DNA from: an uncultured Actinomycetes bacterium
GTDB taxonomy: Bacteria > Actinomycetota > Acidimicrobiia > Acidimicrobiales > RAAP-2
Direction of reading: 5' to 3'
Assembly: GCA_903893745.1 (NCBI GenBank)
Contig: CAITNF010000004.1
Location: 186,001-250,000, forward strand
Length of the DNA stretch: 64,000 nt
The notes beneath the pieces are model-generated. The model made no database searches. It saw only the letters and a list, made by a program, of their open reading frames with translations, and was not told the origin of the DNA. This document shows positions 1-64,000 of this stretch, one piece after another. How positions within the stretch are numbered: the stretch's first letter is position 1; each line of letters begins with the position of its first letter. Both the position numbers and the translations under genes were made by a program.

Positions 1-236
1 TCGCTAATACTCTCTAGTCCTTCGTACGAATGGGGGCTCACCCGTACGTGCATGAGTTCGTGCGCACGAACCGCTCGGGCGCGCGGCTCGAGTTCCAGTG
101 GCACATGTAAAATGCGATCACGCAAATCACAACTCGCTTGACCACGCATTGTCGAGCCTCGCTCAACCCTCCACGTCCGAGACTCAAATCCATCGAGGCG
201 ACCGGTAACTAGTTCCGGAAAGATTGCCGAACTCAC
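1..236 (-). CDS. VWA/metallopeptidase-like protein, N-terminal part (cut by window edge)
   Basis: An open frame runs from GTG at 236 to the window edge without a stop (78 codons visible). The GTG overlaps the TGA of the upstream AAA+ gene by four bases (GTGA), the arrangement used throughout this window for coupled genes. The visible part includes R-A-H-E-L-M-H, an HExxH-type zinc-peptidase motif near residue 65, followed by V-R-V-S-P-H. Proteins with such an N-terminal motif and a C-terminal VWA-like domain are commonly encoded beside MoxR-type AAA+ ATPases, so this is probably the VWA partner of the neighbouring gene. The VWA domain itself would lie outside the window, so the family call is inference. 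Confidence 0.6.
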   Translation of the reverse strand, partial: MSSAIFPELVTGRLDGFESRTWRVERGSTMRGQASCDLRDRILHVPLELEPRARAVRAHELMHVRVSPHSYEGLESIS

Positions 237-976
237 CGCAGGGCACCAATGGAAAGTGCGTCAAGCACCGCCTCCGCATTTAACGGTCCGAAGGCCAGTT
301 TGGCGGCTCGCTCTGGCCCAAGGACCCTTCGCAAGCGGTCGTACGCGTAAAAGCTTCGCAGCGAGACCCGACGCGACTCGTCGCCGAGTGAACCAGCCAA
401 CGCCGCCCCTCGCAAGTCACTGCTGAGTTGGGCCAATGCCGATGGGTGAGGTTGATCAATTCGAATGCAGACCGCGAATCGATCGCGTAGGGCCGGTGGT
501 AGATCATCAATATTCTCAAGATTGGTGGTCATCACGGCAGAAAAATCAGGTCCTGAGCTGATCCATTCGCCACTTTGAGGATTACGCCAGCGAGCCGACT
601 CCTGGGTATCGGTAATCCCGAGCAGCGTACTGAGTGCGTCGCCCGAGGCCCGGTCAATCTCGTCAACTACCAAACGACCTCCCCGCCCCCCTTCGCCACG
701 CCACGCACGAATTCCGGGGCCCTCGAGCCACTCCCAGCGCCCCTCGCCAGTCGGCATCCAGGTACCGGTGATCTCTCCAGTGGTTAAGTCCTCCGTACAG
801 ACGAGTCGTTCCGCGGGCGATCCCGTAGTGCCAAAACGTAGCGCGGCGTAAGTCTTGCCCGTACCCGGTGGCCCGTAGAGGACAATCCGGTTCACTCCAG
901 ATCGAAGAACGTCATCAAAATCTCGCCAGCACTGCCCAATTTCGTGCTCATCGTCACCTAACACCATTGCTCCCAT
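233..976 (-). CDS. MoxR/dynein-related AAA+ ATPase
   Basis: A 247-residue AAA+ ATPase. Seen: Walker A GPPGTGKT near residue 36, Walker B LVVDEIDR near residue 103, a sensor-1 Asn in TTN near residue 152 and an arginine-finger-like ALRDRF after it. It resembles the AAA_5 group, ATPases that usually work with a VWA protein as a chaperone-like pair to mature or insert a cofactor into a partner. The start may be ATG 976 or ATG 967 (M-V-L-G-D); neither has a strong Shine-Dalgarno. It lies 93 bases downstream of livF across a gap with a seven-T tract on the coding strand, and is translationally coupled to the partial gene after it. The substrate cannot be told. Confidence 0.8.
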   Translation of the reverse strand: MGAMVLGDDEHEIGQCWRDFDDVLRSGVNRIVLYGPPGTGKTYAALRFGTTGSPAERLVCTEDLTTGEITGTWMPTGEGRWEWLEGPGIRAWRGEGGRGGRLVVDEIDRASGDALSTLLGITDTQESARWRNPQSGEWISSGPDFSAVMTTNLENIDDLPPALRDRFAVCIRIDQPHPSALAQLSSDLRGAALAGSLGDESRRVSLRSFYAYDRLRRVLGPERAAKLAFGPLNAEAVLDALSIGALR

Positions 977-1069
977 CGTCGGCGACGCAACGGTCGGGTT
1001 CAGGTGCGACAGTGATGGAAGATTGGAAAAGTATTATTTGGCGTCGAAAAAAACTTCCCGATGTTCGCC

Positions 1070-1774
1070 TTAGACACCTTCGCCGAGGTAGACCGCTCGA
1101 ACTCGCTCATCATGGAGAAGGTTCTCGGCGGTGTCGCTCAAGACAATTCGGCCATTTTCCATAACGTAGCCACGGTCAGCCAGACGCAGCGCCTGAGCAG
1201 CATTTTGTTCCACAAGCAGAACCGTGGTCCCTTGCTCACGAATTTCCCCGATGATTTCAAAAATCTGCTGAATAATTTTTGGCGCAAGCCCCATTGACGG
1301 CTCGTCGAGCAATATGAGACGCGGTTTGCTCATCAAAGCTCGCCCAATCGCCAGCATTTGTTGTTCACCGCCGGATAAATTGCTGCCTAGTTGTTTGCGA
1401 CGATCTCGCAAAATAGGAAACGAGCTGTAAATCTGATCAACATCGTCGTCAAACGATCCCTTGCGAACAAAACCACCCATCTCGAGGTTTTCTTCTACGG
1501 TCATCTGCGGGAAAATACGTCGACCTTCTGGAACGTGACTAATACCAAGGCGAGTAAATTCGTGAGCTCGAACTTGCGTGAGGTCTTTACCTTCGAATGA
1601 GATGGTGCCGCTTTCTGGAGCGTGCAGTCCAGAGAGCATTCGCAGCGTGGTCGACTTGCCCGCACCATTAGCACCGAGAAGCGTGACAATCTCGCCTTTC
1701 TCGACGTTGAAGGAAATTCCATGGAGAGCGGTGATCGCGCCGTAACGCACAATGGTGTCAGTAACTTGCAGCAT
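1070..1774 (-). CDS. livF: Branched-chain amino-acid ABC transporter, ATP-binding protein LivF
   Basis: A 234-residue ABC ATPase of the LivF type, one of the two nucleotide-binding subunits that drive uptake of leucine, isoleucine, valine or related amino acids. Walker A (GANGAGKST) near residue 34, signature LSGGEQQ near 134 and Walker B (LILLDEPSMGLAP) near 155 are all intact. The length is the usual one for the family. Its ATG overlaps the TGA of livG by one base (TGATG), so the two ATPases are made together. It is the last gene of the livJHMGF order. The exact substrate (branched-chain amino acids, or amides or urea in related systems) cannot be fixed from sequence alone. Confidence 0.92.
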   Translation of the reverse strand: MLQVTDTIVRYGAITALHGISFNVEKGEIVTLLGANGAGKSTTLRMLSGLHAPESGTISFEGKDLTQVRAHEFTRLGISHVPEGRRIFPQMTVEENLEMGGFVRKGSFDDDVDQIYSSFPILRDRRKQLGSNLSGGEQQMLAIGRALMSKPRLILLDEPSMGLAPKIIQQIFEIIGEIREQGTTVLLVEQNAAQALRLADRGYVMENGRIVLSDTAENLLHDERVRAVYLGEGV

Positions 1775-2571
1775 CAGGCATCCTCCGCCGTCGTACCCAA
1801 ATATGCCGATATGACAGCCTCATTGGCGCGAATCTCATCCGGCGTGCCTTCAGCAATGACCGAACCGAAGTTCAATACGTAGAGCCGTTCGGCCAGCGAC
1901 ATTACGAGTTTCATGTCATGTTCAATCAGCAGAATTGAGACACCCATGACATCACGAACTTTACGAATTAAATCAGCGAGCGCCAACTTTTCTGAAGGGT
2001 TCGTACCAGCTGCCGGTTCGTCGAGCAGGAGTACTTGGGGCTCAGTTGCGAGGGCCCGAGCAATCTCAAGTCGTCGACGATCCCCGTAAGAGAGCGACGA
2101 TGAAATGGTGTTGGCCTGTCCTTCGAGTCCCACGAATCGCAGAAGCTCAATAGTTTTTCCGTCCGACTTTCGTTCGTCGCGCCGTGTCCCCGGCCCGCGC
2201 AACATAGCTCCAACTGCGCCAATTCCGCGATGAGACTCGGCACCGATCTTGATATTTTCAAACGTGGTCAGCGCCGAGAACATTCGCGACGCCTGAAAGG
2301 TTCGAGCCACGCCAGCCTTAGCAACACGGTGCGCCTTTTTTCCAATAACGTCAAACGACTCGCCGGGTTGGGCACAGAACGTCACGCTTCCCTCTTGGGG
2401 TTGGTACACCCCGGTCAGTGAGTTGAAGAGCGAAGTCTTGCCAGCCCCGTTAGGGCCGATGATGGCAAGAATCTCGCCTCGCTGTTGGTGCAAGGTCACA
2501 TCGTTGAGCGACACAACCCCGCCAAAACGCAAGGTGACGCGATCGACATCAAAAATCTTGTCAATACTCAC
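1774..2571 (-). CDS. livG: Branched-chain amino-acid ABC transporter, ATP-binding protein LivG
   Basis: A 265-residue ABC ATPase, partner of LivF. Walker A is GPNGAGKT near residue 39, the signature is LSYGDRRR near 165 and Walker B is VLLLDEPAAGTNP near 186. The longer region between Walker A and the signature, and the C-terminal AEGTPDEIRANEAVISAYLG type tail, are typical of LivG rather than LivF. The start codon overlaps the stop of livM by four bases (ATGA) and its own stop overlaps livF by one base. The protein sits on the cytoplasmic face with LivF, and is known in the family to couple ATP hydrolysis to the LivH/LivM channel. Confidence 0.92.
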   Translation of the reverse strand: MSIDKIFDVDRVTLRFGGVVSLNDVTLHQQRGEILAIIGPNGAGKTSLFNSLTGVYQPQEGSVTFCAQPGESFDVIGKKAHRVAKAGVARTFQASRMFSALTTFENIKIGAESHRGIGAVGAMLRGPGTRRDERKSDGKTIELLRFVGLEGQANTISSSLSYGDRRRLEIARALATEPQVLLLDEPAAGTNPSEKLALADLIRKVRDVMGVSILLIEHDMKLVMSLAERLYVLNFGSVIAEGTPDEIRANEAVISAYLGTTAEDA

Positions 2572-3911
2572 GATTGCTCACCGATCAGAATTTCGCCGGC
2601 GGTCGACTTTCCCACTTCAGCCATCGTGAGCTCACGTCGACGGCGACGTGACGGTAATAGTCCGGCCGGACGAAAGATCATCATTGCCACGAGGATGGCC
2701 CCGAGATAGATGTAAAGGTCCTGGGGTTGGAAACCCGCCGGCGGCGTGTGAATAATGAACATTTGAAAGGTTTGCACCAGGACCGCGCCAAGAATTACTC
2801 CCGCGATCGATCCCATCCCGCCAAAGATTACGAGGACCAAAATATTGATGGAGAAGACCAGAGTGAAAGTTGCTGGCGACACAAAATTGGTCTGAGCGGC
2901 AGTCATAACTCCGGCGAATCCCGCCGATGCCGCACCAATCGCAAAGGCCATCACCTTGTACTTAAGAGGATTAATACCCACTGACTCTGCGGCTACCTCA
3001 TCTTCGCGGATTGCGGTCCATGCGCGACCAACTCGCGAATGTTCGAGCAGCGAGAACGCCACGATGAAAATAACCACGAAACCCAGAGCCAAGTAGTAGT
3101 ACGGGACTGGGCCTAGTCCCCATCGATAATTAACTGGTCCTACGTGGAACGTAAAGTGCGGAATTTCGTTTGTTCCCGTCGCGCCACCGGTGATGGTGTT
3201 CAGGTTGTTGGCGAAGAGGGCAATAATTTCTCCAAAACCAAGGGTCACAATTGCCAAGTAGTCGCCACGCAGTCGCAACGTCGGCGCGCCAAGAATCACG
3301 CCGGCCACCATGGCCAAAACAATCGCGATCGGAATGGCAAAAAATGGGTCCATGTGAATGCCAAAGGGTGGAGCCAACGGAAGGGCCCCCGTGACCCATG
3401 CCGTTGCGTACGCACCAATTGCGTAGAAGGCCACGTAGCCCAGGTCCAGCAGTCCGGCGAAACCAGTCACCACGTTGAGTCCCAAGGCGAGCAAAATGTA
3501 CACCGCAATCTGCTCGACCAGCGATGATTGCCAGAAGGGGTCAGTGACGATGAGTGGAAGCACAATCGCAATGACGAGTAAGCCACCCCGGGTGGACAAA
3601 CGGACCGCTCGTCGCTGAGTGAAGGCTCGCGGTTGGGCCGTCGTCGTGTTCCAAATTGCCACGATGCTCGTGCTTTGCGAGCGCCACAACGATGCAACTA
3701 GATAAATAATTACCGTAAACGCGAAGAACAGTACGAACCGAGGGGTCACGAAGAGTCCAAAAAAACTTGTTGGTTCGCTAAAGGAACGGGTTATGCCAAT
3801 AGTTGGTTCTTCGGCACTCCCCGGTGGTCCCGTAATCAATTCGACGACGGCCATGAGCGCTAGTAGCGCCAAGAATCGACGAATTTGTGTCGCGGCAACC
3901 GGGCTTCTCAT
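2568..3911 (-). CDS. livM: Branched-chain amino-acid ABC transporter permease LivM
   Basis: A 447-residue polytopic membrane protein with the LivM core (about residues 130-430), including the conserved A-L-G-L-N-V-V-T-G-F-A-G-L-L-D-L-G-Y stretch near 145-162 and the cytoplasmic E-D-E-V-A-A-E-S coupling segment near 305. Before the core are about 120 residues with two hydrophobic segments (around 12-30 and 58-75) and a charged linker; long N-termini are also known in enterobacterial LivM. It pairs with LivH to form the translocation path. Four-base ATGA overlaps join it to livH upstream and livG downstream. Confidence 0.9.
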   Translation of the reverse strand: MRSPVAATQIRRFLALLALMAVVELITGPPGSAEEPTIGITRSFSEPTSFFGLFVTPRFVLFFAFTVIIYLVASLWRSQSTSIVAIWNTTTAQPRAFTQRRAVRLSTRGGLLVIAIVLPLIVTDPFWQSSLVEQIAVYILLALGLNVVTGFAGLLDLGYVAFYAIGAYATAWVTGALPLAPPFGIHMDPFFAIPIAIVLAMVAGVILGAPTLRLRGDYLAIVTLGFGEIIALFANNLNTITGGATGTNEIPHFTFHVGPVNYRWGLGPVPYYYLALGFVVIFIVAFSLLEHSRVGRAWTAIREDEVAAESVGINPLKYKVMAFAIGAASAGFAGVMTAAQTNFVSPATFTLVFSINILVLVIFGGMGSIAGVILGAVLVQTFQMFIIHTPPAGFQPQDLYIYLGAILVAMMIFRPAGLLPSRRRRRELTMAEVGKSTAGEILIGEQS

Positions 3912-4870
3912 GCTGAACGTCCCAGCTGCTCTCCGAGAATTCCGGTTGGTCGTACCAGCAGCACGAGTACCAAAATAGCGAACGCCACCACGTCAATAAA
4001 TGCTCCGTTAACAAAAGCAATCGAAAAACTCTCCACAATTCCGAGGAGCAAGCCACCAATCATGGCCCCACGAACGTTGCCAATACCGCCGAGCACCGCA
4101 GCGGTGAACGCTTTCAGCGCGGGTGTAAAACCCATGGTGTACACCACACCTGAGCTCATGCCAAATAGAAAACCGGCCAGTCCGCCAAAAAATCCACCGA
4201 GCATGAACGTCACCACAATCGTCTGGTCAATGTTGACGCCCATGAGCGATGCGGTTTCGGCATCTTGCGCAACGGCTCGGATACCCCGTCCCAACTTTGT
4301 CGTGGCCACAATACGGTCCAGCAGGAACAGCATTGCCGCACTAATGGCCACAATCACGATGTAGTACATCTGTACTGGAGCACCGAAAATTGTAAAAAGA
4401 GAATGATTGACAAACGGCTGGGCCATCGACAGGTTGTAACGGCCAAACTCTTTACCGGCAAGATTAAACATGAAGTACGAAGCGCCGATAGCACTAATTA
4501 AGTACGCAAGTTTTGGGGCGTTGCGGCGGCGAAGTGGTCGGTAGGCAACGCGTTCCAAAATGACCGCAACCAGCATTCCGCAGAGTCCACCACTTAACAT
4601 TCCCAGCGCCATAAACAGAATCGATCCACCTGTCGAAGGTGTCGAGTGCCCGATTAAGGCGTGCAGCAAAAAGTAACTGGCGAATCCCCCAGCCATGAAA
4701 ATCTCGGAGTGGGCAAAATTAATGAGCCGCAACACGCCGTACACCATCGTGTAGCCAATGGCGATGAGCGAGTAAATGAATCCGTTGGCTATTCCACCGA
4801 CTAAAAGAGGCCAGAAAGTTATATGAAGAATGTGAAAATGCGCGCTGAGGAACTGAAAGATTCCAGACAT
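3908..4870 (-). CDS. livH: Branched-chain amino-acid ABC transporter permease LivH
   Basis: A 320-residue integral membrane permease of the LivH family. Seen: the N-terminal G-I-A-N-G-F-I-Y-S-L-I-A-I-G-Y-T-M-V-Y-G segment, followed by L-R-L-I-N-F-A-H-S-E (family hallmark), about eight hydrophobic segments, and the coupling loop A-V-A-Q-D-A-E-T-A-S-L-M-G near residue 200. It forms the membrane channel with LivM. A hairpin terminator separates it from livJ upstream, so its expression probably depends on readthrough from livJ. Its stop overlaps the livM start by four bases. Confidence 0.91.
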   Translation of the reverse strand: MSGIFQFLSAHFHILHITFWPLLVGGIANGFIYSLIAIGYTMVYGVLRLINFAHSEIFMAGGFASYFLLHALIGHSTPSTGGSILFMALGMLSGGLCGMLVAVILERVAYRPLRRRNAPKLAYLISAIGASYFMFNLAGKEFGRYNLSMAQPFVNHSLFTIFGAPVQMYYIVIVAISAAMLFLLDRIVATTKLGRGIRAVAQDAETASLMGVNIDQTIVVTFMLGGFFGGLAGFLFGMSSGVVYTMGFTPALKAFTAAVLGGIGNVRGAMIGGLLLGIVESFSIAFVNGAFIDVVAFAILVLVLLVRPTGILGEQLGRSA

Positions 4871-4918
4871 GTGTGCTGAACACTCTCCCCGTGAAAAGTC
4901 GAGAAATACTATCCGAGA

Positions 4919-4957
4919 AAACGAACGCCGGGAGGAAAATCCTCCCGGCGTTCGTTT
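4919..4957 (-). terminator. Hairpin between livJ and livH
   Basis: A perfect 17-bp inverted repeat (4919-4935 and 4941-4957) with a five-base loop, followed on the minus strand by TTTTCTCGG. It sits 20 bases after the livJ stop and 49 bases before the livH start, inside the operon. It is best read as a partial rho-independent terminator that lets the binding protein be made in excess over the membrane subunits, and it may also protect the livJ mRNA 3' end. Confidence 0.8.
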
Positions 4958-4976
4958 ACTTTATTAATGAAACCTT

Positions 4977-6188
4977 CTAGCTGTGACCGACTTGAGTGAT
5001 AGCCCCACTCACAACCTGGAAGAAGTTAATGGCACCCTTACTGGATCCCACGAGACTTCCGTCATTGTTGAAGCGAACCTTACCGGTTATGCCCTTCCAG
5101 TTCGTCTTGTGAATTTGAAGAACTGTCGCAAGACGAAGGCTGTGTAGACCACCCCTGGTCTTCCACGTCTTCTTCAGAGCCTCAATGATGATGTTCGTCG
5201 CGTCATAAGCCTGCGAAGCGTACAGAGCGGTCGAAGCCGCGAAGCCCGAAAGCGCCTTGTACTGCGTAGCCAGTTTGCCGGACAAGTTTCCGCCAGCTCC
5301 ACCGCCACCAGCACTGATGTACACACCGTTGGCAGCAGACGCAGGAGTAGTACCCGTAATCAGTGCGGGGTCCTCGGATCCGTCACCTGACATCACCGCG
5401 CCGTGGTATCCCGCTGACGCAAGTGCGCCGAGGAATAGACCAAGGTCACAGTAGTAACCGCCGTAGAAAATACCGGTGTAGTTAGCAGCGACTGCGGCAC
5501 TGGCAGCGCCCGCGTACTGAGTTGTTGAAGCAGTACCACCACAGTTGCTGGTTGCGGGCAACGTGTTGGTGTCGACCGTAGCGCCAGAAGCCCGGCTGTA
5601 CTTTTCGACGACCGCGGCCAATCCCGAACCGTAGAACGATCCATCATCGACGATCTGGAGCTTGGTTAAGCCCTTGTCCTTCAGGAACTTCGCGTCAGCG
5701 GCACCTTGCACGTCGTCACCGAAGACCATACGGAAGAAGTTATTGTCGGGCTTGTTCAGCGTCAACAGTGGGTTGGTAGCCGAAGGGCTCACCGTAGCCA
5801 CTGAGGCAACGCTGTAGTACACCTCTGAGTTACGCGTCGCGGTAGAGAACGCCGGACCGACAACTGCGACCAAATTCTTATTCGCGATCGCCGCCTGGGC
5901 CTGAGCGGGGGCAATTGTTCCTGAACCCTGGTCGTCATATTTCGCGACCTTTAACTTAAATGGAAGGGTGTTGAGCTTGTTGGCGTTGTTAACTGCCAGC
6001 TGCACGCCGTACACCATGTTCAGACCCAACTGCGCGTTACCGCCAGTAAGAGGTCCCTGATATCCAATGACAAACGTTGGCTTAGCCGCTGCACCTGATG
6101 CCGAAGCGGCACTAAAAGCCGGTACTCCGACCAGAAGCAGGGCACTCGTAGCGACTGCCGCCACTGTCTTGTTTAAACGAAGCTTCAT
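4977..6188 (-). CDS. Branched-chain amino-acid ABC transporter substrate-binding protein
   Basis: A 403-residue periplasmic-binding-protein-type (Peripla_BP_6, LivJ-like) receptor. The start is ATG 6188 because GAGGAGG lies just upstream; an in-frame upstream ATG at 6239 has no such site and would spoil the signal. The N-terminus M-K-L-R-L-N-K-T is followed by a hydrophobic core ending near A-S-A-S-G, a Sec signal peptide. There is no clear lipobox Cys, so it may be released rather than lipid-anchored, or cleaved after Ala. The mature part begins F-V-I-G-Y-Q-G-P-L-T-G-G, typical of the family, and contains V-V-G-P-A-F-S-T. It is first in the liv operon and reads divergently from lexA. Confidence 0.88.
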   Translation of the reverse strand: MKLRLNKTVAAVATSALLLVGVPAFSAASASGAAAKPTFVIGYQGPLTGGNAQLGLNMVYGVQLAVNNANKLNTLPFKLKVAKYDDQGSGTIAPAQAQAAIANKNLVAVVGPAFSTATRNSEVYYSVASVATVSPSATNPLLTLNKPDNNFFRMVFGDDVQGAADAKFLKDKGLTKLQIVDDGSFYGSGLAAVVEKYSRASGATVDTNTLPATSNCGGTASTTQYAGAASAAVAANYTGIFYGGYYCDLGLFLGALASAGYHGAVMSGDGSEDPALITGTTPASAANGVYISAGGGGAGGNLSGKLATQYKALSGFAASTALYASQAYDATNIIIEALKKTWKTRGGLHSLRLATVLQIHKTNWKGITGKVRFNNDGSLVGSSKGAINFFQVVSGAITQVGHS

Positions 6189-6364
6189 GAAGCTCGTCCT
6201 CCTCAACTTTGTTGCAACTTGGCCTTCGGTTGCGTCCATCGCTTACTCACGTATGGCTGGCACAACAGATGCCGCGCGGACAATTTGCCCGTTTTTTAAC
6301 GATAGCAGTAGAAAAGCGAAAGTATTCCGGCAGAGTCACGAGAACGTCACAAAACGGCACCTTA

Positions 6365-6378
6365 CGAACAGGTGTTTG
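6365..6378 (+). promoter_or_regulatory. LexA/SOS box 1 upstream of lexA
   Basis: CGAACAGGTGTTTG, an imperfect copy of the actinobacterial/Gram-positive SOS box CGAAC-N4-GTTCG with one mismatch in the second arm. It overlaps the -35 hexamer of the lexA promoter, the position expected for an autorepressor site. Confidence 0.75.
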
Positions 6379-6404
6379 ACTCGGAGCGCCGGGCTTGCTA
6401 TTCT
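6376..6404 (+). promoter_or_regulatory. lexA promoter
   Basis: A -35 hexamer TTGACT (6376-6381) and a -10 hexamer TATTCT (6399-6404) with exactly 17 bases between them. It is flanked by the two SOS boxes, and leaves a leader of roughly 25 bases carrying a Shine-Dalgarno (AAAGGAG, 6422-6428) before the ATG. Confidence 0.75.
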
Positions 6405-6405
6405 A

Positions 6406-6419
6406 CGAACACCTGTTCG
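6406..6419 (+). promoter_or_regulatory. LexA/SOS box 2 upstream of lexA
   Basis: CGAACACCTGTTCG is a perfect match to CGAAC-N4-GTTCG, in an ACGAACACCTGTTCGT palindromic context. It starts one base after the -10 hexamer, so bound LexA would cover the transcription start. Confidence 0.88.
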
Positions 6420-6434
6420 TTAAAGGAGAACCCA

Positions 6435-7058
6435 ATGGCTGAAGTCCTCACCCCCATGCGACGTCAAATCCTGGAATTCATCATCAGCTGCCAGCGGGAG
6501 CGTAATTTCCCGCCCACAATTCGCGAAATCGGGGATCACGTCGGTCTTAAGTCACCAGCAACTGTTGCGAACCACATCGAGGTACTGAAGAACGCCGGAT
6601 TTATTGAGAAAAATCCCCAACAACCTCGGACACTGACCGTTCGATTGGACGTCGATAACCCCGTGCCCGAACAGCACATCCGCCATATCCCGTACCTGGG
6701 TGACGTGGCAGCCGGAACGGGTGTGCTCGCGACCGAAAACAATCATGAACTGATGTCGATTCCTGAGCAGTTCGCCGGTCGTGGTGACAGTTTTGTCCTG
6801 AAAGTTCGTGGTGACTCGATGAAGAATGCGGGAATTTTGGCGGGAGATTTTGTGGTGGTACATCGTCAAAGTACGGCGAATACGGGTGAGATTGTGGTTG
6901 CGGGCATCCCCGGAGATGAAGCAACAATTAAGCGCTATTTTCCACAAGGTGCTCGGATTATCTTGAAACCAGAGAACGACGATCTTGGGCCCATGGAGTT
7001 TGAAGCGAGCGAGGTCGCCGTATTCGGACGGGTGATCTCCGTACTTCGGAGTTATTGA
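6435..7058 (+). CDS. lexA: LexA SOS-response repressor
   Basis: A 207-residue LexA. The start is ATG 6435 with AAAGGAG seven bases upstream; a longer in-frame ORF would begin inside SOS box 1 and is unlikely. Residues 1-70 form the winged helix-turn-helix (T-I-R-E-I-G-D-H-V-G-L-K-S-P-A-T-V near 28-44). The self-cleavage site is Ala93-Gly94 (V-A-A-G-T-G), and the S24 peptidase dyad is Ser128 (R-G-D-S-M-K) and Lys166 (D-E-A-T-I-K-R). It represses DNA-repair genes and is inactivated when RecA filaments stimulate autocleavage. Two SOS boxes over its promoter indicate autoregulation. It is transcribed away from the liv operon. Confidence 0.96.
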   Translation: MAEVLTPMRRQILEFIISCQRERNFPPTIREIGDHVGLKSPATVANHIEVLKNAGFIEKNPQQPRTLTVRLDVDNPVPEQHIRHIPYLGDVAAGTGVLATENNHELMSIPEQFAGRGDSFVLKVRGDSMKNAGILAGDFVVVHRQSTANTGEIVVAGIPGDEATIKRYFPQGARIILKPENDDLGPMEFEASEVAVFGRVISVLRSY

Positions 7059-7069
7059 GTCCAATAATT

Positions 7070-7075
7070 TAGGCT
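7070..7075 (+). promoter_or_regulatory. -10 element TAGGCT, leaderless start at 7083
   Basis: TAGGCT ends seven bases before the GTG at 7083, with no Shine-Dalgarno, matching the TANNNT-N6/7-start pattern seen at other genes in this window. It lies directly after the lexA stop, so the small membrane protein can be transcribed on its own. Confidence 0.5.
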
Positions 7076-7082
7076 GGATGCT

Positions 7083-7484
7083 GTGCGACTCATCCTCTTG
7101 GCGAGCGATTTTTATCTGCTGGGTCTTGGAGTAACGGTGGCGCTAGTGACCTACCCCGCTTTTTACTTGGTGGGTGAAGCGCAGTGGTCGACCTACCACG
7201 CTGCCCACGGCCGACGCATGACGTGGGCTGTGGCACCCGCTTGGCTGCTTCAAGGAGTGAGTTCACTTTGGTGGCTGCTTCGTGGAGTTGATCGAGGTTT
7301 TGCTCTTGGCCACGGTGCGTTCGCGCTACTCGGTGTCCTCCTTACCGTGTTCGGAGCAATTCCGTGTCACCAACGTTTAGCTGAGCGCGCTACTCACGCC
7401 ACTATTCACCAGCTGGAACTTTGGCATTGGACCCGCACCTTGGCGTGGCTCGGCTGCTGTTGTGTCGGCGCCACGCTGCTCTAA
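7083..7484 (+). CDS. Small four-helix integral membrane protein of unknown function
   Basis: A 133-residue hydrophobic protein with about four transmembrane segments (around 5-28, 48-68, 76-96 and 115-132). The second loop, Y-P-A-F-Y-L-V-G-E-A-Q-W-S-T-Y-H-A-A-H-G-R-R-M, resembles a set of uncharacterised bacterial membrane proteins with conserved Y-P and H/R residues; I cannot name the family with confidence. Four His residues lie around helix ends (H-A-A-H-G and the later H-Q-L-E-L-W-H-W), which could bind a metal or haem, but that is speculation. GTG start with a candidate leaderless -10. Its 3' end overlaps dapE tail to tail by four bases. Confidence 0.7.
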   Translation: MRLILLASDFYLLGLGVTVALVTYPAFYLVGEAQWSTYHAAHGRRMTWAVAPAWLLQGVSSLWWLLRGVDRGFALGHGAFALLGVLLTVFGAIPCHQRLAERATHATIHQLELWHWTRTLAWLGCCCVGATLL

Positions 7485-8530
7485 GACAACCAGAGTTTCA
7501 GCACGCGGGCGAATTCATCGAGCTCCGATTCTGTGACAAATTCGTCGGCTCGGTGAGCTAGTAGTGGATCTCCCGCACCGAAGTTAGTAGCGGGCACTCC
7601 GCGCTCTCCAAAAGTTGCCACGTCAGTCCAACCCACTTTGCCTCGTGCTGGTTGCCCAGTGAGTTGCACCAGCTTTGCCAGTCGCTCATTCGAGAGTGCG
7701 GGAGCCGCAGCCGGCGCCCAGTCAACCACGGTCAACTCATCAGTCGCTTCGAGTTGACCGCTCACTAACGACCGAACGCTTGCGAACGCTTCGTCGAGCG
7801 TTCGGTCGGGCGCAACTCGGTGGTTCAAGGTGCAGCGCACCTCATCGGGCACGACGTTGGCCGCTATCCCTCCCTCAATCAGGACGGCCTGAAGTTGCTC
7901 GGTGTAGGTAACACCGTCGATCGTGACCACTCGTGGCTCGTACGCGGCAATGGTGTTCAGCACGGGCCCGAGTCGGTGAAGCGCGTTACGACCCGTAAAC
8001 GGTCGAGCGGTGTGGGCGCGCTGGCCCCGAAGAACTAGTTCGAGTCGAAGGGTTCCCTGGCATCCCGCCTCAACCACACCTCCAGTTGGTTCAGCCAGTA
8101 CTGCCACGTCCGCTACCAGCAGGTCCGGTCGCAATTCAGCAATTTCCAGTAGTCCCGACTCACTACGGACAATCTCTTCTCGAGCGTAAAAAACCCACGT
8201 GACGTCAACGCTGCGCTCCACTGGATCAGTGGCCAGCTCAATCATGACGGCGAGCGAGCCTTTCATATCGCACGCCCCCACACCCTCGAGGCGGTCACCC
8301 ACTACTTTGGCGAGCGCAGCATCACCCGGGACCGTATCGAGATGGCCCGCGACAATCACGCGATGGGCGCGATTATTTGAAGTCCGTGCCACCACGTTGT
8401 CACCAATTCGCACAACTTCGAGGGCTCCGTTCTTAGCGAGTGCGGATTCCACCGCACTCGCTAAGCGCGACTCGTCACGACTTACCGAACTGACCGCCAC
8501 GAGTGCGAGCGCGTCGTCGAGACGACTCAC
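7481..8530 (-). CDS. dapE: Succinyl-diaminopimelate desuccinylase
   Basis: A 349-residue M20-family metallohydrolase that removes succinate from N-succinyl-LL-diaminopimelate, giving LL-DAP for lysine and peptidoglycan. Metal-site motifs are seen: A-G-H-L-D-T-V-P near residue 61, G-V-G-A-C-D-M-K-G near 87, Y-A-R-E-E-I near 115 (catalytic Glu) and L-A-E-P-T-G-G near 145. It is the short actinobacterial type. The start is GTG 8530, overlapping the dapD stop by four bases (GTGA). Because dapD, which makes the upstream intermediate, is directly coupled to it, the DapE assignment is favoured over a generic M20 peptidase. Confidence 0.9.
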   Translation of the reverse strand: MSRLDDALALVAVSSVSRDESRLASAVESALAKNGALEVVRIGDNVVARTSNNRAHRVIVAGHLDTVPGDAALAKVVGDRLEGVGACDMKGSLAVMIELATDPVERSVDVTWVFYAREEIVRSESGLLEIAELRPDLLVADVAVLAEPTGGVVEAGCQGTLRLELVLRGQRAHTARPFTGRNALHRLGPVLNTIAAYEPRVVTIDGVTYTEQLQAVLIEGGIAANVVPDEVRCTLNHRVAPDRTLDEAFASVRSLVSGQLEATDELTVVDWAPAAAPALSNERLAKLVQLTGQPARGKVGWTDVATFGERGVPATNFGAGDPLLAHRADEFVTESELDEFARVLKLWLS

Positions 8531-9351
8531 GTGGCAACACCATGGTCGCGAAGGAGATTATTGAGTGCCACCTTGTCGTGTCGCTCACCCTCTTGCATAC
8601 GACGGATGATCAAAACGCAGGGCAGGAAGAACTCGCCTCCCGGGTACTCCCGACGGCGCATTGATGAAACCGCCACGCAGTAGTCCGGCACGTAACCACG
8701 TGAAATCTCTTCGCCGGTTTCGGCGTCAATCACGGGAATCGAAGGATTCAAGATGGTCCCCGCGCCGAGCACTGATCCGCGGCCCACTCGCGCACCTTCC
8801 ACCACCATGCACCGACTGCCAATAAAGGCGTCATCTTCGATGACCACGGGCACGGCGTTGGCGGGCTCGAGGACTCCCCCGATACCCACTCCACCAGCGA
8901 GGTGCACGTTGGCGCCGATTTGAGCGCAGCTGCCCACGGTGGCCCACGTATCAACCATGGTGTTCGAGCCAACCCACGCCCCGATATTCACGTAACTCGG
9001 CATCAAGATGACACCGGGCGCGAGGTAACTTCCTCGTCGAGCCGACGCCCCCGGCACGACGCGCACGCCGCGTCGTTCGTAGTCGCGCTTCAGTTCCAAC
9101 TTGTCCAAGTACTCAAATGGTCCCACTTCAACCATCTCGAGACCGCGCAAACGAAAGAGCAGCATGATTGCCTGTTTTACCCACTCGTTCACGACGACCT
9201 CACCGTTGGCCGCAAAATCGACCACGCGCACCTGGCCATCGTCGAGTTTTGTTATGACCAGTTCGACGTCGCGTCGCGCTTCGTGATGATCGGGAGTCAT
9301 CTCGCCAATCTGGTCAAACCATGTGCCAATGCGACTTTCGAGTGAACTCAT
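8527..9351 (-). CDS. dapD: Tetrahydrodipicolinate N-succinyltransferase
   Basis: A 274-residue acyltransferase that adds succinyl from succinyl-CoA to tetrahydrodipicolinate. The N-terminal helical part (W-V-K-Q-A-I-M-L-L-F-R-L near 58-70) and the central left-handed beta-helix (hexapeptide repeats from about 110 to 220, including G-A-W-V-G-S-N-T-M-V-D-T-W-A-T-V-G-S) look like the Gram-negative DapD (E. coli protein also 274 residues), not the longer mycobacterial form. ATG 9351 is preceded by TACGCT with six bases between, suggesting a leaderless transcript. It is followed by dapE with a four-base overlap. Confidence 0.93.
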   Translation of the reverse strand: MSSLESRIGTWFDQIGEMTPDHHEARRDVELVITKLDDGQVRVVDFAANGEVVVNEWVKQAIMLLFRLRGLEMVEVGPFEYLDKLELKRDYERRGVRVVPGASARRGSYLAPGVILMPSYVNIGAWVGSNTMVDTWATVGSCAQIGANVHLAGGVGIGGVLEPANAVPVVIEDDAFIGSRCMVVEGARVGRGSVLGAGTILNPSIPVIDAETGEEISRGYVPDYCVAVSSMRRREYPGGEFFLPCVLIIRRMQEGERHDKVALNNLLRDHGVAT

Positions 9352-9357
9352 TGTTCC

Positions 9358-9363
9358 AGCGTA
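9358..9363 (-). promoter_or_regulatory. -10 element TACGCT, leaderless start of dapD
   Basis: TACGCT on the minus strand, then six bases, then the dapD ATG; no Shine-Dalgarno is visible. This would let dapDE be transcribed apart from dapC upstream. Confidence 0.5.
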
Positions 9364-9372
9364 CCGGTGACG

Positions 9373-10476
9373 TCAGTGCGAGCGCAGCCGCGAAGCCGCC
9401 AGACTTAACCGTTCAGTCGGTTGTACGACGGCCACTCGTGCGTAGGCCGCACCGGCTGGTCCGTAGAGGTCACCCGGACTGACAATCAGCCCTGACACCT
9501 CCGCGAGCAACGTGGCCAAAGCCCAGCCGTCCATACCTTCCTTCGAGCACCACAGGTAGAACGATCCATCGGGAAATGGAGCATCCACGCCGAACTCATT
9601 GAGCGCCGAACCAATCAGCTCCAGCCGTTCGCGGTAGATGGATCGCTGCACTTCAACATGGTCGTCGTCGCCGTACGCGACGGCCACCGCAGCCTGTACC
9701 GGACCCGGGACCATGAAACCCGCGTGCTGACGCACCGATCGCAAGAACTCGACGGTGTCCGAGTCACCGGCGTAAAAGCCCGCTCGAAGACCCGCCAGAT
9801 TAGACCGCTTGGAAATGGAGTGCACGGCTATGACGCCCTCGGAACCGTGTTCAAGAATTGTTCGAGGACGGCCATTCCACGTGAACTCGGCGTAGCATTC
9901 ATCGCTCGCCACCAGTACACCGTGTCGACGCCCCCAGTGAGCGACTGTTTCAAGATCGTCCAGTGCACCAGTGGGGTTCGACGGCGAGTTTGACCACAGC
10001 ACGAGTGCTCGGGCGACGTCGGTGGGATTGATGGAGTCCAGGTCGAGGCGTCCATTAACCATTGTGACGGGAACGGCTCGCAGTCGCGAAAGCGTCGCGC
10101 CCATGGCGTACGTCGGATAGCTGATCTGCGGGTACAGCACCGTGTCGCGTTCGGGGCTCCGCAGGTGTAAATAGCCCGCGAGCGTACCCACAAACTCCTT
10201 AGTGCCGACACAAGCGGCTACTGAATCATGCGAAAGAGCAACATCGAAGCGCCGCTGCATCCAGGCCGCGCACGCTGCTCGGTAGTCGGGCGACCCCGCC
10301 GAAGCTGGGTAGCCACGATCCCCGATGGCTCGCGCTAGTTCTTCGACAACGGCTGGTGGCGGAGCGTCAACGGGCGTGCCAATAGAACAGTCAATCGCCC
10401 CGCCCTCGTGCTGGCTCGCGCGTGCGCGTAGTCCATCAAGTCGTTCGTAGGGATAGGGCGGAGGAACGAAACTCAC
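9373..10476 (-). CDS. dapC: Succinyldiaminopimelate aminotransferase
   Basis: A 367-residue fold-type I PLP aminotransferase that makes N-succinyl-LL-DAP from N-succinyl-2-amino-6-ketopimelate using glutamate. The PLP lysine lies in S-I-S-K-R-S-N-L-A-G near residue 222, with the N-S-P-S-N-P-T-G motif near 160 and A-S-D-E-C-Y-A-E-F near 190. I place the start at GTG 10476 (M-S-F-V-P-P-P-Y-P-Y), which overlaps the hflX stop by four bases; an ATG 15 bases further up would overlap more. Position between dapF/hflX and dapDE supports the dapC role over other aminotransferases with the same fold. Confidence 0.87.
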   Translation of the reverse strand: MSFVPPPYPYERLDGLRARASQHEGGAIDCSIGTPVDAPPPAVVEELARAIGDRGYPASAGSPDYRAACAAWMQRRFDVALSHDSVAACVGTKEFVGTLAGYLHLRSPERDTVLYPQISYPTYAMGATLSRLRAVPVTMVNGRLDLDSINPTDVARALVLWSNSPSNPTGALDDLETVAHWGRRHGVLVASDECYAEFTWNGRPRTILEHGSEGVIAVHSISKRSNLAGLRAGFYAGDSDTVEFLRSVRQHAGFMVPGPVQAAVAVAYGDDDHVEVQRSIYRERLELIGSALNEFGVDAPFPDGSFYLWCSKEGMDGWALATLLAEVSGLIVSPGDLYGPAGAAYARVAVVQPTERLSLAASRLRSH

Positions 10477-11753
10477 GCAACCACCTTCCACTCACTAAAC
10501 CTGGCCGCTCCCACCGAATCGAGCACCACCCGGAGTTCAACGTACTCATCACCCATGGTCGTATCGAGAACTTCACCTTCACGGTGCGCCGCCGCCAAAA
10601 GGTCACCGCGATCGAGTGGCAGATGCAAGGTAACCACGCGGTCGTGGGTGCGCAGTTGCTCACCAATTGTCGTAATCACTTCGTCAATATTCAACCCCGT
10701 GAGCGCCGACGCCCATACGCTTCCTTCGTAGAGCTTGCTCAAATCTCGAGCTCTCGATCCCACCACGTCGGCCTTATTGAACACCAAGAGTTCGGGCACG
10801 TGGTCGGCGCCAATTTCTGTCAACACTTCACGGACCGCCGAAATCTGTAGCTCAGCGTCTTCGCTGGCGCCGTCGACCACGTGGACCAGCAAGTCCGCCA
10901 GTTGCACGGACTTCAAGGTACTCATGAAGGCCTGGATTAGGTCGTGGGGCAGATTAGAGATGAAGCCAACAGTGTCGGTAAAAAGGATGGTCTCACCACC
11001 GGGCAATTGACGCTGACGGGTGCGCGGGTCAAGGGTGGCGAAGAGACGATTCTCTGTCACGACGTCGGCTCCCGTGAGTACGTTCAGCATCGACGACTTC
11101 CCGGCGTTCGTGTAGCCGACCAAGGTCACTTCACGGTGACGACCGCGCTCGCGGCCCTGGCGCTGTACGTTACGCGTGCGGTCAATCTCTTTTAGTTCAC
11201 GTCGAATGTGGTGAATTCGCTGCACCAGACGGCGCCGGTCCACCTCCAACTGAGTCTCACCTGGTCCACGAGTTCCGATACCACCGGCCTGCTGGGAGAG
11301 TGAACCACTCACTCGACGAAGACGCGGTAGTCGGTACTGCAGAAGCGCCAGCTCGACTTGGGCCTTACCTTCGGGAGTTCTCGCATTTTGAGCGAAGATG
11401 TCGAGAATTACTGCCGTGCGGTCAATCGCGGTACGCCCGAGAATTTTTTCAAGGTTTCGTTGCTGGGCTGGCGAGAGATTGTGTTCAAAAACCACGGTGT
11501 CGGAGTCAACGGCCAGGCAGATCTCTCGTAACTCTTGTACCTTGCCCGAACCAACAAACGTGGCCGGGTCGGGTGCGTCGCGGCGTTGAATCACTCGCGC
11601 TGCCACGTCGGCACCGGCCGTGTCGACAAGAAGTGCCAACTCGTCGAGCTGTCGATCGAGTTCCTCAGCACTCACGCCAGGAAACAAGACACCGACCAGC
11701 ACAATTTTTTCCCGAAATTCTCGAGTGATCAGTGTGTCAGGAATGTAGGTCAC
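10473..11753 (-). CDS. hflX: Ribosome-associated GTPase HflX
   Basis: A GTPase of about 426 residues that binds the 50S subunit and is known in other bacteria to split or rescue stalled ribosomes. The HflX-specific N-terminal domain (F-V-G-S-G-K-V-Q-E-L near residue 67) and the helical linker rich in Arg precede the G domain: G1 G-Y-T-N-A-G-K-S-S near 203, G3 D-T-V-G-F near 250 and G4 N-K-A-D near 318. The start is probably GTG 11753, which overlaps the dapF stop by four bases; another GTG at 11765 is possible. It is embedded among dap genes, so it is co-transcribed with lysine biosynthesis. Confidence 0.92.
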   Translation of the reverse strand: MTYIPDTLITREFREKIVLVGVLFPGVSAEELDRQLDELALLVDTAGADVAARVIQRRDAPDPATFVGSGKVQELREICLAVDSDTVVFEHNLSPAQQRNLEKILGRTAIDRTAVILDIFAQNARTPEGKAQVELALLQYRLPRLRRVSGSLSQQAGGIGTRGPGETQLEVDRRRLVQRIHHIRRELKEIDRTRNVQRQGRERGRHREVTLVGYTNAGKSSMLNVLTGADVVTENRLFATLDPRTRQRQLPGGETILFTDTVGFISNLPHDLIQAFMSTLKSVQLADLLVHVVDGASEDAELQISAVREVLTEIGADHVPELLVFNKADVVGSRARDLSKLYEGSVWASALTGLNIDEVITTIGEQLRTHDRVVTLHLPLDRGDLLAAAHREGEVLDTTMGDEYVELRVVLDSVGAARFSEWKVVA

Positions 11754-12526
11754 TCCGTCGGCCACTCCACGTCATCAACGTACTCAAAGGGTCCGCTCAA
11801 TGTGGCGTCGAACGCACTGTTGAGCTCGACGTGCAAGGTGCCTCCAGGGTTATCAACCGCGACGTTGTTACCCACCAGACCCAAGCGGTGCAAAACAGCT
11901 ACCGACGCACACGAGCCCGTCCCGCAGGCCGCGGTCCAGCCAACGCCGCGCTCAATAACGCGCAAGACAATGTGTTGCGAATCGATGACTCTGACGAACT
12001 CAACGTTGGCACCGCCCATCATCGTGGCCCACTGCTCGGCGTGGACTTCTCGCTCGGCGTCAGTCCACGCCGCATCATCAGCGACCACCACGTGCGGATT
12101 GCCAACTTGGGCGGTCCCGAGCGTTCCCGCGAGCACTTCGCCGAGCGTGACGTGCCCCATCGCTACGCTGGCTGAGCCTTTGGTGAGTCCTTCGCTGGCC
12201 GTCAGGGTCACCGTGCGAAGTCCGGCACCAGTTTGAACCTCGAGGGAGGTCCAACTGGCGTTGGTGGACCGACGTACGGCTCCAGCCAGGCAGCGAATAC
12301 CGTTACCCGACATCTCCGCAATCGATCCATCGGCGTTATATAAAACCATCGCCACGGGAGTATCCAGTGTGGCGATGATCACGCCATCGGCACCGATGCC
12401 TGAGGTCCGGTCACAGATTGCGCGGACTCGTTCAGGTGTCCACCAAGGAGCCTCGTCAGGCTGATTGACCTCGACGAGAAAATCGTTTCTCGCGCCGTGC
12501 CATTTCTGGAGATTTCGTTGTGCCAC
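11750..12526 (-). CDS. dapF: Diaminopimelate epimerase
   Basis: A 258-residue epimerase converting LL- to meso-diaminopimelate, the form used for lysine and peptidoglycan cross-links. The two catalytic cysteines are in M-S-G-N-G-I-R-C-L-A (near residue 78) and A-A-C-G-T-G-S-C-A (near 205), in the two mirror-image halves typical of the family. GTG start six bases after the miaA stop. It lies in a miaB-miaA-dapF-hflX-dapC string with overlaps at each later junction. Confidence 0.95.
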   Translation of the reverse strand: MAQRNLQKWHGARNDFLVEVNQPDEAPWWTPERVRAICDRTSGIGADGVIIATLDTPVAMVLYNADGSIAEMSGNGIRCLAGAVRRSTNASWTSLEVQTGAGLRTVTLTASEGLTKGSASVAMGHVTLGEVLAGTLGTAQVGNPHVVVADDAAWTDAEREVHAEQWATMMGGANVEFVRVIDSQHIVLRVIERGVGWTAACGTGSCASVAVLHRLGLVGNNVAVDNPGGTLHVELNSAFDATLSGPFEYVDDVEWPTE

Positions 12527-12532
12527 TAGCGC

Positions 12533-13471
12533 CTAGTCTCGCACGAACCCGTCGGGGCTGTTCAGCACCTCTCGAATTCGAAGTCCGGCCGCCGAGGCCT
12601 CATCGAACCATTCGATTCTTGGATCGCGCTGAAACCATGAGCGCTGGCGACGGGCCAGGCGTCGACTCTGGACAATGGCGTCGCTGATGCACTGTTCCAG
12701 GGGGGCATCCTCTTCGACGTAACGCAGGAGTTCACGGTAACCAACGGCCTGACGGGCCGTACGGCTAAGTCCTCCCGGCAGTGCCGCGAGCGTCGCAACT
12801 TCGTCGACCAATCCTTGGTCAATCCACGAACGAAAGCGCTCCTCAATCTGCACATCGAGCGTCTCAAAATCGCGTCGGAGTCCCACTTGCACGACCCGAA
12901 CGGGGCCGTACGAGCGAAGTCCGGCGCCGAACGACGAGAACGGACGTCCACTGCCAAGACAGACTTCGAGTGCACGCACCACGCGTCGAGCGTTCGTGGA
13001 CTCCATCCGACTAGCCCCAAGTGGATCAAGTTGCCCAAGTTCCTCGTAGAGCGCGGCCAAGTCGTCGGGCAGTCGCGCCTCGAGTGCACTGCGGACCTCA
13101 GGGAACTGACCCGGTATGTCAAAGTTGTCGAGTACGGCGCGACCGTACAGTCCCGTACCGCCCACGTAGAGCACGGCGCCGCCCTCGTCCCAGACCTCCG
13201 CCACCGCCGCTCGGGCGGCGTGTTGAAATTGGGCCACCGTAAATTCACTGTTCGCGTCGACCAGATCCAAGAGGTGGTACGCAACTTCACCTCGTTGCTC
13301 CAGCGTTGGTTTGGCGGTACCTAAATCCATTCCTCGGTAGACGGTCATCGCGTCAACGGCAAGAATTTGGATATCACCACGACTCTGGAGTGCCACCTCG
13401 TGGGCCAGTGCGGACTTGCCTGATGCGGTTGCTCCCACCAACGCCACGGCCATGCCGCCGTGATTCATCAC
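12533..13471 (-). CDS. miaA: tRNA dimethylallyltransferase MiaA
   Basis: A 312-residue isopentenyltransferase that adds a dimethylallyl group to A37 of tRNAs reading U-starting codons. The P-loop G-A-T-A-S-G-K-S near residue 13 and the D-A-M-T-V-Y-R-G-M-D-L-G-T-A-K-P motif near 40 are seen, with the R-x-x-R-x-x-E-V specificity segment around 165. The start is ambiguous: ATGATGA at the miaB stop offers ATG 13471 or 13468. Its product is the substrate of MiaB, encoded immediately upstream, so the pair forms a two-step tRNA-modification unit (i6A37 to ms2i6A37). Confidence 0.94.
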   Translation of the reverse strand: MMNHGGMAVALVGATASGKSALAHEVALQSRGDIQILAVDAMTVYRGMDLGTAKPTLEQRGEVAYHLLDLVDANSEFTVAQFQHAARAAVAEVWDEGGAVLYVGGTGLYGRAVLDNFDIPGQFPEVRSALEARLPDDLAALYEELGQLDPLGASRMESTNARRVVRALEVCLGSGRPFSSFGAGLRSYGPVRVVQVGLRRDFETLDVQIEERFRSWIDQGLVDEVATLAALPGGLSRTARQAVGYRELLRYVEEDAPLEQCISDAIVQSRRLARRQRSWFQRDPRIEWFDEASAAGLRIREVLNSPDGFVRD

Positions 13472-14862
13472 GAGCTGAGAAGGGGAATTCTAATTTTGTG
13501 ACGAGGGGCTCGAAGTACCGACGTCAGTTCACCCAGCAAGTGATACGGCGCACCGTGTTGGACGACGACCTCGACCAGGGTTCCCGGACGCTCCGCGGCT
13601 GCGCTGCGCCCGAAGTGGATTAGTTTTCCCTGGCGAGTGCGTCCCGAAAGCATTTGATCATTGCGACGTGAGGGACCTTCGACGATCACTTCTTCAACTC
13701 GACCCTCACGCGCCTCGTGCTTAAGCAACGCACTGCGGTCGAGAACTTGCTTCAAGCGAGCGAATCGGTCCTTCACCACGTCAGAGGCGACAAACTCATC
13801 AACCATTGAGGCGGCCCGTGTGCCCTCGCGCGGCGAGAAGATGAACGTATAGGTCGAATCAAATTCCGCTCGAGCGACGACGTCCAGCGTTTCGTCGAAC
13901 TCCTCATCAGTCTCACCGGGAAAGCCCACAATCAGGTCGGTGGAAACGTGCAGATCGTCAATTGCCTCTCGGGCACTAGCGAGTTTGTCAAGGTAGCGCT
14001 GCGCGCTGTAGCCCCTTCGCATGGCCGATAAAACGCGGTCTGATCCCGATTGCAGTGGCAGGTGTAGCTGAGGGCAGACGTTGGGTGTTTCGGCCATGGC
14101 GGCGATGGTCTCCGCGCGAAGGTCCTTGGGATGCGGGCTCGTAAAGCGAACTCGCTCCAAGCCGTCCACCTCACCGAGTGCGCGCAGCAGTTCGGCAAAG
14201 AGTGGTCCTCGCTGGGTGATGTCGCGGCCATACGAGTTCACGTTTTGTCCCAGTACGGTGATTTCGCTCACTCCCCTGTCGACCAGCATCCGCGCCTCTT
14301 CGAGCAGATCGTCGAAGGGACGGCTGATTTCTGCGCCACGAACTGAAGGCACGATGCAGTACGCGCAGGTGTTGTCACAGCCAGTTTGAATAGTCATCCA
14401 CGCCGCCCACGGCAACTCGCGCACCGCGTAGAGCGCGGGCGCCATGTCGCGACTGGCTTCGGGGTCCGGCGCATCGCGCACGTCGACAATCGGCCCTTCG
14501 AGGCGCGCGCGCGTCAGCAACGCGGGGGCGCTGGCGAGATTGTGCGTGCCAAAGACGACGTCCACCCAGTTCGCGCGCTCGAGGATTTCGCCGCGATCTT
14601 TTTGAGCCATGCACCCACCGACGGCGATCTGCATGTCGGGACGTGACTCCTTCAGGGCCTTTAGTTGGCCCAGCGCGCTGTAGAGCTTGAGGTCAGCGTT
14701 CTCTCGAATCGTGCACGTATTAAATACCACGACGTCGGGTTCCTCACCCGCTGGGGCCGCCACTAAACCATCAGCGACGAGCAGCCCCGCCAGACGCTCG
14801 GAGTCGTGCTCGTTCATCTGGCAGCCAAAGGTGCGAATGGAGAATGTTCGTGGTGCCGACAC
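13468..14862 (-). CDS. miaB: tRNA-2-methylthio-N6-dimethylallyladenosine synthase MiaB
   Basis: A 464-residue radical-SAM methylthiotransferase that adds the methylthio group to i6A37. The auxiliary [4Fe-4S] cluster cysteines are in T-F-G-C-Q-M-N (near 14), F-N-T-C-T-I-R-E-N (near 50) and G-G-C-M-A-Q-K (near 84). The radical-SAM CxxxCxxC motif is C-D-N-T-C-A-Y-C near 162, and a C-terminal TRAM domain ends the protein. GTG start; TAGGCT with a six-base spacer lies just upstream, so the mRNA is probably leaderless. It heads the miaB-miaA-dapF-hflX-dapC run. Confidence 0.95.
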   Translation of the reverse strand: MSAPRTFSIRTFGCQMNEHDSERLAGLLVADGLVAAPAGEEPDVVVFNTCTIRENADLKLYSALGQLKALKESRPDMQIAVGGCMAQKDRGEILERANWVDVVFGTHNLASAPALLTRARLEGPIVDVRDAPDPEASRDMAPALYAVRELPWAAWMTIQTGCDNTCAYCIVPSVRGAEISRPFDDLLEEARMLVDRGVSEITVLGQNVNSYGRDITQRGPLFAELLRALGEVDGLERVRFTSPHPKDLRAETIAAMAETPNVCPQLHLPLQSGSDRVLSAMRRGYSAQRYLDKLASAREAIDDLHVSTDLIVGFPGETDEEFDETLDVVARAEFDSTYTFIFSPREGTRAASMVDEFVASDVVKDRFARLKQVLDRSALLKHEAREGRVEEVIVEGPSRRNDQMLSGRTRQGKLIHFGRSAAAERPGTLVEVVVQHGAPYHLLGELTSVLRAPRHKIRIPLLSS

Positions 14863-14866
14863 GCAT

Positions 14867-15748
14867 CTAGCCTACCGAGTTGATCCGTTCGCCTTCCGCG
14901 TTGTCGAGCGTCACTCCCACCCCCGCCACCACGACGCAGAGCAGCCCTACGACGTCCCAAAACGTCATACGCTGCGCCAACAGCAGCCAGCCAAAAAAGA
15001 ACGCCACCGCCGGATCGAACGCGAGCAAGACGCTCACGATGGCTGGCTTTAGTATGCGCAACGCCTGCATCTCAGCCGCGTACCCCAAGGCAGTCGCCAT
15101 GAAACCAACTAGACCAATGCGCAGCAAAGTGTTCGGGTGACTAAGCAGAAATGGGGCTGTATGCACGGAGAACGGCAACGTGACTAACGCAGCAAGCGAC
15201 ATCGAAACGGCCAGACCATCAAAGCCCGTGCTCAATTTGCCCACGCGATGCGACGCAAAGGCGTACACGGCCCAGCCAGCACTCGCCCCCAACGCAAAAA
15301 TGATGCCCAGCAGATTGAGGGTGCCGCCGGGGCGAGCCAGCGCCACCACGCCCAAACCCGCCATCAGTACGAACACCAAATGACGCCATGATCGCTTGCC
15401 GAGCGCGGCCACGAGGAACGGACCCAGATACTCAATCGCGACCGCTCCACCCAAAGGAATTCTGGAGATGGCTTGGTAGAAACACATGTTCATGAAGGCC
15501 ATGGCCACACCAAGAATTAATGCGCCCAACCACTGTTCGCGCGACCACAGTCGGAGCCGAGGGCGAGAAAAAGCTAACAGCACTATGGCACCCGACAGAA
15601 ATCGCCATCCACTCGTCGCGGGTGGACCAATCGCCGCGAATACTGGTATCACCAGAGCGGCCGACCACTGAACAAGACCTGCTCCAGTGATGACGAGTCC
15701 AGCACCCACCATCGAGTTCGCGTGCAGCACCTCTCGCGGACGACTCAA
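14867..15748 (-). CDS. EamA/DMT-family exporter, RhtA-like
   Basis: A 293-residue protein with about ten transmembrane helices made of two EamA repeats. Its length and segments such as G-P-P-A-T-S-G-W-R-F-L-S-G, the S-R-E-Q-W loop and P-L-G-G-A-V-A-I-E-Y-L-G-P-F resemble RhtA, the threonine/homoserine exporter of E. coli (295 residues). Its start overlaps the stop of thrB (homoserine kinase) by four bases, which supports a role in exporting homoserine or threonine and relieving their build-up. DMT transporters vary widely in substrate, so this is inference from similarity and context. The miaB promoter overlaps its 3' end. Confidence 0.75.
   Translation of the reverse strand: MSRPREVLHANSMVGAGLVITGAGLVQWSAALVIPVFAAIGPPATSGWRFLSGAIVLLAFSRPRLRLWSREQWLGALILGVAMAFMNMCFYQAISRIPLGGAVAIEYLGPFLVAALGKRSWRHLVFVLMAGLGVVALARPGGTLNLLGIIFALGASAGWAVYAFASHRVGKLSTGFDGLAVSMSLAALVTLPFSVHTAPFLLSHPNTLLRIGLVGFMATALGYAAEMQALRILKPAIVSVLLAFDPAVAFFFGWLLLAQRMTFWDVVGLLCVVVAGVGVTLDNAEGERINSVG
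14869..14874 (-). promoter_or_regulatory. -10 element TAGGCT, leaderless start of miaB
   Basis: TAGGCT, six bases, then the miaB GTG at 14862. It overlaps the last bases of the RhtA-like gene, marking a new transcription unit for miaB-miaA-dapF-hflX-dapC. Confidence 0.5.
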
Positions 15749-16599
15749 CGAACAACCAGGCCAGTGCGATCAGCACTCAACGCGCCAACCGTTGCGGCAA
15801 TACTCCGACGATCAAGAAATTCTCGCACCGTGCGCACGACTTCTTCAGCTCGCTCCGCCGTCGTCAGACCGAGCATCGTCGAACCCGCCCCCGACCAACA
15901 CGATCCGGCACAACCAGCACGACGTAGCTCGTCCAGTAGCGGTTGGGCGAAGGGCAAGAGCTCCATCCGATACGGCTGGTGTAGGTAATCATCCATCGCC
16001 GAGGACGCAAAGGCCCGATGGTCGGCGAGTCCGGCCAGCAGCAGCCCGAACGAATTCAGATTATGGACCGCGTCCGCGTGAGCAATGGTCGCGGGCAGTA
16101 CGCGTCGAGCGTCAGCGGTCGCGAGCTCCTCGGCTGGAACGACCACCACGAACTGCCACGCACTATCAAGGGGCATTGGCCGCGCGATGATGCCGTCTCG
16201 TTCGTGCACGCTCGCAACCACGAGGCCACCCAGTAGTGAGGCCGCAGCGTTCTCGGCGTGACCATCGACGCGGGTTGCGACGACCAGAGCCTCGTCTCGC
16301 GACGCGCCCGCGGCCGCGGCCGCGGCCAGAGCCAGAGCCGCTGAGGAACCCAGCCCTCTCGATAGTGGAATGGCCGAATTCACGTGAATCGAAAAATTCC
16401 AGTGACCCAACACGTCGGCTGCAACGACCGCCCCCAAATGTTGCTCGTTGTCGAAGTCACCCGCGCCAAAACCTTCGCTGGTGATACGAAACGAATCAGC
16501 CATCTCAATTGAGACTTCTACGTAGAGTTCGAGGGCTACCGCAATCGTGTCAAAGCCGGGCCCGAGATTGGCCGAACTGGCTGGAGCGCGCGCGAACAT
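15745..16599 (-). CDS. thrB: Homoserine kinase
   Basis: A 284-residue GHMP-family kinase that phosphorylates homoserine with ATP on the way to threonine. Motif 1 is A-P-A-S-S-A-N-L-G-P-G-F-D (residues 5-17), the ATP loop is P-L-S-R-G-L-G-S-S-A-A near 80, and motif 3 is G-C-A-G-S-C-W-S-G-A-G-S-T near 225. Threonine and DAP pathways share aspartate semialdehyde, so the location beside dap genes fits. The ATG is preceded by TACGCT six bases away, overlapping the dacA stop region; it may therefore have its own leaderless promoter. It is coupled to the RhtA-like exporter. Confidence 0.92.
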   Translation of the reverse strand: MFARAPASSANLGPGFDTIAVALELYVEVSIEMADSFRITSEGFGAGDFDNEQHLGAVVAADVLGHWNFSIHVNSAIPLSRGLGSSAALALAAAAAAGASRDEALVVATRVDGHAENAAASLLGGLVVASVHERDGIIARPMPLDSAWQFVVVVPAEELATADARRVLPATIAHADAVHNLNSFGLLLAGLADHRAFASSAMDDYLHQPYRMELLPFAQPLLDELRRAGCAGSCWSGAGSTMLGLTTAERAEEVVRTVREFLDRRSIAATVGALSADRTGLVVR

Positions 16600-16603
16600 A
16601 GTG

Positions 16604-17830
16604 TCAGCGTAGGCGTTGCCAGAACGAAGGTGGCGACACCGAGCCTTGAGCTACGAGCGCCAAACGCGTGGTGGAACTGCCGCGAACACCAAGCCATCCC
16701 ACGATTTGACCCTTACGTAGCGCTGTCGTAATCGTACGAAGGTGGAGCACGAGTTTGAAACCGGTGGGCACCCACCAGTGCACTACCGCACTGCGTCGTA
16801 GCGTCACCGGAATTACTCGCGGCCCCCAGCCCACCCGGGCAATAGTCTCTCGATTAGAAATACGCCAACTTCGCTCGTTAGCTAAAGCCGTCGTTGCTAA
16901 GTCGAGCGCTGCTTTTCCGGCCAACGCCAGATCGTTCGCGCCACGAATACCTAAAATTACGGAGTAGACAACACGGGTGGTCCGACCGTCAAGGTACGTC
17001 ATGGCCATCGCGTCACAGCCCCCGGCTTCGGCCGTATGACCAGATTTCACGCCAATGACGTTGTGGGTTCCGACCAACGGGGTAAATGACGTCACCGTTC
17101 CGGCCACCGGAAGTGCCACGCTGGGCTGGATCACGAGCGCACGCACCAAACTCGAACGCATCAAAACCTCCGCCAGGGTCACCTGTTCGGACGCCGTGGA
17201 CACGGAACTCGAAAGGTATCCCGAGGGTTCGACGTAGTGCGTATGGCTAAGTCCGAGTGTGCGGGCGGTCTGATTCATCAGCCGGACAAATTTCTGTGAG
17301 TTCCCGGCGACCATTGACGCCAACAACAGCGAAAAATTGTTAGCCGAATGAATGAGCAGACCAGCCAGTAGTTGTGACTCACATAGTGACTCCCCCTCGA
17401 CCACGCGCACCGACGACTGATCGGAACCGCTCATCTGGCTAAAGGTCGCGACGTCATCGGCCGTAATTGTCACGCACGGCCCGGTCGCGCCTTGCACCAA
17501 CGGAAGGTGGCGCAAGGTGACGTACGCGGTCATCATTTTGGTCAGACTGGCAATGGGTCGAACCGTGTCGTGTGAACTGATCCGAACCCCCGCCGAGGGA
17601 ATGGCGAACGCCGCTGAACTCGACGAAGGCCAGACCAGTGGCGGCGAGACCGATACGTTCAGCGTGGTTCCAAGCTTCGTCACGAGATGGGCCTTGGCGG
17701 CTGCTTGCGAAATGGGCAACGTCAATGAACCGATCAAACTGCCGGCGATTAAGGCGCCAATTAGTATGCCCGCCAACCTCGTCCAGAGTCCACGGGTCGA
17801 TCGCTGCGCCCGACGCTCGGATGTTTTCAT
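16604..17830 (-). CDS. D-alanyl-D-alanine carboxypeptidase (PBP5-like, peptidase S11)
   Basis: A 408-residue serine carboxypeptidase that trims the terminal D-Ala from peptidoglycan stem peptides. An N-terminal hydrophobic segment (about 18-40) acts as signal peptide or anchor. Catalytic motifs are SxxK in I-A-S-L-T-K-M-M near residue 94, SxN in H-S-A-N-N near 165 and K-S-G-H-T-A in place of KTG near 245. The region after about 310 is a beta-rich tail ending without a clear amphipathic anchor. It starts two bases after the ftsK stop, linking chromosome segregation/division with cell-wall maturation. Gene symbols dacA/dacB are used inconsistently, so none is given. Confidence 0.88.
   Translation of the reverse strand: MKTSERRAQRSTRGLWTRLAGILIGALIAGSLIGSLTLPISQAAAKAHLVTKLGTTLNVSVSPPLVWPSSSSAAFAIPSAGVRISSHDTVRPIASLTKMMTAYVTLRHLPLVQGATGPCVTITADDVATFSQMSGSDQSSVRVVEGESLCESQLLAGLLIHSANNFSLLLASMVAGNSQKFVRLMNQTARTLGLSHTHYVEPSGYLSSSVSTASEQVTLAEVLMRSSLVRALVIQPSVALPVAGTVTSFTPLVGTHNVIGVKSGHTAEAGGCDAMAMTYLDGRTTRVVYSVILGIRGANDLALAGKAALDLATTALANERSWRISNRETIARVGWGPRVIPVTLRRSAVVHWWVPTGFKLVLHLRTITTALRKGQIVGWLGVRGSSTTRLALVAQGSVSPPSFWQRLR
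16606..16611 (-). promoter_or_regulatory. -10 element TACGCT, leaderless start of thrB
   Basis: TACGCT, six bases, then the thrB ATG at 16599. The hexamer shares its last base with the dacA stop codon, so it would be an internal promoter of the ftsK-dacA-thrB run. Confidence 0.45.
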
Positions 17831-17832
17831 TG

Positions 17833-20199
17833 CTACAGCGATGTCTGCTCGTGGTACTCGTCGAGCGTCATCAGTACCCGGCGAGCTTTCGAACCATCTC
17901 CCGCGGCGACCACCCCTTCTTGTTCGAGCTCGTCCATGAGGCGACCCGCTCGGGCAAATCCCACCCGCAACTTTCGTTGCAACATTGAGGTCGAGCCCGA
18001 CTGGGTGCGCAGTACTAATTCTCGGGCCTGGCGTAATACTTCGTCATCGTCGTCGTTCGAGCCACTCGAGTTCGAACCGGAACGACTCAGCGGAACGTCC
18101 AGGGCAACTACCGTCTCGGGTCGACCGCCTTGGGCCCGCCAAAACTCGACCACTCGACGCACTTCCTCTTCGGACACCCACGGCGACTGCAGGCGGCGAG
18201 CGACGTTGCTCGAGGCCGTCACTAATAAGACGTCCCCCTTACCAATAAGCCGCTCGGCCCCCGCCTGGTCCAAAATGACCCGACTATCGGCGAGCGACGA
18301 AACCGCAAAGGCCATACGACTCGGAATGTTTGCCTTGATTACGCCGGTGATGACGTCAACGCTGGGGCGTTGCGTGGCCAGCACGAGGTGGATACCCACG
18401 GCGCGCGCCATTTGCGCGATGCGAACCACCGACTCTTCGACGTCGCGAGCGGCGACCATCATGAGGTCATTCAACTCGTCAACGACGATGACAATATAGG
18501 GCAGCACTTCGGGACCAACGGGTGGCTCAACGTCGGACTCGAGTCCGGTCGCGCGCTCAATTGCCTCGGCGGCCTCTTGGTGCAACGATGGACCGGGCTC
18601 TAGTTCACCGCGCACCACCATCTGCTGATAACTCGTAATGTCGCGAGCACCACAGTCGGCCAAAATGTCGTAGCGCCGCTCCATTTCCTTCACGGCCCAG
18701 GCCAATGCACCGGCGGCCTTTTTGGGATCGACGACCACTGGTGCGAGCAGGTGCGGCAGATCGTTGTACTGGCCCATTTCGACGCGCTTGGGGTCAATCA
18801 ACATCAGGCGAAGCTGATCGGGCGTCGCGCGCATCACTAACGAAGTAATGAGAGAGTTAATACACGAGCTCTTTCCGGCGCCGGTGGCACCCGATATCAA
18901 CACGTGCGGCATCTCGCCTAGATTGACGACGACTGATTTACCCGAAATATCTCGTCCAATGGGCACGTCTAGCGGGTGCTGGGCCTTGAGCGCTTCGTCG
19001 GTGGCGAGCAAGTCCCCCAGCGCCACGAGTGTGCGGTTTCGATTGGGGACTTCAACGCCAATCGCCGAACGACCCGGAATTGGTGCCAAAATTCTTACGT
19101 CGGGTGAAGCCATCGCGTAGGCAATGTCTTTATTAAGAGACGTCACGCGCGAGACCTTCACGCCCGGTCCTAGTTCAAGTTCGAATCGCGTCACAGCCGG
19201 ACCCACGGTGTAGCCCACCAGCGTCGTTTCAACTCCATGGGCCAGCAACGCTTCAACCAGTTCGCCGCCCGCGGCATCAGTCGCCGCACGATCTTGTCGC
19301 TGCTCTTTCGTACGCTGCAAGAGTGACGCCGGAGGGAGTTCCCACTCACTCAGTAACACCGCCACTTTCTTTTTATTGCCCGACACTCGTGGTGGCAGTG
19401 CCGGTGGTGGGATTACTTCGTGAAAGCCCGCGTCGTCGTCTTCTTCTTCGACATACTCGTTGTAGTCACTGTCGACGTAGTCGTCGCTGACAATTGGATC
19501 TGCGTAGTCCAAGGGTTCGACTTCCACCACATCATCTTCGTAGGGCGGTTCATCATCTTGGTCGTCGAAGTGCTCATTTTTCTCTGGACGCGAGCTCCAC
19601 CATTTGGCGAGGCGCCGGAAAAACGAGCTCACGAGCATTCCAAAGGCCCCGACCAGTGTGCGTAGACCAATTCCCGTCGTCACGATGACGGCAATCACCA
19701 CCACCGCCCAGAGCACGACGAGCGCGCCAGCCACACCAATCACGTGGCTAAGGCTTTCGCCAATGAGCACGCCGAGCCAACCGCCGGCTCGTCCCAGTGC
19801 ATTCGAAGTCGCGTGTAGGTGCGGTCGTCCTCCGGCGAGATCACCAATCCCCGCAATACTGACCATCCAAAGCGCAATTCCCCACGTAAGGCGTGCTCGC
19901 TCCACCTCAAGTTTTCCCCAAATCAAGGCGCCGGCGGTACCGAGCAAGAGTAGGGGTAACGCGAAACGTCCGACCCCCACGACGCACTTCAAGAACGTGG
20001 CGATGGCTCGGCCCGCGAGACCCAGGGCGTTGGCTTCGGCGAGCGCGACGAAGAGTCCTCCCACCACCATGGCCACGACCCAAATATCGCGCTCGTGGCG
20101 CTGCCAGACTGTCGCTCGAGCCTTGGAACTCGTCGCCCGTGACAGGGCCCGCTTCACCGGCTTCTTCACCGGCTTCTTTGAATGTCGCCCTTGTGCCAC
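17833..20199 (-). CDS. ftsK: DNA translocase FtsK/SpoIIIE
   Basis: A 788-residue septal DNA pump that moves chromosome ends through the closing division septum. Residues 1-35 are Lys/Arg-rich, about 38-190 hold four transmembrane helices, and about 215-285 is a strongly acidic linker. The motor follows from about 300, with Walker A G-A-T-G-A-G-K-S-S near 436 and Walker B Y-I-V-I-V-V-D-E-L-N-D near 560. A winged-helix gamma domain, which reads KOPS-type sites, ends the protein (R-K-L-R-V-G-F-A-R-A-G-R-L-M-D). It starts with GTG, with TAACTT six bases upstream, and a candidate LexA site lies behind that -10. E. coli ftsK (dinH) is SOS-inducible, which makes this site credible. Confidence 0.96.
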   Translation of the reverse strand: MAQGRHSKKPVKKPVKRALSRATSSKARATVWQRHERDIWVVAMVVGGLFVALAEANALGLAGRAIATFLKCVVGVGRFALPLLLLGTAGALIWGKLEVERARLTWGIALWMVSIAGIGDLAGGRPHLHATSNALGRAGGWLGVLIGESLSHVIGVAGALVVLWAVVVIAVIVTTGIGLRTLVGAFGMLVSSFFRRLAKWWSSRPEKNEHFDDQDDEPPYEDDVVEVEPLDYADPIVSDDYVDSDYNEYVEEEDDDAGFHEVIPPPALPPRVSGNKKKVAVLLSEWELPPASLLQRTKEQRQDRAATDAAGGELVEALLAHGVETTLVGYTVGPAVTRFELELGPGVKVSRVTSLNKDIAYAMASPDVRILAPIPGRSAIGVEVPNRNRTLVALGDLLATDEALKAQHPLDVPIGRDISGKSVVVNLGEMPHVLISGATGAGKSSCINSLITSLVMRATPDQLRLMLIDPKRVEMGQYNDLPHLLAPVVVDPKKAAGALAWAVKEMERRYDILADCGARDITSYQQMVVRGELEPGPSLHQEAAEAIERATGLESDVEPPVGPEVLPYIVIVVDELNDLMMVAARDVEESVVRIAQMARAVGIHLVLATQRPSVDVITGVIKANIPSRMAFAVSSLADSRVILDQAGAERLIGKGDVLLVTASSNVARRLQSPWVSEEEVRRVVEFWRAQGGRPETVVALDVPLSRSGSNSSGSNDDDDEVLRQARELVLRTQSGSTSMLQRKLRVGFARAGRLMDELEQEGVVAAGDGSKARRVLMTLDEYHEQTSL

Positions 20200-20205
20200 A
20201 ACTCC

Positions 20206-20211
20206 AAGTTA
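20206..20211 (-). promoter_or_regulatory. -10 element TAACTT, leaderless start of ftsK
   Basis: TAACTT on the minus strand, six bases, then the ftsK GTG at 20199. The candidate SOS box begins two bases behind it. Confidence 0.5.
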
Positions 20212-20212
20212 C

Positions 20213-20226
20213 CGAACATTTATTCG
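20213..20226. promoter_or_regulatory. Candidate LexA box in the ftsK / reductase divergent promoter
   Basis: CGAACATTTATTCG differs from CGAAC-N4-GTTCG at one base (G to A in the second arm). It lies between the two divergent -10 elements (20206-20211 minus, 20245-20250 plus), directly behind the ftsK -10, where LexA could repress ftsK and perhaps the reductase gene. Confidence 0.5.
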
Positions 20227-20244
20227 ATTTCCGTGCCAATCTCC

Positions 20245-20250
20245 TAGGCT
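20245..20250 (+). promoter_or_regulatory. -10 element TAGGCT, leaderless start at 20257
   Basis: TAGGCT, six bases (GCCACT), then the GTG start of the siderophore-interacting protein; no Shine-Dalgarno is present. Confidence 0.5.
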
Positions 20251-20256
20251 GCCACT

Positions 20257-21030
20257 GTGACGTTGCCCTTAGACCCTTCGTCAGTCGAACTGGCCGCACG
20301 CCTAAAGACTGAGGTTCGCTCCTGTTCGGTCGTTGAGACCCGGCCCCTGAGCACCAACCTGCACGCCGTGACCCTGCGAGGCAGTGCCTCGATTCTCACC
20401 GGGGTACCCGGTAACGACGTCATGATCCGCGTGGAGAAGGAACCGGGCTCGTTCGTGCGACGTCGCTACAGCGTTCGTGCGGTCAACCCCGAACAAGACG
20501 AGTTCACTCTTTGGATATCGACCAGTCACGAAGGTGCGGGCAGCGCGTGGGTGAAACGGGCTCGTCCAGGTGACGCGGTCGACGTCGTGGGACCACGCGG
20601 CAAGATTCACCTTGACCCAATGGCCGATTGGCATCTCTTCGTGGGCGACATCAGCGGCCTCGCGGCCTTCTACCGGCTCGCCGAGAGTATTGAACCACCC
20701 GGTCGCGCAATCTTTGTCGTTGAAATTGATGATCCCAGTGACGCGGTCACCGCGACCTTTGACGAAGGACTGGGCGTCACCGGTATCTTCATCGATCGTT
20801 GCGGCCGAGCCAAAAACGATCCGGCGGGTCTCTTGAGCGGTCTGGCGGCCTTCGCGCTGCCTCCCGATGAAGGCCACGCCTACCTCTTTGGTGAGTTTTC
20901 GGTAGTTAAGGTCGTGCAATCCGCCCTCATTGACCGGGGACTCTCTTTGGCCCTGATACATCGCAAGCCCTTTTGGCGCGCTGGTCTGGCCAACGCCGAC
21001 CATGGCGAGCCGGTGAAGACCGAAAGTTAG
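20257..21030 (+). CDS. Siderophore-interacting protein / NAD(P)H-dependent ferric-chelate reductase
   Basis: A 257-residue flavoprotein of the SIP (ViuB/YqjH) family, which reduces ferric-siderophore complexes in the cytoplasm to free iron. Residues 1-110 form the FAD-binding barrel with the R-R-R-Y-S-V-R-A motif near 68. The NAD(P)H-binding half starts around H-L-F-V-G-D-I-S-G-L-A-A near 124 and includes A-Y-L-F-G-E-F near 210, the usual G-E-x-x motif. The family C-terminal Tyr/His-rich end is replaced by R-K-P-F-W-R-A-G. GTG start with a leaderless -10. No siderophore gene is nearby. It is convergent with rnj, overlapping by four bases. Confidence 0.83.
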   Translation: MTLPLDPSSVELAARLKTEVRSCSVVETRPLSTNLHAVTLRGSASILTGVPGNDVMIRVEKEPGSFVRRRYSVRAVNPEQDEFTLWISTSHEGAGSAWVKRARPGDAVDVVGPRGKIHLDPMADWHLFVGDISGLAAFYRLAESIEPPGRAIFVVEIDDPSDAVTATFDEGLGVTGIFIDRCGRAKNDPAGLLSGLAAFALPPDEGHAYLFGEFSVVKVVQSALIDRGLSLALIHRKPFWRAGLANADHGEPVKTES

Positions 21031-22688
21031 AGAACCACAATCGCCGCAAGCAGCACGGGCTGGCGACGAAACTTCTGACCGAGCATTCGACCGGCTGCTC
21101 GTTGGGCCACTTTATTAATTGACTGCTCGTCTCGATCACCGTCGCGCAGTGCCGCTTCAACGGCATCACGAACCCCTTCAGTCACCTTCGCGAGAAGTTC
21201 GCGGTCGCCCTCTCCGTCAAACCATCCCCGAGCCGTCAGCCGCACTGGTTGGGTAATAATCCCGCGATCACGATCAATGCCCGCGGCAATCTGTAACACG
21301 CCAAATTCAGCAAGCATCCGGCGCTCTTCGAGTGGTCGTTCGTCCAGGTCCCCCGCACTGCCGTCAATGTAGTGAAAGCCGGCCGGCACCTGTCCCGAGC
21401 GACGGATACCCGCGGCGCTCACCTCGACTTGGTCGCCGTCTTCGCAAATCAAAATATTTTTAGCGCCTAAGCCCATCGTGAGGGCCAGGTCCGCGTGATG
21501 CACCATATGGCGATACTCACCGTGGACGGGAACAAAATTTCGTGGTCGCAATAACTGGTGGAATGTCCGTAACTCACCTTGGCGAGCGTGGCCCGAAGCG
21601 TGCACTGGTTCTCGACCCGAATGAATAACCTCGGTGCCGGCTCGATGCAGATCATCAATTACCCGACCCACGGACCACTCGTTACCGGGTATCGGGTGCG
21701 AACTTAAAATCACCGTATCGTCGTTGCCCACTTTCAAAAAACGGGCATCGCCGCGAGAAAGTTTTGAGAGCGCCGCCAAGGGCTCGCCCTGCGAACCAGT
21801 GCAGATGACGCAGATCTCGCCCGGCTGGTAGCGATCAATATTTTCAATGTCAACAAAGTCGGCGGTGTCGACGTGCAGGAGATTCAACTTTCGCGCCAGT
21901 TTGACGTTGGACTCCATTGATCGACCCATGAGGGCAATTTTGCGATGTTGCTCGCGCGCCACATCAATGATCTGTTGGACTCGGTGGATATGACTCGCGA
22001 AGCACGCCACGACAATGCGTCGTTCGGGTCTTTCGAGGAAGAGTCGGCGAAGCGCTCCCCCGACGGAACGTTCCGACGCGGTGAAACCCGGCTCTTCGGC
22101 GTTCGTAGAGTCGCACAGCAACAGCGCCACACCTTCGTCACCGAGCGCCGCGAGACGGGCCACGTCAGTGCGACGATTATCAATGGGCGTGAGGTCCAGC
22201 TTGAAGTCGCCCGAGTGGACAATGATGCCCACTTTGGTGTGAAAGGCCAATGCGTGTGCACTCGGCACCGAGTGGGTCACGGGTATGAATTCAATTTCGA
22301 ATGGTCCAATACGACGGCGCTCACCGTCAGCCACTTCAATAAACGTCAAATCTTTCGCCACTCGAGCTTCGGTTAAACGGTGGCGGGCAAAACCCAGCGT
22401 GAGTGGTGAGCCGTAGATCGGCACGTTGATCTCTTTGACCAAATAACGCAGTGCTCCAGTGTGATCTTCATGTCCGTGGGTGAGCACTATGGCGTCGACT
22501 CGATCTCGGCGCTCAATAAGCCAGCGGAAGTCGGGCAGAATTATGTCGACGCCGTACATCGTTGGTTCAGGGAACATAAGTCCCGCGTCCACAATGACGA
22601 TTCGACCATCTTGTTCAATCGCGGCGCAGTTACGACCAATCTCGCCTAGTCCGCCCAGAAAAGTTACGCGAACGTGTTCCTTAGCCAC
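21027..22688 (-). CDS. rnj: Ribonuclease J
   Basis: A 553-residue metallo-beta-lactamase/beta-CASP nuclease with 5'-3' exo- and endonuclease activity in mRNA decay and rRNA maturation. The zinc motif H-G-H-E-D-H is near residue 70, and other ligands lie in T-H-S-V-P near 138 and H-S-G-D-F near 158. The beta-CASP region includes V-A-C-F-A-S-H near 220 and H-A-S-G-H near 362. The C-terminal domain (from about 450) is the family's dimer/RNA part. GTG start, overlapping dapA by eight bases. This genome also carries an RNase E/G gene at 62132-63748, a combination common in actinobacteria. Confidence 0.94.
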   Translation of the reverse strand: MAKEHVRVTFLGGLGEIGRNCAAIEQDGRIVIVDAGLMFPEPTMYGVDIILPDFRWLIERRDRVDAIVLTHGHEDHTGALRYLVKEINVPIYGSPLTLGFARHRLTEARVAKDLTFIEVADGERRRIGPFEIEFIPVTHSVPSAHALAFHTKVGIIVHSGDFKLDLTPIDNRRTDVARLAALGDEGVALLLCDSTNAEEPGFTASERSVGGALRRLFLERPERRIVVACFASHIHRVQQIIDVAREQHRKIALMGRSMESNVKLARKLNLLHVDTADFVDIENIDRYQPGEICVICTGSQGEPLAALSKLSRGDARFLKVGNDDTVILSSHPIPGNEWSVGRVIDDLHRAGTEVIHSGREPVHASGHARQGELRTFHQLLRPRNFVPVHGEYRHMVHHADLALTMGLGAKNILICEDGDQVEVSAAGIRRSGQVPAGFHYIDGSAGDLDERPLEERRMLAEFGVLQIAAGIDRDRGIITQPVRLTARGWFDGEGDRELLAKVTEGVRDAVEAALRDGDRDEQSINKVAQRAAGRMLGQKFRRQPVLLAAIVVL

Positions 22689-23577
22689 GCGATGCCCGCA
22701 GCGACGTCACCACGCGCTTAGCCGCGCCATCAAGGGTGTCATCACTTGGCCCGAGAGGTAGTCGACACTGGCCCACGGCCTGACCCAGCGCTCGCAGTGC
22801 GGCCTTGCTCGGAAGTGGGTTGGGATACTGTTCGGTGCTTTCAAAGGCGCAGCTCTCGAAGAGTCGTTCGTTCAGCACTCGCGCCCTCGCCCAGTCCCCG
22901 GCGTTGGCGCTGGCAATCAGCTCGGCGAATTCGGGGCCCGCCCAGTGCGCCGCGACCGATACGACGCCCACCGCCCCGACGGCGAGAAACGCGAGCAGCA
23001 GACTGTCGTCACCGCTGTAGAGATCTAACGCGTCACCGAGTACGGCTTTGGTGTGGGCGGCACTCACCAAATCGGCGGACGCATCCTTCAGCGCGACAAT
23101 ATTGGAGTGCTGGCGAACCAACTCAATGGTCGTTGATGAAGCGATTTTTCGTCCCGTGCGAGAGGGAATGTCGTACAGCATCACTGGCAACGCCGTGCTG
23201 TTGGCAACTGCACTGAGGTGTGCGCTAATTCCTGACTGACTCGGTCGCGCGTAGGCCGGCGTTGTGGCCAATACGCCCGCGACGCCCGTACTGGCCACCT
23301 GGGCCGTGAGGGCGACTGACCGTGCCGTATCGGACGACGTCGTTCCCGCGAGCACGGGAATCGAGACTTCATTCGCGACGCAGGTAAAGAGAGCCAGCTT
23401 CTCCTCGTCAGAGAGGGCCGACCCTTCTCCCGTCGAACCAGCTAGGACCAAGCCCTCGCTCCCTTCACTCGCGAGAAATCGGGCGAGCGAAGCCGCGGCG
23501 TCAAAGTCAATGGTGCCGTCGGCGCCAAATGGTGTGACCATCGCGGTCAATAAACGGCCGAACTGTGGTGCGCTCAT
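22681..23577 (-). CDS. dapA: 4-Hydroxy-tetrahydrodipicolinate synthase
   Basis: A 298-residue TIM-barrel aldolase that condenses pyruvate with aspartate semialdehyde, the first committed lysine/DAP step. Seen: G-S-T-G-E-G near residue 44, the catalytic Tyr in Y-D-I-P-S-R-T-G near 136 and the Schiff-base lysine in A-L-K-D-A-S near 164. ATG 23577 is preceded by TAACTT six bases away, suggesting a leaderless transcript separate from dapB. Its 3' end overlaps rnj; the dapA-rnj pairing is also known in other actinobacteria. Confidence 0.94.
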   Translation of the reverse strand: MSAPQFGRLLTAMVTPFGADGTIDFDAAASLARFLASEGSEGLVLAGSTGEGSALSDEEKLALFTCVANEVSIPVLAGTTSSDTARSVALTAQVASTGVAGVLATTPAYARPSQSGISAHLSAVANSTALPVMLYDIPSRTGRKIASSTTIELVRQHSNIVALKDASADLVSAAHTKAVLGDALDLYSGDDSLLLAFLAVGAVGVVSVAAHWAGPEFAELIASANAGDWARARVLNERLFESCAFESTEQYPNPLPSKAALRALGQAVGQCRLPLGPSDDTLDGAAKRVVTSLRASRG

Positions 23578-23583
23578 CTCTCG

Positions 23584-23589
23584 AAGTTA
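23584..23589 (-). promoter_or_regulatory. -10 element TAACTT, leaderless start of dapA
   Basis: TAACTT on the minus strand, six bases, then the dapA ATG at 23577, inside the 46-base gap after dapB. Confidence 0.45.
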
Positions 23590-23623
23590 CCAGTGCCCGT
23601 CGAGCTCAATGAGCCGCACGAGA

Positions 23624-24394
23624 TCACGGTAGAAATGAGTCAATGCCCAACGTAAGTCCGGGCGCCGATGAAACGTTGCGAACCGCCAGAGCCACCCCGT
23701 GCACGAAACTGGTTCGCTCGAACGAGTCGTGGCGAATTGTCAGGCCCTCACCGGGTCCCCCGAAGAGAATCTCCTGATGTGCGGTAAGTCCAGGCAGTCG
23801 GACGGAATGAATTTTGATGCCCCCGTCAGCGGTGGCGCCCCTGGCTCCGTCGAGGGTGTGACGAGTAGTGGGATCGTCTAGAGCGTCGAGTCCCGCCTCG
23901 GCCCGAGCACTGGCGATAGCGCGCGCGGTCGCGAGCGACGTTCCCGAAGGTGCGTCTATCTTTCGGTCGTGGTGTAGCTCAATGATTTCCACACGATCAA
24001 AGTACGGCGCCGCGAGAGCACCGAACCGCTCCGAGAGCAGAGCACCAATTGAGAAATTGGCGGCCATAACCACGCCCGTTGCCAACGAACACGTCTTCAC
24101 CGCATTCATTTGCTCATCGCTCAGTCCGGTGGTTCCCACGACGAGCGCAACGTGGTGTTCGCCACACCAATTCGCCGAAGTAACCACGCTCTCGGGCACC
24201 GAGAAGTCCACCACGCAGTCAATGCTCGACGCGTCAAGTTCGCTCAGCTGCTTAGCCCAGATGGCCGGCACCACTGCATTGGGCTGATACGGATCGATTA
24301 AGAACGCGACGTTGAGGTCGTCCATGGCCTGCAGGCCCACGGCCATTACCTGGCCCATTCGACCTGATCCACCGACAATTGCGAGATTAATCAC
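23624..24394 (-). CDS. dapB: 4-Hydroxy-tetrahydrodipicolinate reductase
   Basis: A 256-residue NAD(P)H-dependent reductase of the lysine/DAP pathway. The Rossmann motif A-I-V-G-G-S-G-R-M-G begins at residue 4 when GTG 24394 is used; that GTG overlaps the stop of the YfhO-like gene by four bases, so I prefer it to an ATG 42 bases upstream. The catalytic E-L-H-H-D-R-K-I-D-A-P-S-G-T-S segment near 138-152 is intact. It is followed after 46 bases by dapA. Together with dapC-F this window covers most of the succinylase route. Confidence 0.94.
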   Translation of the reverse strand: MINLAIVGGSGRMGQVMAVGLQAMDDLNVAFLIDPYQPNAVVPAIWAKQLSELDASSIDCVVDFSVPESVVTSANWCGEHHVALVVGTTGLSDEQMNAVKTCSLATGVVMAANFSIGALLSERFGALAAPYFDRVEIIELHHDRKIDAPSGTSLATARAIASARAEAGLDALDDPTTRHTLDGARGATADGGIKIHSVRLPGLTAHQEILFGGPGEGLTIRHDSFERTSFVHGVALAVRNVSSAPGLTLGIDSFLP

Positions 24395-27072
24395 GGTTCC
24401 ACTGTACCGTTTCGAGCCCGCAACGACCGCCGCCACATCACAAGTGTCAGCACGAGCCAGCCGAACACACTCAACGTTGAACCAATGAGTCCGGTTTCAA
24501 TGTAGGGGGCGTGATAGTGAAAGTGCACCGTCCACGTACCCGCCGGCACGCGCACTCGCTGTACGAGGCCGTCGCGGCGTACGAGTAAATCTCGATGTTG
24601 ACCAGTACGGGTATTCACCGCGCTGGCTCGCCAACCCGGCAGGTACGCAAACGAACGCACCAATGTCGTGGGTGCCGTGGCGTGAAGGGTTACCCAACTG
24701 TCGCCCCAGCTGGCGTCGCGAATCGAGCGAATAGAACTGCCCTGGGATGGACCAGCCAGCCAATCGGGTGCTCGCACCGAGGCCGACTGAAAGACCGCAA
24801 TGGTGTCGTGCACACTGGTCAGATGCCACGACGAAGTTGACAACGCGTGCTGAAATGCTGATTCGAGATCGTAGTGCACGGGAACTGAACCAATTGTGGT
24901 AACCCGAGCATCACCAATGGTCAGATCGCTCGCGGCGCTCACCACAAAACCTGCGGCTCGATGAGTTTTATTGGCGAACGAGAAATGAAGTGCTCCGGAG
25001 CCTTGCGCCTCGATGGGTTGACCCATCCGACGACCACTCGCGTCAAGCAACTGCACTCGCACTGCGCTCGTTGCCACGCTCGAGCCACTTATGCCGCGCA
25101 GGACTACCGATGACACGGCGAGCTCTTGACCAAAATACCGCCACGTCGTGGGAGTTGACCTTGCGGGGCCGCACGAAGTAGTTGATCCGGGTGCTTCGCC
25201 CACCACGGTGGCGAGCTGCAGCGTCGATATCGCCACGGTCGCAAGGCGTAGTTGTGCGTAGCCGCCACTCGCTAAGAAACACGGATCCAGTGAGAACATG
25301 GGGTGGGTGTTGGTTTTGCTGTTGTAAGTGTTCGAGATCAACGCTCCGTATCCCTGGACGCTGGGCAGTTTCGTGAACACATTGAGGTTTGGAAATCCCA
25401 AAGCCTCCATCTGCGCGTAGTGCTGCAACGTCGCGTCAACTAACGCAAATCGGCCTCGATCATTGAGCACCGCAATCGTTTGCGAACTCGAAGGCATCGG
25501 ATTCGTGTTGCCCGAGACCAGCGAAGTGTTGCAAAACAGCAAAAATATCAGCACGTCCACAATCAACACGGTCACGAGCCACCTCATCGCGTGCACGAAG
25601 TGCGACCAGCGCAGGACCACCAACGCCACGCTGACTGCGATAATCAGATGTAGAACCAGGCTAAGTACCTCATGTCGGGCCATGGGGGCGGTACTAATTC
25701 CGTGCGTGCCGACGAAGTTGACAATGGCCGGACCCCACCCGATGGTCGCAATAGCTAAGAGACCAACGGCAATTGCGGGCCCCACAATGATCCAGCGGCG
25801 CCGGCCGAGCAGACCTGCCGCTCGCAGGTCGCCAACCTCAAGGCGATCGAGCCACCATCCGAGAAAACAGGTTGCGGCAAAGTCGACCAGCACAATATTG
25901 CGACTGGGTAGTCGCACGTGACCGTACACGGGCAGCATATGGAAAAGGTGGCCCATGAACGTGAACTGGCCCCAGGTCGCGAACAGACCAACCAGGCCAA
26001 TCACCGCGTACAAAACGAAATCGCGATTGCCATCACGAGGGTGTCGCCACCACTGCACGAAGTAGGCAATCGTCGCCACGAGTGCCACTACGCCGACGTA
26101 ACCGGTCACTTCTGGCAGGTTGTAACCGAGAAAGTAGCGAGCTTGACCGAGTGCCCCGTTGCCGCCAAAGAGATCTTGAATGAGCAACAGTGGGGTCCAA
26201 CGAATCGGTAACGAGCCCGCACCAAAGAAGGAGTAAGTAATGACCGATCGCTGCGACAGATTGATGAAGGACTGACCCGGCAGCAATTGGACCAGTCCAA
26301 TTGCCACGCCCCACAACAGGCCCACCACGGTGCTCGCGAGATACACCAGTCGAAGTCGCCACCTATCCAAAGAGTAAGAGGAGCGTACGAACAGCACCAT
26401 CGGAACAACAATGATGGCGAGCAGCTCCATCTCGGCAATTGCTCGGGGTTCGCCGGTCAGAAAACTTAGTCCCCACAACAGGGCGAACGCTACGACCGAC
26501 GGTAGGGTCGTACGAATCAGTGACCACCATGGCTCGTCGGTGGTGCTCGCGCGTAAGCGCGATCCCAGCGAGAGTAGTGCGAGGGTCATCCAGGGTAGAA
26601 AGGAGAATCCTTGGATGACGCCGAGGTGAACGGCCTGTCCGACCATTGAGCCGGCGTACGAAAACGTGAATGCGGCCGTGGCTGCTGACCGAGTACGAAG
26701 TCCGTGCCAGCGAAGTAGCGAGAACATCCCGAGACCCGCTGTAACGTACACCGCGACCAGATTGATCACCCACGCCGCGAGCGGCGGAATGAACGCAAAA
26801 ATTACCGTCAGTGGATACAGCGCACCAGCGTTTAAACCACCGAGCAACGGTGTACCGGAATCGGCGTAGGGGTTGATCAGCGGCAGGTGACCAGTAGCCA
26901 GTTGCTGACCGCTCAGTACACGCAGCGGATAGTTCTGCAACATATTGTCCGCGTTGATACCGAGGTGTCCCACGAGCGCGGTCAGGGTAAAAAAGCACGA
27001 AGGCACGAGAACCATTGCCCAGATGACTCGGCGATCGCCATCGCTCATTGGCCGCCACCACGGACTCTTCAT
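24391..27072 (-). CDS. Large polytopic membrane protein, YfhO-like (GT-C type)
   Basis: An 893-residue protein with about 12-14 transmembrane helices in its first two thirds, a large extracytoplasmic domain from about 520 to 850 and a last helix near 860-880. It matches the general plan of YfhO-like proteins, some of which are GT-C glycosyltransferases that add sugars to teichoic acids or other envelope polymers using a lipid-linked sugar. The first external loop carries N-A-D-N-M-L-Q-N-Y-P near 41, typical of that group where an Asp follows helix 1. The substrate here is unknown. It is coupled to dapB by a four-base overlap but has no obvious functional link to it. Confidence 0.7.
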   Translation of the reverse strand: MKSPWWRPMSDGDRRVIWAMVLVPSCFFTLTALVGHLGINADNMLQNYPLRVLSGQQLATGHLPLINPYADSGTPLLGGLNAGALYPLTVIFAFIPPLAAWVINLVAVYVTAGLGMFSLLRWHGLRTRSAATAAFTFSYAGSMVGQAVHLGVIQGFSFLPWMTLALLSLGSRLRASTTDEPWWSLIRTTLPSVVAFALLWGLSFLTGEPRAIAEMELLAIIVVPMVLFVRSSYSLDRWRLRLVYLASTVVGLLWGVAIGLVQLLPGQSFINLSQRSVITYSFFGAGSLPIRWTPLLLIQDLFGGNGALGQARYFLGYNLPEVTGYVGVVALVATIAYFVQWWRHPRDGNRDFVLYAVIGLVGLFATWGQFTFMGHLFHMLPVYGHVRLPSRNIVLVDFAATCFLGWWLDRLEVGDLRAAGLLGRRRWIIVGPAIAVGLLAIATIGWGPAIVNFVGTHGISTAPMARHEVLSLVLHLIIAVSVALVVLRWSHFVHAMRWLVTVLIVDVLIFLLFCNTSLVSGNTNPMPSSSQTIAVLNDRGRFALVDATLQHYAQMEALGFPNLNVFTKLPSVQGYGALISNTYNSKTNTHPMFSLDPCFLASGGYAQLRLATVAISTLQLATVVGEAPGSTTSCGPARSTPTTWRYFGQELAVSSVVLRGISGSSVATSAVRVQLLDASGRRMGQPIEAQGSGALHFSFANKTHRAAGFVVSAASDLTIGDARVTTIGSVPVHYDLESAFQHALSTSSWHLTSVHDTIAVFQSASVRAPDWLAGPSQGSSIRSIRDASWGDSWVTLHATAPTTLVRSFAYLPGWRASAVNTRTGQHRDLLVRRDGLVQRVRVPAGTWTVHFHYHAPYIETGLIGSTLSVFGWLVLTLVMWRRSLRARNGTVEP

Positions 27073-27110
27073 CGCTGTGCGCTACTCACGACAACGTCAC
27101 GCCACTACTT

Positions 27111-27153
27111 GCAACAATGTCGGCCAGTCCCTAGGACTGGCCGACATTGTTGC
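27111..27153 (-). terminator. Perfect 20-bp hairpin after pnp
   Basis: Arms 27111-27130 and 27134-27153 are perfect inverted repeats around a three-base loop. It begins eight bases after the pnp stop and precedes the YfhO-like gene. There is no U-run after it, so it may be a hairpin-only terminator or an mRNA 3'-end stabiliser rather than a classical rho-independent terminator. Confidence 0.65.
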
Positions 27154-27160
27154 CCACAAA

Positions 27161-29611
27161 TTAACGGCGGCGGGGCCGTGGACCACGACGTCCAGCACCC
27201 TCACCATCGGAGAATCCAGGCGCTCCAGGACCAAGGTCGCCAATCTCGTCAGCCAGTTCCGCTTCGAACGACGCCTCAAATGAGGATGACGGAGCACTCG
27301 CGCGCGGCGCCCGATCCGGGGCGTCGCCACGGCTGGGTCGATCGCCTCGGTCTGATCGCTCTGGTCGCTCGGACCGCTCACGTGGTGGTCGCGACTCGCT
27401 GTCATCAGTGGCCATATCGGCGTACTCACCGGCGAGTGAGAGCGAGACTTTGCCCTGCGGGTCAATATCGTCGACACGAACCTCAATCGCTTGACCCAAC
27501 TCGAGCACGTCTTCGACCTGACCGATTCGCTTGCCCCCATTGAGTGGCGACATCTTCGAGATGTGCAACAGTCCGTCACGTCCTGGCAAGATGCTCACGA
27601 ACGCGCCGAACTTGGCCAGGTTGACAACTCGACCCTGATAGATCGCGCCGACGTCAGCCGTCGGTGGGTCCAAAATCAGCGCAATACGTCGACGGGCCTC
27701 TTCGACCGCTCGTCCGTCCTTGGCTCCAATGGTGACCGTGCCGACCACGCCATCGTCGTCAACCGCAATGTCCGCACCAGTTTCTTGCTGCAGTGTGTTG
27801 ATGACCTTGCCCTTTGGTCCGATGACCTCACCGATCTTGTCAATCGGGATTTCGATGCTGATGATCTTTGGTGCAACATCAGCCACGGTCGCTCGCGGCT
27901 CAGCAATGGCCGCCGTGATGACTTCCAAAATCGCCAGTCGAGCTTCCTTGGCTTGGTGCAGAGCCTTGGCCAACACGTCGGCCGGAAGGCCGTCAATCTT
28001 GGTGTCCAGCTGCAGTGCGGTTACGGCATCGGCCGTACCGGCCACCTTGAAGTCCATGTCGCCAAAGGCGTCTTCGGCACCAAGAATGTCCGTCAAGGTG
28101 ACGTACTTACCTTCGTCAAAGACCAGGCCCATCGCGATACCGGCGACTGGGGCCTTAATGGGCACACCGGCCGCCATGAGCGACAGGGTTGAACCACAGA
28201 CCGACGCCATTGACGTTGAGCCGTTCGACGCCATGACGTCAGAGACCACCCGCAAGGTGTAAGCGAAGTCCTGCTCACTGGGCAGTACCGGAATCAGTGC
28301 TCGCTCGGCGAGCATTCCGTGACCGACCTCCCGTCGCTTGGGCGCACCCACTCGACCAGTCTCACCCGTGGAGTACGGGGGGAAGTTGTAGTGGTGCATG
28401 TAACGGCGCCACTCGTCGGGTGTGATGGTGTCTAACTGCTGGCGCATGCGAGGCATACCCAGCGTGGTGACGTTGATGACCTGGGTCTCGCCACGCTGGA
28501 AGAGTGCCGAACCATGCGTCATCGGAAAGAGGTCGAGCTCCGCTGACAGGGGTCGAATATCCGAGACCCCTCGCCCATCGATACGTGCGCCTTCTTCAAC
28601 AATGCGCTTACGAACGAGCTTCTTGGTCAAGGACTTAACGGCCGCCTTGATTTCACTCACTCGATCGGCGAACTCACCAGTTAGGTCTTCGACAATCTTG
28701 GCGGTCGCCGCGTCGAGCAGGTCCTTGCGAGCCTGCTTGGGCGTGACGCGATTCGCTTCGTCGAGCAGGGTTGAGCCAACGGCCTCTACACGGGCGTACA
28801 CATCGGGTTCGTAGTCGGCAAACGTCCGGTACTCCATCATTTTGATCGGACCGCGCTCGGCCACGAAGGCCTTAACGAGTTCACGCTGCAGGTTGATGGA
28901 CTCACGAATCCACAGCTTCGACGCTTCGAGTCCGGCCGCGAGAACCTCTTCGTTCACCTTGGGCGCACCGTCGGCGTACTTCTCAAATGAACCTTCGGTC
29001 CCGCCGGCTTCTACCATCATGATCGCGATATCGGTCTCCACCGAGTCGCTGAGCGCACGCCCCGCAACCACGAGCTCAAAGACTGACTCGTCACCCTCGG
29101 CGAAGGTCGGGTGGGGAGCCCAGACGCCCTCGGTGGTGTACGCCATGCGGACCGCACCGATTGGTCCCTCGAAAGGAATTCCCGAAATCATCAATGCGGC
29201 CGAAGCCGCGTTGATGGCCAGGATGTCGTGCGGGTTCTCTTGGTCGGCGCTAAAGATTGTGCCGACGACTTGCACTTCGTTGCGAAAACCCTTAGGGAAG
29301 GAAGGTCGCAGGGGGCGGTCAATGAGTCGGCAGATCAAGATTGCTTGATCGGACAGTTTTCCCTCACGACGGAAAAACGCTCCCGGAATTTTTCCGGCGG
29401 CGTAGGCGCGCTCTTCGATGTCGACGGTGAGGGGGAAAAAATCAAGTCCCTCACGTACCGATCGGGCGGCGGCCACAGTGGCCAGCATTACGGTGTCGCC
29501 GATGCTGGCGAGAACAGCACCATCGGCGAGTTGCGCGAGTCGTCCGGCCTCAAAATTTAAAGTCTTGTCAGTTCCTGTAATAGGACTGCTTACGCGGATT
29601 GCGTCAGTCAT
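27161..29611 (-). CDS. pnp: Polyribonucleotide nucleotidyltransferase (PNPase)
   Basis: An 816-residue phosphorolytic 3'-5' exoribonuclease. The start is ATG 29611 (M-T-D-A-I-R), with AAGGAG eight bases upstream; a longer frame reaches 29722 but is only leader. Two RNase PH domains (about 1-230 and 310-540) flank a helical domain; the KH domain has G-E-V-I-G-P-K-G-K near 590 and the S1 domain follows near 655. The last 80 residues are an unusual Arg/Glu/Asp-rich tail with repeated R-S-E-R-P-E-R type units and a final R-R-G-P-R-P-R-R-R, probably disordered and RNA-binding. It follows rpsO, the classic rpsO-pnp order, with a structured leader between. Confidence 0.96.
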   Translation of the reverse strand: MTDAIRVSSPITGTDKTLNFEAGRLAQLADGAVLASIGDTVMLATVAAARSVREGLDFFPLTVDIEERAYAAGKIPGAFFRREGKLSDQAILICRLIDRPLRPSFPKGFRNEVQVVGTIFSADQENPHDILAINAASAALMISGIPFEGPIGAVRMAYTTEGVWAPHPTFAEGDESVFELVVAGRALSDSVETDIAIMMVEAGGTEGSFEKYADGAPKVNEEVLAAGLEASKLWIRESINLQRELVKAFVAERGPIKMMEYRTFADYEPDVYARVEAVGSTLLDEANRVTPKQARKDLLDAATAKIVEDLTGEFADRVSEIKAAVKSLTKKLVRKRIVEEGARIDGRGVSDIRPLSAELDLFPMTHGSALFQRGETQVINVTTLGMPRMRQQLDTITPDEWRRYMHHYNFPPYSTGETGRVGAPKRREVGHGMLAERALIPVLPSEQDFAYTLRVVSDVMASNGSTSMASVCGSTLSLMAAGVPIKAPVAGIAMGLVFDEGKYVTLTDILGAEDAFGDMDFKVAGTADAVTALQLDTKIDGLPADVLAKALHQAKEARLAILEVITAAIAEPRATVADVAPKIISIEIPIDKIGEVIGPKGKVINTLQQETGADIAVDDDGVVGTVTIGAKDGRAVEEARRRIALILDPPTADVGAIYQGRVVNLAKFGAFVSILPGRDGLLHISKMSPLNGGKRIGQVEDVLELGQAIEVRVDDIDPQGKVSLSLAGEYADMATDDSESRPPRERSERPERSDRGDRPSRGDAPDRAPRASAPSSSFEASFEAELADEIGDLGPGAPGFSDGEGAGRRGPRPRRR

Positions 29612-29652
29612 TGAATTGCTCCTTATGCGGTTAGCAACACTCCGCCCGGATC

Positions 29653-29740
29653 CCAGTGGGCAACGGTCGCCACACGGCGGCTGTTCTCCACTGGCCTCCG
29701 AGGCCTCGGATGTGTTGAACACGTCGACGGCGTCGACGTG
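29653..29740 (-). promoter_or_regulatory. Structured rpsO-pnp intergenic leader
   Basis: Three nested or adjacent inverted repeats lie in the 137-base gap: CACGTCGAC/GTCGACGTG (29720-29740, three-base loop), the 12-base palindrome CCGAGGCCTCGG (29698-29709) and CCAGTGG/CCACTGG (29653-29659 with 29688-29694). In enterobacteria the equivalent leader is cleaved by RNase III and used for PNPase autoregulation; a similar role here is inference. Confidence 0.55.
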
Positions 29741-29748
29741 ATTCTCGG

Positions 29749-30006
29749 CTAGCGACGAATGCCGAGACGACCGATCAATGTGCGATAGCGCTCCACATCG
29801 CCACGCTGCACGTAATCGAGCAGACGGCGACGTTGGCCAATGAGTTTCATGAGTCCGCGCCGAGTGTGATGATCACCCTTGTGAACCTTGAGATGCTCGG
29901 TGAGATGAGAGATGCGGTCCGTCAGAATGGCGACTTGGACTTCGGGCGAGCCGGTGTCCGTGACGTGAACCTGATAGTCCTTGATGATCTGCTGCTTCTC
30001 AGCCAT
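29749..30006 (-). CDS. rpsO: 30S ribosomal protein S15
   Basis: An 85-residue S15, a primary 16S rRNA-binding protein of the 30S platform. Typical segments [12 protein letters not shown] (near 21-32), [15 protein letters not shown] (near 41-55) and R-R-R-L-L-D-Y are present. The start is ATG 30006, giving the usual family length; the longer frame to 30066 is upstream leader. The Shine-Dalgarno is weak and distant (AAGG). It lies between ribF and pnp. Confidence 0.97.
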
Positions 30007-30091
30007 AACGTTATATTGCCTTATGAGTCGGGGGTCCCGTTGCGAGTCGCCCACTTGACGACCCACACGATCAGCGTCGCTGACCGAGGTC

Positions 30092-31051
30092 CTAGCCTAG
30101 CAGGGGCGAGCTGTCTGGTGAAAACTCGGGGAATATCTCTAGTGTTTTCGTGACATCTCGAGCCATCTGCACGACCAGATCGTCGAGCGAATCAAAGGTC
30201 GCCTCACCGCGCAGACGTGACAAAAATGCCACGTCAAGCACCGTATCGTAGAGATCACCCGTGAATTGCGCCAGATGCACTTCGACCACGAGCGCGCCGC
30301 TTTCGTAAAACTGAGGTCGCGTGCCCACCGACACTGCCGCGGGACGCCACACTCCGTCGGACGTGCGCGCCGCGCCCGCGTAGATACCCATCATTGGCAG
30401 TTGCTGTTGTGCGGGCGTGACGAGATTGGCGGTCGGATAGCCCAGGTCTCGGCCCCGTGCATCGCCGCGTTCCACCACTGCGCGCAACGTGAAGGGGCGT
30501 CCGAGAATCTCCGACGCGACCAAGAGGTCGCCCTGTTCGAGGGCTCGACGAACACCGGTCGAACTCCATCGCTCCACTCCCCCCGCCATGGCCGTGGGGT
30601 GAACTCGAAACCCAAGTCGCGATCCCTCAGCCTCCAGCAGCGCGACGTCACCCGCACGATTGTGTCCGAAGCGAAAATCTTCGCCCACCACGACGTCGCT
30701 CACGCGTAACTCTCCGACGAGGACTCGTTCGATGAAGTCCGCCGCGCTCTCTCGGGCGAGTGCTTCGTTAAACGTGACCACTCGTACTCTCGAGACTCCG
30801 AGGCGCTCGAGACCTTCGAGGCGTTGGGCCAGGGTCATCAATAGCCGTGGCGCGCGTTCCGGATTTAAAATTGACGCCGGGTGAGGGTCAAACGTGAGCA
30901 CGCTCACCGTCCCCCCTTGCGCGGACGCGATGTCGTGCAGTTGAGCAACCACTTCTTGATGTCCACGGTGCAGTCCATCGAAGACCCCTATTGCGGTCAC
31001 GCTGGCGAGGGTGTCGGCACTCAAGCCATCTTCGTCGCGAATCACTTGCAT
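30092..31051 (-). CDS. ribF: Bifunctional riboflavin kinase / FAD synthetase
   Basis: A 319-residue enzyme making FMN and FAD from riboflavin. The N-terminal nucleotidylyltransferase half has [11 protein letters not shown] near residue 23 and S-S-T-G-V-R-R-A-L near 160. The C-terminal kinase half has [11 protein letters not shown] near 200 with the conserved P-T-A-N Mg-ATP motif. ATG 31051 is preferred over a TTG at 31060. It is ten bases after truB, the usual truB-ribF order. Confidence 0.94.
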
Positions 31052-31061
31052 CGAGGTCAAC

Positions 31062-31949
31062 TTACTCGTCTATCGTGAGAACTAATTCAGGCTTCCACAC
31101 GTCGGCGCGTCGACGCAAGATTCCAATTAAGTCGTCGTCACGGTCAAACGCGGCAATCTCGAACTGTTCGGTAGTCACGTCCAGTGCCAAACGTTGACCG
31201 CAGCGCATCTTCACTTCTTGGTCCGCGTCCAACGTCACACGATCCAGTCCGGTGACCATCGCGCGAGGTGGCTGGAGCGGTGAGTTACCCGCACTCGTCA
31301 TCGTCGCCAGTTGTTCCAACGTCACCGCATTGGTGACCTGAAAACTTCCACTCGCGCTACGACGCAGGGCGCTGAGGTGGCCAATCGTACCCAGTCGAAG
31401 TGCCAAATCGCTGAGGAGGACTCGTACGTACGTCCCAACCGAACACTCCACGTCAAAGTCCCACTGGGTGCGCTCGGCCGTTGGGGCGAGACGCAAGCTA
31501 CTAATCGTGATGTCTCGAGGTGCTCGTTCGACTTCGAGGCCCATTCGAGCCATCTCGTGAAGGCGGCGACCACCGACTTTGAGCGCCGAGACCATCGGGG
31601 GGATCTGCGTCTGCGCCCCGAGTAGGGTCAGTGTCGCCGTGTCGACCAGCTCCTGAGAGAGCTCGGGCACGTCAGCGTTCGCCACCACCGCACCATCAGC
31701 GTCGAGTGAATCAGTAGCCACGCCAAACGTAACCGTTCCGGTGTAGTGCTTAACTTCGGACTGGGCGAAACGCAGCAGTCGAGTAGCGGTGCCCACGGCC
31801 ACGACGAGAAGTCCAGTCGCCATTGGGTCCAGCGTGCCCGCGTGACCGACGCGACGCTGATTGACAATCTTTCGAACCTGCGCCACGACATCGTGACTCG
31901 TCAGACCCGCTGCTTTATCAACCAGCAGTAGACCGCTACTCGTCGTCAT
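31062..31949 (-). CDS. truB: tRNA pseudouridine(55) synthase
   Basis: A 295-residue enzyme that makes the T-loop pseudouridine at position 55 of tRNAs. The N-terminal L-L-L-V-D-K-A-A-G-L-T-S-H-D motif and the catalytic Asp in H-A-G-T-L-D-P-M-A-T-G (near residue 41) are intact. A PUA-like C-terminal part runs from about 225. The start overlaps rbfA by 14 bases. It is part of the nusA-infB-rbfA-truB-ribF translation block. Confidence 0.95.
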   Translation of the reverse strand: MTTSSGLLLVDKAAGLTSHDVVAQVRKIVNQRRVGHAGTLDPMATGLLVVAVGTATRLLRFAQSEVKHYTGTVTFGVATDSLDADGAVVANADVPELSQELVDTATLTLLGAQTQIPPMVSALKVGGRRLHEMARMGLEVERAPRDITISSLRLAPTAERTQWDFDVECSVGTYVRVLLSDLALRLGTIGHLSALRRSASGSFQVTNAVTLEQLATMTSAGNSPLQPPRAMVTGLDRVTLDADQEVKMRCGQRLALDVTTEQFEIAAFDRDDDLIGILRRRADVWKPELVLTIDE

Positions 31950-32298
31950 TACCGTGACGGCGCAAGATCTCTTCCACCGCAGAGCCGCTCGCCACCGCCG
32001 GGTCGGCCATAAAGGACAGCTTCGGGGTGCGCTTCAGACGAGTTTGCGCGTTCACCGATGCTTGGACTTGCGAACGGTGTTCCTCCAGGGCCGCGTGCGC
32101 GACGTCACTCAAGGAATCAAAAAAGACCATCGCTTGGCGCATGTCGGGGGTGGTATCCACCCCGGTCACGGTAAGAAACCCCAACCGCTCGTCTACGTCG
32201 GCAATACGAACCAGGACGTCGGAGATTACTTCACGAAGAATCTCGTTCACCCGCGCGGAGCGCGGGTAGGGATGATGGCTGCCAGAGGAGTGCGCCAT
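31936..32298 (-). CDS. rbfA: 30S ribosome-binding factor A
   Basis: A 120-residue KH-fold protein that binds immature 30S subunits near helix 1 of 16S rRNA and helps in late maturation and cold adaptation. The family core R-V-N-E-I-L-R-E-V-I-S-D-V-L begins near residue 16, and R-L-K-R-T-P-K-L-S-F near 88 is typical (the usual R-x-x-P-x-L-x-F). It starts three bases after the infB stop and overlaps truB. Confidence 0.94.
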   Translation of the reverse strand: MAHSSGSHHPYPRSARVNEILREVISDVLVRIADVDERLGFLTVTGVDTTPDMRQAMVFFDSLSDVAHAALEEHRSQVQASVNAQTRLKRTPKLSFMADPAVASGSAVEEILRRHGNDDE

Positions 32299-32301
32299 TG
32301 A

Positions 32302-35100
32302 TTAGGCCGTTCGGGGAATCTCGCGCTCTTCGAAGGTCTCGATGATGTCGCCTTCCTTGAGGTCCTGGTAGTCCGACAGACCAATTCCACACTCAAAGCC
32401 GGCCTGTACCTCTCGAGCGTCGTCCTTGAACCGGCGCAGTGAGGTTACCGAGCCCTTCCAGATGATTGCCCCGTCACGCAAGAAGCGGACTTTCGAACCT
32501 CGCGTAATAACGCCTTCTCGAACCGAGCAACCAGCGATGGCTCCGATCTTGGGTACTCGGAAGACTTCGCGGACTTCGGCTTCGCCGGTAACAATCTCTT
32601 CGTAGATTGGCGAGAGCAGGCCCAACATGGCTGCCTCAATCTCTTCAATGAGCTTGTAAATAATTTCGTAGGTCCGAATCTGTACGCCTTCGGTCTCGGC
32701 CAATTCACGGCTGCGCTTATCGGGGCGCACATTGAAGCCAATGATGGTCGCCGTTGATGCCTTGGCGAGTTGCACGTCGTTCTCGGTAATGCCACCCACG
32801 CCGCGGTGAACAATCACGAGCTTCACGTCTTCGCGTTCGAGTTTACGTAGCGACTCAGTACAGGCCTCGAGTGAGCCCTGTACGTCGGCCTTCAAGACCA
32901 CGTTCAACGTCGCAGTCTCGCCACGCTGAATCTGTTCAAACAGGTCTTCGAGTCGTGCCCCGCTAGTCGACGCCACTGGCTGGTGACCAATAAGGCGAGC
33001 ACGCTGCGCACGAGCTTCGGCCAACGAACGGGCGTGGGCCAAGTCGTGGGCCACGCGCATCTCGTCACCGGCAAAGGGTGGCTCACTAAAGCCCAGAATC
33101 TGCACTGGCGTTGACGGTCCGGCGAACTTGATCTGCTTGCCTTGGTCGTTAATGAGAGCCTTAACCTTGCCAAAGGCGGCGCCGGCGACGACCGGGTCGC
33201 CAACTTGCAATAGTCCCTTTTGGACCATGACGGTAGCGACCGGGCCCCGTCCCACTTCGAGATTCGCTTCGAGCACTGTGCCCATCGCGCTGCCGGTAGG
33301 TCGAGCGACGAGCTCACCAATTTCACTGACCAGAAGTACCTGTTCGAGCAGTTCGTCAATGCCGGTATTTTGAAGAGCCGAAATTTCGACGCAGATGGTG
33401 TCGCCACCCCACTTCTCGGGCACCAGTCCGTACTCGCTGATCTGTTGGAGCACTCGGTCGGGATTGGCGTCAGCCTTATCCATTTTGTTGACCGCCACGA
33501 TCAACGGAACCTGTGCAGCCTTGGCGTGATTAATGGCTTCCACCGTTTGGGGCATTACCCCATCGTCAGCAGCCACCACCAGAATCACGATGTCGGTAAC
33601 CTTGGCACCTCGAGCGCGCATGGCGGTGAAGGCCTCGTGTCCCGGGGTGTCCAAAAATGCAATGGACTTACCCTTCCAGTCAACTTGGTACGCACCGATA
33701 TGTTGCGTGATGCCGCCAGCCTCTCCGGCCACCACGTTGGCTTTACGAATCTTGTCGAGCAGCATGGTCTTACCGTGGTCGACGTGACCCATAACGGTCA
33801 CGACGGGAGGTCGAGGTACGGCCGCGATCTCATCATCTTGATCGTCCTCATCAAAAAACTTCGCGAGAAGGGCGGCCTCTTGCTGTTCGCCCGGGTCGAC
33901 TAGTCGTACGACGGCACCCACTTCGGCCGCGTAGAGATCGATCATGTCGTCGGTGAGACCCTGCACCGCAGTCACGATTTCACCTTGCAAGAAAAGGAAC
34001 CGCATGATATCGGCCGCACTGCGGTTCAACTTTGGTCCAACATCTTTCGCGGTTGATCCGCGCTCAATGATGATTTCACCCTCGGGAACTGGCGCACTGC
34101 TGGGCAGCCAGGTCGTCATCTGGGTCGGCTCGAGCTCCTCAACGTTGCGTCGACGCCGGCGAGTGGTTTTACGTTGTGATCCACGCGGACCACCGGTGCC
34201 ACGCCCGGCCGGCCCACCACCGCGCCCCGGTGCACTGGGTGCGCCCGGACCAGCGCCCGGGGCGCCAGGTCGAGAGCCACCGAAACTTCCACCCGTACTA
34301 CCCGTACGTGGTGGTCCACTACTTGGACGTGCCGACATGGGGCGTGCGCCACCAGGGCCCGAAGGGCGACTCGAAGGCCCGCTCGACATTGGACGTCGAG
34401 CACCAGGCGGCGGCGGAATGGGACGACCCGACGCACTCATTGGACGTCCGGGTGGTGGTGGAATGGGACGTCCCGAGTTGCTCATCGGCGGTCGCTGCTG
34501 AGCACCTTCGCCCGCTTCACCAGTCGGACGTTGGGTGGGACGAATGGTCGTTGGTCCCGAAGGTGAGGCTGTTCGTGTGGGTGGTGGTTTTACTACCGCA
34601 GCACTGCTTCGCACAACCTTGACGACTGGCGGCGCAGGTGGCTCACTGGGCGCTTGCGGTGCGGACTCAGACGTCGGCGAGGCGACTGTCGGCTCTGCGA
34701 CGTGCTCGGGCGCCGAGTCGGTCTTCGGCGTGAGCGCAGGTGCGATCACGTCGACGGGCGCGCTCAGCGAATCAGACGGATCGGCAGGTTCAGCAGTTAT
34801 CGCAGACTTAGTGGCCTTAGTGGCCTTGACCGCCTTAGTGGCTTTGACGGCCTTAGTGGCCTTGACCGCTTTAGTCGCCTTTTCAGCTTTGGCTGCTTTG
34901 GCGGGCTCTTCGGGGGCGACCTCGCGACGCAGGCCATCCGCGTCAGCCCGGCGACGAATACGGTCAGCTTGGGCGTCTTCAATCGAGGCCGAAGGACTCG
35001 TCGCGCCAATGCCTAGTTTTTGGGCGAGCCCGAGCAACTCCTTGCTCGATAAGCCGAGCTCCTTAGAGAGCTCGTGTACTCGAATCTTCTTCAGCGCCAA
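32302..35100 (-). CDS. infB: Translation initiation factor IF-2
   Basis: A 932-residue GTPase that brings initiator fMet-tRNA to the 30S subunit and promotes subunit joining. TTG start (35100) with AAGGGA upstream. The N-terminal IF2_N helix ([11 protein letters not shown]) is followed by a Lys/Ala/Thr repeat (about 70-100), then Pro/Ser/Gly-rich disorder to about 320. The G domain has G-H-V-D-H-G-K-T near 437, D-T-P-G-H-E near 484 and N-K-M-D near 538. Two beta-barrels, a helical linker and the C-terminal fMet-tRNA-binding domain follow. It lies 77 bases after ylxR. Confidence 0.97.
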
Positions 35101-35177
35101 AACTTTCCCTTATTTCGTGTACTCGTACTTGCGGGCACGAGCATCTATTCTTCCACAACTACTACCGAACTCCGTAT

Positions 35178-35420
35178 CTACACTCGAACTACTGCAGCCT
35201 GGAGCATGGCCATTTCCTGCTCGTCCACCGCACAACGCAATGCCCGTGCGACGTGGCCCGCGCGCAGTTGGTGCCCACAGTCCTTGTCAGCACACCACCA
35301 CACACCCCGGCCAGTCCCCCGACCGAGATACCACGAACCGTCCCGATTGCGACCCGCCCGAACCAGTTCGACGTCGTCTCGTTGCAACCGGCACACGGCA
35401 CAGGTTCGAATCGGCGCTAT
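35178..35420 (-). CDS. YlxR-family RNA-binding protein, apparent ATA start
   Basis: A YlxR-like protein of about 80 residues between nusA and infB, the family's conserved place. The reading frame back from the body gives A-P-I-R-T-C-A-V-C-R-L-Q-R-D-D, i.e. the family R-T-C-x-x-C-R motif. No ATG, GTG or TTG lies before that motif, only an in-frame TGA at 35424-35426. ATA at 35418-35420 directly precedes it, overlapping the nusA TAG, with GGAGG seven bases upstream. The only normal start, GTG 35396, would delete the first Cys. The body G-W-Y-L-G-R-G-T-G-R-G-V-W-W-C and the Arg-rich helix A-R-A-L-R fit the family, which is proposed to act on RNA or nucleoid targets. Confidence 0.75.
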   Translation of the reverse strand: MAPIRTCAVCRLQRDDVELVRAGRNRDGSWYLGRGTGRGVWWCADKDCGHQLRAGHVARALRCAVDEQEMAMLQAAVVRV

Positions 35421-36577
35421 GCCTCAACCTCCGGTGTCGCGTCGTTGGCGATCTCCTCGATAACGACAACCTCTTCAATTTCGGCGTCGGCGCTCATCAC
35501 GACCTCGTCAACGACCGCAACCGCTAGACCATCAGTGCCTTCGTCAACGACGACTGTTGCATCGACCACAACGTTGCCATCGGTCCACGCCTCTTCGACT
35601 GGCGCTTCGGCCTCTTCGTTCTCGGAGCGGATGTCAATTCGCCAACCGGTCAATCGGGCCGCGAGCCGCGCGTTTTGCCCCTCTTTACCAATGGCGAGTG
35701 AAAGTTGCTGGTCGTGCACAATGACCGTGGCAACACCCTCTTCTTCGTTGAGACGAACCTCTCGTACTCGAGCAGGTGCGAGCGCCGCCTGAATGAACTC
35801 AATTGGGTCATCGCTGTAGGGCACCACGTCAATTCGCTCACTACGAAGTTCATTGGTGATGTTGCGCACACGCGACCCACGCGCACCCACGCAGGCTCCC
35901 ACCGGGTCCACCATGCTGTCGTTCGACGCGACGGCAATTTTGCTGCGGTGACCGGGCTCGCGAGCGAGCGCCTTGATTTCAACGATGCCGTTGGCAATCT
36001 CGGGCACTTCGATTTCGAACAGCTTCGCGACGAGCGCGGGGTGGGTACGACTCACGACAATCTGGGGACCCTTATTGGTCTTACGCACCTCAACGATGTA
36101 CACCTTGACGCGAGCGCCGTGCTCGTAGCGCTCGAAGGCGATCTGTTCGGCCTGGGGCAAGAGAGCTTCCACTCGCCCGAGGTCCAACAGGGTGTAGCGA
36201 TTGTCGTTTTGCTGGACGGTTCCCGAAACGATGTCACCTTCACGATTCGCAAACTCTTCGTACATTTGACGTCGTTGGATGTCACGAATCAGTTGCATGA
36301 GGACCTGTTTGGCCGTCTGGGCGGCGATACGACCGAAGTCTTCGGGTGTCGCGTCCCACTCGCGCGTGACGTTGCCCTCAAGGTCGAGCTCGAGGCCCCA
36401 CACTTTTATCTCACCGGTCTCGGGGTTAATTTCTACTTCGGCGTCCTCGGCGGAGTCGGGACGTCGTTTGTAGGCAGCGAGCAACGCATTAGCGAGCGCA
36501 ATTAAGAGTTCGCCCTCGTCAATGTTCTGATCACGTGCAATCTGTCCGAGTGCCTCTAGAAATTCAAAATTCGCCAT
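35417..36577 (-). CDS. nusA: Transcription termination/antitermination factor NusA
   Basis: A 386-residue RNA-polymerase-binding factor acting in pausing, termination and rRNA antitermination. The order is N-terminal polymerase-binding domain (about 1-125), S1 domain (G-D-I-V-S-G-T-V near 130), KH1 (G-A-C-V-G-A-R-G-S-R-V near 245) and KH2 (L-A-I-G-K-E-G-Q-N-A-R-L near 310). There are no C-terminal acidic repeats, as is normal in actinobacteria, but a Glu/Val-rich tail of about 65 residues is present. It follows rimP by two bases and overlaps the ylxR frame at its stop. Confidence 0.96.
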   Translation of the reverse strand: MANFEFLEALGQIARDQNIDEGELLIALANALLAAYKRRPDSAEDAEVEINPETGEIKVWGLELDLEGNVTREWDATPEDFGRIAAQTAKQVLMQLIRDIQRRQMYEEFANREGDIVSGTVQQNDNRYTLLDLGRVEALLPQAEQIAFERYEHGARVKVYIVEVRKTNKGPQIVVSRTHPALVAKLFEIEVPEIANGIVEIKALAREPGHRSKIAVASNDSMVDPVGACVGARGSRVRNITNELRSERIDVVPYSDDPIEFIQAALAPARVREVRLNEEEGVATVIVHDQQLSLAIGKEGQNARLAARLTGWRIDIRSENEEAEAPVEEAWTDGNVVVDATVVVDEGTDGLAVAVVDEVVMSADAEIEEVVVIEEIANDATPEVEA

Positions 36578-36579
36578 GG

Positions 36580-37068
36580 CTAACCTTTCCTACCCGACGT
36601 GGCTTTACCGCGCGATGGTGAGGGCTTTGCTTCGGCACCCCACTTAAAAACAGTTCGAGCTCGTTCCACATTCGCCTGGACCACAACCACGCGACCCAGA
36701 CTTTCGTCTTGCAACGTGACGGTGGTCTCGTCAGCGTCGAGCACGGTACCTTCGAGTCGTCGGGTTGGCTCGTCGCCGCGACGTTCTCGTAAGGTGACGA
36801 CTTCGCCAATGGTCGAGCGAAAGTGCGAGGGGGTACGTAGTCGACGTTCGAGTCCAGGACTCGACACGTCCAAGGTGTAGTGACCCGACACCGGTTCATT
36901 GGTATCGAGCCACTCCGAGATAGTGCGATTGGCCTTGGTCAGCAACTCTAAATCGACCCCACCCTCACGGGTCACGGTGATATTGAGCGTTCCAGAGGTC
37001 ATTTCGACGTCGTAGAGATCAAGTCCCAGTGGAGAAAGGAGCGTGCGCAGGGGGGTCTCGAGTTCCAT
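36580..37068 (-). CDS. rimP: Ribosome maturation factor RimP
   Basis: A 162-residue factor for 30S assembly. The N-terminal domain has L-G-L-D-L-Y-D-V-E and T-R-E-G-G-V-D-L-E-L; the domain linker Y-T-L-D-V-S-S-P-G-L-E-R-R-L near 65-78 is the family hallmark. The Sm-like C-terminal domain runs to about 145, followed by a Lys/Arg/Ser tail. ATG 37068 with GGAGA upstream. It heads the rimP-nusA-ylxR-infB-rbfA-truB-ribF unit, directly after the proS terminator. Confidence 0.92.
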   Translation of the reverse strand: MELETPLRTLLSPLGLDLYDVEMTSGTLNITVTREGGVDLELLTKANRTISEWLDTNEPVSGHYTLDVSSPGLERRLRTPSHFRSTIGEVVTLRERRGDEPTRRLEGTVLDADETTVTLQDESLGRVVVVQANVERARTVFKWGAEAKPSPSRGKATSGRKG

Positions 37069-37109
37069 GCCGTCTCCTCTCTATGTCAGCGGACGTTGGG
37101 ACAAAGAGA

Positions 37110-37134
37110 AAGCGCGGGCCCGAGGCCCGCGCTT
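37110..37134 (-). terminator. Terminator after proS
   Basis: Perfect 11-bp arms (37110-37120 and 37124-37134) with a three-base loop, followed on the minus strand by TTTCTCTTTG. It lies between the proS stop (37222) and the rimP start and separates the two units. Confidence 0.8.
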
Positions 37135-37221
37135 AAACGAGTCCAAACGTCCTATGCGGACTGTCCGAACATCATAGCAGTCATGGCCCAGGGCCACAAT
37201 TGCCCGAAAATACTTAGGGGT

Positions 37222-38631
37222 CTAGTAGGACTTCGCCACCAGGCAGACCAGGCCGGGCTCGCTGTCCGATGAGGGCATCGTCCCGTCGGGTCGCTGCAGA
37301 CAGCGCACGGTAACGGCTTGGGACTTGAGGGTGGTCTCGCCCTCGCCGTTCACGACCGACCACGGCAACCTCGCAAAACCCTGTTGGGCGATTTCGAGAG
37401 CTTCACCCACCGTCGTCGTGTCGGTCGTGGCCGCGTCACGGCGAGCGAGTGCCGACGCGTAGAGATCGCTCTGCATAGTTTCGAGCAGTGACGACGCCGT
37501 AGACGCCAGCGCGTCGATCGTGATCGCCACTTTCTCATCATTGTCACGACGCACCATGGTGACGACCCCTTGGGCGAGGTCCCGGGGACCCACTTCCACG
37601 CGCAGCGGTACGCCCTTGATCTCCCAGTCAGTGATACGCCGACCAAAACTCCCACGACCTTGATCCATAGTGACGCGCACCCCCGCTGCTTGGAGCAGCT
37701 TCACGATACGATCACACGCGCTAAGTACTTCTTCGTCATCTCGCACCGCGAGAACCACCACTTGAATCGGAGCGACTCGCGGCGGCACAATCAGGCCGTG
37801 GTCGTCACCGTGCGCCATGATGAGCCCGCCAACCAAACGAGTTGAGGCGCCCCACGACGTCGTGTGACAAAGTGCGGCCTGACCCTCTTCGTTTTGAAAG
37901 TAGATCTCGAAGGCCTTCGCAAAATTCTGTCCGAGTTCGTGACTCGTGGCCATCTGCAGTGCTTTGCCGTCGCGCATCACTCCTTCGCAGGTCATGGTGT
38001 TGATGGCTCCAGCGAAACGTTCACTCGGTGGCTTGATGCCGAGGTAGGTGGGCACCGCCAATATCTCTTCGAGAAAACTGTTGTAGACCTCTAAGTGAAT
38101 CTTGAGTGCGTACGCCGCGGCGTCGTCGTAGGTCGCGTGCGCGGTGTGACCCTCTTGCCAAAGAAACTCTGACGAGCGTAAGAAGAGTCGAGGTCGCAAC
38201 TCCCAGCGAACCACGTTGGCCCACTGGTTCAAAAGCAGCGGCAGATCGCGGTAACTCTGAATCCACTTGGCCATGAACTCACCAATGACCGTTTCGGACG
38301 TTGGTCGCACGACGATGGGTTCGGCGAGTAACTCTCCGCCAGCGTGGGTCACGACGGCGAGTTCGGGACTAAATCCTTCAACGTGCTCGGCTTCTTTCGA
38401 AAGATAACTCTCGGGAATAAAGAGTGGGAAGTAGGCATTCTGCGCACCCGCGGCCTTAATGCGCAGGTCAATCGCGCTTTGGATGTTCTCCCAGATGGCG
38501 TAGCCGTAGGGTCGAATAACCATTGTGCCCCGCACGGGTCCGTTGTCGGCCATCTCGGCTTTCGCCACGACGTCTTGATACCAGCGGGGGAAGTCCTCGG
38601 CCTGAGGGGTGAGGACGCTCTGCGATGCCAC
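37222..38631 (-). CDS. proS: Prolyl-tRNA synthetase (short, ProS type)
   Basis: A 469-residue class II synthetase that charges tRNA-Pro. It is the short archaeal/eukaryote-like form without the editing insertion. Motif 1 with R-G-T-M-V-I-R-P-Y-G-Y near residue 35, motif 2 W-E-L-R-P-R-L-F-L-R-S-S-E-F-L-W-Q-E near 145 and motif 3 G-G-L-I-M-A-H-G-D-D-H-G-L near 268 are present. I choose GTG 38631 (M-A-S-Q-S), preceded by AAGGAG six bases away; the ORF extends to a TTG at 38646, which contains that Shine-Dalgarno. It reads after ispG, 43 bases apart. Confidence 0.94.
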   Translation of the reverse strand: MASQSVLTPQAEDFPRWYQDVVAKAEMADNGPVRGTMVIRPYGYAIWENIQSAIDLRIKAAGAQNAYFPLFIPESYLSKEAEHVEGFSPELAVVTHAGGELLAEPIVVRPTSETVIGEFMAKWIQSYRDLPLLLNQWANVVRWELRPRLFLRSSEFLWQEGHTAHATYDDAAAYALKIHLEVYNSFLEEILAVPTYLGIKPPSERFAGAINTMTCEGVMRDGKALQMATSHELGQNFAKAFEIYFQNEEGQAALCHTTSWGASTRLVGGLIMAHGDDHGLIVPPRVAPIQVVVLAVRDDEEVLSACDRIVKLLQAAGVRVTMDQGRGSFGRRITDWEIKGVPLRVEVGPRDLAQGVVTMVRRDNDEKVAITIDALASTASSLLETMQSDLYASALARRDAATTDTTTVGEALEIAQQGFARLPWSVVNGEGETTLKSQAVTVRCLQRPDGTMPSSDSEPGLVCLVAKSY

Positions 38632-38674
38632 GTGGTTCTCCTTCAACGAGGTCGAACCAGACTAGCGAAACTAC

Positions 38675-39907
38675 TTACTCGTCTTCGGCGCGACGGCGAA
38701 TTCGCGCAATGCGTTCGGTGGTGTGGTTGGCGTCCGTACCACGGTCGTCGAGCAACAGAGCCCGGTCGGCCTGGGCTTCGGCCTCCGCACCGAGGTCGCG
38801 CGCGGCGAGTCGAGCGGCGACCCCTTCGGCAGCGATCTTCTTCGCCTCATCAACGAGTGCCGCGACCATTTCGTCCTCGGGCACCACTCGCACAATCTGA
38901 CCCTGGATAAAGAGGTGTCCTCGCTTTTTGCCAGCCGCGATACCTAAGTCCGCGTGGCGAGCCTCACCGGGTCCGTTGACGACACAGCCCATCACCGCAA
39001 CTTGAATTGGAAGATTAAGTTCCGAAAGGGCCGCTTGCGCCTCAGTCGCCACGCGAATAACGTCAACCTCCGCGCGCCCGCAGCTCGGACACGCAATGAG
39101 GTCTAACCCGCGACGTTCGCGAAGTCCGAGCGCTTCGAGTAGTTGCCGACCCGCCTTGGCCTCTTCGACGGGGTCAGCGGTCAGTGAGTAGCGCAGGGTG
39201 TCGCCAATTCCCTCGGCGAGCAGAGTGGCAATTCCGGCCGTGCCCTTGAGTAGTCCCCCGGGCAGCGGACCCGCTTCGGTAACGCCCAAGTGAAGCGGAT
39301 GATCAAAGGTCTCCGAGGCTAACCGGTACGCCGCGATCATCGTGGCGACCGACGAGGCCTTCACCGAAATCTTGACGTCCGAAAAGCCAACTTCGTCGAA
39401 GTACGCCAGCTCCAGTCGAGCTGATTCAACCAGCGCCTCGGGAGTAGCCCCACCAAAGCGTTCGTAGATATCGGGGTGCAGACTCCCCGCATTCACGCCA
39501 ATACGAATCGGTACGCCACGATCGCGCGCCTCACTGGCGACGAGTTTGATCTCTTCGGGTTTGCGAAGGTTCCCCGGGTTGAGCCGCAAACCCTGGACGC
39601 CCGCTTCGAGGGCAGCCAGTGCCATCTCCACGTGGAAGTGAATGTCCGCCACAATCGGCACGGGTGAACGTGGCACAATCTGGGCGAGCCCCTAGGCGGC
39701 GGCCAAATCATTACAGGTGCAGCGCACGATGTCCGCGCCCGCGGCGGCGAGAGCGTAAATCTGTTGGAGTGTTCCTTCGACGTCGGCGGTCTTGGTGGTG
39801 GTCATCGACTGCACCGAGATCGGAGCGTCGCCGCCGACCTTTACCGAACCAACCGCAATTTGACGAGTAACTCGACGAGGGCTGAGGGGGCTAGCGGTGA
39901 CGTCCAC
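38675..39907 (-). pseudogene. ispG: 4-Hydroxy-3-methylbut-2-enyl diphosphate synthase with an in-frame TAG
   Basis: Full-length IspG (GcpE) homology spans 410 codons from GTG 39907, but codon 72 is TAG (39692-39694). The frame is unchanged on both sides: [13 protein letters not shown], stop, G-L-A-Q-I-V-P-R-S-P-V-P-I-V-A-D-I-H-F. The rest looks fully functional, including the TIM barrel and the [4Fe-4S] ligands in C-P-S-C-G-R and M-G-C-V-V-N-G-P-G-E. GAG or AAG to TAG would be a single change. Because the MEP pathway is normally essential and dxr lies nearby, a sequencing error or readthrough is as likely as true loss. A restart at GTG 39676 would lack the first barrel strands. Confidence 0.85.
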
Positions 39908-39945
39908 GTACCCATTCTGCCGTGTCGCGAGACGGGGCCGAGCAG

Positions 39946-41205
39946 TTAGTGGAAAGGATTATTTATGGGGTGAGCAATATCGAGATAGAGCGTGCAGGCA
40001 AAAAGCACCAGGAGCACGCTCATAAACGCGTAGACCAGTGGCGTCAAACGATTGATATCGGCGTGGTAGCGCTGACCTCGACGACTACGTAGCCGCTCGT
40101 AGGTCGCGATTGCCACGTAGCCACCGTCCAGGGGCAACATGGGGAGCATATTTAACATGCCGACAAAGATATTCACGGTAACGAGAATTTCGAGCAAGGT
40201 GCCGATACCACTTTGCGCTCCTTGCACCGCGATGCGCACCACACCAACAATCGACTCGGGCCGATTCAACTGAGCAGTCGGGTTGCTCGCTGTGGTTGCA
40301 GAACCCACTTGTCGAAAGAGACTGGCGAACTGACCGGGCGAAAAGACGTGCACCATGGCGTGAACTGACGCGTTGATCATGGAGCCAACTTGAGAAAATG
40401 CGTTGGGCACCGCGCTGAGTGCCGACGATCGAACAACGAGCGCGCTGAGTTCAACGCCCAGATAGCCCACGGGGGCTGACCCCTTCACGAGCGGTTGACC
40501 CGCAACCTTGATAGTGCGTCCGTCGACGGGCCTCGCGTGCAGCGTCAGGTCACGGCCGGCTCGCTGCACGACGATGGTCAAAAGCTCACCAACGTGACTG
40601 TGCACCATCGAGACCAGCGTGTTCGCGTCGTGCACGCCTACGCCATTGATTGAAAGGATTTGGTCGCCCGACTGCAGACCAGCAATCTGCGCCGCGTTGC
40701 GACTCTGTCCGTCCCACGCCGTAAAGGCTCCAATACCGACGTGGCTCGCTGACGGTAGGCCCACGAACGTCAGCGACGCCCAGGCGAGCGCCAGAGCCAT
40801 GACTACGTGCATTAACGATCCAGCGGAGGCGAAGAGTACTTTTCGCGGATACGACGCCGCACGGTAGGTGCGCACTTCGTCGCTCGGAGCAATCTTGTCG
40901 GTCCACGTCATGCCCGGAACCTTCACGTAACCCCCGAGGGGTAGCGCTCGAACGCCGTAACGCGTTTCCCCACGAGTCACCGACCAGATCACGGGACCGA
41001 ATCCCACGAAGAAGTCCGATACGCGCATGCCGGCACGTTTTGCGGTCATGAAGTGCCCAAATTCGTGGCCCATAATCATCAGCAAGATTGCCCCTACGAC
41101 CACCGGCAGGGCCCAGCCTCCCCACCACGCGAGCAGTGCGACGACCGCAACTGTTTCGATCAGCAGTAACGCGAGTGACGCTCGAGGAGATGTGCTGGTT
41201 TTCAT
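39946..41205 (-). CDS. Site-2 intramembrane metalloprotease, RseP/Rip1-like
   Basis: A 419-residue M50-family zinc protease that cuts transmembrane anti-sigma factors or signal-peptide remnants. The zinc motif is His47-Glu48-F-G-His51 in the first core helix, and the third ligand lies in L-P-L-D-G-G-Y near residue 357. One PDZ domain runs from about 165 to 245 ([11 protein letters not shown]). There are about four transmembrane segments. It is coupled to dxr by an ATGA overlap, the common dxr-rseP-ispG order. Gene names rseP, rip1 and rasP are used in different groups. Confidence 0.92.
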
Positions 41206-42374
41206 GATGACAACTTCAGAATACCGGAGGCAACTCGCCGAGCAGCCGCGTCATTTTCCATGAGTGCTTCGAGCGAGTCCAGAGGATCATCCACGTACGA
41301 GTCCATCACGGTCGCGACCAGCGGAATAATCTCTGACCAGGCGAGCGATCCGTCCAAGCACGCCGCCACCGCGACTTCATTGGCCGCGCTCAACCACGCC
41401 GGAGCGGCGCCCGCCCGGTCCGCGGCACGGTACGCGAGGTCCAGCGCGGGGAACGCCACCCGATCGGGTGGCTCAAAGGAGAGGTCCATAGCCGAGGTGA
41501 AGTCCATTTTTCCCCAAGCGTGCGAAAGCCGGTCCGGCAGACCCAAACAGTACGCAATTGGCAAACGCATGTCGGGGCGTGACAGCTGCGCCAGCACCGA
41601 CCCGTCGACGTACTCAACCATTGAGTGCACCACCGACTGGGGGTGCACCACCACCTTGATGCGCGTGGCCTCGATGCCAAAGAGCGCCGACGCTTCAAGT
41701 ACTTCGAGTCCCTTGTTCATTAGCGTGGACGAGTCAATAGTGATTTTGGGTCCCATAGTCCACGTGGGATGTTGCAGCGCGTCGGCCAGCGTGGCGTTCG
41801 CCAGTTGACTACTGCTCCAACCTCGAAAGGGCCCACCCGATGCGGTCAACCAGAGTGCCGCCACGTCGCGGTGACCTGGTGACGTGCTCGAACCCGCCAG
41901 GCATTGATGGATGGCGCAGTGCTCGGAATCAATTGGCAGCAGTGTCGCGCCAGGGGTGAAGCGAACTCGCTGCACCAGTGGTGCCGCCGCAATTAGGGAT
42001 TCCTTGTTGGCGAGACAGAGCCGACCACCCGCTTCTAACGTCGCCATCGTGACGGGCAGTCCGGCAAATCCCATCACGGCGTTGACCACAATTTCGGCCC
42101 GACCCGCGAGTTCGGCCAGGCCCGATGGTCCGGTGACCACTTCGACGTCGCTGGAAACGAGTGCCCGCATCGCCGCTCGATCACCATCGTGGGCCACGCC
42201 CACCATCTTGACGTTGAACTCTTTCACGATCTCGGCGAGTTCGACTAGACGCGATCCACCCGCCACCGCGACCAGATTGAACGCTTCAGGTTCACGGCGC
42301 AGCACGTCAAGTGTCTGGATTCCAATGGAGCCCGTCGCACCCAACAGCGCCACCGAGCGACGTGCGACCGACAC
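41202..42374 (-). CDS. dxr: 1-Deoxy-D-xylulose 5-phosphate reductoisomerase
   Basis: A 390-residue NADPH-dependent enzyme that makes MEP, the second step of the non-mevalonate isoprenoid pathway. The Rossmann motif G-A-T-G-S-I-G-I-Q-T starts at residue 12; L-A-N-K-E-S-L near 120, the metal-binding D-S-E-H near 149 and T-A-S-G-G-P-F-R near 185 are intact. GTG start two bases after cdsA. With ispG nearby, it shows that the organism uses the MEP route. Confidence 0.95.
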   Translation of the reverse strand: MSVARRSVALLGATGSIGIQTLDVLRREPEAFNLVAVAGGSRLVELAEIVKEFNVKMVGVAHDGDRAAMRALVSSDVEVVTGPSGLAELAGRAEIVVNAVMGFAGLPVTMATLEAGGRLCLANKESLIAAAPLVQRVRFTPGATLLPIDSEHCAIHQCLAGSSTSPGHRDVAALWLTASGGPFRGWSSSQLANATLADALQHPTWTMGPKITIDSSTLMNKGLEVLEASALFGIEATRIKVVVHPQSVVHSMVEYVDGSVLAQLSRPDMRLPIAYCLGLPDRLSHAWGKMDFTSAMDLSFEPPDRVAFPALDLAYRAADRAGAAPAWLSAANEVAVAACLDGSLAWSEIIPLVATVMDSYVDDPLDSLEALMENDAAARRVASGILKLSS

Positions 42375-42376
42375 GA

Positions 42377-43663
42377 CTAACTCAGTTTGAGCAAGTGCGT
42401 CAAGAAAAACATCGTCGGCAGGGCAAAGAGGAGTCCATCAATGCGGTCGAGTAGGCCGCCGTGTCCGGGCAAGATACGACCGAGGTCCTTGACCCCGAGC
42501 GTGCGCTTGACCATCGACTCAAAGAGGTCACCGAGCGGCACCACCACCGACATGACTATCGCAACTTCGAGGGCACTCGTATGCGTCCACGGGCTCATCA
42601 TGGGCAAGATTAGAAATCCGACCGCCACGGTGATGATCGTGCCCCCGACAGTCCCGCCGATGGTCTTATTGGGTGACAACGTCGCGTTGAGGGGGCGCTT
42701 GCCCAGCCATCGACCAATGAAGAGCGCGCCCGAATCGTTCGCCACCGTCAAGAGCAGTGCGCCGTAGAGGTAGGTCAAACCGTGGTGACCGTGAAAGTAC
42801 GAGGGTGACAACATCGCAATACCGTACGAACCAAGAAGTCCCACCCATAGGTAGACGAATAGCGTCGCCCCGAGTCCGTCAAGAATGTCAATCGTTCGCT
42901 GCGCGGTGAGGTACCAAATAAATCCGAAGATAAACAGCAGGACCGTCACCGCACCAATGGCGAACTGTCCCCGGTTGTAGACCGCAATGCCCAGCGTCGC
43001 AACACCCACCAATCCCAAAATGGTGGCCGGGTTGGCTCCAGCCGAACGAAAACCGGCGTAACCCTCCGCGGCGGCGAAGGAGAGGGCCGCAAGAATCAAA
43101 ATCATGACGGGAATCGTTCCGGCAAGAAACACCAGCGAAACTCCAACGCCCAACACCAAGCCCGTAAGGGTGGCGCGGTAGACACTTCGAGGTGTGGTCT
43201 GACGAGCCGCGCGACCGGCGAGCGGATTCTCCACCGCGACCCGACGAGTTCGAGCAGTGCGCGTTGGTGCGACAACCACCTCAGGTACTTCGTCGACACT
43301 CGGCTCAGCCACCAGTGGCTCAGCCGTGAGTTCAAACTCCCACGGACGTGAGTTCTCCGCCTCTCGAGCTTCGCTCGCGAGGAACGACGCATCGAACTGC
43401 TCTTCGTGCGCGACCCAGTCCGCTTCACCTTCGCGCCACGCGGGAGCCGGAATGGAGGCCCAGGGATCATCGGCGTCGGCCGCTTCGCGAGCGACGACGA
43501 TAGGAACTTGGCCAGTCGGCGCTTCGGTCCAGTGCGGCAGAAAACTTGCGGTGTCGCCCTCGAGTGGCTCAGCAACTTCGCCGGCAATTTCAGCACCGGC
43601 CACACTGACTCGAGAGTCAGTGACACTGACGACGGGCAGCTCGCCGGTCGGCTCGTCAATCAC
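42377..43663 (-). CDS. cdsA: Phosphatidate cytidylyltransferase with acidic N-terminal extension
   Basis: The C-terminal half (about 175-428) is a CdsA membrane enzyme that makes CDP-diacylglycerol: several hydrophobic helices and the signature K-R-T-L-G-V-K-D-L-G-R-I-L-P-G-H-G-G-L-L-D-R-I-D near 385-408. Before it is about 170 residues of acidic, Pro/Glu-rich sequence predicted to be cytoplasmic and disordered, with two similar motifs T-G-E-L-P-V-V and T-G-Q-V-P-I-V-V. The start is uncertain: GTG 43663 lies eight bases after the frr stop; TTG 43681 or 43732 are also in frame but overlap frr. Gene order frr-cdsA-dxr-rseP-ispG is conserved in many bacteria. Confidence 0.88.
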   Translation of the reverse strand: MIDEPTGELPVVSVTDSRVSVAGAEIAGEVAEPLEGDTASFLPHWTEAPTGQVPIVVAREAADADDPWASIPAPAWREGEADWVAHEEQFDASFLASEAREAENSRPWEFELTAEPLVAEPSVDEVPEVVVAPTRTARTRRVAVENPLAGRAARQTTPRSVYRATLTGLVLGVGVSLVFLAGTIPVMILILAALSFAAAEGYAGFRSAGANPATILGLVGVATLGIAVYNRGQFAIGAVTVLLFIFGFIWYLTAQRTIDILDGLGATLFVYLWVGLLGSYGIAMLSPSYFHGHHGLTYLYGALLLTVANDSGALFIGRWLGKRPLNATLSPNKTIGGTVGGTIITVAVGFLILPMMSPWTHTSALEVAIVMSVVVPLGDLFESMVKRTLGVKDLGRILPGHGGLLDRIDGLLFALPTMFFLTHLLKLS

Positions 43664-43670
43664 GTCGTCG

Positions 43671-44240
43671 TCAAACCTCAAGTAGTTCCTGCTCCTTGTG
43701 CGCGAGCAGCACGTCAACCTGTGCCACCTCATCGTGCGTCATCTTGTCGAGCACCTTTTCCAGACGGTCGAGTTCGTCGCTCGATAGTCCGTGCTCTTTC
43801 TCAAGTACCTCTAACTCCTGTCGAGCGTGCCGACGGACTCCCCGCAAGGCGACCTTGCCCTCTTCGGCCTTGGTGCGCACAATCTTGACGAAGGACTTTC
43901 GGCGCTCTTCGGTCAGGGCCGGGAACCCAAGCCGGATAACTTGTCCATCATTGGACGGCGTGAGGCCCAGGTCCGCATTGCTGATGGCTTTTTCAATAGC
44001 CGTAACTGCGCCCTTGTCAAAGGGTGACACGACTAAGAGGCGTGGTTCGGGCACGGAGAAATTCGCTAACTGGCGAAGGGGTGTTTCGGTGCCGTAGTAA
44101 TCAACCAAGAGTCCCTCGACCAGGGTCGACGACGCTCGGCCCGTGCGCACGGCCGAGAACTCTCCCTTGACGTGCTCAATCGCTCGCGCCATCTTTTCGC
44201 GCGTATCGATCATCACTAGTTCCACGAGTTCGTTTTCCAT
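43671..44240 (-). CDS. frr: Ribosome recycling factor
   Basis: A 189-residue RRF that with EF-G splits the ribosome after termination. The three-helix bundle begins with M-A-R-A-I-E-H-V-K-G-E-F-S-A-V-R-T-G-R-A (near 17-36, the tRNA-mimic arm), the second domain has D-Y-Y-G-T-E-T-P-L and the last helix R-R-H-A-R-Q-E-L-E-V-L near 140. It overlaps pyrH by one base at the start. The length is the usual 185-190. Confidence 0.96.
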   Translation of the reverse strand: MENELVELVMIDTREKMARAIEHVKGEFSAVRTGRASSTLVEGLLVDYYGTETPLRQLANFSVPEPRLLVVSPFDKGAVTAIEKAISNADLGLTPSNDGQVIRLGFPALTEERRKSFVKIVRTKAEEGKVALRGVRRHARQELEVLEKEHGLSSDELDRLEKVLDKMTHDEVAQVDVLLAHKEQELLEV

Positions 44241-44950
44241 TACTTCACCAGCGTACCGACGGCTTCACCGTCGAGGGCACGGCCCAAGTTTCCGGCTGCC
44301 ATCAGGTCAAAGACTCGAAGCGGCAGATGGTTGTCCTTGCAAAAGGTGATGGCGGTCATATCCATTACCCGCAGATCTTTGGCAATCACGTCGTCAAAGG
44401 AGATTTCGTCGAACTTCACCGCGTCAGGATTATGGCGGGGATCGTCGCTGTAGACGCCGTCAACGCCGCCGTGCGTACCCTTCAAAACAATCTCCGCCTC
44501 AATTTCGGCGGCGCGCTGGGCGGCCGGTGTGTCGGTCGTGAAGTAGGGGTTGCCCATACCGGCGGCGAAAATGACGACTCGGCCCTTTTCGAGGTGGCGC
44601 ACCGCACGGCGGCGAATGTAGGGCTCGGCAACCTGGTCCATCCCAATTGCGGACATCACCCGGGTCGAACGTCCGTGGCTCTCAATCGCGTCTTGTAGTG
44701 CCAACGCGTTAATTACGGTGCCCAGCATGCCCATGAGGTCAGAGTTGGCGCGATTCATTCCGGCCATAGCTCCCGTCGCACCGCGCCAGATGTTGCCACC
44801 GCCAACTACCACGGCCAACTCGAGTCCCCCTCGAGTCATTGCACTGGCAATTTCGCGAGCCAGAAAGTCAACCGTCGAGGCGTCAATAGTCTCGTCGCTG
44901 GCGGCCGAGGCCAAAGCCTCACCCGACAACTTCAAGACGACGCGGCGCAC
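44240..44950 (-). CDS. pyrH: UMP kinase
   Basis: A 236-residue amino-acid-kinase-family enzyme that phosphorylates UMP to UDP. Seen: L-K-L-S-G-E-A-L near residue 6, V-G-G-G-N-I-W-R-G near 49, [11 protein letters not shown] near 132 and Y-S-D-D-P near 167. GTG start with GGAGA upstream. It lies between tsf and frr, the standard rpsB-tsf-pyrH-frr order. Confidence 0.96.
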
Positions 44951-44959
44951 AACGTCTCC

Positions 44960-45751
44960 TTAGCCGCCGACGACCACTTGCGCGTACGCGCGAATCGTCG
45001 CTCCGTTAAGAAACTGTTCAACCGACAGCTTCTCATCTTTGACGTACGGCTGGTCGAGCAGTACTCGCTCCTTAAACCAACCGTTGAGGCGACCTTCGAT
45101 GATTTTGGGCAGGGCGGCTTCGGGCTTTCCCTCGTTTCGAGAGATCTCCTCAACTGTCACACGCTCCGCATCGACTTCGGCTGCCGGCACGTCCTCACGA
45201 CGCAAGTACGCCGGCTTGGCGAAGGCAATGTGCACCGCAATCTCGTGAGCGAGTTCGTCACTGCCACCCGCCACGACGACCGCAACCGCATTGACCCCAC
45301 GTCCCGCCTGTAAGTGGCTGTAGGTGTCGATGACTTCACCCTCTTGCGCCTCGAGTCGAAAGACTCGGCCAATGGAGATATTCTCCTTCAAGGTCGTGAG
45401 CATCACTTCGATTCGGTCCTGGAAGTGGGCGGTCGCGCCCTCCCCCTCGGCTACGACGCGAGCGGCAATTTCGTCGACCAGGGTGACGAAATCCTCGGAC
45501 TTCGCTACGAAGTCCGTTTCACAACGCATCTCCACAATGGCGGCAACCCGTCCATCACGCACGACGGCGACGGCGCCTTCGCCCGCTTCACGGTCCGCAC
45601 GCTTGGCCGCTGACGCGAGACCCTGCACACGCAGCCACTGGGTGGCTGCTTGCATGTCACCATCATTCGCTTCCAGAGCTTTTTTCGCATCCATCATGCC
45701 TACGCCAGTCGACTGGCGTAGCGTTTGCACGTCTTTCGCGGTGATAGCCAC
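44960..45751 (-). CDS. tsf: Elongation factor Ts
   Basis: A 263-residue nucleotide-exchange factor for EF-Tu. The N-terminal UBA-like domain includes L-R-Q-S-T-G-V-G-M-M-D-A-K-K-A-L (residues 11-26); the core has E-M-R-C-E-T-D-F-V-A-K near 75, the helix contacting EF-Tu. The length is slightly short, as in actinobacteria. GTG start with GAGGAG upstream; it lies 34 bases after rpsB. Confidence 0.96.
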   Translation of the reverse strand: MAITAKDVQTLRQSTGVGMMDAKKALEANDGDMQAATQWLRVQGLASAAKRADREAGEGAVAVVRDGRVAAIVEMRCETDFVAKSEDFVTLVDEIAARVVAEGEGATAHFQDRIEVMLTTLKENISIGRVFRLEAQEGEVIDTYSHLQAGRGVNAVAVVVAGGSDELAHEIAVHIAFAKPAYLRREDVPAAEVDAERVTVEEISRNEGKPEAALPKIIEGRLNGWFKERVLLDQPYVKDEKLSVEQFLNGATIRAYAQVVVGG

Positions 45752-45785
45752 CTTTATATCTCCTCTTGCAATCGATATCTTTTAG

Positions 45786-46523
45786 TTACGCGTTGGTTAC
45801 CGCGGCGGCGGGAGCCTTCGCAGTAGTGGGGCGATTGGCCCGGATAAATCGACCTTCGGTGACCGCGTCCGCGATCAAGCGGCAGAGCAACGCTCCGGCT
45901 CGAATGGCGTCATCGTTACCCGGGATGACGTAATCAATTACGTCGGGGTCACAGTTGGTGTCCACCACGGCCACGACCGGCAAGCCTAATTTGCGAGCTT
46001 CGGTCACGGCAATGTGTTCCTTCTTCGTGTCAATCACGAAAATGGCGTCGGGGACTCGGTCCAGGTTCGAGATACCACTCAAGTTGCGGTCGAGCTTTTC
46101 GAGTTCACGGCTGTGGCGAAGTGCTTCGCGCTTGGGCATGTTCTCAAAGTCGCCCGCGCGCTCCATGGCGCGTAGCTCAACCATGCGCTTCACTCGTCCC
46201 GCAACGGTCGAGAAGTTCGTCAACATTCCACCGAGCCATCGCTGGTTCACGAACGGCATACCGCAGGCCTTGGCGTAGTCCTCAATGGGACCCTGGGTCT
46301 GCTTCTTGGTGCCGACGAACAAGATGATGCCGCCACCGGCCACGAGGTCACGCACGTAGGCGTAACTCGCTTCGATGCCCGCCAACGTCTTTCGCAGGTC
46401 GATCAGGTAGATACCATTGCGCTCGCCCAGGATGAACCGGCGCATTTTGGGGTTCCAACGTCGGGTCTGGTGCCCGAAGTGGACGCCCGAGTCGAGTAGT
46501 TCTTGCAAAGTGACGAGTGCCAC
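45786..46523 (-). CDS. rpsB: 30S ribosomal protein S2
   Basis: A 245-residue S2 of the 30S back. Seen: [19 protein letters not shown] (residues 9-27), [14 protein letters not shown] near 91 and D-T-N-C-D-P-D near 189. The tail after about 225 is short and Ala-rich. GTG start with a GGAAGGAAA-type Shine-Dalgarno. It heads rpsB-tsf-pyrH-frr-cdsA-dxr-rseP-ispG. Confidence 0.97.
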
Positions 46524-46564
46524 GTCTAGTTTCCTTCCGTTCGGTTACTAAACCCCGGCGGCGC

Positions 46565-46594
46565 ACCGTAAACGGCGACCGTACGAAACCGCAA
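46565..46594 (-). promoter_or_regulatory. Candidate rpsB promoter
   Basis: On the minus strand TTGCGG (46589-46594), 18 bases, then TACGGT (46565-46570), giving a leader of about 35 bases with a Shine-Dalgarno. The same TTGCGG-N18-TANNNT layout precedes the class II DAHP synthase gene. It lies in the 132-base gap after xerC. Confidence 0.4.
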
Positions 46595-46655
46595 GGGCGT
46601 TTCTTCGTGCCCACCCACGGTGGGAGGGCTTATCCATGGTAGTCGCTCGGCGGGA

Positions 46656-47564
46656 CTATCCCCGAGGGTGAGTCTGGCGGTGGATTTTCTGGAGACGGGC
46701 CTTCGAGACGTGGGTATAGAGCTGGGTCGTGGTGAGACTCTCGTGGCCCAGGAGTTCTTGGACCACCCGCAGGTCAGCACCCCCTTCTAACAAGTGCGTC
46801 GCGAAGGTGTGGCGCAGTGCGTGAGGATGCACGTGACCGCGCGCGACGCGATTATCCAAGATTCGTCGCACGTCGCGAGGTCCGAGGCGATTGCCTCGGC
46901 GATTAAAGAAGAGCGCTTCGGGTGGAGAGTGAGGTGCGAGTACTTCCTCGCGGCCTTCTTCAAACCAGAGCGCGACCGCGTCGAGTCCGCGTTGGTGCAG
47001 TGGCACCAGCCGTTCTTTTCGGCCTTTCCCCAATACGCGCACGAGTCCCTGTCGATAATCCACGCTGTCGAGGTTGAGATCACAGAGTTCCGAAACTCGA
47101 AGTCCGGCGCCGTAGAGCACTTCGCAGACGGCGCGGTCCAAGAGCGCCCACTGGTCATCACCCCACTCTTCGTCCAGGAGCGATTCGAGCTGTTCGCGCA
47201 CCACCACGGTTGGCAGCACCGATGAAGGTGACGGCACCGATAGACGCGCCGAGGGATCGAGATCTAAAAAGCCACGCTCCACGAGCCACGTGAAGTAACT
47301 GCGCAGCGACGCTCGGCGGCGAACCACGGACGTTCGCTCATCGCCCCTCGTGGTCATGGTCGCCAAGTAAGTGCGCAGGTCACGACGAGTCAGGTCGAGG
47401 GGGCCCTGGGCACCGCGCGTTGACGCCCAGGCAATCAGCGCTTCCACGTCACTGAGATAGGCGCGCTCGGTCGCCGGTGAGCGGTCCGCCGCGCGAAGGG
47501 TCCGGCGATAGCCCGCCAGGTACCACGGGTCCTTAGCCCCGCCCGGTTGGGAGGATTCCGACAC
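46656..47564 (-). CDS. xerC: Tyrosine recombinase XerC/XerD-type
   Basis: A 302-residue tyrosine recombinase that resolves chromosome dimers at dif. The N-terminal SAM-like core-binding domain spans about 15-105. The catalytic set is seen: Arg in G-A-G-L-R-V-S-E-L near 158, Lys in G-K-G-R-K-E-R-L near 183, H-A-L-R-H-T-F near 251, L-L-G-H-E-S near 274 and Tyr in Q-L-Y-T-H-V near 284. Housekeeping context (next to rpsB, no integration signs) favours Xer over an integrase; whether it is XerC or XerD is less certain. GTG with TAACCT six bases upstream, divergent from the response regulator. Confidence 0.88.
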   Translation of the reverse strand: MSESSQPGGAKDPWYLAGYRRTLRAADRSPATERAYLSDVEALIAWASTRGAQGPLDLTRRDLRTYLATMTTRGDERTSVVRRRASLRSYFTWLVERGFLDLDPSARLSVPSPSSVLPTVVVREQLESLLDEEWGDDQWALLDRAVCEVLYGAGLRVSELCDLNLDSVDYRQGLVRVLGKGRKERLVPLHQRGLDAVALWFEEGREEVLAPHSPPEALFFNRRGNRLGPRDVRRILDNRVARGHVHPHALRHTFATHLLEGGADLRVVQELLGHESLTTTQLYTHVSKARLQKIHRQTHPRG

Positions 47565-47570
47565 GCTCTC

Positions 47571-47576
47571 AGGTTA
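47571..47576 (-). promoter_or_regulatory. -10 element TAACCT, leaderless start of xerC
   Basis: TAACCT, six bases, then the xerC GTG at 47564, within the 75-base divergent gap to the response-regulator gene. Confidence 0.5.
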
Positions 47577-47639
47577 GTGATGCCACCACCCGGTGCGCGG
47601 CTCATCGGTAGTCTGTTCTCTAATTCGTAAGGAGAGTTC

Positions 47640-48314
47640 GTGGCCCGTATTTTGATCGTTGAAGATGACGACCACATTCGCGCGGCGTTACGACTCATGT
47701 TCGAAGGTCAAGGCTTTGTTGTCGACGAAGCCCGAACTGGCGAAATCGGCATGGAACTCTTTTCCAAAGTGAATGCCGACGTCGCCATTGTGGACATCAT
47801 GTTGCCCGGAATGTCGGGTTTTGAAACCTGCCGAGCGTTGCGCGACACCAGTGACGTACCAATCGTGATTGTCTCGGCCCGTGACGAAACGGCCGACGTC
47901 GTACGCGGGCTCGAATCAGGCGCCGATGATTACGTCATCAAGCCATTCGCTCCCGAAGAACTCCTCGCTCGAGTCAACGCTCACCTTCGTCGCCGACCTG
48001 ATAAGAGCACCAACGCCTTTCAGTTGGGCCACCTCCAGGTCATTCCCGACGAAGGAGTGGTGCGCAACGACGACGGTACCGAACTACACCTCACCTCGAC
48101 GGAGTTCCGACTGCTGACCGACCTCGCGTCGGCCAACGGCAAGATTCGTTCTCGCGAGGATCTGCTCGAGCGAGTCTGGGGCTACGACTACTTCGGCGAT
48201 AGTCGACTAGTTGACGTGCACATTCGCCGCTTACGACTAAAGATTGAGCCCGACCCCGCTGAGCCACAGTTTCTGGTGACGGTACGAGGTGCTGGGTACA
48301 AGTTGGTGATCTGA
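47640..48314 (+). CDS. OmpR-family response regulator, MtrA-like
   Basis: A 224-residue two-component regulator. The receiver has the acidic pocket E-D-D-D (8-11), the phospho-acceptor Asp52 in A-I-V-D-I-M-L-P-G, the switch Ser in V-S-A-R-D near 80 and Lys in V-I-K-P-F-A near 102. The C-terminal winged helix (about 125-222) ends with V-R-G-A-G-Y-K, typical of OmpR/PhoB. GTG start with AAGGAG four bases from it. It overlaps the histidine kinase by one base. Similarity and the downstream kinase and GerMN lipoprotein recall the actinobacterial mtrA-mtrB-lpqB cell-envelope system. Confidence 0.93.
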   Translation: MARILIVEDDDHIRAALRLMFEGQGFVVDEARTGEIGMELFSKVNADVAIVDIMLPGMSGFETCRALRDTSDVPIVIVSARDETADVVRGLESGADDYVIKPFAPEELLARVNAHLRRRPDKSTNAFQLGHLQVIPDEGVVRNDDGTELHLTSTEFRLLTDLASANGKIRSREDLLERVWGYDYFGDSRLVDVHIRRLRLKIEPDPAEPQFLVTVRGAGYKLVI

Positions 48315-49702
48315 TGCGTCGTCGGAGTCTTCGACTTCGCCTCATGGTGACGTTCGGCCTGGGCGCCTTCGTCTTGAGTTCACTCTTCGCGTCGTTGACG
48401 TACCTCGGCGTGCGCCACGTGCTGGTCAATGATCAGCAACAAACTGACCGCCGCCAGAGTTTCGTGAACGCCGCGCTCATTCGTAGCACCCTCTTCTCAT
48501 CGCCCACGGAGTTGCCGAGCCTGTTGAACTCCATCGAAAAGGCCACGGCGTCCAACGTGCTCGTCCAAACTCACCACCAGTGGCTCTCAAAGAGTACGGG
48601 GGCTGCCACCTCGGACGTATCCCAAGCGATCATTCACCGTGTGCTCAGCGGCGACACCGTGGAACAGACGGTGAATTCCAACGGCGAAATTATCTTTGTC
48701 GTCGGCGTGTCGATTCCGTCGGTGGAAACGCAGTTCTACGAAGTCTTCCAGCTCTCGAGCCTCGAACATACTTTGCGGATCTTGCTCCTGGTGCTCGGTG
48801 CGGGAGCGCTGCTGACTTCACTAATCGGCATCGGTGGCGGACTTTGGGTGACTCGAAGGGCCGTGGCGCCACTGGAGCGAGTGTCGAGTGCCGCGGCTCT
48901 CATTGCCCAAGGTGAACTCACGACGCGACTCGAAGTTGGCGAAGCCGACCGCGAGGTGCAGCAGCTCACGGAATCGTTTAACGCTATGGTGAGCCAGTTG
49001 GTCGAGCGCCTCCAGCGCGACGCCCGCTTCGCCAGTGACGTCAGTCACGAACTGCGCTCGCCCCTCACCACATTGGCCACGACTGCCTCGGTGCTCGTGC
49101 AGCACCGTGACGAACTTTCCTCAATAGGTCAAGAAAGTCTCGACTTGTTGGTCGCGGACCTCTCAATCTTCCAGTCGCTCGTCGAGGACCTCCTCGAAAT
49201 GGCCCGCAGTGACGCCAGCGCGACGTCGAGCACGGTCGAGACCGTGGCCGTAGTGGAACTGCTCAACCAATCGGTGCGCAGCGCCTCACAGCGACACGGC
49301 CTACCTGAGCCACCCATCGTCGTCATCAACGCGCACGAGTGCTTCATTGCGGTAGACCGTCGCCGATTTGAGCGCGTGATTACCAATCTGGTTGACAACG
49401 CCCACCGATACGCCAATGGTCCCGTGGCCGTTCGCGTCGAACACTTTGATGGTCACGTGACGATCAACGTGGACGACGCCGGTGCCGGAGTGGCGCTCGA
49501 AGAGCGCGACCAAGTTTTCGAGCGATTCTTTCGAGGACGCGCGTCAAACGACCGAGGTTCGTTTCGCGGTACGGGGCTCGGACTTTCTTTGGTGCGCGAT
49601 CACGTACAGGGTTTTGGTGGCACTATTCACGTCCTCGACTCGCCCGAAGGCGGCGCACGGTTTCAAATTGTTATTCCCGCGATCGAGCCGGACGACCAGT
49701 GA
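48314..49702 (+). CDS. Sensor histidine kinase, MtrB-like
   Basis: A 462-residue membrane kinase partner of the regulator before it. Two transmembrane helices (about 10-33 and 153-178) enclose an extracytoplasmic sensor of about 120 residues; a HAMP domain follows (about 180-232). The phospho-acceptor is His245 in D-V-S-H-E-L-R-S-P-L. The catalytic domain has N box N-L-V-D-N-A-H-R-Y near 357, G1 D-D-A-G-A-G-V near 390, F box F-E-R-F-F-R-G and G2 G-T-G-L-G-L-S near 420. Its start overlaps the regulator stop (TGATG), and its own stop overlaps the lipoprotein start by four bases. Confidence 0.94.
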   Translation: MRRRSLRLRLMVTFGLGAFVLSSLFASLTYLGVRHVLVNDQQQTDRRQSFVNAALIRSTLFSSPTELPSLLNSIEKATASNVLVQTHHQWLSKSTGAATSDVSQAIIHRVLSGDTVEQTVNSNGEIIFVVGVSIPSVETQFYEVFQLSSLEHTLRILLLVLGAGALLTSLIGIGGGLWVTRRAVAPLERVSSAAALIAQGELTTRLEVGEADREVQQLTESFNAMVSQLVERLQRDARFASDVSHELRSPLTTLATTASVLVQHRDELSSIGQESLDLLVADLSIFQSLVEDLLEMARSDASATSSTVETVAVVELLNQSVRSASQRHGLPEPPIVVINAHECFIAVDRRRFERVITNLVDNAHRYANGPVAVRVEHFDGHVTINVDDAGAGVALEERDQVFERFFRGRASNDRGSFRGTGLGLSLVRDHVQGFGGTIHVLDSPEGGARFQIVIPAIEPDDQ

Positions 49703-50277
49703 CGCGACTACGTACCCTCACCATCATGCTGCTCGGCGCGCTCGTGTTGAGTGGCTGCACGCTCGTGCCCACTTCGAACAATCCCTCCATGGTTCGCCGC
49801 GGCCAAGTTCCGTTTGGTCTTTTGGACCGCACCATCCCGGGAACGAACAACGGTCGCGTGCGGTTTATTACCCAGCCCGTCTACATCATTGACGCTTCGG
49901 GACATCTCGCCCCATCGAGCCGCATCGTCCCAGCACCGGCCCAACTTGGTTCGGTGCTTCGTGAATTGATTATTGGACCGACCGATATCGAAACCGCCGC
50001 GGGCTACTCGAGTTCGCTTCCAAAGGGTTTGGTGATTCTCGACGCCACCATCAAGGGCGAAATAGGTACCATCAATCTGGCTCGTTCACTCTCAACGTTG
50101 TCGCGTCAAGATCAGATCAACGCAATTGGCCAACTGGTGTACACCTCCAACGACGTAGGCGCGAGCAAGGGTCTCATCATCACCGTTGCCGGGGTGGCGC
50201 AGTTACTACCGCGGCCCAAGGGTGGCAACGTAAAGATCGCCACTGAGGCCGACTACCAGTCCCTACTTAATATTTAG
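49699..50277 (+). CDS. GerMN-domain lipoprotein (LpqB-like position)
   Basis: A 192-residue lipoprotein. Positively charged start, hydrophobic core and lipobox V-L-S-G-C with Cys20 are clear. The rest (about 60-190) is a GerMN-like domain: L-R-E-L-I-I-G-P-T near 95 and I-N-L-A-R-S-L near 127. GerMN domains occur in the LpqB lipoproteins that follow mtrAB, but LpqB is near 600 residues and carries a beta-propeller that is absent here. It is therefore a short version of that third component, probably on the outer face of the membrane modulating the kinase. GTG start, four-base overlap with the kinase gene; convergent four-base overlap with rsfS. Confidence 0.8.
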   Translation: MTRLRTLTIMLLGALVLSGCTLVPTSNNPSMVRRGQVPFGLLDRTIPGTNNGRVRFITQPVYIIDASGHLAPSSRIVPAPAQLGSVLRELIIGPTDIETAAGYSSSLPKGLVILDATIKGEIGTINLARSLSTLSRQDQINAIGQLVYTSNDVGASKGLIITVAGVAQLLPRPKGGNVKIATEADYQSLLNI

Positions 50278-50669
50278 CGCGTCGGTGTGGTGCGCATCGA
50301 CGGAGCGGCATTCCACAGGTGCTCGAGGTCGTAGTAATCGCGTGACGGTTCGTCGAAGATGTGCACAATTACGTCGCCGTAGTCCAGCGCCACCCACTCG
50401 GCGCTCGTCCATCCCTCGCTACGCAGTGGTCGAATTCCTAACTGCTCAGCGACTTGGTACTCAATCTGCTCCGCAATAGCTCGGACTTGACGATCGTTTC
50501 GACCGGTCGCCAGGACCAGCGCGTCAAAAGAGTCCACCAGCCCTCGGAGATCTAAGACCACCGTCTGCACGCTGAGCTTCTCGTCGGCGCCCGCCACGGC
50601 CGCGTCGAGCAGCCCTCGCACGAAAGGATTAAAAGCGTCCCGTGATTCGTCCGCGCCGTGCCAGGTCAC
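50274..50669 (-). CDS. rsfS: Ribosomal silencing factor RsfS
   Basis: A 131-residue RsfS (DUF143/Iojap family), which binds L14 and blocks subunit joining when nutrients are low. Core motifs are V-V-L-D-L-R-G-L-V-D-S-F-D-A near 38, L-A-T-G-R-N-D-R-Q-V near 55 and W-V-A-L-D-Y-G-D-V-I-V-H-I-F near 90. I choose GTG 50669, which is two bases after the stop of the small membrane protein; the open frame runs further up to 50747 but that part is shared with it. The nadD neighbourhood is the usual one. Confidence 0.9.
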   Translation of the reverse strand: MTWHGADESRDAFNPFVRGLLDAAVAGADEKLSVQTVVLDLRGLVDSFDALVLATGRNDRQVRAIAEQIEYQVAEQLGIRPLRSEGWTSAEWVALDYGDVIVHIFDEPSRDYYDLEHLWNAAPSMRTTPTR

Positions 50670-50671
50670 GC

Positions 50672-50851
50672 TCAGTGTGAAACTCCGAGCACAATCAGGA
50701 CTGCCGCGAAGGGCACCAACAGCGATACGGCCCCCAGCAGCGCCCACCGTTGTTTCGATTGGCGCACGTCACGACGCCGAAGTGGGGCCTTCTCGAGCAG
50801 GGTGAGACTATCGGAGCGCGAACTCGTTACGTCGAAATTTCGAACCGCCAT
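50672..50851 (-). CDS. 59-residue single-helix membrane protein
   Basis: A short open frame fills the gap between nadD and rsfS: M-A-V-R-N-F-D-V-T, an Arg/Lys-rich stretch R-R-R-D-V-R-Q-S-K-Q-R, then one transmembrane helix (about 36-57) and a stop. It starts 11 bases after the nadD stop and ends two bases before the rsfS GTG, so it fits a nadD-orf-rsfS operon exactly. The charge pattern suggests a cytoplasmic N-terminus. In many actinobacteria a LytR-CpsA-Psr gene sits here; this could be the remaining membrane anchor of one or an unrelated protein. I do not recognise a family. Confidence 0.6.
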   Translation of the reverse strand: MAVRNFDVTSSRSDSLTLLEKAPLRRRDVRQSKQRWALLGAVSLLVPFAAVLIVLGVSH

Positions 50852-50862
50852 TGGCTCTAACC

Positions 50863-51432
50863 CTAGACCCGTGATCCCATAAAGAGTGGAATCACGGCCT
50901 CGGGTAGGAATTTCGCGAGTTCTTCAAGGTCCATGGAGCTGTCACGAATAAAGGTGCTCGATAGATCAACTGGTTCCATGGGAATCTCGTAATAGTCCCA
51001 ACCGTCGGCGACGCGCGAGGATCCCCCGGGGCGTGGCACCACGCCCACGCGGACCAACGAGCGCAACTCCTCGGCCCCGTGCCAGCTGTCGATCTGTGCG
51101 GCCAGGTCAGCCCCCACGAGCAGGTCCACCTCGTTGGCGACCTGTAGGAGTTCGCGCACGGTGTCGAGCGTGTACGAAGGACCGGTTCGAAGGAGTTCGC
51201 GGTCGGACACGACAACGAGGTCCAGGTTAGAAAAAGCCGCCCGAGCCATGGCCAAGCGCACTTGCGCCGATCGCACACCACCGTGAAAGCTCTTTTGGTA
51301 CGGATCGCCCGCCACCGTCACCTCGATGCAGTCGAAACGACCAGTGCGAGCCGCCGCCCCGAGGGCCGCCACGTGCCCTCGATGAGGCGGGTCGAAGGTC
51401 CCGCCGAAGAGACCAAGGCGCCGTGCTGTCAC
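50863..51432 (-). CDS. nadD: Nicotinate-mononucleotide adenylyltransferase
   Basis: A 189-residue enzyme that adenylates nicotinate mononucleotide on the way to NAD. The nucleotidyltransferase motif G-L-F-G-G-T-F-D-P-P-H-R-G-H (residues 7-20) and the C-terminal S-S-T-F-I-R near 162 (the usual I-S-S-T-x-I-R) are intact, with the W-H-G-A-E-E loop near 116. GTG start with TAAGGT six bases upstream, so probably leaderless. It heads nadD-small membrane protein-rsfS and is divergent from the DAHP synthase gene. Confidence 0.95.
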   Translation of the reverse strand: MTARRLGLFGGTFDPPHRGHVAALGAAARTGRFDCIEVTVAGDPYQKSFHGGVRSAQVRLAMARAAFSNLDLVVVSDRELLRTGPSYTLDTVRELLQVANEVDLLVGADLAAQIDSWHGAEELRSLVRVGVVPRPGGSSRVADGWDYYEIPMEPVDLSSTFIRDSSMDLEELAKFLPEAVIPLFMGSRV

Positions 51433-51438
51433 GTTGCA

Positions 51439-51444
51439 ACCTTA
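51439..51444 (-). promoter_or_regulatory. -10 element TAAGGT, leaderless start of nadD
   Basis: TAAGGT on the minus strand, six bases, then the nadD GTG at 51432. Confidence 0.45.
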
Positions 51445-51450
51445 GGTCGA

Positions 51451-51480
51451 TTGCGGACCCGCCTGACCAGCACCTAACCT
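51451..51480 (+). promoter_or_regulatory. Promoter of the class II DAHP synthase gene
   Basis: TTGCGG (51451-51456), 18 bases, TAACCT (51475-51480), then six bases and the GTG at 51487. Both hexamers are present here, making this one of the better leaderless-promoter examples in the window. Confidence 0.55.
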
Positions 51481-51486
51481 TGAACG

Positions 51487-52869
51487 GTGGAGACCTCGAC
51501 CAACGACTGGAACGTCACGACCTGGCGGTCGCGATCGATTGCTCAGAGCCCGACGTGGCCCGACGTGGCGCACCTCGAACGCGTGGAGAGCGAACTATCG
51601 AAGAAGCCTCCCCTCGTGTTCGCCGGCGAAGCACGTCGCCTCGAAGAGCAGCTCGGCCACGCCGTCCACGGCAAGGCTTTTTTGTTGCAAGCCGGTGACT
51701 GCGCGGAATCGTTCCACGAGGCCGCGGCCGACGCTATTCGCGACAAGCTCAAAGTGATTTTGCAGATGGCGGTCGCTTTGACCTACGCGTCGGGTGTACC
51801 GGTCATCAAGGTGGGACGAATCGCTGGCCAATTTGCCAAACCACGTTCGGAGAATTTCGAAGAGCGCGACGGCGTACGACTTGACGCCTTTCGCGGCCAC
51901 ATCGTCAACGGCGAAGCGTTTGACGCGAACGAGCGCCGACCCGATCCCGACCGCTTGCTCGCCGCGTATCACCAGAGCGTCGCCACGCTGAACCTGCTAC
52001 GCGCCTTCACCACCGGTGGCTTTGCCGCCCTGTCGCGAGTACACGCGTGGAACCAAGAGTTCGTCGCGAACTCCCTCGAGGGCAAGCGCTACTCCATGAT
52101 TGCTGACGAAATCGAGCGCGCACTTTCCTTTATGAAGGCCTGCGGAATTGACCTGCACGATGACAGTTCGCTGCAGGGGGTCGACTTTTACACGAGTCAC
52201 GAAGCACTGATCTTGCCCTACGAGCAGGCGCTCACCCGACGCGACTCGCTAACCGGGTTCTGGTACGACTGCTCGGCCCACATGCTGTGGATTGGTGACC
52301 GCACTCGCCAACTCGACGGCGCGCACGTGGAGTTCTTGCGAGGGGTCGCGAATCCCTTGGGACTAAAAGTTGGCCCCTCCATGGACGCTGATGAACTACG
52401 TCGACTCGTCGACGTCCTCAACCCCGACAACACTGCCGGGCGTTTGACGTTGATCTCTCGAATGGGACGCACCCTGGTCAGTGAGAAACTCCCCCCACTC
52501 GTCGAGGCGTTACGCGACGAAGGTCGCAACGTGCTGTGGACCTGTGACCCCATGCACGGCAATACCTACAAGGCCTCGGGCGGCGAAAAGACTCGCCACT
52601 TTGACGACGTGCTCGATGAGACCTCGCAGTTCTTCGCCGTGCACCAAGCACTCGGCACGTGGCCGGGTGGACTGCACATTGAGCTCACTGGTGACAACGT
52701 CACCGAATGCCTGGGCGGCGGCGATGATCTGGTCGAAGACGACCTGAAGTTGAACTACACCTCAATCTGTGACCCTCGTTTGAACGCCACCCAAAGCCTC
52801 GACATGGCCTTTCACGTGGCCGAGTTTCTACAGGCCTACTCCGCGGCCAACGGCGCGCGGTCGTTGTAA
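51487..52869 (+). CDS. Class II 3-deoxy-7-phosphoheptulonate (DAHP) synthase
   Basis: A 460-residue plant/mycobacterial-type (type II) DAHP synthase, the first step of the shikimate pathway, joining PEP and erythrose 4-phosphate. Seen: [11 protein letters not shown] near residue 66 (metal-ligand Cys), [12 protein letters not shown] near 110, R-V-H-A-W-N near 184, D-P-M-H-G-N-T near 353 and the late metal ligands E-L-T-G and D-P-R-L-N near 395-430. GTG start, leaderless promoter. Its 3' end overlaps the next gene tail to tail by 34 bases. Confidence 0.95.
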
Positions 52870-53522
52870 CGCAACAGTCGACGTCGGTCACGCTCAAATT
52901 CAATTTCGGTAATTGCACAGTTCTCAGTGCGAAGTCGCAGACGCACCGCGGGTGCCGCACCCTCGAGTAACTTCATCGCCTGCTCGATTACGCCACCGTG
53001 CACCACCAAAATGACGCGCTCGCCGCGGTGGCGGGCCTCAATTATGTTCAGTATTCGCACGCAACGCTCATAAAAGCCGGTCCACGATTCACCACCGGGC
53101 GCCAGCGGCGCGTCGGGGTCGCGGTCCCAGTCGGGTCCGCCAAAGCGCGCCACCATCTCGTCCCACGTCAGACCATCGGCCTCGCCGGGGTGCAGTTCGC
53201 ACAGCTCGCAGTCGGCCTGCGCGACGAGGTGACGGGGCAGTCCCGGGGCCAAAATAGCGGCGGTCTCTTTCGCGCGCGGTAGCACCGACGTGTACAGGGC
53301 CACCGCATCATCGAACTCGCGACTGAGCTCGAGTCGAGCGCGCAGCGCATTGGCCTGCGCGCGGCCCAAGTCGGTCAAGCCCCCGCAGCCCAGCGGTCCG
53401 CCCACGACGCCCAGCGCGTTGCAAAATGCCTCGCCGTGACGAATGAGTACGAGTCGCGTTCCCGTCGGGGTGGCCCCTCGAGTGCGGAATCCTTCGGGGG
53501 GCAAGATGCCCTGATCACTCAC
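52836..53522 (-). CDS. Histidine phosphatase (phosphoglycerate-mutase-like)
   Basis: A 228-residue member of the branch-1 histidine phosphatase family. The phosphorylated His lies in L-V-L-I-R-H-G-E near residue 28; the second His is in V-V-H-G-G near 175, with Arg in P-R-A-K-E-T near 83. Family members hydrolyse sugar phosphates, broad phosphoesters or act as mutases; the substrate here is unknown. GTG start overlapping the VWA gene stop by four bases (GTGA). The C-terminal 11 codons share DNA with the convergent DAHP synthase gene. Confidence 0.87.
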
Positions 53523-54964
53523 GTGAGTTGCCCCACGAAGGCCTCAAGTTGGCGCAAGGTGCGACACTCAATCACTGCATCACAGTAGGGCTCGTACTTG
53601 TCGATGATTGAGTCACCGCTATTCCAGTAGGCCCGAGGTTCGGGGTTCAGCCAGTACACCGCCTTGGCCCGGTATCGCAGGTCCGCCAGTACTTCGGCGT
53701 GCGGTTGGTGGTAGTTATTTCGTCCATCACCCAAAATTAAGACCGTGGCTCGTCGCGTGATTTGGTCGGCGAAGTTCGTATGGAACGCGAGCAGGGCGCG
53801 GCCGTAGTCCGAGTGACCGTCAAAGGCAATGACGTCAGCTTCGGCGTTGATGCGCGCCACGGCGACCGCCGGGTCGTCAACGCCCTCGAAGAGACTGGTG
53901 ACCTCATCGAGACCGTCGACGAAGACGAAACTTCGCACTTTCGAGAACTGTGAACTAATCGCGTGCACCAAGTGCAACGTAAAGCGAGCGAAGGAGGCAA
54001 CCGAACCCGAGATGTCGGCGATGACGATGATTTCGGGCTTGGCGGGGTGCGGGGGCTTAAAGCGAAGGTCGATGGGTACGCCTCCCGTCGAGAGACTGCC
54101 CCGGACCGTGCGACGAAGATCGACCGGACCGCGGTGGCGTCGACGTCGACGTCGCGCCAGTCGCACCGCCAGCTTGCGACTGAGTGGTCGCAGCGCCCGC
54201 TCGAGCTGGGCCATCTCCTCTCGATTGGCGTGCATCACGTCGAGGTCTTCGGGCAACGGTTTGCGCACCGACTTAGCCAGCGCCTCGGCGCCGCGGTCCT
54301 CGACGAGTCGTTCGCGAATTTCACGCTCGATCGCCGCCTTCAGTGCCTCGACTCGAGCCTGGGCTTCGTCACGCGCCATTCGAGTCGTGAGCGAGTCGTC
54401 GTGCTCGCTCGGTGGCAGAGCCAGTTCGAAGAGACGTTGCTCTAAAGCTTCGAGGTCGAGATTACGCAACGTTCGATAGAGGTAGTACGTGCCACCCACG
54501 GGACGTCCAGGCTCCATACCGGCGTAGCGCTCGACCGCTTCACGAGCGGCGTTCGCCAGCATGTTGCGATCGTTATCGCGCAATGCGGCGAAGAGCATTT
54601 CCGCGAGTTCTTGTGCCGAGAGTGACGACGAACCTCCCCCACCTTCGCCGCGGGCGTCACCCCCACCCCCCTGGCCCGGGGGCTGCTCGCCGCGGTCCTC
54701 GTCGCCCAGGTGGCTCTCCTCGTCGAGTAGTTGCTGGGCGGTCTCCATTGAGCGAATCGAGAAGTAGACCTCAAAGGCGGTGGTGAACGTCGCCAGGTGA
54801 TCGCCGTCCTTGATCAACGTCGCGGCGAGCGAACTGCGCAGGAGTTCGCGCTCACCTAGATCAATAATCTCCATGGCGCGAGCCGCGTCAACGTGCTCGG
54901 TCATCGACACGGGCACTCCGGCGGCGCGCAGCTCGCCAATGAAGTCACCCAGGACGTTAAGCAA
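53519..54964 (-). CDS. VWA-domain protein, CoxE-like
   Basis: A protein of about 481 residues with a C-terminal VWA domain. The MIDAS motif D-I-S-G-S is near residue 330, with the later T and D residues in G-H-S-D-Y-G-R-A near 390. The N-terminal half is helical, with an acidic Gly-rich spacer near 90-115 and an Arg-rich segment near 285. CoxE-like proteins work with MoxR-type ATPases in maturing enzymes such as CO dehydrogenase, but no such enzyme is encoded nearby. The start is uncertain: TTG 54964 overlaps the MoxR stop by eight bases; a TTG at 55006 would overlap by 50. Confidence 0.85.
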   Translation of the reverse strand: MLNVLGDFIGELRAAGVPVSMTEHVDAARAMEIIDLGERELLRSSLAATLIKDGDHLATFTTAFEVYFSIRSMETAQQLLDEESHLGDEDRGEQPPGQGGGGDARGEGGGGSSSLSAQELAEMLFAALRDNDRNMLANAAREAVERYAGMEPGRPVGGTYYLYRTLRNLDLEALEQRLFELALPPSEHDDSLTTRMARDEAQARVEALKAAIEREIRERLVEDRGAEALAKSVRKPLPEDLDVMHANREEMAQLERALRPLSRKLAVRLARRRRRRHRGPVDLRRTVRGSLSTGGVPIDLRFKPPHPAKPEIIVIADISGSVASFARFTLHLVHAISSQFSKVRSFVFVDGLDEVTSLFEGVDDPAVAVARINAEADVIAFDGHSDYGRALLAFHTNFADQITRRATVLILGDGRNNYHQPHAEVLADLRYRAKAVYWLNPEPRAYWNSGDSIIDKYEPYCDAVIECRTLRQLEAFVGQLT

Positions 54965-55904
54965 TGGGCTTCGAGCGACCGAGGAGTTCCTTGGTGGCTC
55001 GATCAATGTCCGACTGGTACTTCAACAAAATGTGCAGCGTGGCGGCGGTCTCTTCGGCGCCAATCTCGTCACGACCGAGAATTACCAAAGTCCTCGCCCA
55101 GTCCAGGGTCTCGGACACGGAAGGGGCCTTCTTTAAATCGAGCAGCCGCAAGGAGCGCACTACTTGGGCAATCTGCTCGGCCAGTGTGGTCGTGATGCCG
55201 GGTACACGCGAGACAATGATGTCGCGTTCGCGCTCCACGTCGGGGTAGCCAATGTAGAGATAGAGGCAACGTCGCTTCAGCGCTTCGGAGAGCTCGCGTG
55301 TGTTGTTCGACGTCAAAAAGACCATGGGAATCTGTCGGGCCTTCACGGTGCCGAGCTCGGGAATCGATACCTGGTACTCCGAGAGAATCTCGAGCAGCAG
55401 CGCTTCGGTCTCGAGTTCCACCCGGTCGACCTCGTCAATGAGCAGCACGACGGGATCGACCGCCGAGATCGCCTCAAGCAGCGGACGAGTCAGCAGAAAC
55501 TCTTCGGCAAAAATGTCCTCTTCGAGGTGCGACCACTCTTCGGTGCCCGTGCCCTCGGGACGCCCCGCTTGAATCCGCAGCAGCTGTTTGCGGTAGTTCC
55601 ATTCGTAGAGCGCCTTGGACTCGTCGAGCCCCTCGTAGCACTGCAGTCGAATGAGTCGAGCCCCAATAGCGTCGGCCACCGCGCGCGCTAGCGCCGTCTT
55701 ACCCGTACCGGCCGGTCCTTCAACCAGCACTGGTTTGGCTAAGCGGTCGGCGAGAAACGTCACTGACGCAATGGCGTCGTCACTCAGGTAGTCATTACTT
55801 GCCAAGCGCTCACGCACGCTGGCCGGTGAATCAAAGTGGGGCAAGGGCGTCGTAGCGAGACCCAACCGGTTAGCCAGTTCTTCGCGGGGGTCGAGCGCGT
55901 TCAC
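54957..55904 (-). CDS. MoxR-type AAA+ ATPase (CoxD-like)
   Basis: A 315-residue AAA+ ATPase. Walker A G-P-A-G-T-G-K-T near residue 64, Walker B L-L-I-D-E-V-D-R near 160, sensor-1 S-N-N near 202 and arginine-finger-like L-K-R-R-C near 212 are present. The start is GTG 55904, overlapping the proA stop by four bases; the frame extends 30 bases higher but within proA. It is coupled to the VWA gene that follows and forms a chaperone-like pair with it. The target protein is unknown. Confidence 0.88.
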   Translation of the reverse strand: MNALDPREELANRLGLATTPLPHFDSPASVRERLASNDYLSDDAIASVTFLADRLAKPVLVEGPAGTGKTALARAVADAIGARLIRLQCYEGLDESKALYEWNYRKQLLRIQAGRPEGTGTEEWSHLEEDIFAEEFLLTRPLLEAISAVDPVVLLIDEVDRVELETEALLLEILSEYQVSIPELGTVKARQIPMVFLTSNNTRELSEALKRRCLYLYIGYPDVERERDIIVSRVPGITTTLAEQIAQVVRSLRLLDLKKAPSVSETLDWARTLVILGRDEIGAEETAATLHILLKYQSDIDRATKELLGRSKPIA

Positions 55905-57136
55905 CGCACCTGCCCGGTGCCGCGCACTACCCACTTCAAACAGGTCAGCTCGCGAAGTCCCATTGGACCGCGCGCGTGCAACTTCTGCGTGGAGATCCCT
56001 ACTTCGCCGCCCAGACCCAACTCGCCGCCGTCAATAAAGCGCGTCGACGCGTTGACCAGTACCGCGGCCGCGTCGACGCGTCGAACCCAGCTCTGCGCGT
56101 GCTCGTGCGACTCCGTCACGATGGCCTCACTGTGGCCCGTGCCGTAGCGCGCGACGTGGGTAATCGCTTCGTCGAGCGAGTCCACTACCTTCACGGCCAA
56201 AATCAGGTCGAGGAACTCCCGGGCGAAGTCGTCTTCGGTTGCGAGCGTTGCTCCGGGCAGGTAGCCGCGAGCTCGCTCGTCGGCGCGAAGTTCGACCTGG
56301 GGCACGACCGCCGCCAGCCGCGTTAGAAACGGTTCGGCGATGGCGCGGTGCACCAGCACTGTCTCGGCGGCGTTACAGACGCCCGGACGCGACGTTTTGG
56401 CATTCGCCACAATGGCGAGGGCCATCTCGAGATTTGCCGACTCGTCAACAAAAACGTGGCAGTTGCCGTCACCGTCAAGGACGTACGGCACTCGAGCGTG
56501 CTCGCGCATCGCGGCAATCAAGCTGGGACCACCTCGCGGTATCAAACAGTCGAGTACGTCGGTCAGCTGCATGAAGGCAACGGCCACTTCGTGCGAGGGG
56601 TCGTCCACTAAAGCCACACCGAACGGACTCAGTCCCTCTTTTTCGAGAGCCGCGTGCCAGAGTTTGACGATAAAACGATTGGTCGCCATGGCCGAGGACG
56701 ATCCGCGAAGGTACGCGGCATTACCACTACGCACGCAAAGGCCCGCCACGTCACTCGTGACGTTGGGTCGATTTTCGTACACGACGCCAATCACGCCGAG
56801 GGGCACGCGCAGTCGCTCGACGCGCAACCCGTTCGGTCGCACATCTTGATCCACCACTTCAAAGAGTGGATCGGGGGCGTTAGCGATTTCGCGCAGTGAA
56901 CTCACCATGCCCGCCACGCGCGCCTCGGTCAAGGTGAGTCGGTCTCGTCCCGGACCCGACTCGGTGTACGCAGCCACCTCGGCGGCGTTCACCGCTAACA
57001 GCTCATCGATCTGCTGTTCGAGTTGGTCGGCCACGTGATCGAGAACGGCGCGACGCTGTTCATTGGTGGCCTGGGCTAGTTCCACGGCCGCTCGGCGTAC
57101 GGCCACACTCTGCTCGGTCAAGGCGCTCGTCGTCAC
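55901..57136 (-). CDS. proA: Gamma-glutamyl phosphate reductase
   Basis: A 411-residue aldehyde-dehydrogenase-fold enzyme that reduces gamma-glutamyl phosphate to the semialdehyde for proline synthesis. The catalytic Cys is in S-R-P-G-V-C-N-A-A-E-T near residue 254, with V-I-Y/V-E-N-R-P-N-V-T near 120 and G-G-P-S-L-I near 200. GTG start with TACGCT six bases upstream and TTCGAC 17 bases above that, so it may have its own promoter although proB is 21 bases before it. Confidence 0.95.
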   Translation of the reverse strand: MTTSALTEQSVAVRRAAVELAQATNEQRRAVLDHVADQLEQQIDELLAVNAAEVAAYTESGPGRDRLTLTEARVAGMVSSLREIANAPDPLFEVVDQDVRPNGLRVERLRVPLGVIGVVYENRPNVTSDVAGLCVRSGNAAYLRGSSSAMATNRFIVKLWHAALEKEGLSPFGVALVDDPSHEVAVAFMQLTDVLDCLIPRGGPSLIAAMREHARVPYVLDGDGNCHVFVDESANLEMALAIVANAKTSRPGVCNAAETVLVHRAIAEPFLTRLAAVVPQVELRADERARGYLPGATLATEDDFAREFLDLILAVKVVDSLDEAITHVARYGTGHSEAIVTESHEHAQSWVRRVDAAAVLVNASTRFIDGGELGLGGEVGISTQKLHARGPMGLRELTCLKWVVRGTGQVR

Positions 57137-57142
57137 GGTTCT

Positions 57143-57148
57143 AGCGTA
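57143..57148 (-). promoter_or_regulatory. -10 element TACGCT, leaderless start of proA
   Basis: TACGCT, six bases, then the proA GTG at 57136. TTCGAC lies 17 bases upstream of the hexamer as a possible -35, inside the proB 3' end. Confidence 0.5.
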
Positions 57149-57157
57149 ATAGAGCGA

Positions 57158-58225
57158 TTAGACCCGTCGAAGCAGCACGAGATCGTCACGGTGCACGACC
57201 ACGTCATCGCCTTCGTCAAAGGACTCGGCGCTCACTCGAACTAAGCCCTTGGCGACAATTTGACCGTCGGGTCCGACCACGTCAATGGCGTCGCCTTCGA
57301 CGAACGTGCCGGTGTGCACGAGCACGCCCACGCGCAACAGACTGCTCCCCTGGTCTTCGAGCGCGCGCAACGCGCCGTCATTCACGTGCAGGGAACCTTG
57401 ACTGGCGACCGCAAAGGCAATCCACGCTTTGCGAGCGGACAGCCGCTCACTTCGCGGATGAAACGTGGTACCAAACCCCGGTTGGGCGCGCAGTGCCAAC
57501 TGCAGCGGTGTAGTGGCGCGCGCGGGCGCAATAACGGTCGTGACACCCGACCAGGTCGCCATCCGGGCGGCGGCGAGCTTCGAGGCCATGCCCCCACTTC
57601 CCACGTCAGACTTACCTCCGGCCAGAGCCAAGAGGTCCGCGTCAAACGAGGAGACCTCTTCAATCAAGGTGGCGCTGGGGTCGAGTCGCGGGTCGGCCGT
57701 GAGTAGTCCGTCGGTGTCGGTTAAGAGCACGAGGTGCGTCGCCCCCACGAGGTTCGCCACCAGTGCCGCCAATCGATCGTTATCACCGAATCGAATCTCC
57801 TCGTCCGCCACGGCGTCGTTCTCGTTCACAATCGGTACCACCCCTAAGTGCAACAACGCGTCGAGGGTTCCGCGAGCGTGCAGATACTGACCACGATGGG
57901 AGAAATCAAGTGGTGCGAGCAGGACTTGACCAACCGCCGTGCCTAATTCACCAAAGGCGTTACGCCACGCGTGCATGAGTAGGGGTTGACCGACCGCCGA
58001 CACCGCCTGCAAGGTAACCCCGTCACTCGGTCGTCGCTGGCCCTTTCCAACTTCGGCCCAGCCCGCGGTAATCGCTCCCGACGTCACGACAATGACCGAC
58101 CAGCCCTCTGCTCGCAGCGCGACCACGTCTTCGGCAATCGCCACGAGCACGCTGTAGTCAACACCACCGCTCGCGTCGGTGACCGAGGTGGTGCCAATTT
58201 TGACTACGACACTACGCGTCATCAT
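57158..58225 (-). CDS. proB: Glutamate 5-kinase
   Basis: A 355-residue amino-acid-kinase enzyme that phosphorylates the gamma-carboxyl of glutamate, the first step of proline synthesis. Seen: V-V-V-K-I-G-T-T-S-V near residue 5, F-G-D-N-D-R-L-A-A near 145, T-D-T-D-G-L near 167 and a C-terminal PUA domain (about 275-355). ATG 58225 is chosen because GGAGA lies six bases upstream; ATG 58222 and GTG 58228 are close alternatives. The start overlaps obgE by 14 bases. Confidence 0.94.
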   Translation of the reverse strand: MMTRSVVVKIGTTSVTDASGGVDYSVLVAIAEDVVALRAEGWSVIVVTSGAITAGWAEVGKGQRRPSDGVTLQAVSAVGQPLLMHAWRNAFGELGTAVGQVLLAPLDFSHRGQYLHARGTLDALLHLGVVPIVNENDAVADEEIRFGDNDRLAALVANLVGATHLVLLTDTDGLLTADPRLDPSATLIEEVSSFDADLLALAGGKSDVGSGGMASKLAAARMATWSGVTTVIAPARATTPLQLALRAQPGFGTTFHPRSERLSARKAWIAFAVASQGSLHVNDGALRALEDQGSSLLRVGVLVHTGTFVEGDAIDVVGPDGQIVAKGLVRVSAESFDEGDDVVVHRDDLVLLRRV

Positions 58226-59579
58226 CACCGTCTCCCAGATCTAATCGTCCGTGACGCGCCAAACGTTCACGTCGCGACGCGCGGTGGTGATCACCACGAT
58301 CGAGGCCGGCACCCACTTCGTCGCGCCACCATTCAAAGGCCAGCGGTCCAACGCGCACCAGGTCACCGTCACGCACGCCCGCCCGGGTGAGCATGCGGTC
58401 CACCCCGAGGGCGCGCAGTCGTCGCACAATCTCGGCCAGGGCCTCATCATCAGTGAGATCTTGAAAGCGAACGGCGCGCAGTGCGGGCCGTCCCAGCACG
58501 CTCCACTCATTCACGCCAAGTCGCTCCACATCGATTTCGTCGGGTACCGGACGATGGACCACCACGGCGTGGTCGAGGGCCGCAATCTCGTCGCGGCGTG
58601 CGTCCACCACGAGTCCCGCTAACTGGGCCACCAGTTGATCAATTCCCTCACCGGTCACCGACGAAATGGTCATCACGTCGTCAAGCTCACTCGACGCAAC
58701 GTCACCCTTTGAGCCCACTACCAGTCGAGGCCGCTCGAGCAGGTCAGCTTGGTAGTCGCCCAACTCGCGCAGTAGCACCTCGAGCTGTTCGCCCGGAGCG
58801 AGTGGAGCGGTCTCGGAGAGATCGAGCAGCACGCACAGCACCCGGGCTCGCTCGACGTGGCGAAGAAAATCGTGGCCCAGACCTCGTCCTTCAGCGGCTC
58901 CCTCAATCAGCCCGGGGATGTCCGCCATAACGAACTCGGTGGCGTCGTTGGGACGACCCGAACGCGCGCCCACTCGCACGACGCCGAGATTAGGTACCAA
59001 CGTCGTGAAGGGATAGTCCGCGATCTTGGGGCGAGCGGCCGAGACTCGCGCAATCAACGTGGACTTACCCACGTTGGGAAAACCAATGAGCGCGACGTCG
59101 GCTTTCAGTTTTAGTTCGAGGTCGTACCAAAACTCGGCGCCCACCTCGCCCTGCTCGGCGAAGGCCGGAGCTCGTCGTTGATTCGACAGAAAACGTGCGT
59201 TACCCGCGCCGCCGAGTCCACCCTCGGCCGCGAGCCAGCGGTCGCCCGGACCACTCAGGTCGACGAGAATGGCGCCTTCGGCGTCGTAGACCACGGTGCC
59301 GATTGGCACGGGCACGACGATTTCTTTGCCGCGTGCGCCGTGCTGGCGTTTGGAGGTGCCGTGCTGACCGTCAGTACCGCGGCGAAAGGGGTGATCGCGA
59401 AAGCCCAGCAGTGATGCCTGATTGGGATCGGCCACCAGCCACACGTCGCCGCCGCGCCCCCCATCGCCGCCGTCGGGTCCACCCTTGGCCACGTGCGCCT
59501 CGCGACGGAAACTCACGCAGCCCGCGCCCCCGTCGCCAGCCTTGGCGTGCAACTTGGCGGAATCGACGAAGGAAGACAC
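58212..59579 (-). CDS. obgE: GTPase Obg/CgtA
   Basis: A 455-residue ribosome-associated GTPase needed for 50S assembly and linked to growth control. The Gly-rich Obg domain fills 1-158 (K-A-G-D-G-G-A-G-C-V-S-F-R-R-E), the G domain has G-F-P-N-V-G-K-S-T near 168 and D-I-P-G-L-I-E-G-A near 218, and the OCT domain (about 355-425) ends with F-E-W-W. After OCT is a short Arg/Asp-rich tail. GTG start with TAGGAT six bases upstream. Usually obgE follows rplU-rpmA; here hup and the aminotransferase lie between. Confidence 0.95.
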   Translation of the reverse strand: MSSFVDSAKLHAKAGDGGAGCVSFRREAHVAKGGPDGGDGGRGGDVWLVADPNQASLLGFRDHPFRRGTDGQHGTSKRQHGARGKEIVVPVPIGTVVYDAEGAILVDLSGPGDRWLAAEGGLGGAGNARFLSNQRRAPAFAEQGEVGAEFWYDLELKLKADVALIGFPNVGKSTLIARVSAARPKIADYPFTTLVPNLGVVRVGARSGRPNDATEFVMADIPGLIEGAAEGRGLGHDFLRHVERARVLCVLLDLSETAPLAPGEQLEVLLRELGDYQADLLERPRLVVGSKGDVASSELDDVMTISSVTGEGIDQLVAQLAGLVVDARRDEIAALDHAVVVHRPVPDEIDVERLGVNEWSVLGRPALRAVRFQDLTDDEALAEIVRRLRALGVDRMLTRAGVRDGDLVRVGPLAFEWWRDEVGAGLDRGDHHRASRRERLARHGRLDLGDGDDDA

Positions 59580-59585
59580 ACCCTT

Positions 59586-59591
59586 ATCCTA
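59586..59591 (-). promoter_or_regulatory. -10 element TAGGAT, leaderless start of obgE
   Basis: TAGGAT on the minus strand, six bases, then the obgE GTG at 59579, in the 23-base gap after the aminotransferase gene. Confidence 0.5.
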
Positions 59592-59602
59592 CGACCCGTG
59601 CG

Positions 59603-60967
59603 TTAGCCAACGAGTTGGGCCACCGCTTCATTGAAGACTTCGCGGTGCCGGTCCACCTGCGCGCGCGTGGTCGCCGGGCACATCAGCGCCATGTTGTGAA
59701 AGGGCGTGAGCACGACGCCGCGATTCACCCCGTAAAGATGCAGGTAGTCCTCGAGCAGCGGATCGGCACTTCGCATAGAGTCGCCACCATTTCGAGGGGC
59801 CGGGTTAGCGAATCGATACTCACAGCGCGCGCCCAGCTGACTCACCGACCAGTCCAGTTCGTAGCGGGCAATAGTGGCCCGCAGGTCGGCGCTAAAAATC
59901 GTGGCGAGCTCTTCCATTGGCCCAAAGACGTCATCGGTCAACACCTCGCCCAATACTGCGCGCATGGCGGCGAAACTCAGCGCGTTACCCGCCAGGGTGC
60001 CCCCGACTCCGCCAACGTCCACGATGTCCGCACCACTGGCCAGTGCAGCGATCACTCGTTCGGCCAGTTCGCCGCTCAGTCCGTACGCGCCGCAGGGCAC
60101 GCCGCCGCCGAGCGACTTGCCAATCGTTAACGCGTCGGGTCGCAGATTAAATCGCTGCGTCGCGCCGCCCGGGCCGGCCGAGAACGTGTGCGTCTCGTCC
60201 AAGATCAAAAGCGTGCCCGTCTGATCGCACAGGGCCCGCACTCCTTCGAGAAAGCCCGGCTCGGGCAACACAATGCCAATGTTCGTCAGTGCGGGTTCGG
60301 TCAAGACCGCCGCCACGTCACCGTGGCTGAGTTCACGCTCGAGGGCCGCTAAGTCATTGAACTCGACCACCCTGGTCGTCGTGGTGGGGTCAACGGCCGG
60401 AGCGACGTTGCCCGGACGCGACACGGCTCGTCCCGATTCGTCAACGACGACGAAGGTCTCATCGACTGATCCGTGATACGAATACGAAAAGACGAGGATC
60501 TTTGGTCGTTGCGTCACGAGACGCACGAGTCGCACGAGCCATCGATTGGCGTCGGTCGCCGAAAGCGTGAAGGACCACTGATCGAGCCCAAAGCGTCGGG
60601 TCATCTCGGACGCCACCCACTGCGCGTCCTCGGTCGGCAACATGGTCGTCACGCCGCCCAACTCACCAACGCGCGTCGCCAGGGCCCGCACGAGCGGCTC
60701 AGGCGAGTGTCCCGCCATTGCGCCGGTATCGCCCAGGGCGAAGTCCACGAGCTGGTGACCATCCAGGTCGGTGATGGTGGCGCCGCGCGCCTGCACAAAG
60801 CCCAGGGGGAAGCCTCCGGCCCACTTATTCATCCACGTCATGGGCACTCGGCCAAAGAGGTGTTCGGACTGCGCGTAGAGCGCCTTCGATCGCGGATGTT
60901 CGCGCTCGTAGCGAGCTCGCTCGCGCTCGGTCAGTTCGGCTACTTTGGCGCGCTCTAGGGGGTTCAT
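59603..60967 (-). CDS. Class-III aminotransferase, glutamate-1-semialdehyde-mutase-like
   Basis: A 454-residue PLP enzyme of the class-III aminotransferase fold. The PLP lysine is in A-L-T-I-G-K-S-L-G-G-G-V near residue 278, the Asp that holds the pyridine N is in L-I-L-D-E-T-H-T-F near 252, and the cofactor loop T-L-S-A-T-D-A-N near 140. It resembles HemL (glutamate-1-semialdehyde mutase), which makes ALA, but the T-L-S-A-T-D-A-N segment differs from the S-G-T-E-A typical of HemL and no haem gene is nearby. It may act on another substrate. ATG with TACGAT six bases upstream. Confidence 0.82.
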   Translation of the reverse strand: MNPLERAKVAELTERERARYEREHPRSKALYAQSEHLFGRVPMTWMNKWAGGFPLGFVQARGATITDLDGHQLVDFALGDTGAMAGHSPEPLVRALATRVGELGGVTTMLPTEDAQWVASEMTRRFGLDQWSFTLSATDANRWLVRLVRLVTQRPKILVFSYSYHGSVDETFVVVDESGRAVSRPGNVAPAVDPTTTTRVVEFNDLAALERELSHGDVAAVLTEPALTNIGIVLPEPGFLEGVRALCDQTGTLLILDETHTFSAGPGGATQRFNLRPDALTIGKSLGGGVPCGAYGLSGELAERVIAALASGADIVDVGGVGGTLAGNALSFAAMRAVLGEVLTDDVFGPMEELATIFSADLRATIARYELDWSVSQLGARCEYRFANPAPRNGGDSMRSADPLLEDYLHLYGVNRGVVLTPFHNMALMCPATTRAQVDRHREVFNEAVAQLVG

Positions 60968-60973
60968 GGCTCT

Positions 60974-60979
60974 ATCGTA
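60974..60979 (-). promoter_or_regulatory. -10 element TACGAT, leaderless start of the aminotransferase
   Basis: TACGAT on the minus strand, six bases, then the ATG at 60967. It opens the long minus-strand run down to the histidine phosphatase. Confidence 0.5.
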
Positions 60980-61013
60980 CGGCCCACGACCAGGTACCCT
61001 CTCGGCGTGGTGG

Positions 61014-61110
61014 TCACTTAAATACTCTTTTATCAGGTAAAATAGAATAGTATCCGGCCTTAATCAGGGAATTTTCAAGGAAATCCCCATTTATCAACGA
61101 AATGGCGATA
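61014..61110. other. AT-rich upstream region of hup
   Basis: A stretch clearly richer in A and T than its surroundings, with several TANNNT words (TAAAAT, TAGAAT, TAGTAT) close together. It is probably the hup promoter region, and possibly a curved or nucleoid-protein-binding segment, but no single -35/-10 pair stands out. No gene is seen in 60968-61174. Confidence 0.4.
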
Positions 61111-61174
61111 AAGATGGCGTTGGTAACTGGGAACACTCCCAGTGCCGTTTCAACGAAGAGTAAGGAGTCGACCG

Positions 61175-61450
61175 GTGAACAAGGCCGAGTTGGTAGATGC
61201 AATTGTTGCCGAGAGTGGCGCGACCAAAAGCACAGTCGCTGAGGTCCTGCGAGCCTTTGAAGAGGTTGTCGTTTCGAACGTGTCAAAGGGCGAGAAGATC
61301 GTTCTTTCGGGCTTTATGTCGTTCGAGCGTGTCGATCGCAAGGCCCGCACCGCCCGTAACCCTCAGACCGGTGAGCCCATCCAGGTGAAGGCCTCCAAGG
61401 CTCCGAAGGTCTCGATTGGTTCGACGTTCAATAAGGCCGTTAAGGGCTAG
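61175..61450 (+). CDS. hup: HU-family DNA-binding protein
   Basis: A 91-residue histone-like protein that bends and compacts DNA as a dimer. The start is GTG 61175 with AAGGAG seven bases upstream; the open frame begins earlier at 61142. Seen: N-K-A-E-L-V-D-A-I at the start, F-E-E-V-V near 25, V-L-S-G-F-M-S-F near 45 and the beta-arm R-T-A-R-N-P-Q-T-G-E-P-I near 58-69. The length is the usual 90. It lacks the Lys/Ala-rich C-terminal tail found in mycobacterial and streptomycete HU. A bidirectional terminator follows. Confidence 0.95.
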   Translation: MNKAELVDAIVAESGATKSTVAEVLRAFEEVVVSNVSKGEKIVLSGFMSFERVDRKARTARNPQTGEPIQVKASKAPKVSIGSTFNKAVKG

Positions 61451-61462
61451 AAACCTCGCACT

Positions 61463-61504
61463 AAATAAGAAACTCCCGGGTTCGCGCCCGGGAGTTTCTT
61501 ATTT
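61463..61504. terminator. Bidirectional terminator between hup and rpmA
   Basis: A near-perfect 18-bp inverted repeat (61463-61480 and 61487-61504) with a six-base loop, with A-rich and T-rich flanks on either side, so it can end transcription of both convergent genes: hup (+) and rpmA (-). Confidence 0.88.
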
Positions 61505-61515
61505 TACGAGAACTT

Positions 61516-61767
61516 TTAGTTCGTGAGGATGTCGACCAGCTTGCGCCCACCACGGAAACCGAACTTCACGGTTCCTTCGGTCAACGCAAAGAGAGTGTCG
61601 TCCTTGCCAATACCCACGTTACGACCTGGGTGAAACTGGGTTCCGCGCTGGCGCACGATGATGCTGCCACTCTTAACGGCGGTACCGTCGAAGGTCTTGA
61701 CGCCCAATCGCTGGGCATTGGAATCGCGACCGTTCCTAGTAGAACCGCCACCTTTAGTCTTTGACAT
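61516..61767 (-). CDS. rpmA: 50S ribosomal protein L27
   Basis: An 83-residue L27, located at the base of the central protuberance with its N-terminus reaching the peptidyl-transferase centre. Typical [16 protein letters not shown] start, [15 protein letters not shown] near 45-59 and V-K-F-G-F-R-G-G near 67 are intact. There is no N-terminal extension needing cleavage. It follows rplU by nine bases. Confidence 0.97.
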
Positions 61768-61776
61768 AGTTGCCCC

Positions 61777-62088
61777 TTACGCTTTCGTCGAAATCTTCGT
61801 GATTTCCACGGTGGAGTACTTCTGGCGGTGACCCCAGCGCTTGCGCTGGTTGGCCTTGGCCTTGTAAGTAATTGCTCGGATCTTGGGTCCCTTTTCGTCA
61901 CCAATAATGGTGCCCGTTACCGAGACGCCCTGGAGTGCGGCGCCCGTGACGACCTTGTCACCATCGACGAGAAGCACGGGCTGGAACTGAACTGCGGCAC
62001 CGACCTCTTCGGAACGAAGGTCCACGCGAAGGACTTGGCCCTCGGTGACTCGCTCTTGAGAAGTGCCTACTCGAATGACGGCGTACAT
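61777..62088 (-). CDS. rplU: 50S ribosomal protein L21
   Basis: A 103-residue L21, matching the family's usual length with ATG 62088 (M-Y-A-V-I-R-V-G); the open frame up to 62211 is upstream DNA overlapping nothing conserved. Seen: G-A-A-V-Q-F near 31 and the C-terminal R-R-x-G-H-R-Q-K-Y-S (R-K-R-W-G-H-R-Q-K-Y-S near 83-94). No good Shine-Dalgarno, but TATGAT lies nine bases upstream, which would leave a leader of only two or three bases. Confidence 0.96.
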   Translation of the reverse strand: MYAVIRVGTSQERVTEGQVLRVDLRSEEVGAAVQFQPVLLVDGDKVVTGAALQGVSVTGTIIGDEKGPKIRAITYKAKANQRKRWGHRQKYSTVEITKISTKA

Positions 62089-62131
62089 AGGGAAACCATC
62101 ATAGCCGATTGCGTTCAAGCCCCACGACGCG

Positions 62132-63748
62132 TTAGAGACCAGTAGCGACGACGAAGCCCCGTCCATCGCAGACGGCACAGATGTCCGAAACTGACTCGAG
62201 AAGCCCCTCATTGACCCGCTTACGCGTCATCTCCACCAGACCCAGTTCCGAGATGTCAAAGACCTGGGTGCGGGTCTTATCGCGTGACAGGGCCTGGCGC
62301 AGGGCCGAGGCGACCGCTTCGCGGTTGCCCTTGGTATCCATGTCAATGAAGTCGATGACGATGATGCCGCCAATGTCGCGTAGTCGCAGTTGGCGGGCCA
62401 CTTCGTCGGCCGCTTCGAGGTTATTGCGAAAGACCGTCTCTTCGAGGTTGGTCGTACCCACGTTCTTACCCGTGTTGACGTCAATGACCGTCAGGGCTTC
62501 GGTGCGCTCGATAATCAACGAACCACCCGACGGCAGAAAGACTTTTCGATCCAACGCTCGGTGCAACTGCTCGTGCACGAAGTAACGCTCAAAGAGCGGT
62601 AGCTCCTCACTTCCTCGATCGTAGAACTCAATACGGTCGGCCAACTCCGGATTCACGGCCAGTACGTACTCACGGACCTTCTCGTAGAGCTCCCGGTCGT
62701 CTATCAAGACCGCGCGGTAGTCGTCGTTGAGCTCTTCACGTAGCACGCGCACGGCGAGATCGAGGTCGCGATAGACGAGTCGAGGTTGGTTGGACTTCGC
62801 GACTTCCGCCTCAATGGCGGCCCACTTCTCGGCGAGCGAGGTAACGTCACGCGCGAGGTCCTCGGCGGTGACGCCCTCAGCCGCAGTTCGGATGATGATG
62901 CCGTGACGCTCGGGCTTGACTTCGTCCACAATCTTGCGCAAACGACGACGCTCGCCGTCGGGCAGACGCTTTGAAATACCAATCGTCGACGAGTTGGGTA
63001 CGAGCACCGCGAACCGTCCAGGGATCGAGACCTCTTGGGTGAGTCGCGCGCCCTTGGCCCCAATCGCGTTCTTCGTGACCTGACAGATAATGGTCTGTCC
63101 GGCTCGAATCATCTCTTCAATTCGCTTGGCGTTGGGTGCGCCACCCTCCACGTCCTCGGTGTCGTAGGACACGTCGCCGCGGTAGAGCACGGCGTTTTTG
63201 GGTATACCAATGTCTACGAAGGCCAGCTCCATACCGGGCAGCACGTTTTGGATACGTCCGACGTAGATGTTGCCGTCAATCTGATTGGTCTCGTCAGCGG
63301 CTTTAGCAACCGTGTACTCGACCATTGAACGACCCTCGAGGGTGGCGATATGCGTGGCGTCCTTCGTCGAGTGCACGCACATTAAGTAGCGGCCCTGTGC
63401 GCGGGTGCGTCGCTCTCCCCCTCGTCGTCGGCGATTCTTCGCGCGCCCCGCCTCGGAGTCGGCCAGCCCGGAGGGCGCCGATGCTTCGACGGGCGCATCA
63501 GTGGGGCGTGCGTTGGCACCACCCGGCTGGCCACCCTGGCCGCCTTGACCACGGCCCCGACCACCACGACGTCGGCGATTCTGGCCGCCACTTTGTCCAG
63601 TTCGAGCGGGTCCACCTTGACTCGAGCCACTGGTCGGGTTCGACGATGGTGGCGCTGGTCGAGTGTCGCCTATTTGGGGTGCTGGTCGAGTGTCGCCTAT
63701 TTGGGGGCTAGACGGTACAGCGGGCTGGTTGTTGGTCTCGTCGCTCAC
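62132..63748 (-). CDS. Ribonuclease E/G family endonuclease
   Basis: A 538-residue RNase E/G. GTG 63748 is used because AAGGAG lies eight bases upstream; the frame extends to 63814. Residues 1-110 are disordered, Gly/Arg/Gln-rich (N-R-R-R-R-G-G-R-G-R-G), and include a tandem copy of I-G-D-T-R-P-A-P-Q. The S1 domain follows (about 150-240), then the DNase I-like catalytic part with T-V-I-D-V-N-T-G-K near 424 and I-V-I-D-F-I-D-M-D near 468 carrying the Mg-binding Asp residues. The Zn-link C-A-V-C-D-G-R-G is near 528. It processes rRNA and tRNA and starts mRNA decay. The rng-rplU-rpmA order is usual. Confidence 0.94.
   Translation of the reverse strand: MSDETNNQPAVPSSPQIGDTRPAPQIGDTRPAPPSSNPTSGSSQGGPARTGQSGGQNRRRRGGRGRGQGGQGGQPGGANARPTDAPVEASAPSGLADSEAGRAKNRRRRGGERRTRAQGRYLMCVHSTKDATHIATLEGRSMVEYTVAKAADETNQIDGNIYVGRIQNVLPGMELAFVDIGIPKNAVLYRGDVSYDTEDVEGGAPNAKRIEEMIRAGQTIICQVTKNAIGAKGARLTQEVSIPGRFAVLVPNSSTIGISKRLPDGERRRLRKIVDEVKPERHGIIIRTAAEGVTAEDLARDVTSLAEKWAAIEAEVAKSNQPRLVYRDLDLAVRVLREELNDDYRAVLIDDRELYEKVREYVLAVNPELADRIEFYDRGSEELPLFERYFVHEQLHRALDRKVFLPSGGSLIIERTEALTVIDVNTGKNVGTTNLEETVFRNNLEAADEVARQLRLRDIGGIIVIDFIDMDTKGNREAVASALRQALSRDKTRTQVFDISELGLVEMTRKRVNEGLLESVSDICAVCDGRGFVVATGL
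63654..63706 (-). repeat. 27-bp tandem duplication in the RNase E/G N-terminus
   Basis: Two identical 26-base copies (63654-63679 and 63681-63706) with a period of 27 bases, i.e. nine codons, giving two tandem copies of I-G-D-T-R-P-A-P in the disordered N-terminal region. The reading frame is kept. Confidence 0.95.
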
Positions 63749-63897
63749 GACGGGTACTCCTTGCGTTCTTGAAGGTAACGGCGTGCGAGGCACGACCGGG
63801 AAAGGCGTTGGCACCGCGCGACGAAGTCGCGTCAGTCATGGAATAAAGAGAATTCGATGTTTGTCGGCAGGCGAAGATTGACACGACGAGCCAGAGC

Positions 63898-63926
63898 AGT
63901 ATCGACATAAATTCGCTGTCGTGCAA
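63898..63926 (-). promoter_or_regulatory. Candidate promoter of the RNase E/G gene
   Basis: On the minus strand TTGCAC (63921-63926), 17 bases, then GATACT (63898-63903), about 150 bases before the GTG. No gene is supported in 63749-64000; the open frames there show no recognisable protein. Confidence 0.3.
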
Positions 63927-64000
63927 CACGTTCGTCCTCAATGCTTTCAGGACCGGAGTGCGGACACTGCGGACCTGTGGCGTTCTTCTTTGCACACTGT

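Follow-up and report, generated by a model that had tools for sequence, protein, structure and literature searches.

The ispG gene of an uncultured Actinomycetes bacterium was found to carry a single in-frame TAG at codon 72 of an otherwise intact and conserved frame. This codon most likely represents a wrong or minority base or else a mutation of very recent date, and not a novel reading of the genetic code. The frame lies on the minus strand at positions 38675..39907 of the window (i.e. the whole stretch of 64,000 nucleotides that was analysed). It starts with GTG at 39907, ends with a TAA terminator at 38677-38675, and is otherwise open except for the TAG at 39692..39694 (minus strand; codon 72 counted from the GTG at 39907).

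The interrupted ispG frame

IspG models match on either side of the stop. In NF001540 (364 positions), the 71 codons before the TAG correspond to positions 7-73 and the 338 codons after it to positions 76-362. A profile search of the whole genome with TIGR00612 returned a single match with one TAG inside, spanning positions 1-354 of 357 and scoring 386.8 bits with the stop read through, versus a cut-off of 280.25. These contiguous NF001540 matches and the TIGR00612 match bear out the preliminary description, in which the IspG frame had been traced in the same phase on both sides of the TAG. The gene therefore matches a curated IspG family over the length of the model, with a reading frame that is interrupted at codon 72, and both of its pieces match solved IspG structures (e.g. 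3noy). Of the N-terminal 71 codons (39695..39907, minus strand), 28 show an identity of 99% or more across the 109 rows of relatives described below. An open frame of 333 amino acids that begins at the first GTG past the TAG (38675..39676, minus strand) corresponds to a restart product without this conserved N-terminal part.

The neighbouring genes on the same strand are open. Upstream are an RseP/RIP-type metalloprotease (39946..41205, minus strand; 145.3 bits, just below the cut-off of 147.55) and dxr (41202..42374, minus strand), and downstream is proS (37222..38646, minus strand). The genome comprises 1,664,440 bases in 18 contigs, was rated 96.4% complete and 0.12% contaminated, and is most likely an environmental metagenome-assembled genome (MAG) of the Acidimicrobiaceae group. 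A search of viral contigs for own-species context gave no matches, a result that says little since the scan may omit records of this or a closely similar genome. The tetranucleotide CTAG was under-represented in a 744 kb sample of the genome (834 seen versus about 1206 expected from trinucleotides); its scarcity proves nothing about the TAG in ispG.

IspG and codon 72 in relatives

Among 40 relatives searched (24 of the genus and 16 of the order), ispG was detected in 39, with one match each and no internal stop in any. Two of these matches are partial, one beginning at residue 143 and hence short of codon 72 (G009), the other spanning residues 1-211 (G014); the single genome without a match is 70% complete. 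A wider sample of the order yielded a match in 214 of 218 genomes (one in 208, two in six, none in four), and one genome of this sample without an IspG match, G067, was rated 93% complete. Among the matches listed, ten order genomes besides the one studied here were flagged with one stop, and all ten stops are natural gene ends: in nine rows the alignment, which extends to about residue 406, is free of stops, and the tenth has one at position 407, its natural end.

For residue-level comparisons, 29 relatives of the 40-genome set were aligned with the best 80 loci of a public collection, resulting in 109 rows (95 distinct). The public loci are MAGs labelled Acidimicrobiaceae, Acidimicrobiales, uncultured actinobacterium or Actinomycetes bacterium, with a few Acidobacteria. 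Stops were absent from the aligned part of all 109 rows. Across the 95 distinct relatives, codon 72 was GAG in 57, GAA in 36, GTG (Val) in one and ATC (Ile) in one; the replacements of Glu are Ile in L137 and Val in L156. The alignment points to a Glu that is strongly conserved yet dispensable. In the three nearest aligned rows (L003, L004 and L005) the codon is GAA, two changes from TAG. The comparison with close relatives that the preliminary description had proposed thus gave Glu in 93 of 95 distinct relatives and a stop in none. Its guess at the source codon stands for GAG, the commonest codon (57 of 95), and falls for AAG, which was seen in none of the 95.

Selective constraint on ispG

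Private changes were counted in this ispG and in its 15 best-matching relatives of the 40-genome set (L003-L017). At sites invariant in these close relatives the stop is the sole private change of this gene, and the relatives themselves carry between 0 and 6 each. Amino-acid change was low relative to synonymous change in the comparison with L003 (pN 0.039, pS 0.613). In the 109 rows, 195 positions reach a conservation of 99% or more, and this gene agrees with the relatives at every one of them; codon 72, with Glu in 107 of 109 rows, falls just below this threshold and outside the 195. Relative rates were mixed. Slightly more amino-acid change was found here than in L003 (mean pN difference +0.012, positive with 14 of 14 reference rows), and no excess over L004, L005 or L006 (+0.001, -0.003 and -0.002, respectively). 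On these rates there appears to be no consistent relaxation, while the slight excess over L003 stands. A pseudogene under relaxed selection was also considered, and the excess of amino-acid change expected beside its stop was looked for and not seen. The absence of further decay around the TAG, as first described from the sequence, was confirmed, the stop being the lone private change at invariant sites.

Copy number and the need for IspG

Protein and model searches of the genome agreed on a single ispG. A second ispG, one of the explanations first proposed, was found by neither search in the available contigs, which may lack about 3.6% of the genome. In the model search, dxs (576.3 bits) and ispH (248 bits) scored above their cut-offs and ispE (113 bits) below its cut-off of 138.7, all without stops; HMG-CoA reductase, representing the mevalonate route, gave no match in the genome. 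From the steps sought (dxs, dxr, ispE, ispH and HMG-CoA reductase), the MEP pathway looks like the sole isoprenoid route. With a single ispG, the MEP steps kept and HMG-CoA reductase not found, IspG should be essential, and a cell with a true null allele would be expected to die if it were not supplied from outside. A passage of one report describes deletion of ispG as not survivable in E. coli (PMC8835842). A passage of another describes bacteria with incomplete isoprenoid pathways that persist as auxotrophs (PMC13001223).

Screens for other interrupted genes

ORFs were taken longest first from 996,604 bases of two relatives (G019 and G017) and compared with 744,000 bases of the genome, a choice by length that will miss some genes. 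Of 824 relative ORFs, 336 had a match; the 183 at 60% identity or more were counted and the 153 under 60% were left out. Once neighbouring or overlapping matches had been merged, the counted ORFs marked 148 distinct places and 155,975 bases (about 9% of the genome). A stop call demanded at least 8 identities in the 20 columns on each side. Only ispG (one of 148 places, matched by one ORF from each relative) had an in-frame stop flanked on either side by conserved sequence. Given that the other compared places are stop-free, the comparison indicates that the in-frame TAG in ispG is more than chance. No credible frameshifts were detected at the 148 places (156 kb). Two frameshift-like cases were explained otherwise, one sitting at a tRNA-Ser gene and the other being a plus-strand ORF at 29678-30012 that by eye looks like the antisense of a conserved gene. 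This ORF is 80% conserved over most of its length in G017 and is probably the shadow of a gene on the opposite strand. A smaller first run (97 ORFs at 60% identity or more) had called three more places in the window, with stops near the alignment start, which the flank rule removed.

The reverse comparison covered 635 ORFs, of which 290 had a match and 153 a match at 60% identity or more, at 151 distinct places. It gave two stops in relatives: one, in L187, looks real, and the other, in L215, was discounted as it lies directly before an ATG. The former is an in-frame TAA, the only interruption of a TauE-like frame (named by eye) of G019 (L187:265-1098, minus strand). Frames running past a stop were also screened by codon bias in 464 kb, where ispG ranked 4th of 4717 candidates. 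Inspection of the top 36 by eye suggested that high ranks resemble same-frame neighbouring genes or antisense frames, which makes this screen weak on its own; one such candidate, the tsf-pyrH pair, had its identity confirmed. In the literature, titles and the beginnings of abstracts yielded no published case of such an ispG nonsense mutation.

Tests for recoding of TAG

Transfer RNA genes were detected with the Rfam model at E ≤ 0.001, and the anticodons of all were read by ARAGORN. The 46 tRNA genes cover all 20 amino acids. The suppressor tRNA first offered as a possible explanation did not appear in this genome search: none of the 46 has a CUA anticodon, although a strongly diverged tRNA, or one encoded in the unrecovered remainder of the genome, could have escaped detection. 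RF1 is present (prfA model, 460.6 bits versus a cut-off of 423.25). A set of 261 long ORFs was drawn from 464 kb; the stop was in view for 255 of them, comprising 89 TGA, 83 TAA and 83 TAG. Among the usual signs of amber suppression or TAG reassignment (a CUA tRNA, several conserved in-frame TAGs, and either a rare terminator TAG or a lost RF1), none was found. The data speak strongly against both recoding and a dedicated suppressor. Recoding was rejected mainly on the use of TAG as a terminator, the presence of RF1 and the set of tRNA genes found, to which the comparison with relatives adds.

Origin of the stop codon

The TAG is probably an artefact of the consensus, arising either from a sequencing or assembly error or from a minority-strain base in a composite sequence. 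Metagenome assembly would have taken the erroneous or minority base into the consensus, so that this TAG would not be that of the working cell. The organism would then most likely make an ordinary full-length IspG from a sense codon at position 72, and we infer that the living population carries such a codon. We regard an artefact as the best reading because a single-copy, constrained gene that is expected to be essential holds one lethal base in a likely metagenome assembly. Counted in its favour are the lone ispG, the MEP pathway as apparently the sole route, the lethal E. coli deletion (as given in part of PMC8835842), the lack of decay with 195 near-invariant positions intact, the absence of stops from 109 rows, and the lone in-frame TAA that the assembly of the relative G019 likewise holds. 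Counted against it, the assembly looks clean at the 148 places (156 kb) compared, so errors are rare, and the nearest aligned relatives, L003-L005, have GAA, two changes from TAG. Of the three outcomes suggested by the preliminary description, an error or a very recent change can still account for the TAG, and readthrough is unsupported beyond the intact frame and a tolerant position.

The next-best reading, though a rather doubtful one, is a real nonsense mutation of very recent date, either in the clone that was sequenced or in a fraction of the population. It would mark either a dying lineage or cells supplied with isoprenoids or intermediates by neighbours. An event too young for other traces fits the lack of decay, and GAG, the commonest codon in relatives, becomes TAG by one base change. 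Auxotrophs with incomplete isoprenoid pathways exist, at least by the account in part of PMC13001223, and one of the four order genomes (of 218) without an ispG match is the 93% complete G067. This is offset by the retention of the MEP steps sought on either side of IspG without a detected HMG-CoA reductase, and by the expectation that a fixed null of an essential single-copy gene should kill. We consider it unlikely that the TAG is real and tolerated, with near-cognate, low-level readthrough or a GTG restart yielding enough IspG. The position tolerates Val (L156) and Ile (L137), so any inserted residue might work; however, CUA is absent from 46 tRNA genes, RF1 is present, TAG ends 83 of 255 long ORFs, and no other place of the 148 has an in-frame stop. 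Six codons past the TAG lies a GTG (39676), but ordinary IspG also has Val after this stretch, hence nothing special attaches to it, and a restart product without the 28 near-invariant positions of codons 1-71 is, by their conservation, unlikely to work. It is very improbable that the TAG is real and fixed and that an essential iron-sulphur enzyme is made solely by inefficient, suppressor-less readthrough that keeps the IspG dose low. A second intact ispG in the missing part of the genome, which would make the interrupted copy dispensable, we hold to be extremely improbable: the genome is 96.4% complete in 18 contigs and six of 218 order genomes have two matches, but 208 have one, and each of the 39 matched relatives has exactly one. 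That TAG has been reassigned to an amino acid throughout the genome merits next to no credence, the one instance being ispG codon 72, with TAG a common terminator, RF1 present, no CUA tRNA found and no second in-frame TAG at the 148 places.

If the stop were real and fixed in a single-copy essential gene, it would mean that a wild bacterium can rely on amber readthrough for an essential enzyme. For now the case serves as a caution: where an environmental assembly shows a single stop in a conserved gene, the reads need checking before claims of recoding or gene loss are made.

Comparison with known systems

The gene resembles ordinary IspG (GcpE; NF001540 / TIGR00612) in its near-full model match on either side of the stop and its 195 unchanged near-invariant positions, and differs in having one TAG at codon 72 where ordinary IspG has no in-frame stop. 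With natural amber suppression and stop-codon reassignment it shares an in-frame TAG and an intact frame beyond; unlike those systems, the genome has RF1, terminates genes with TAG, and offered no CUA tRNA among its tRNA genes and no second case in the compared places. The partial MEP pathway of the Listeria type, in which IspG is absent or defective according to a passage of PMC13001223, is similar in that the IspG step is doubtful and earlier steps are present; those species have the mevalonate route, whereas here HMG-CoA reductase was not found and ispH is kept. The likeness to lone nonsense codons in metagenome-assembled genomes, such as the TAA in the TauE-like ORF of G019, lies in a single stop with no surrounding decay, but the stop described here hits a gene that is expected to be essential.
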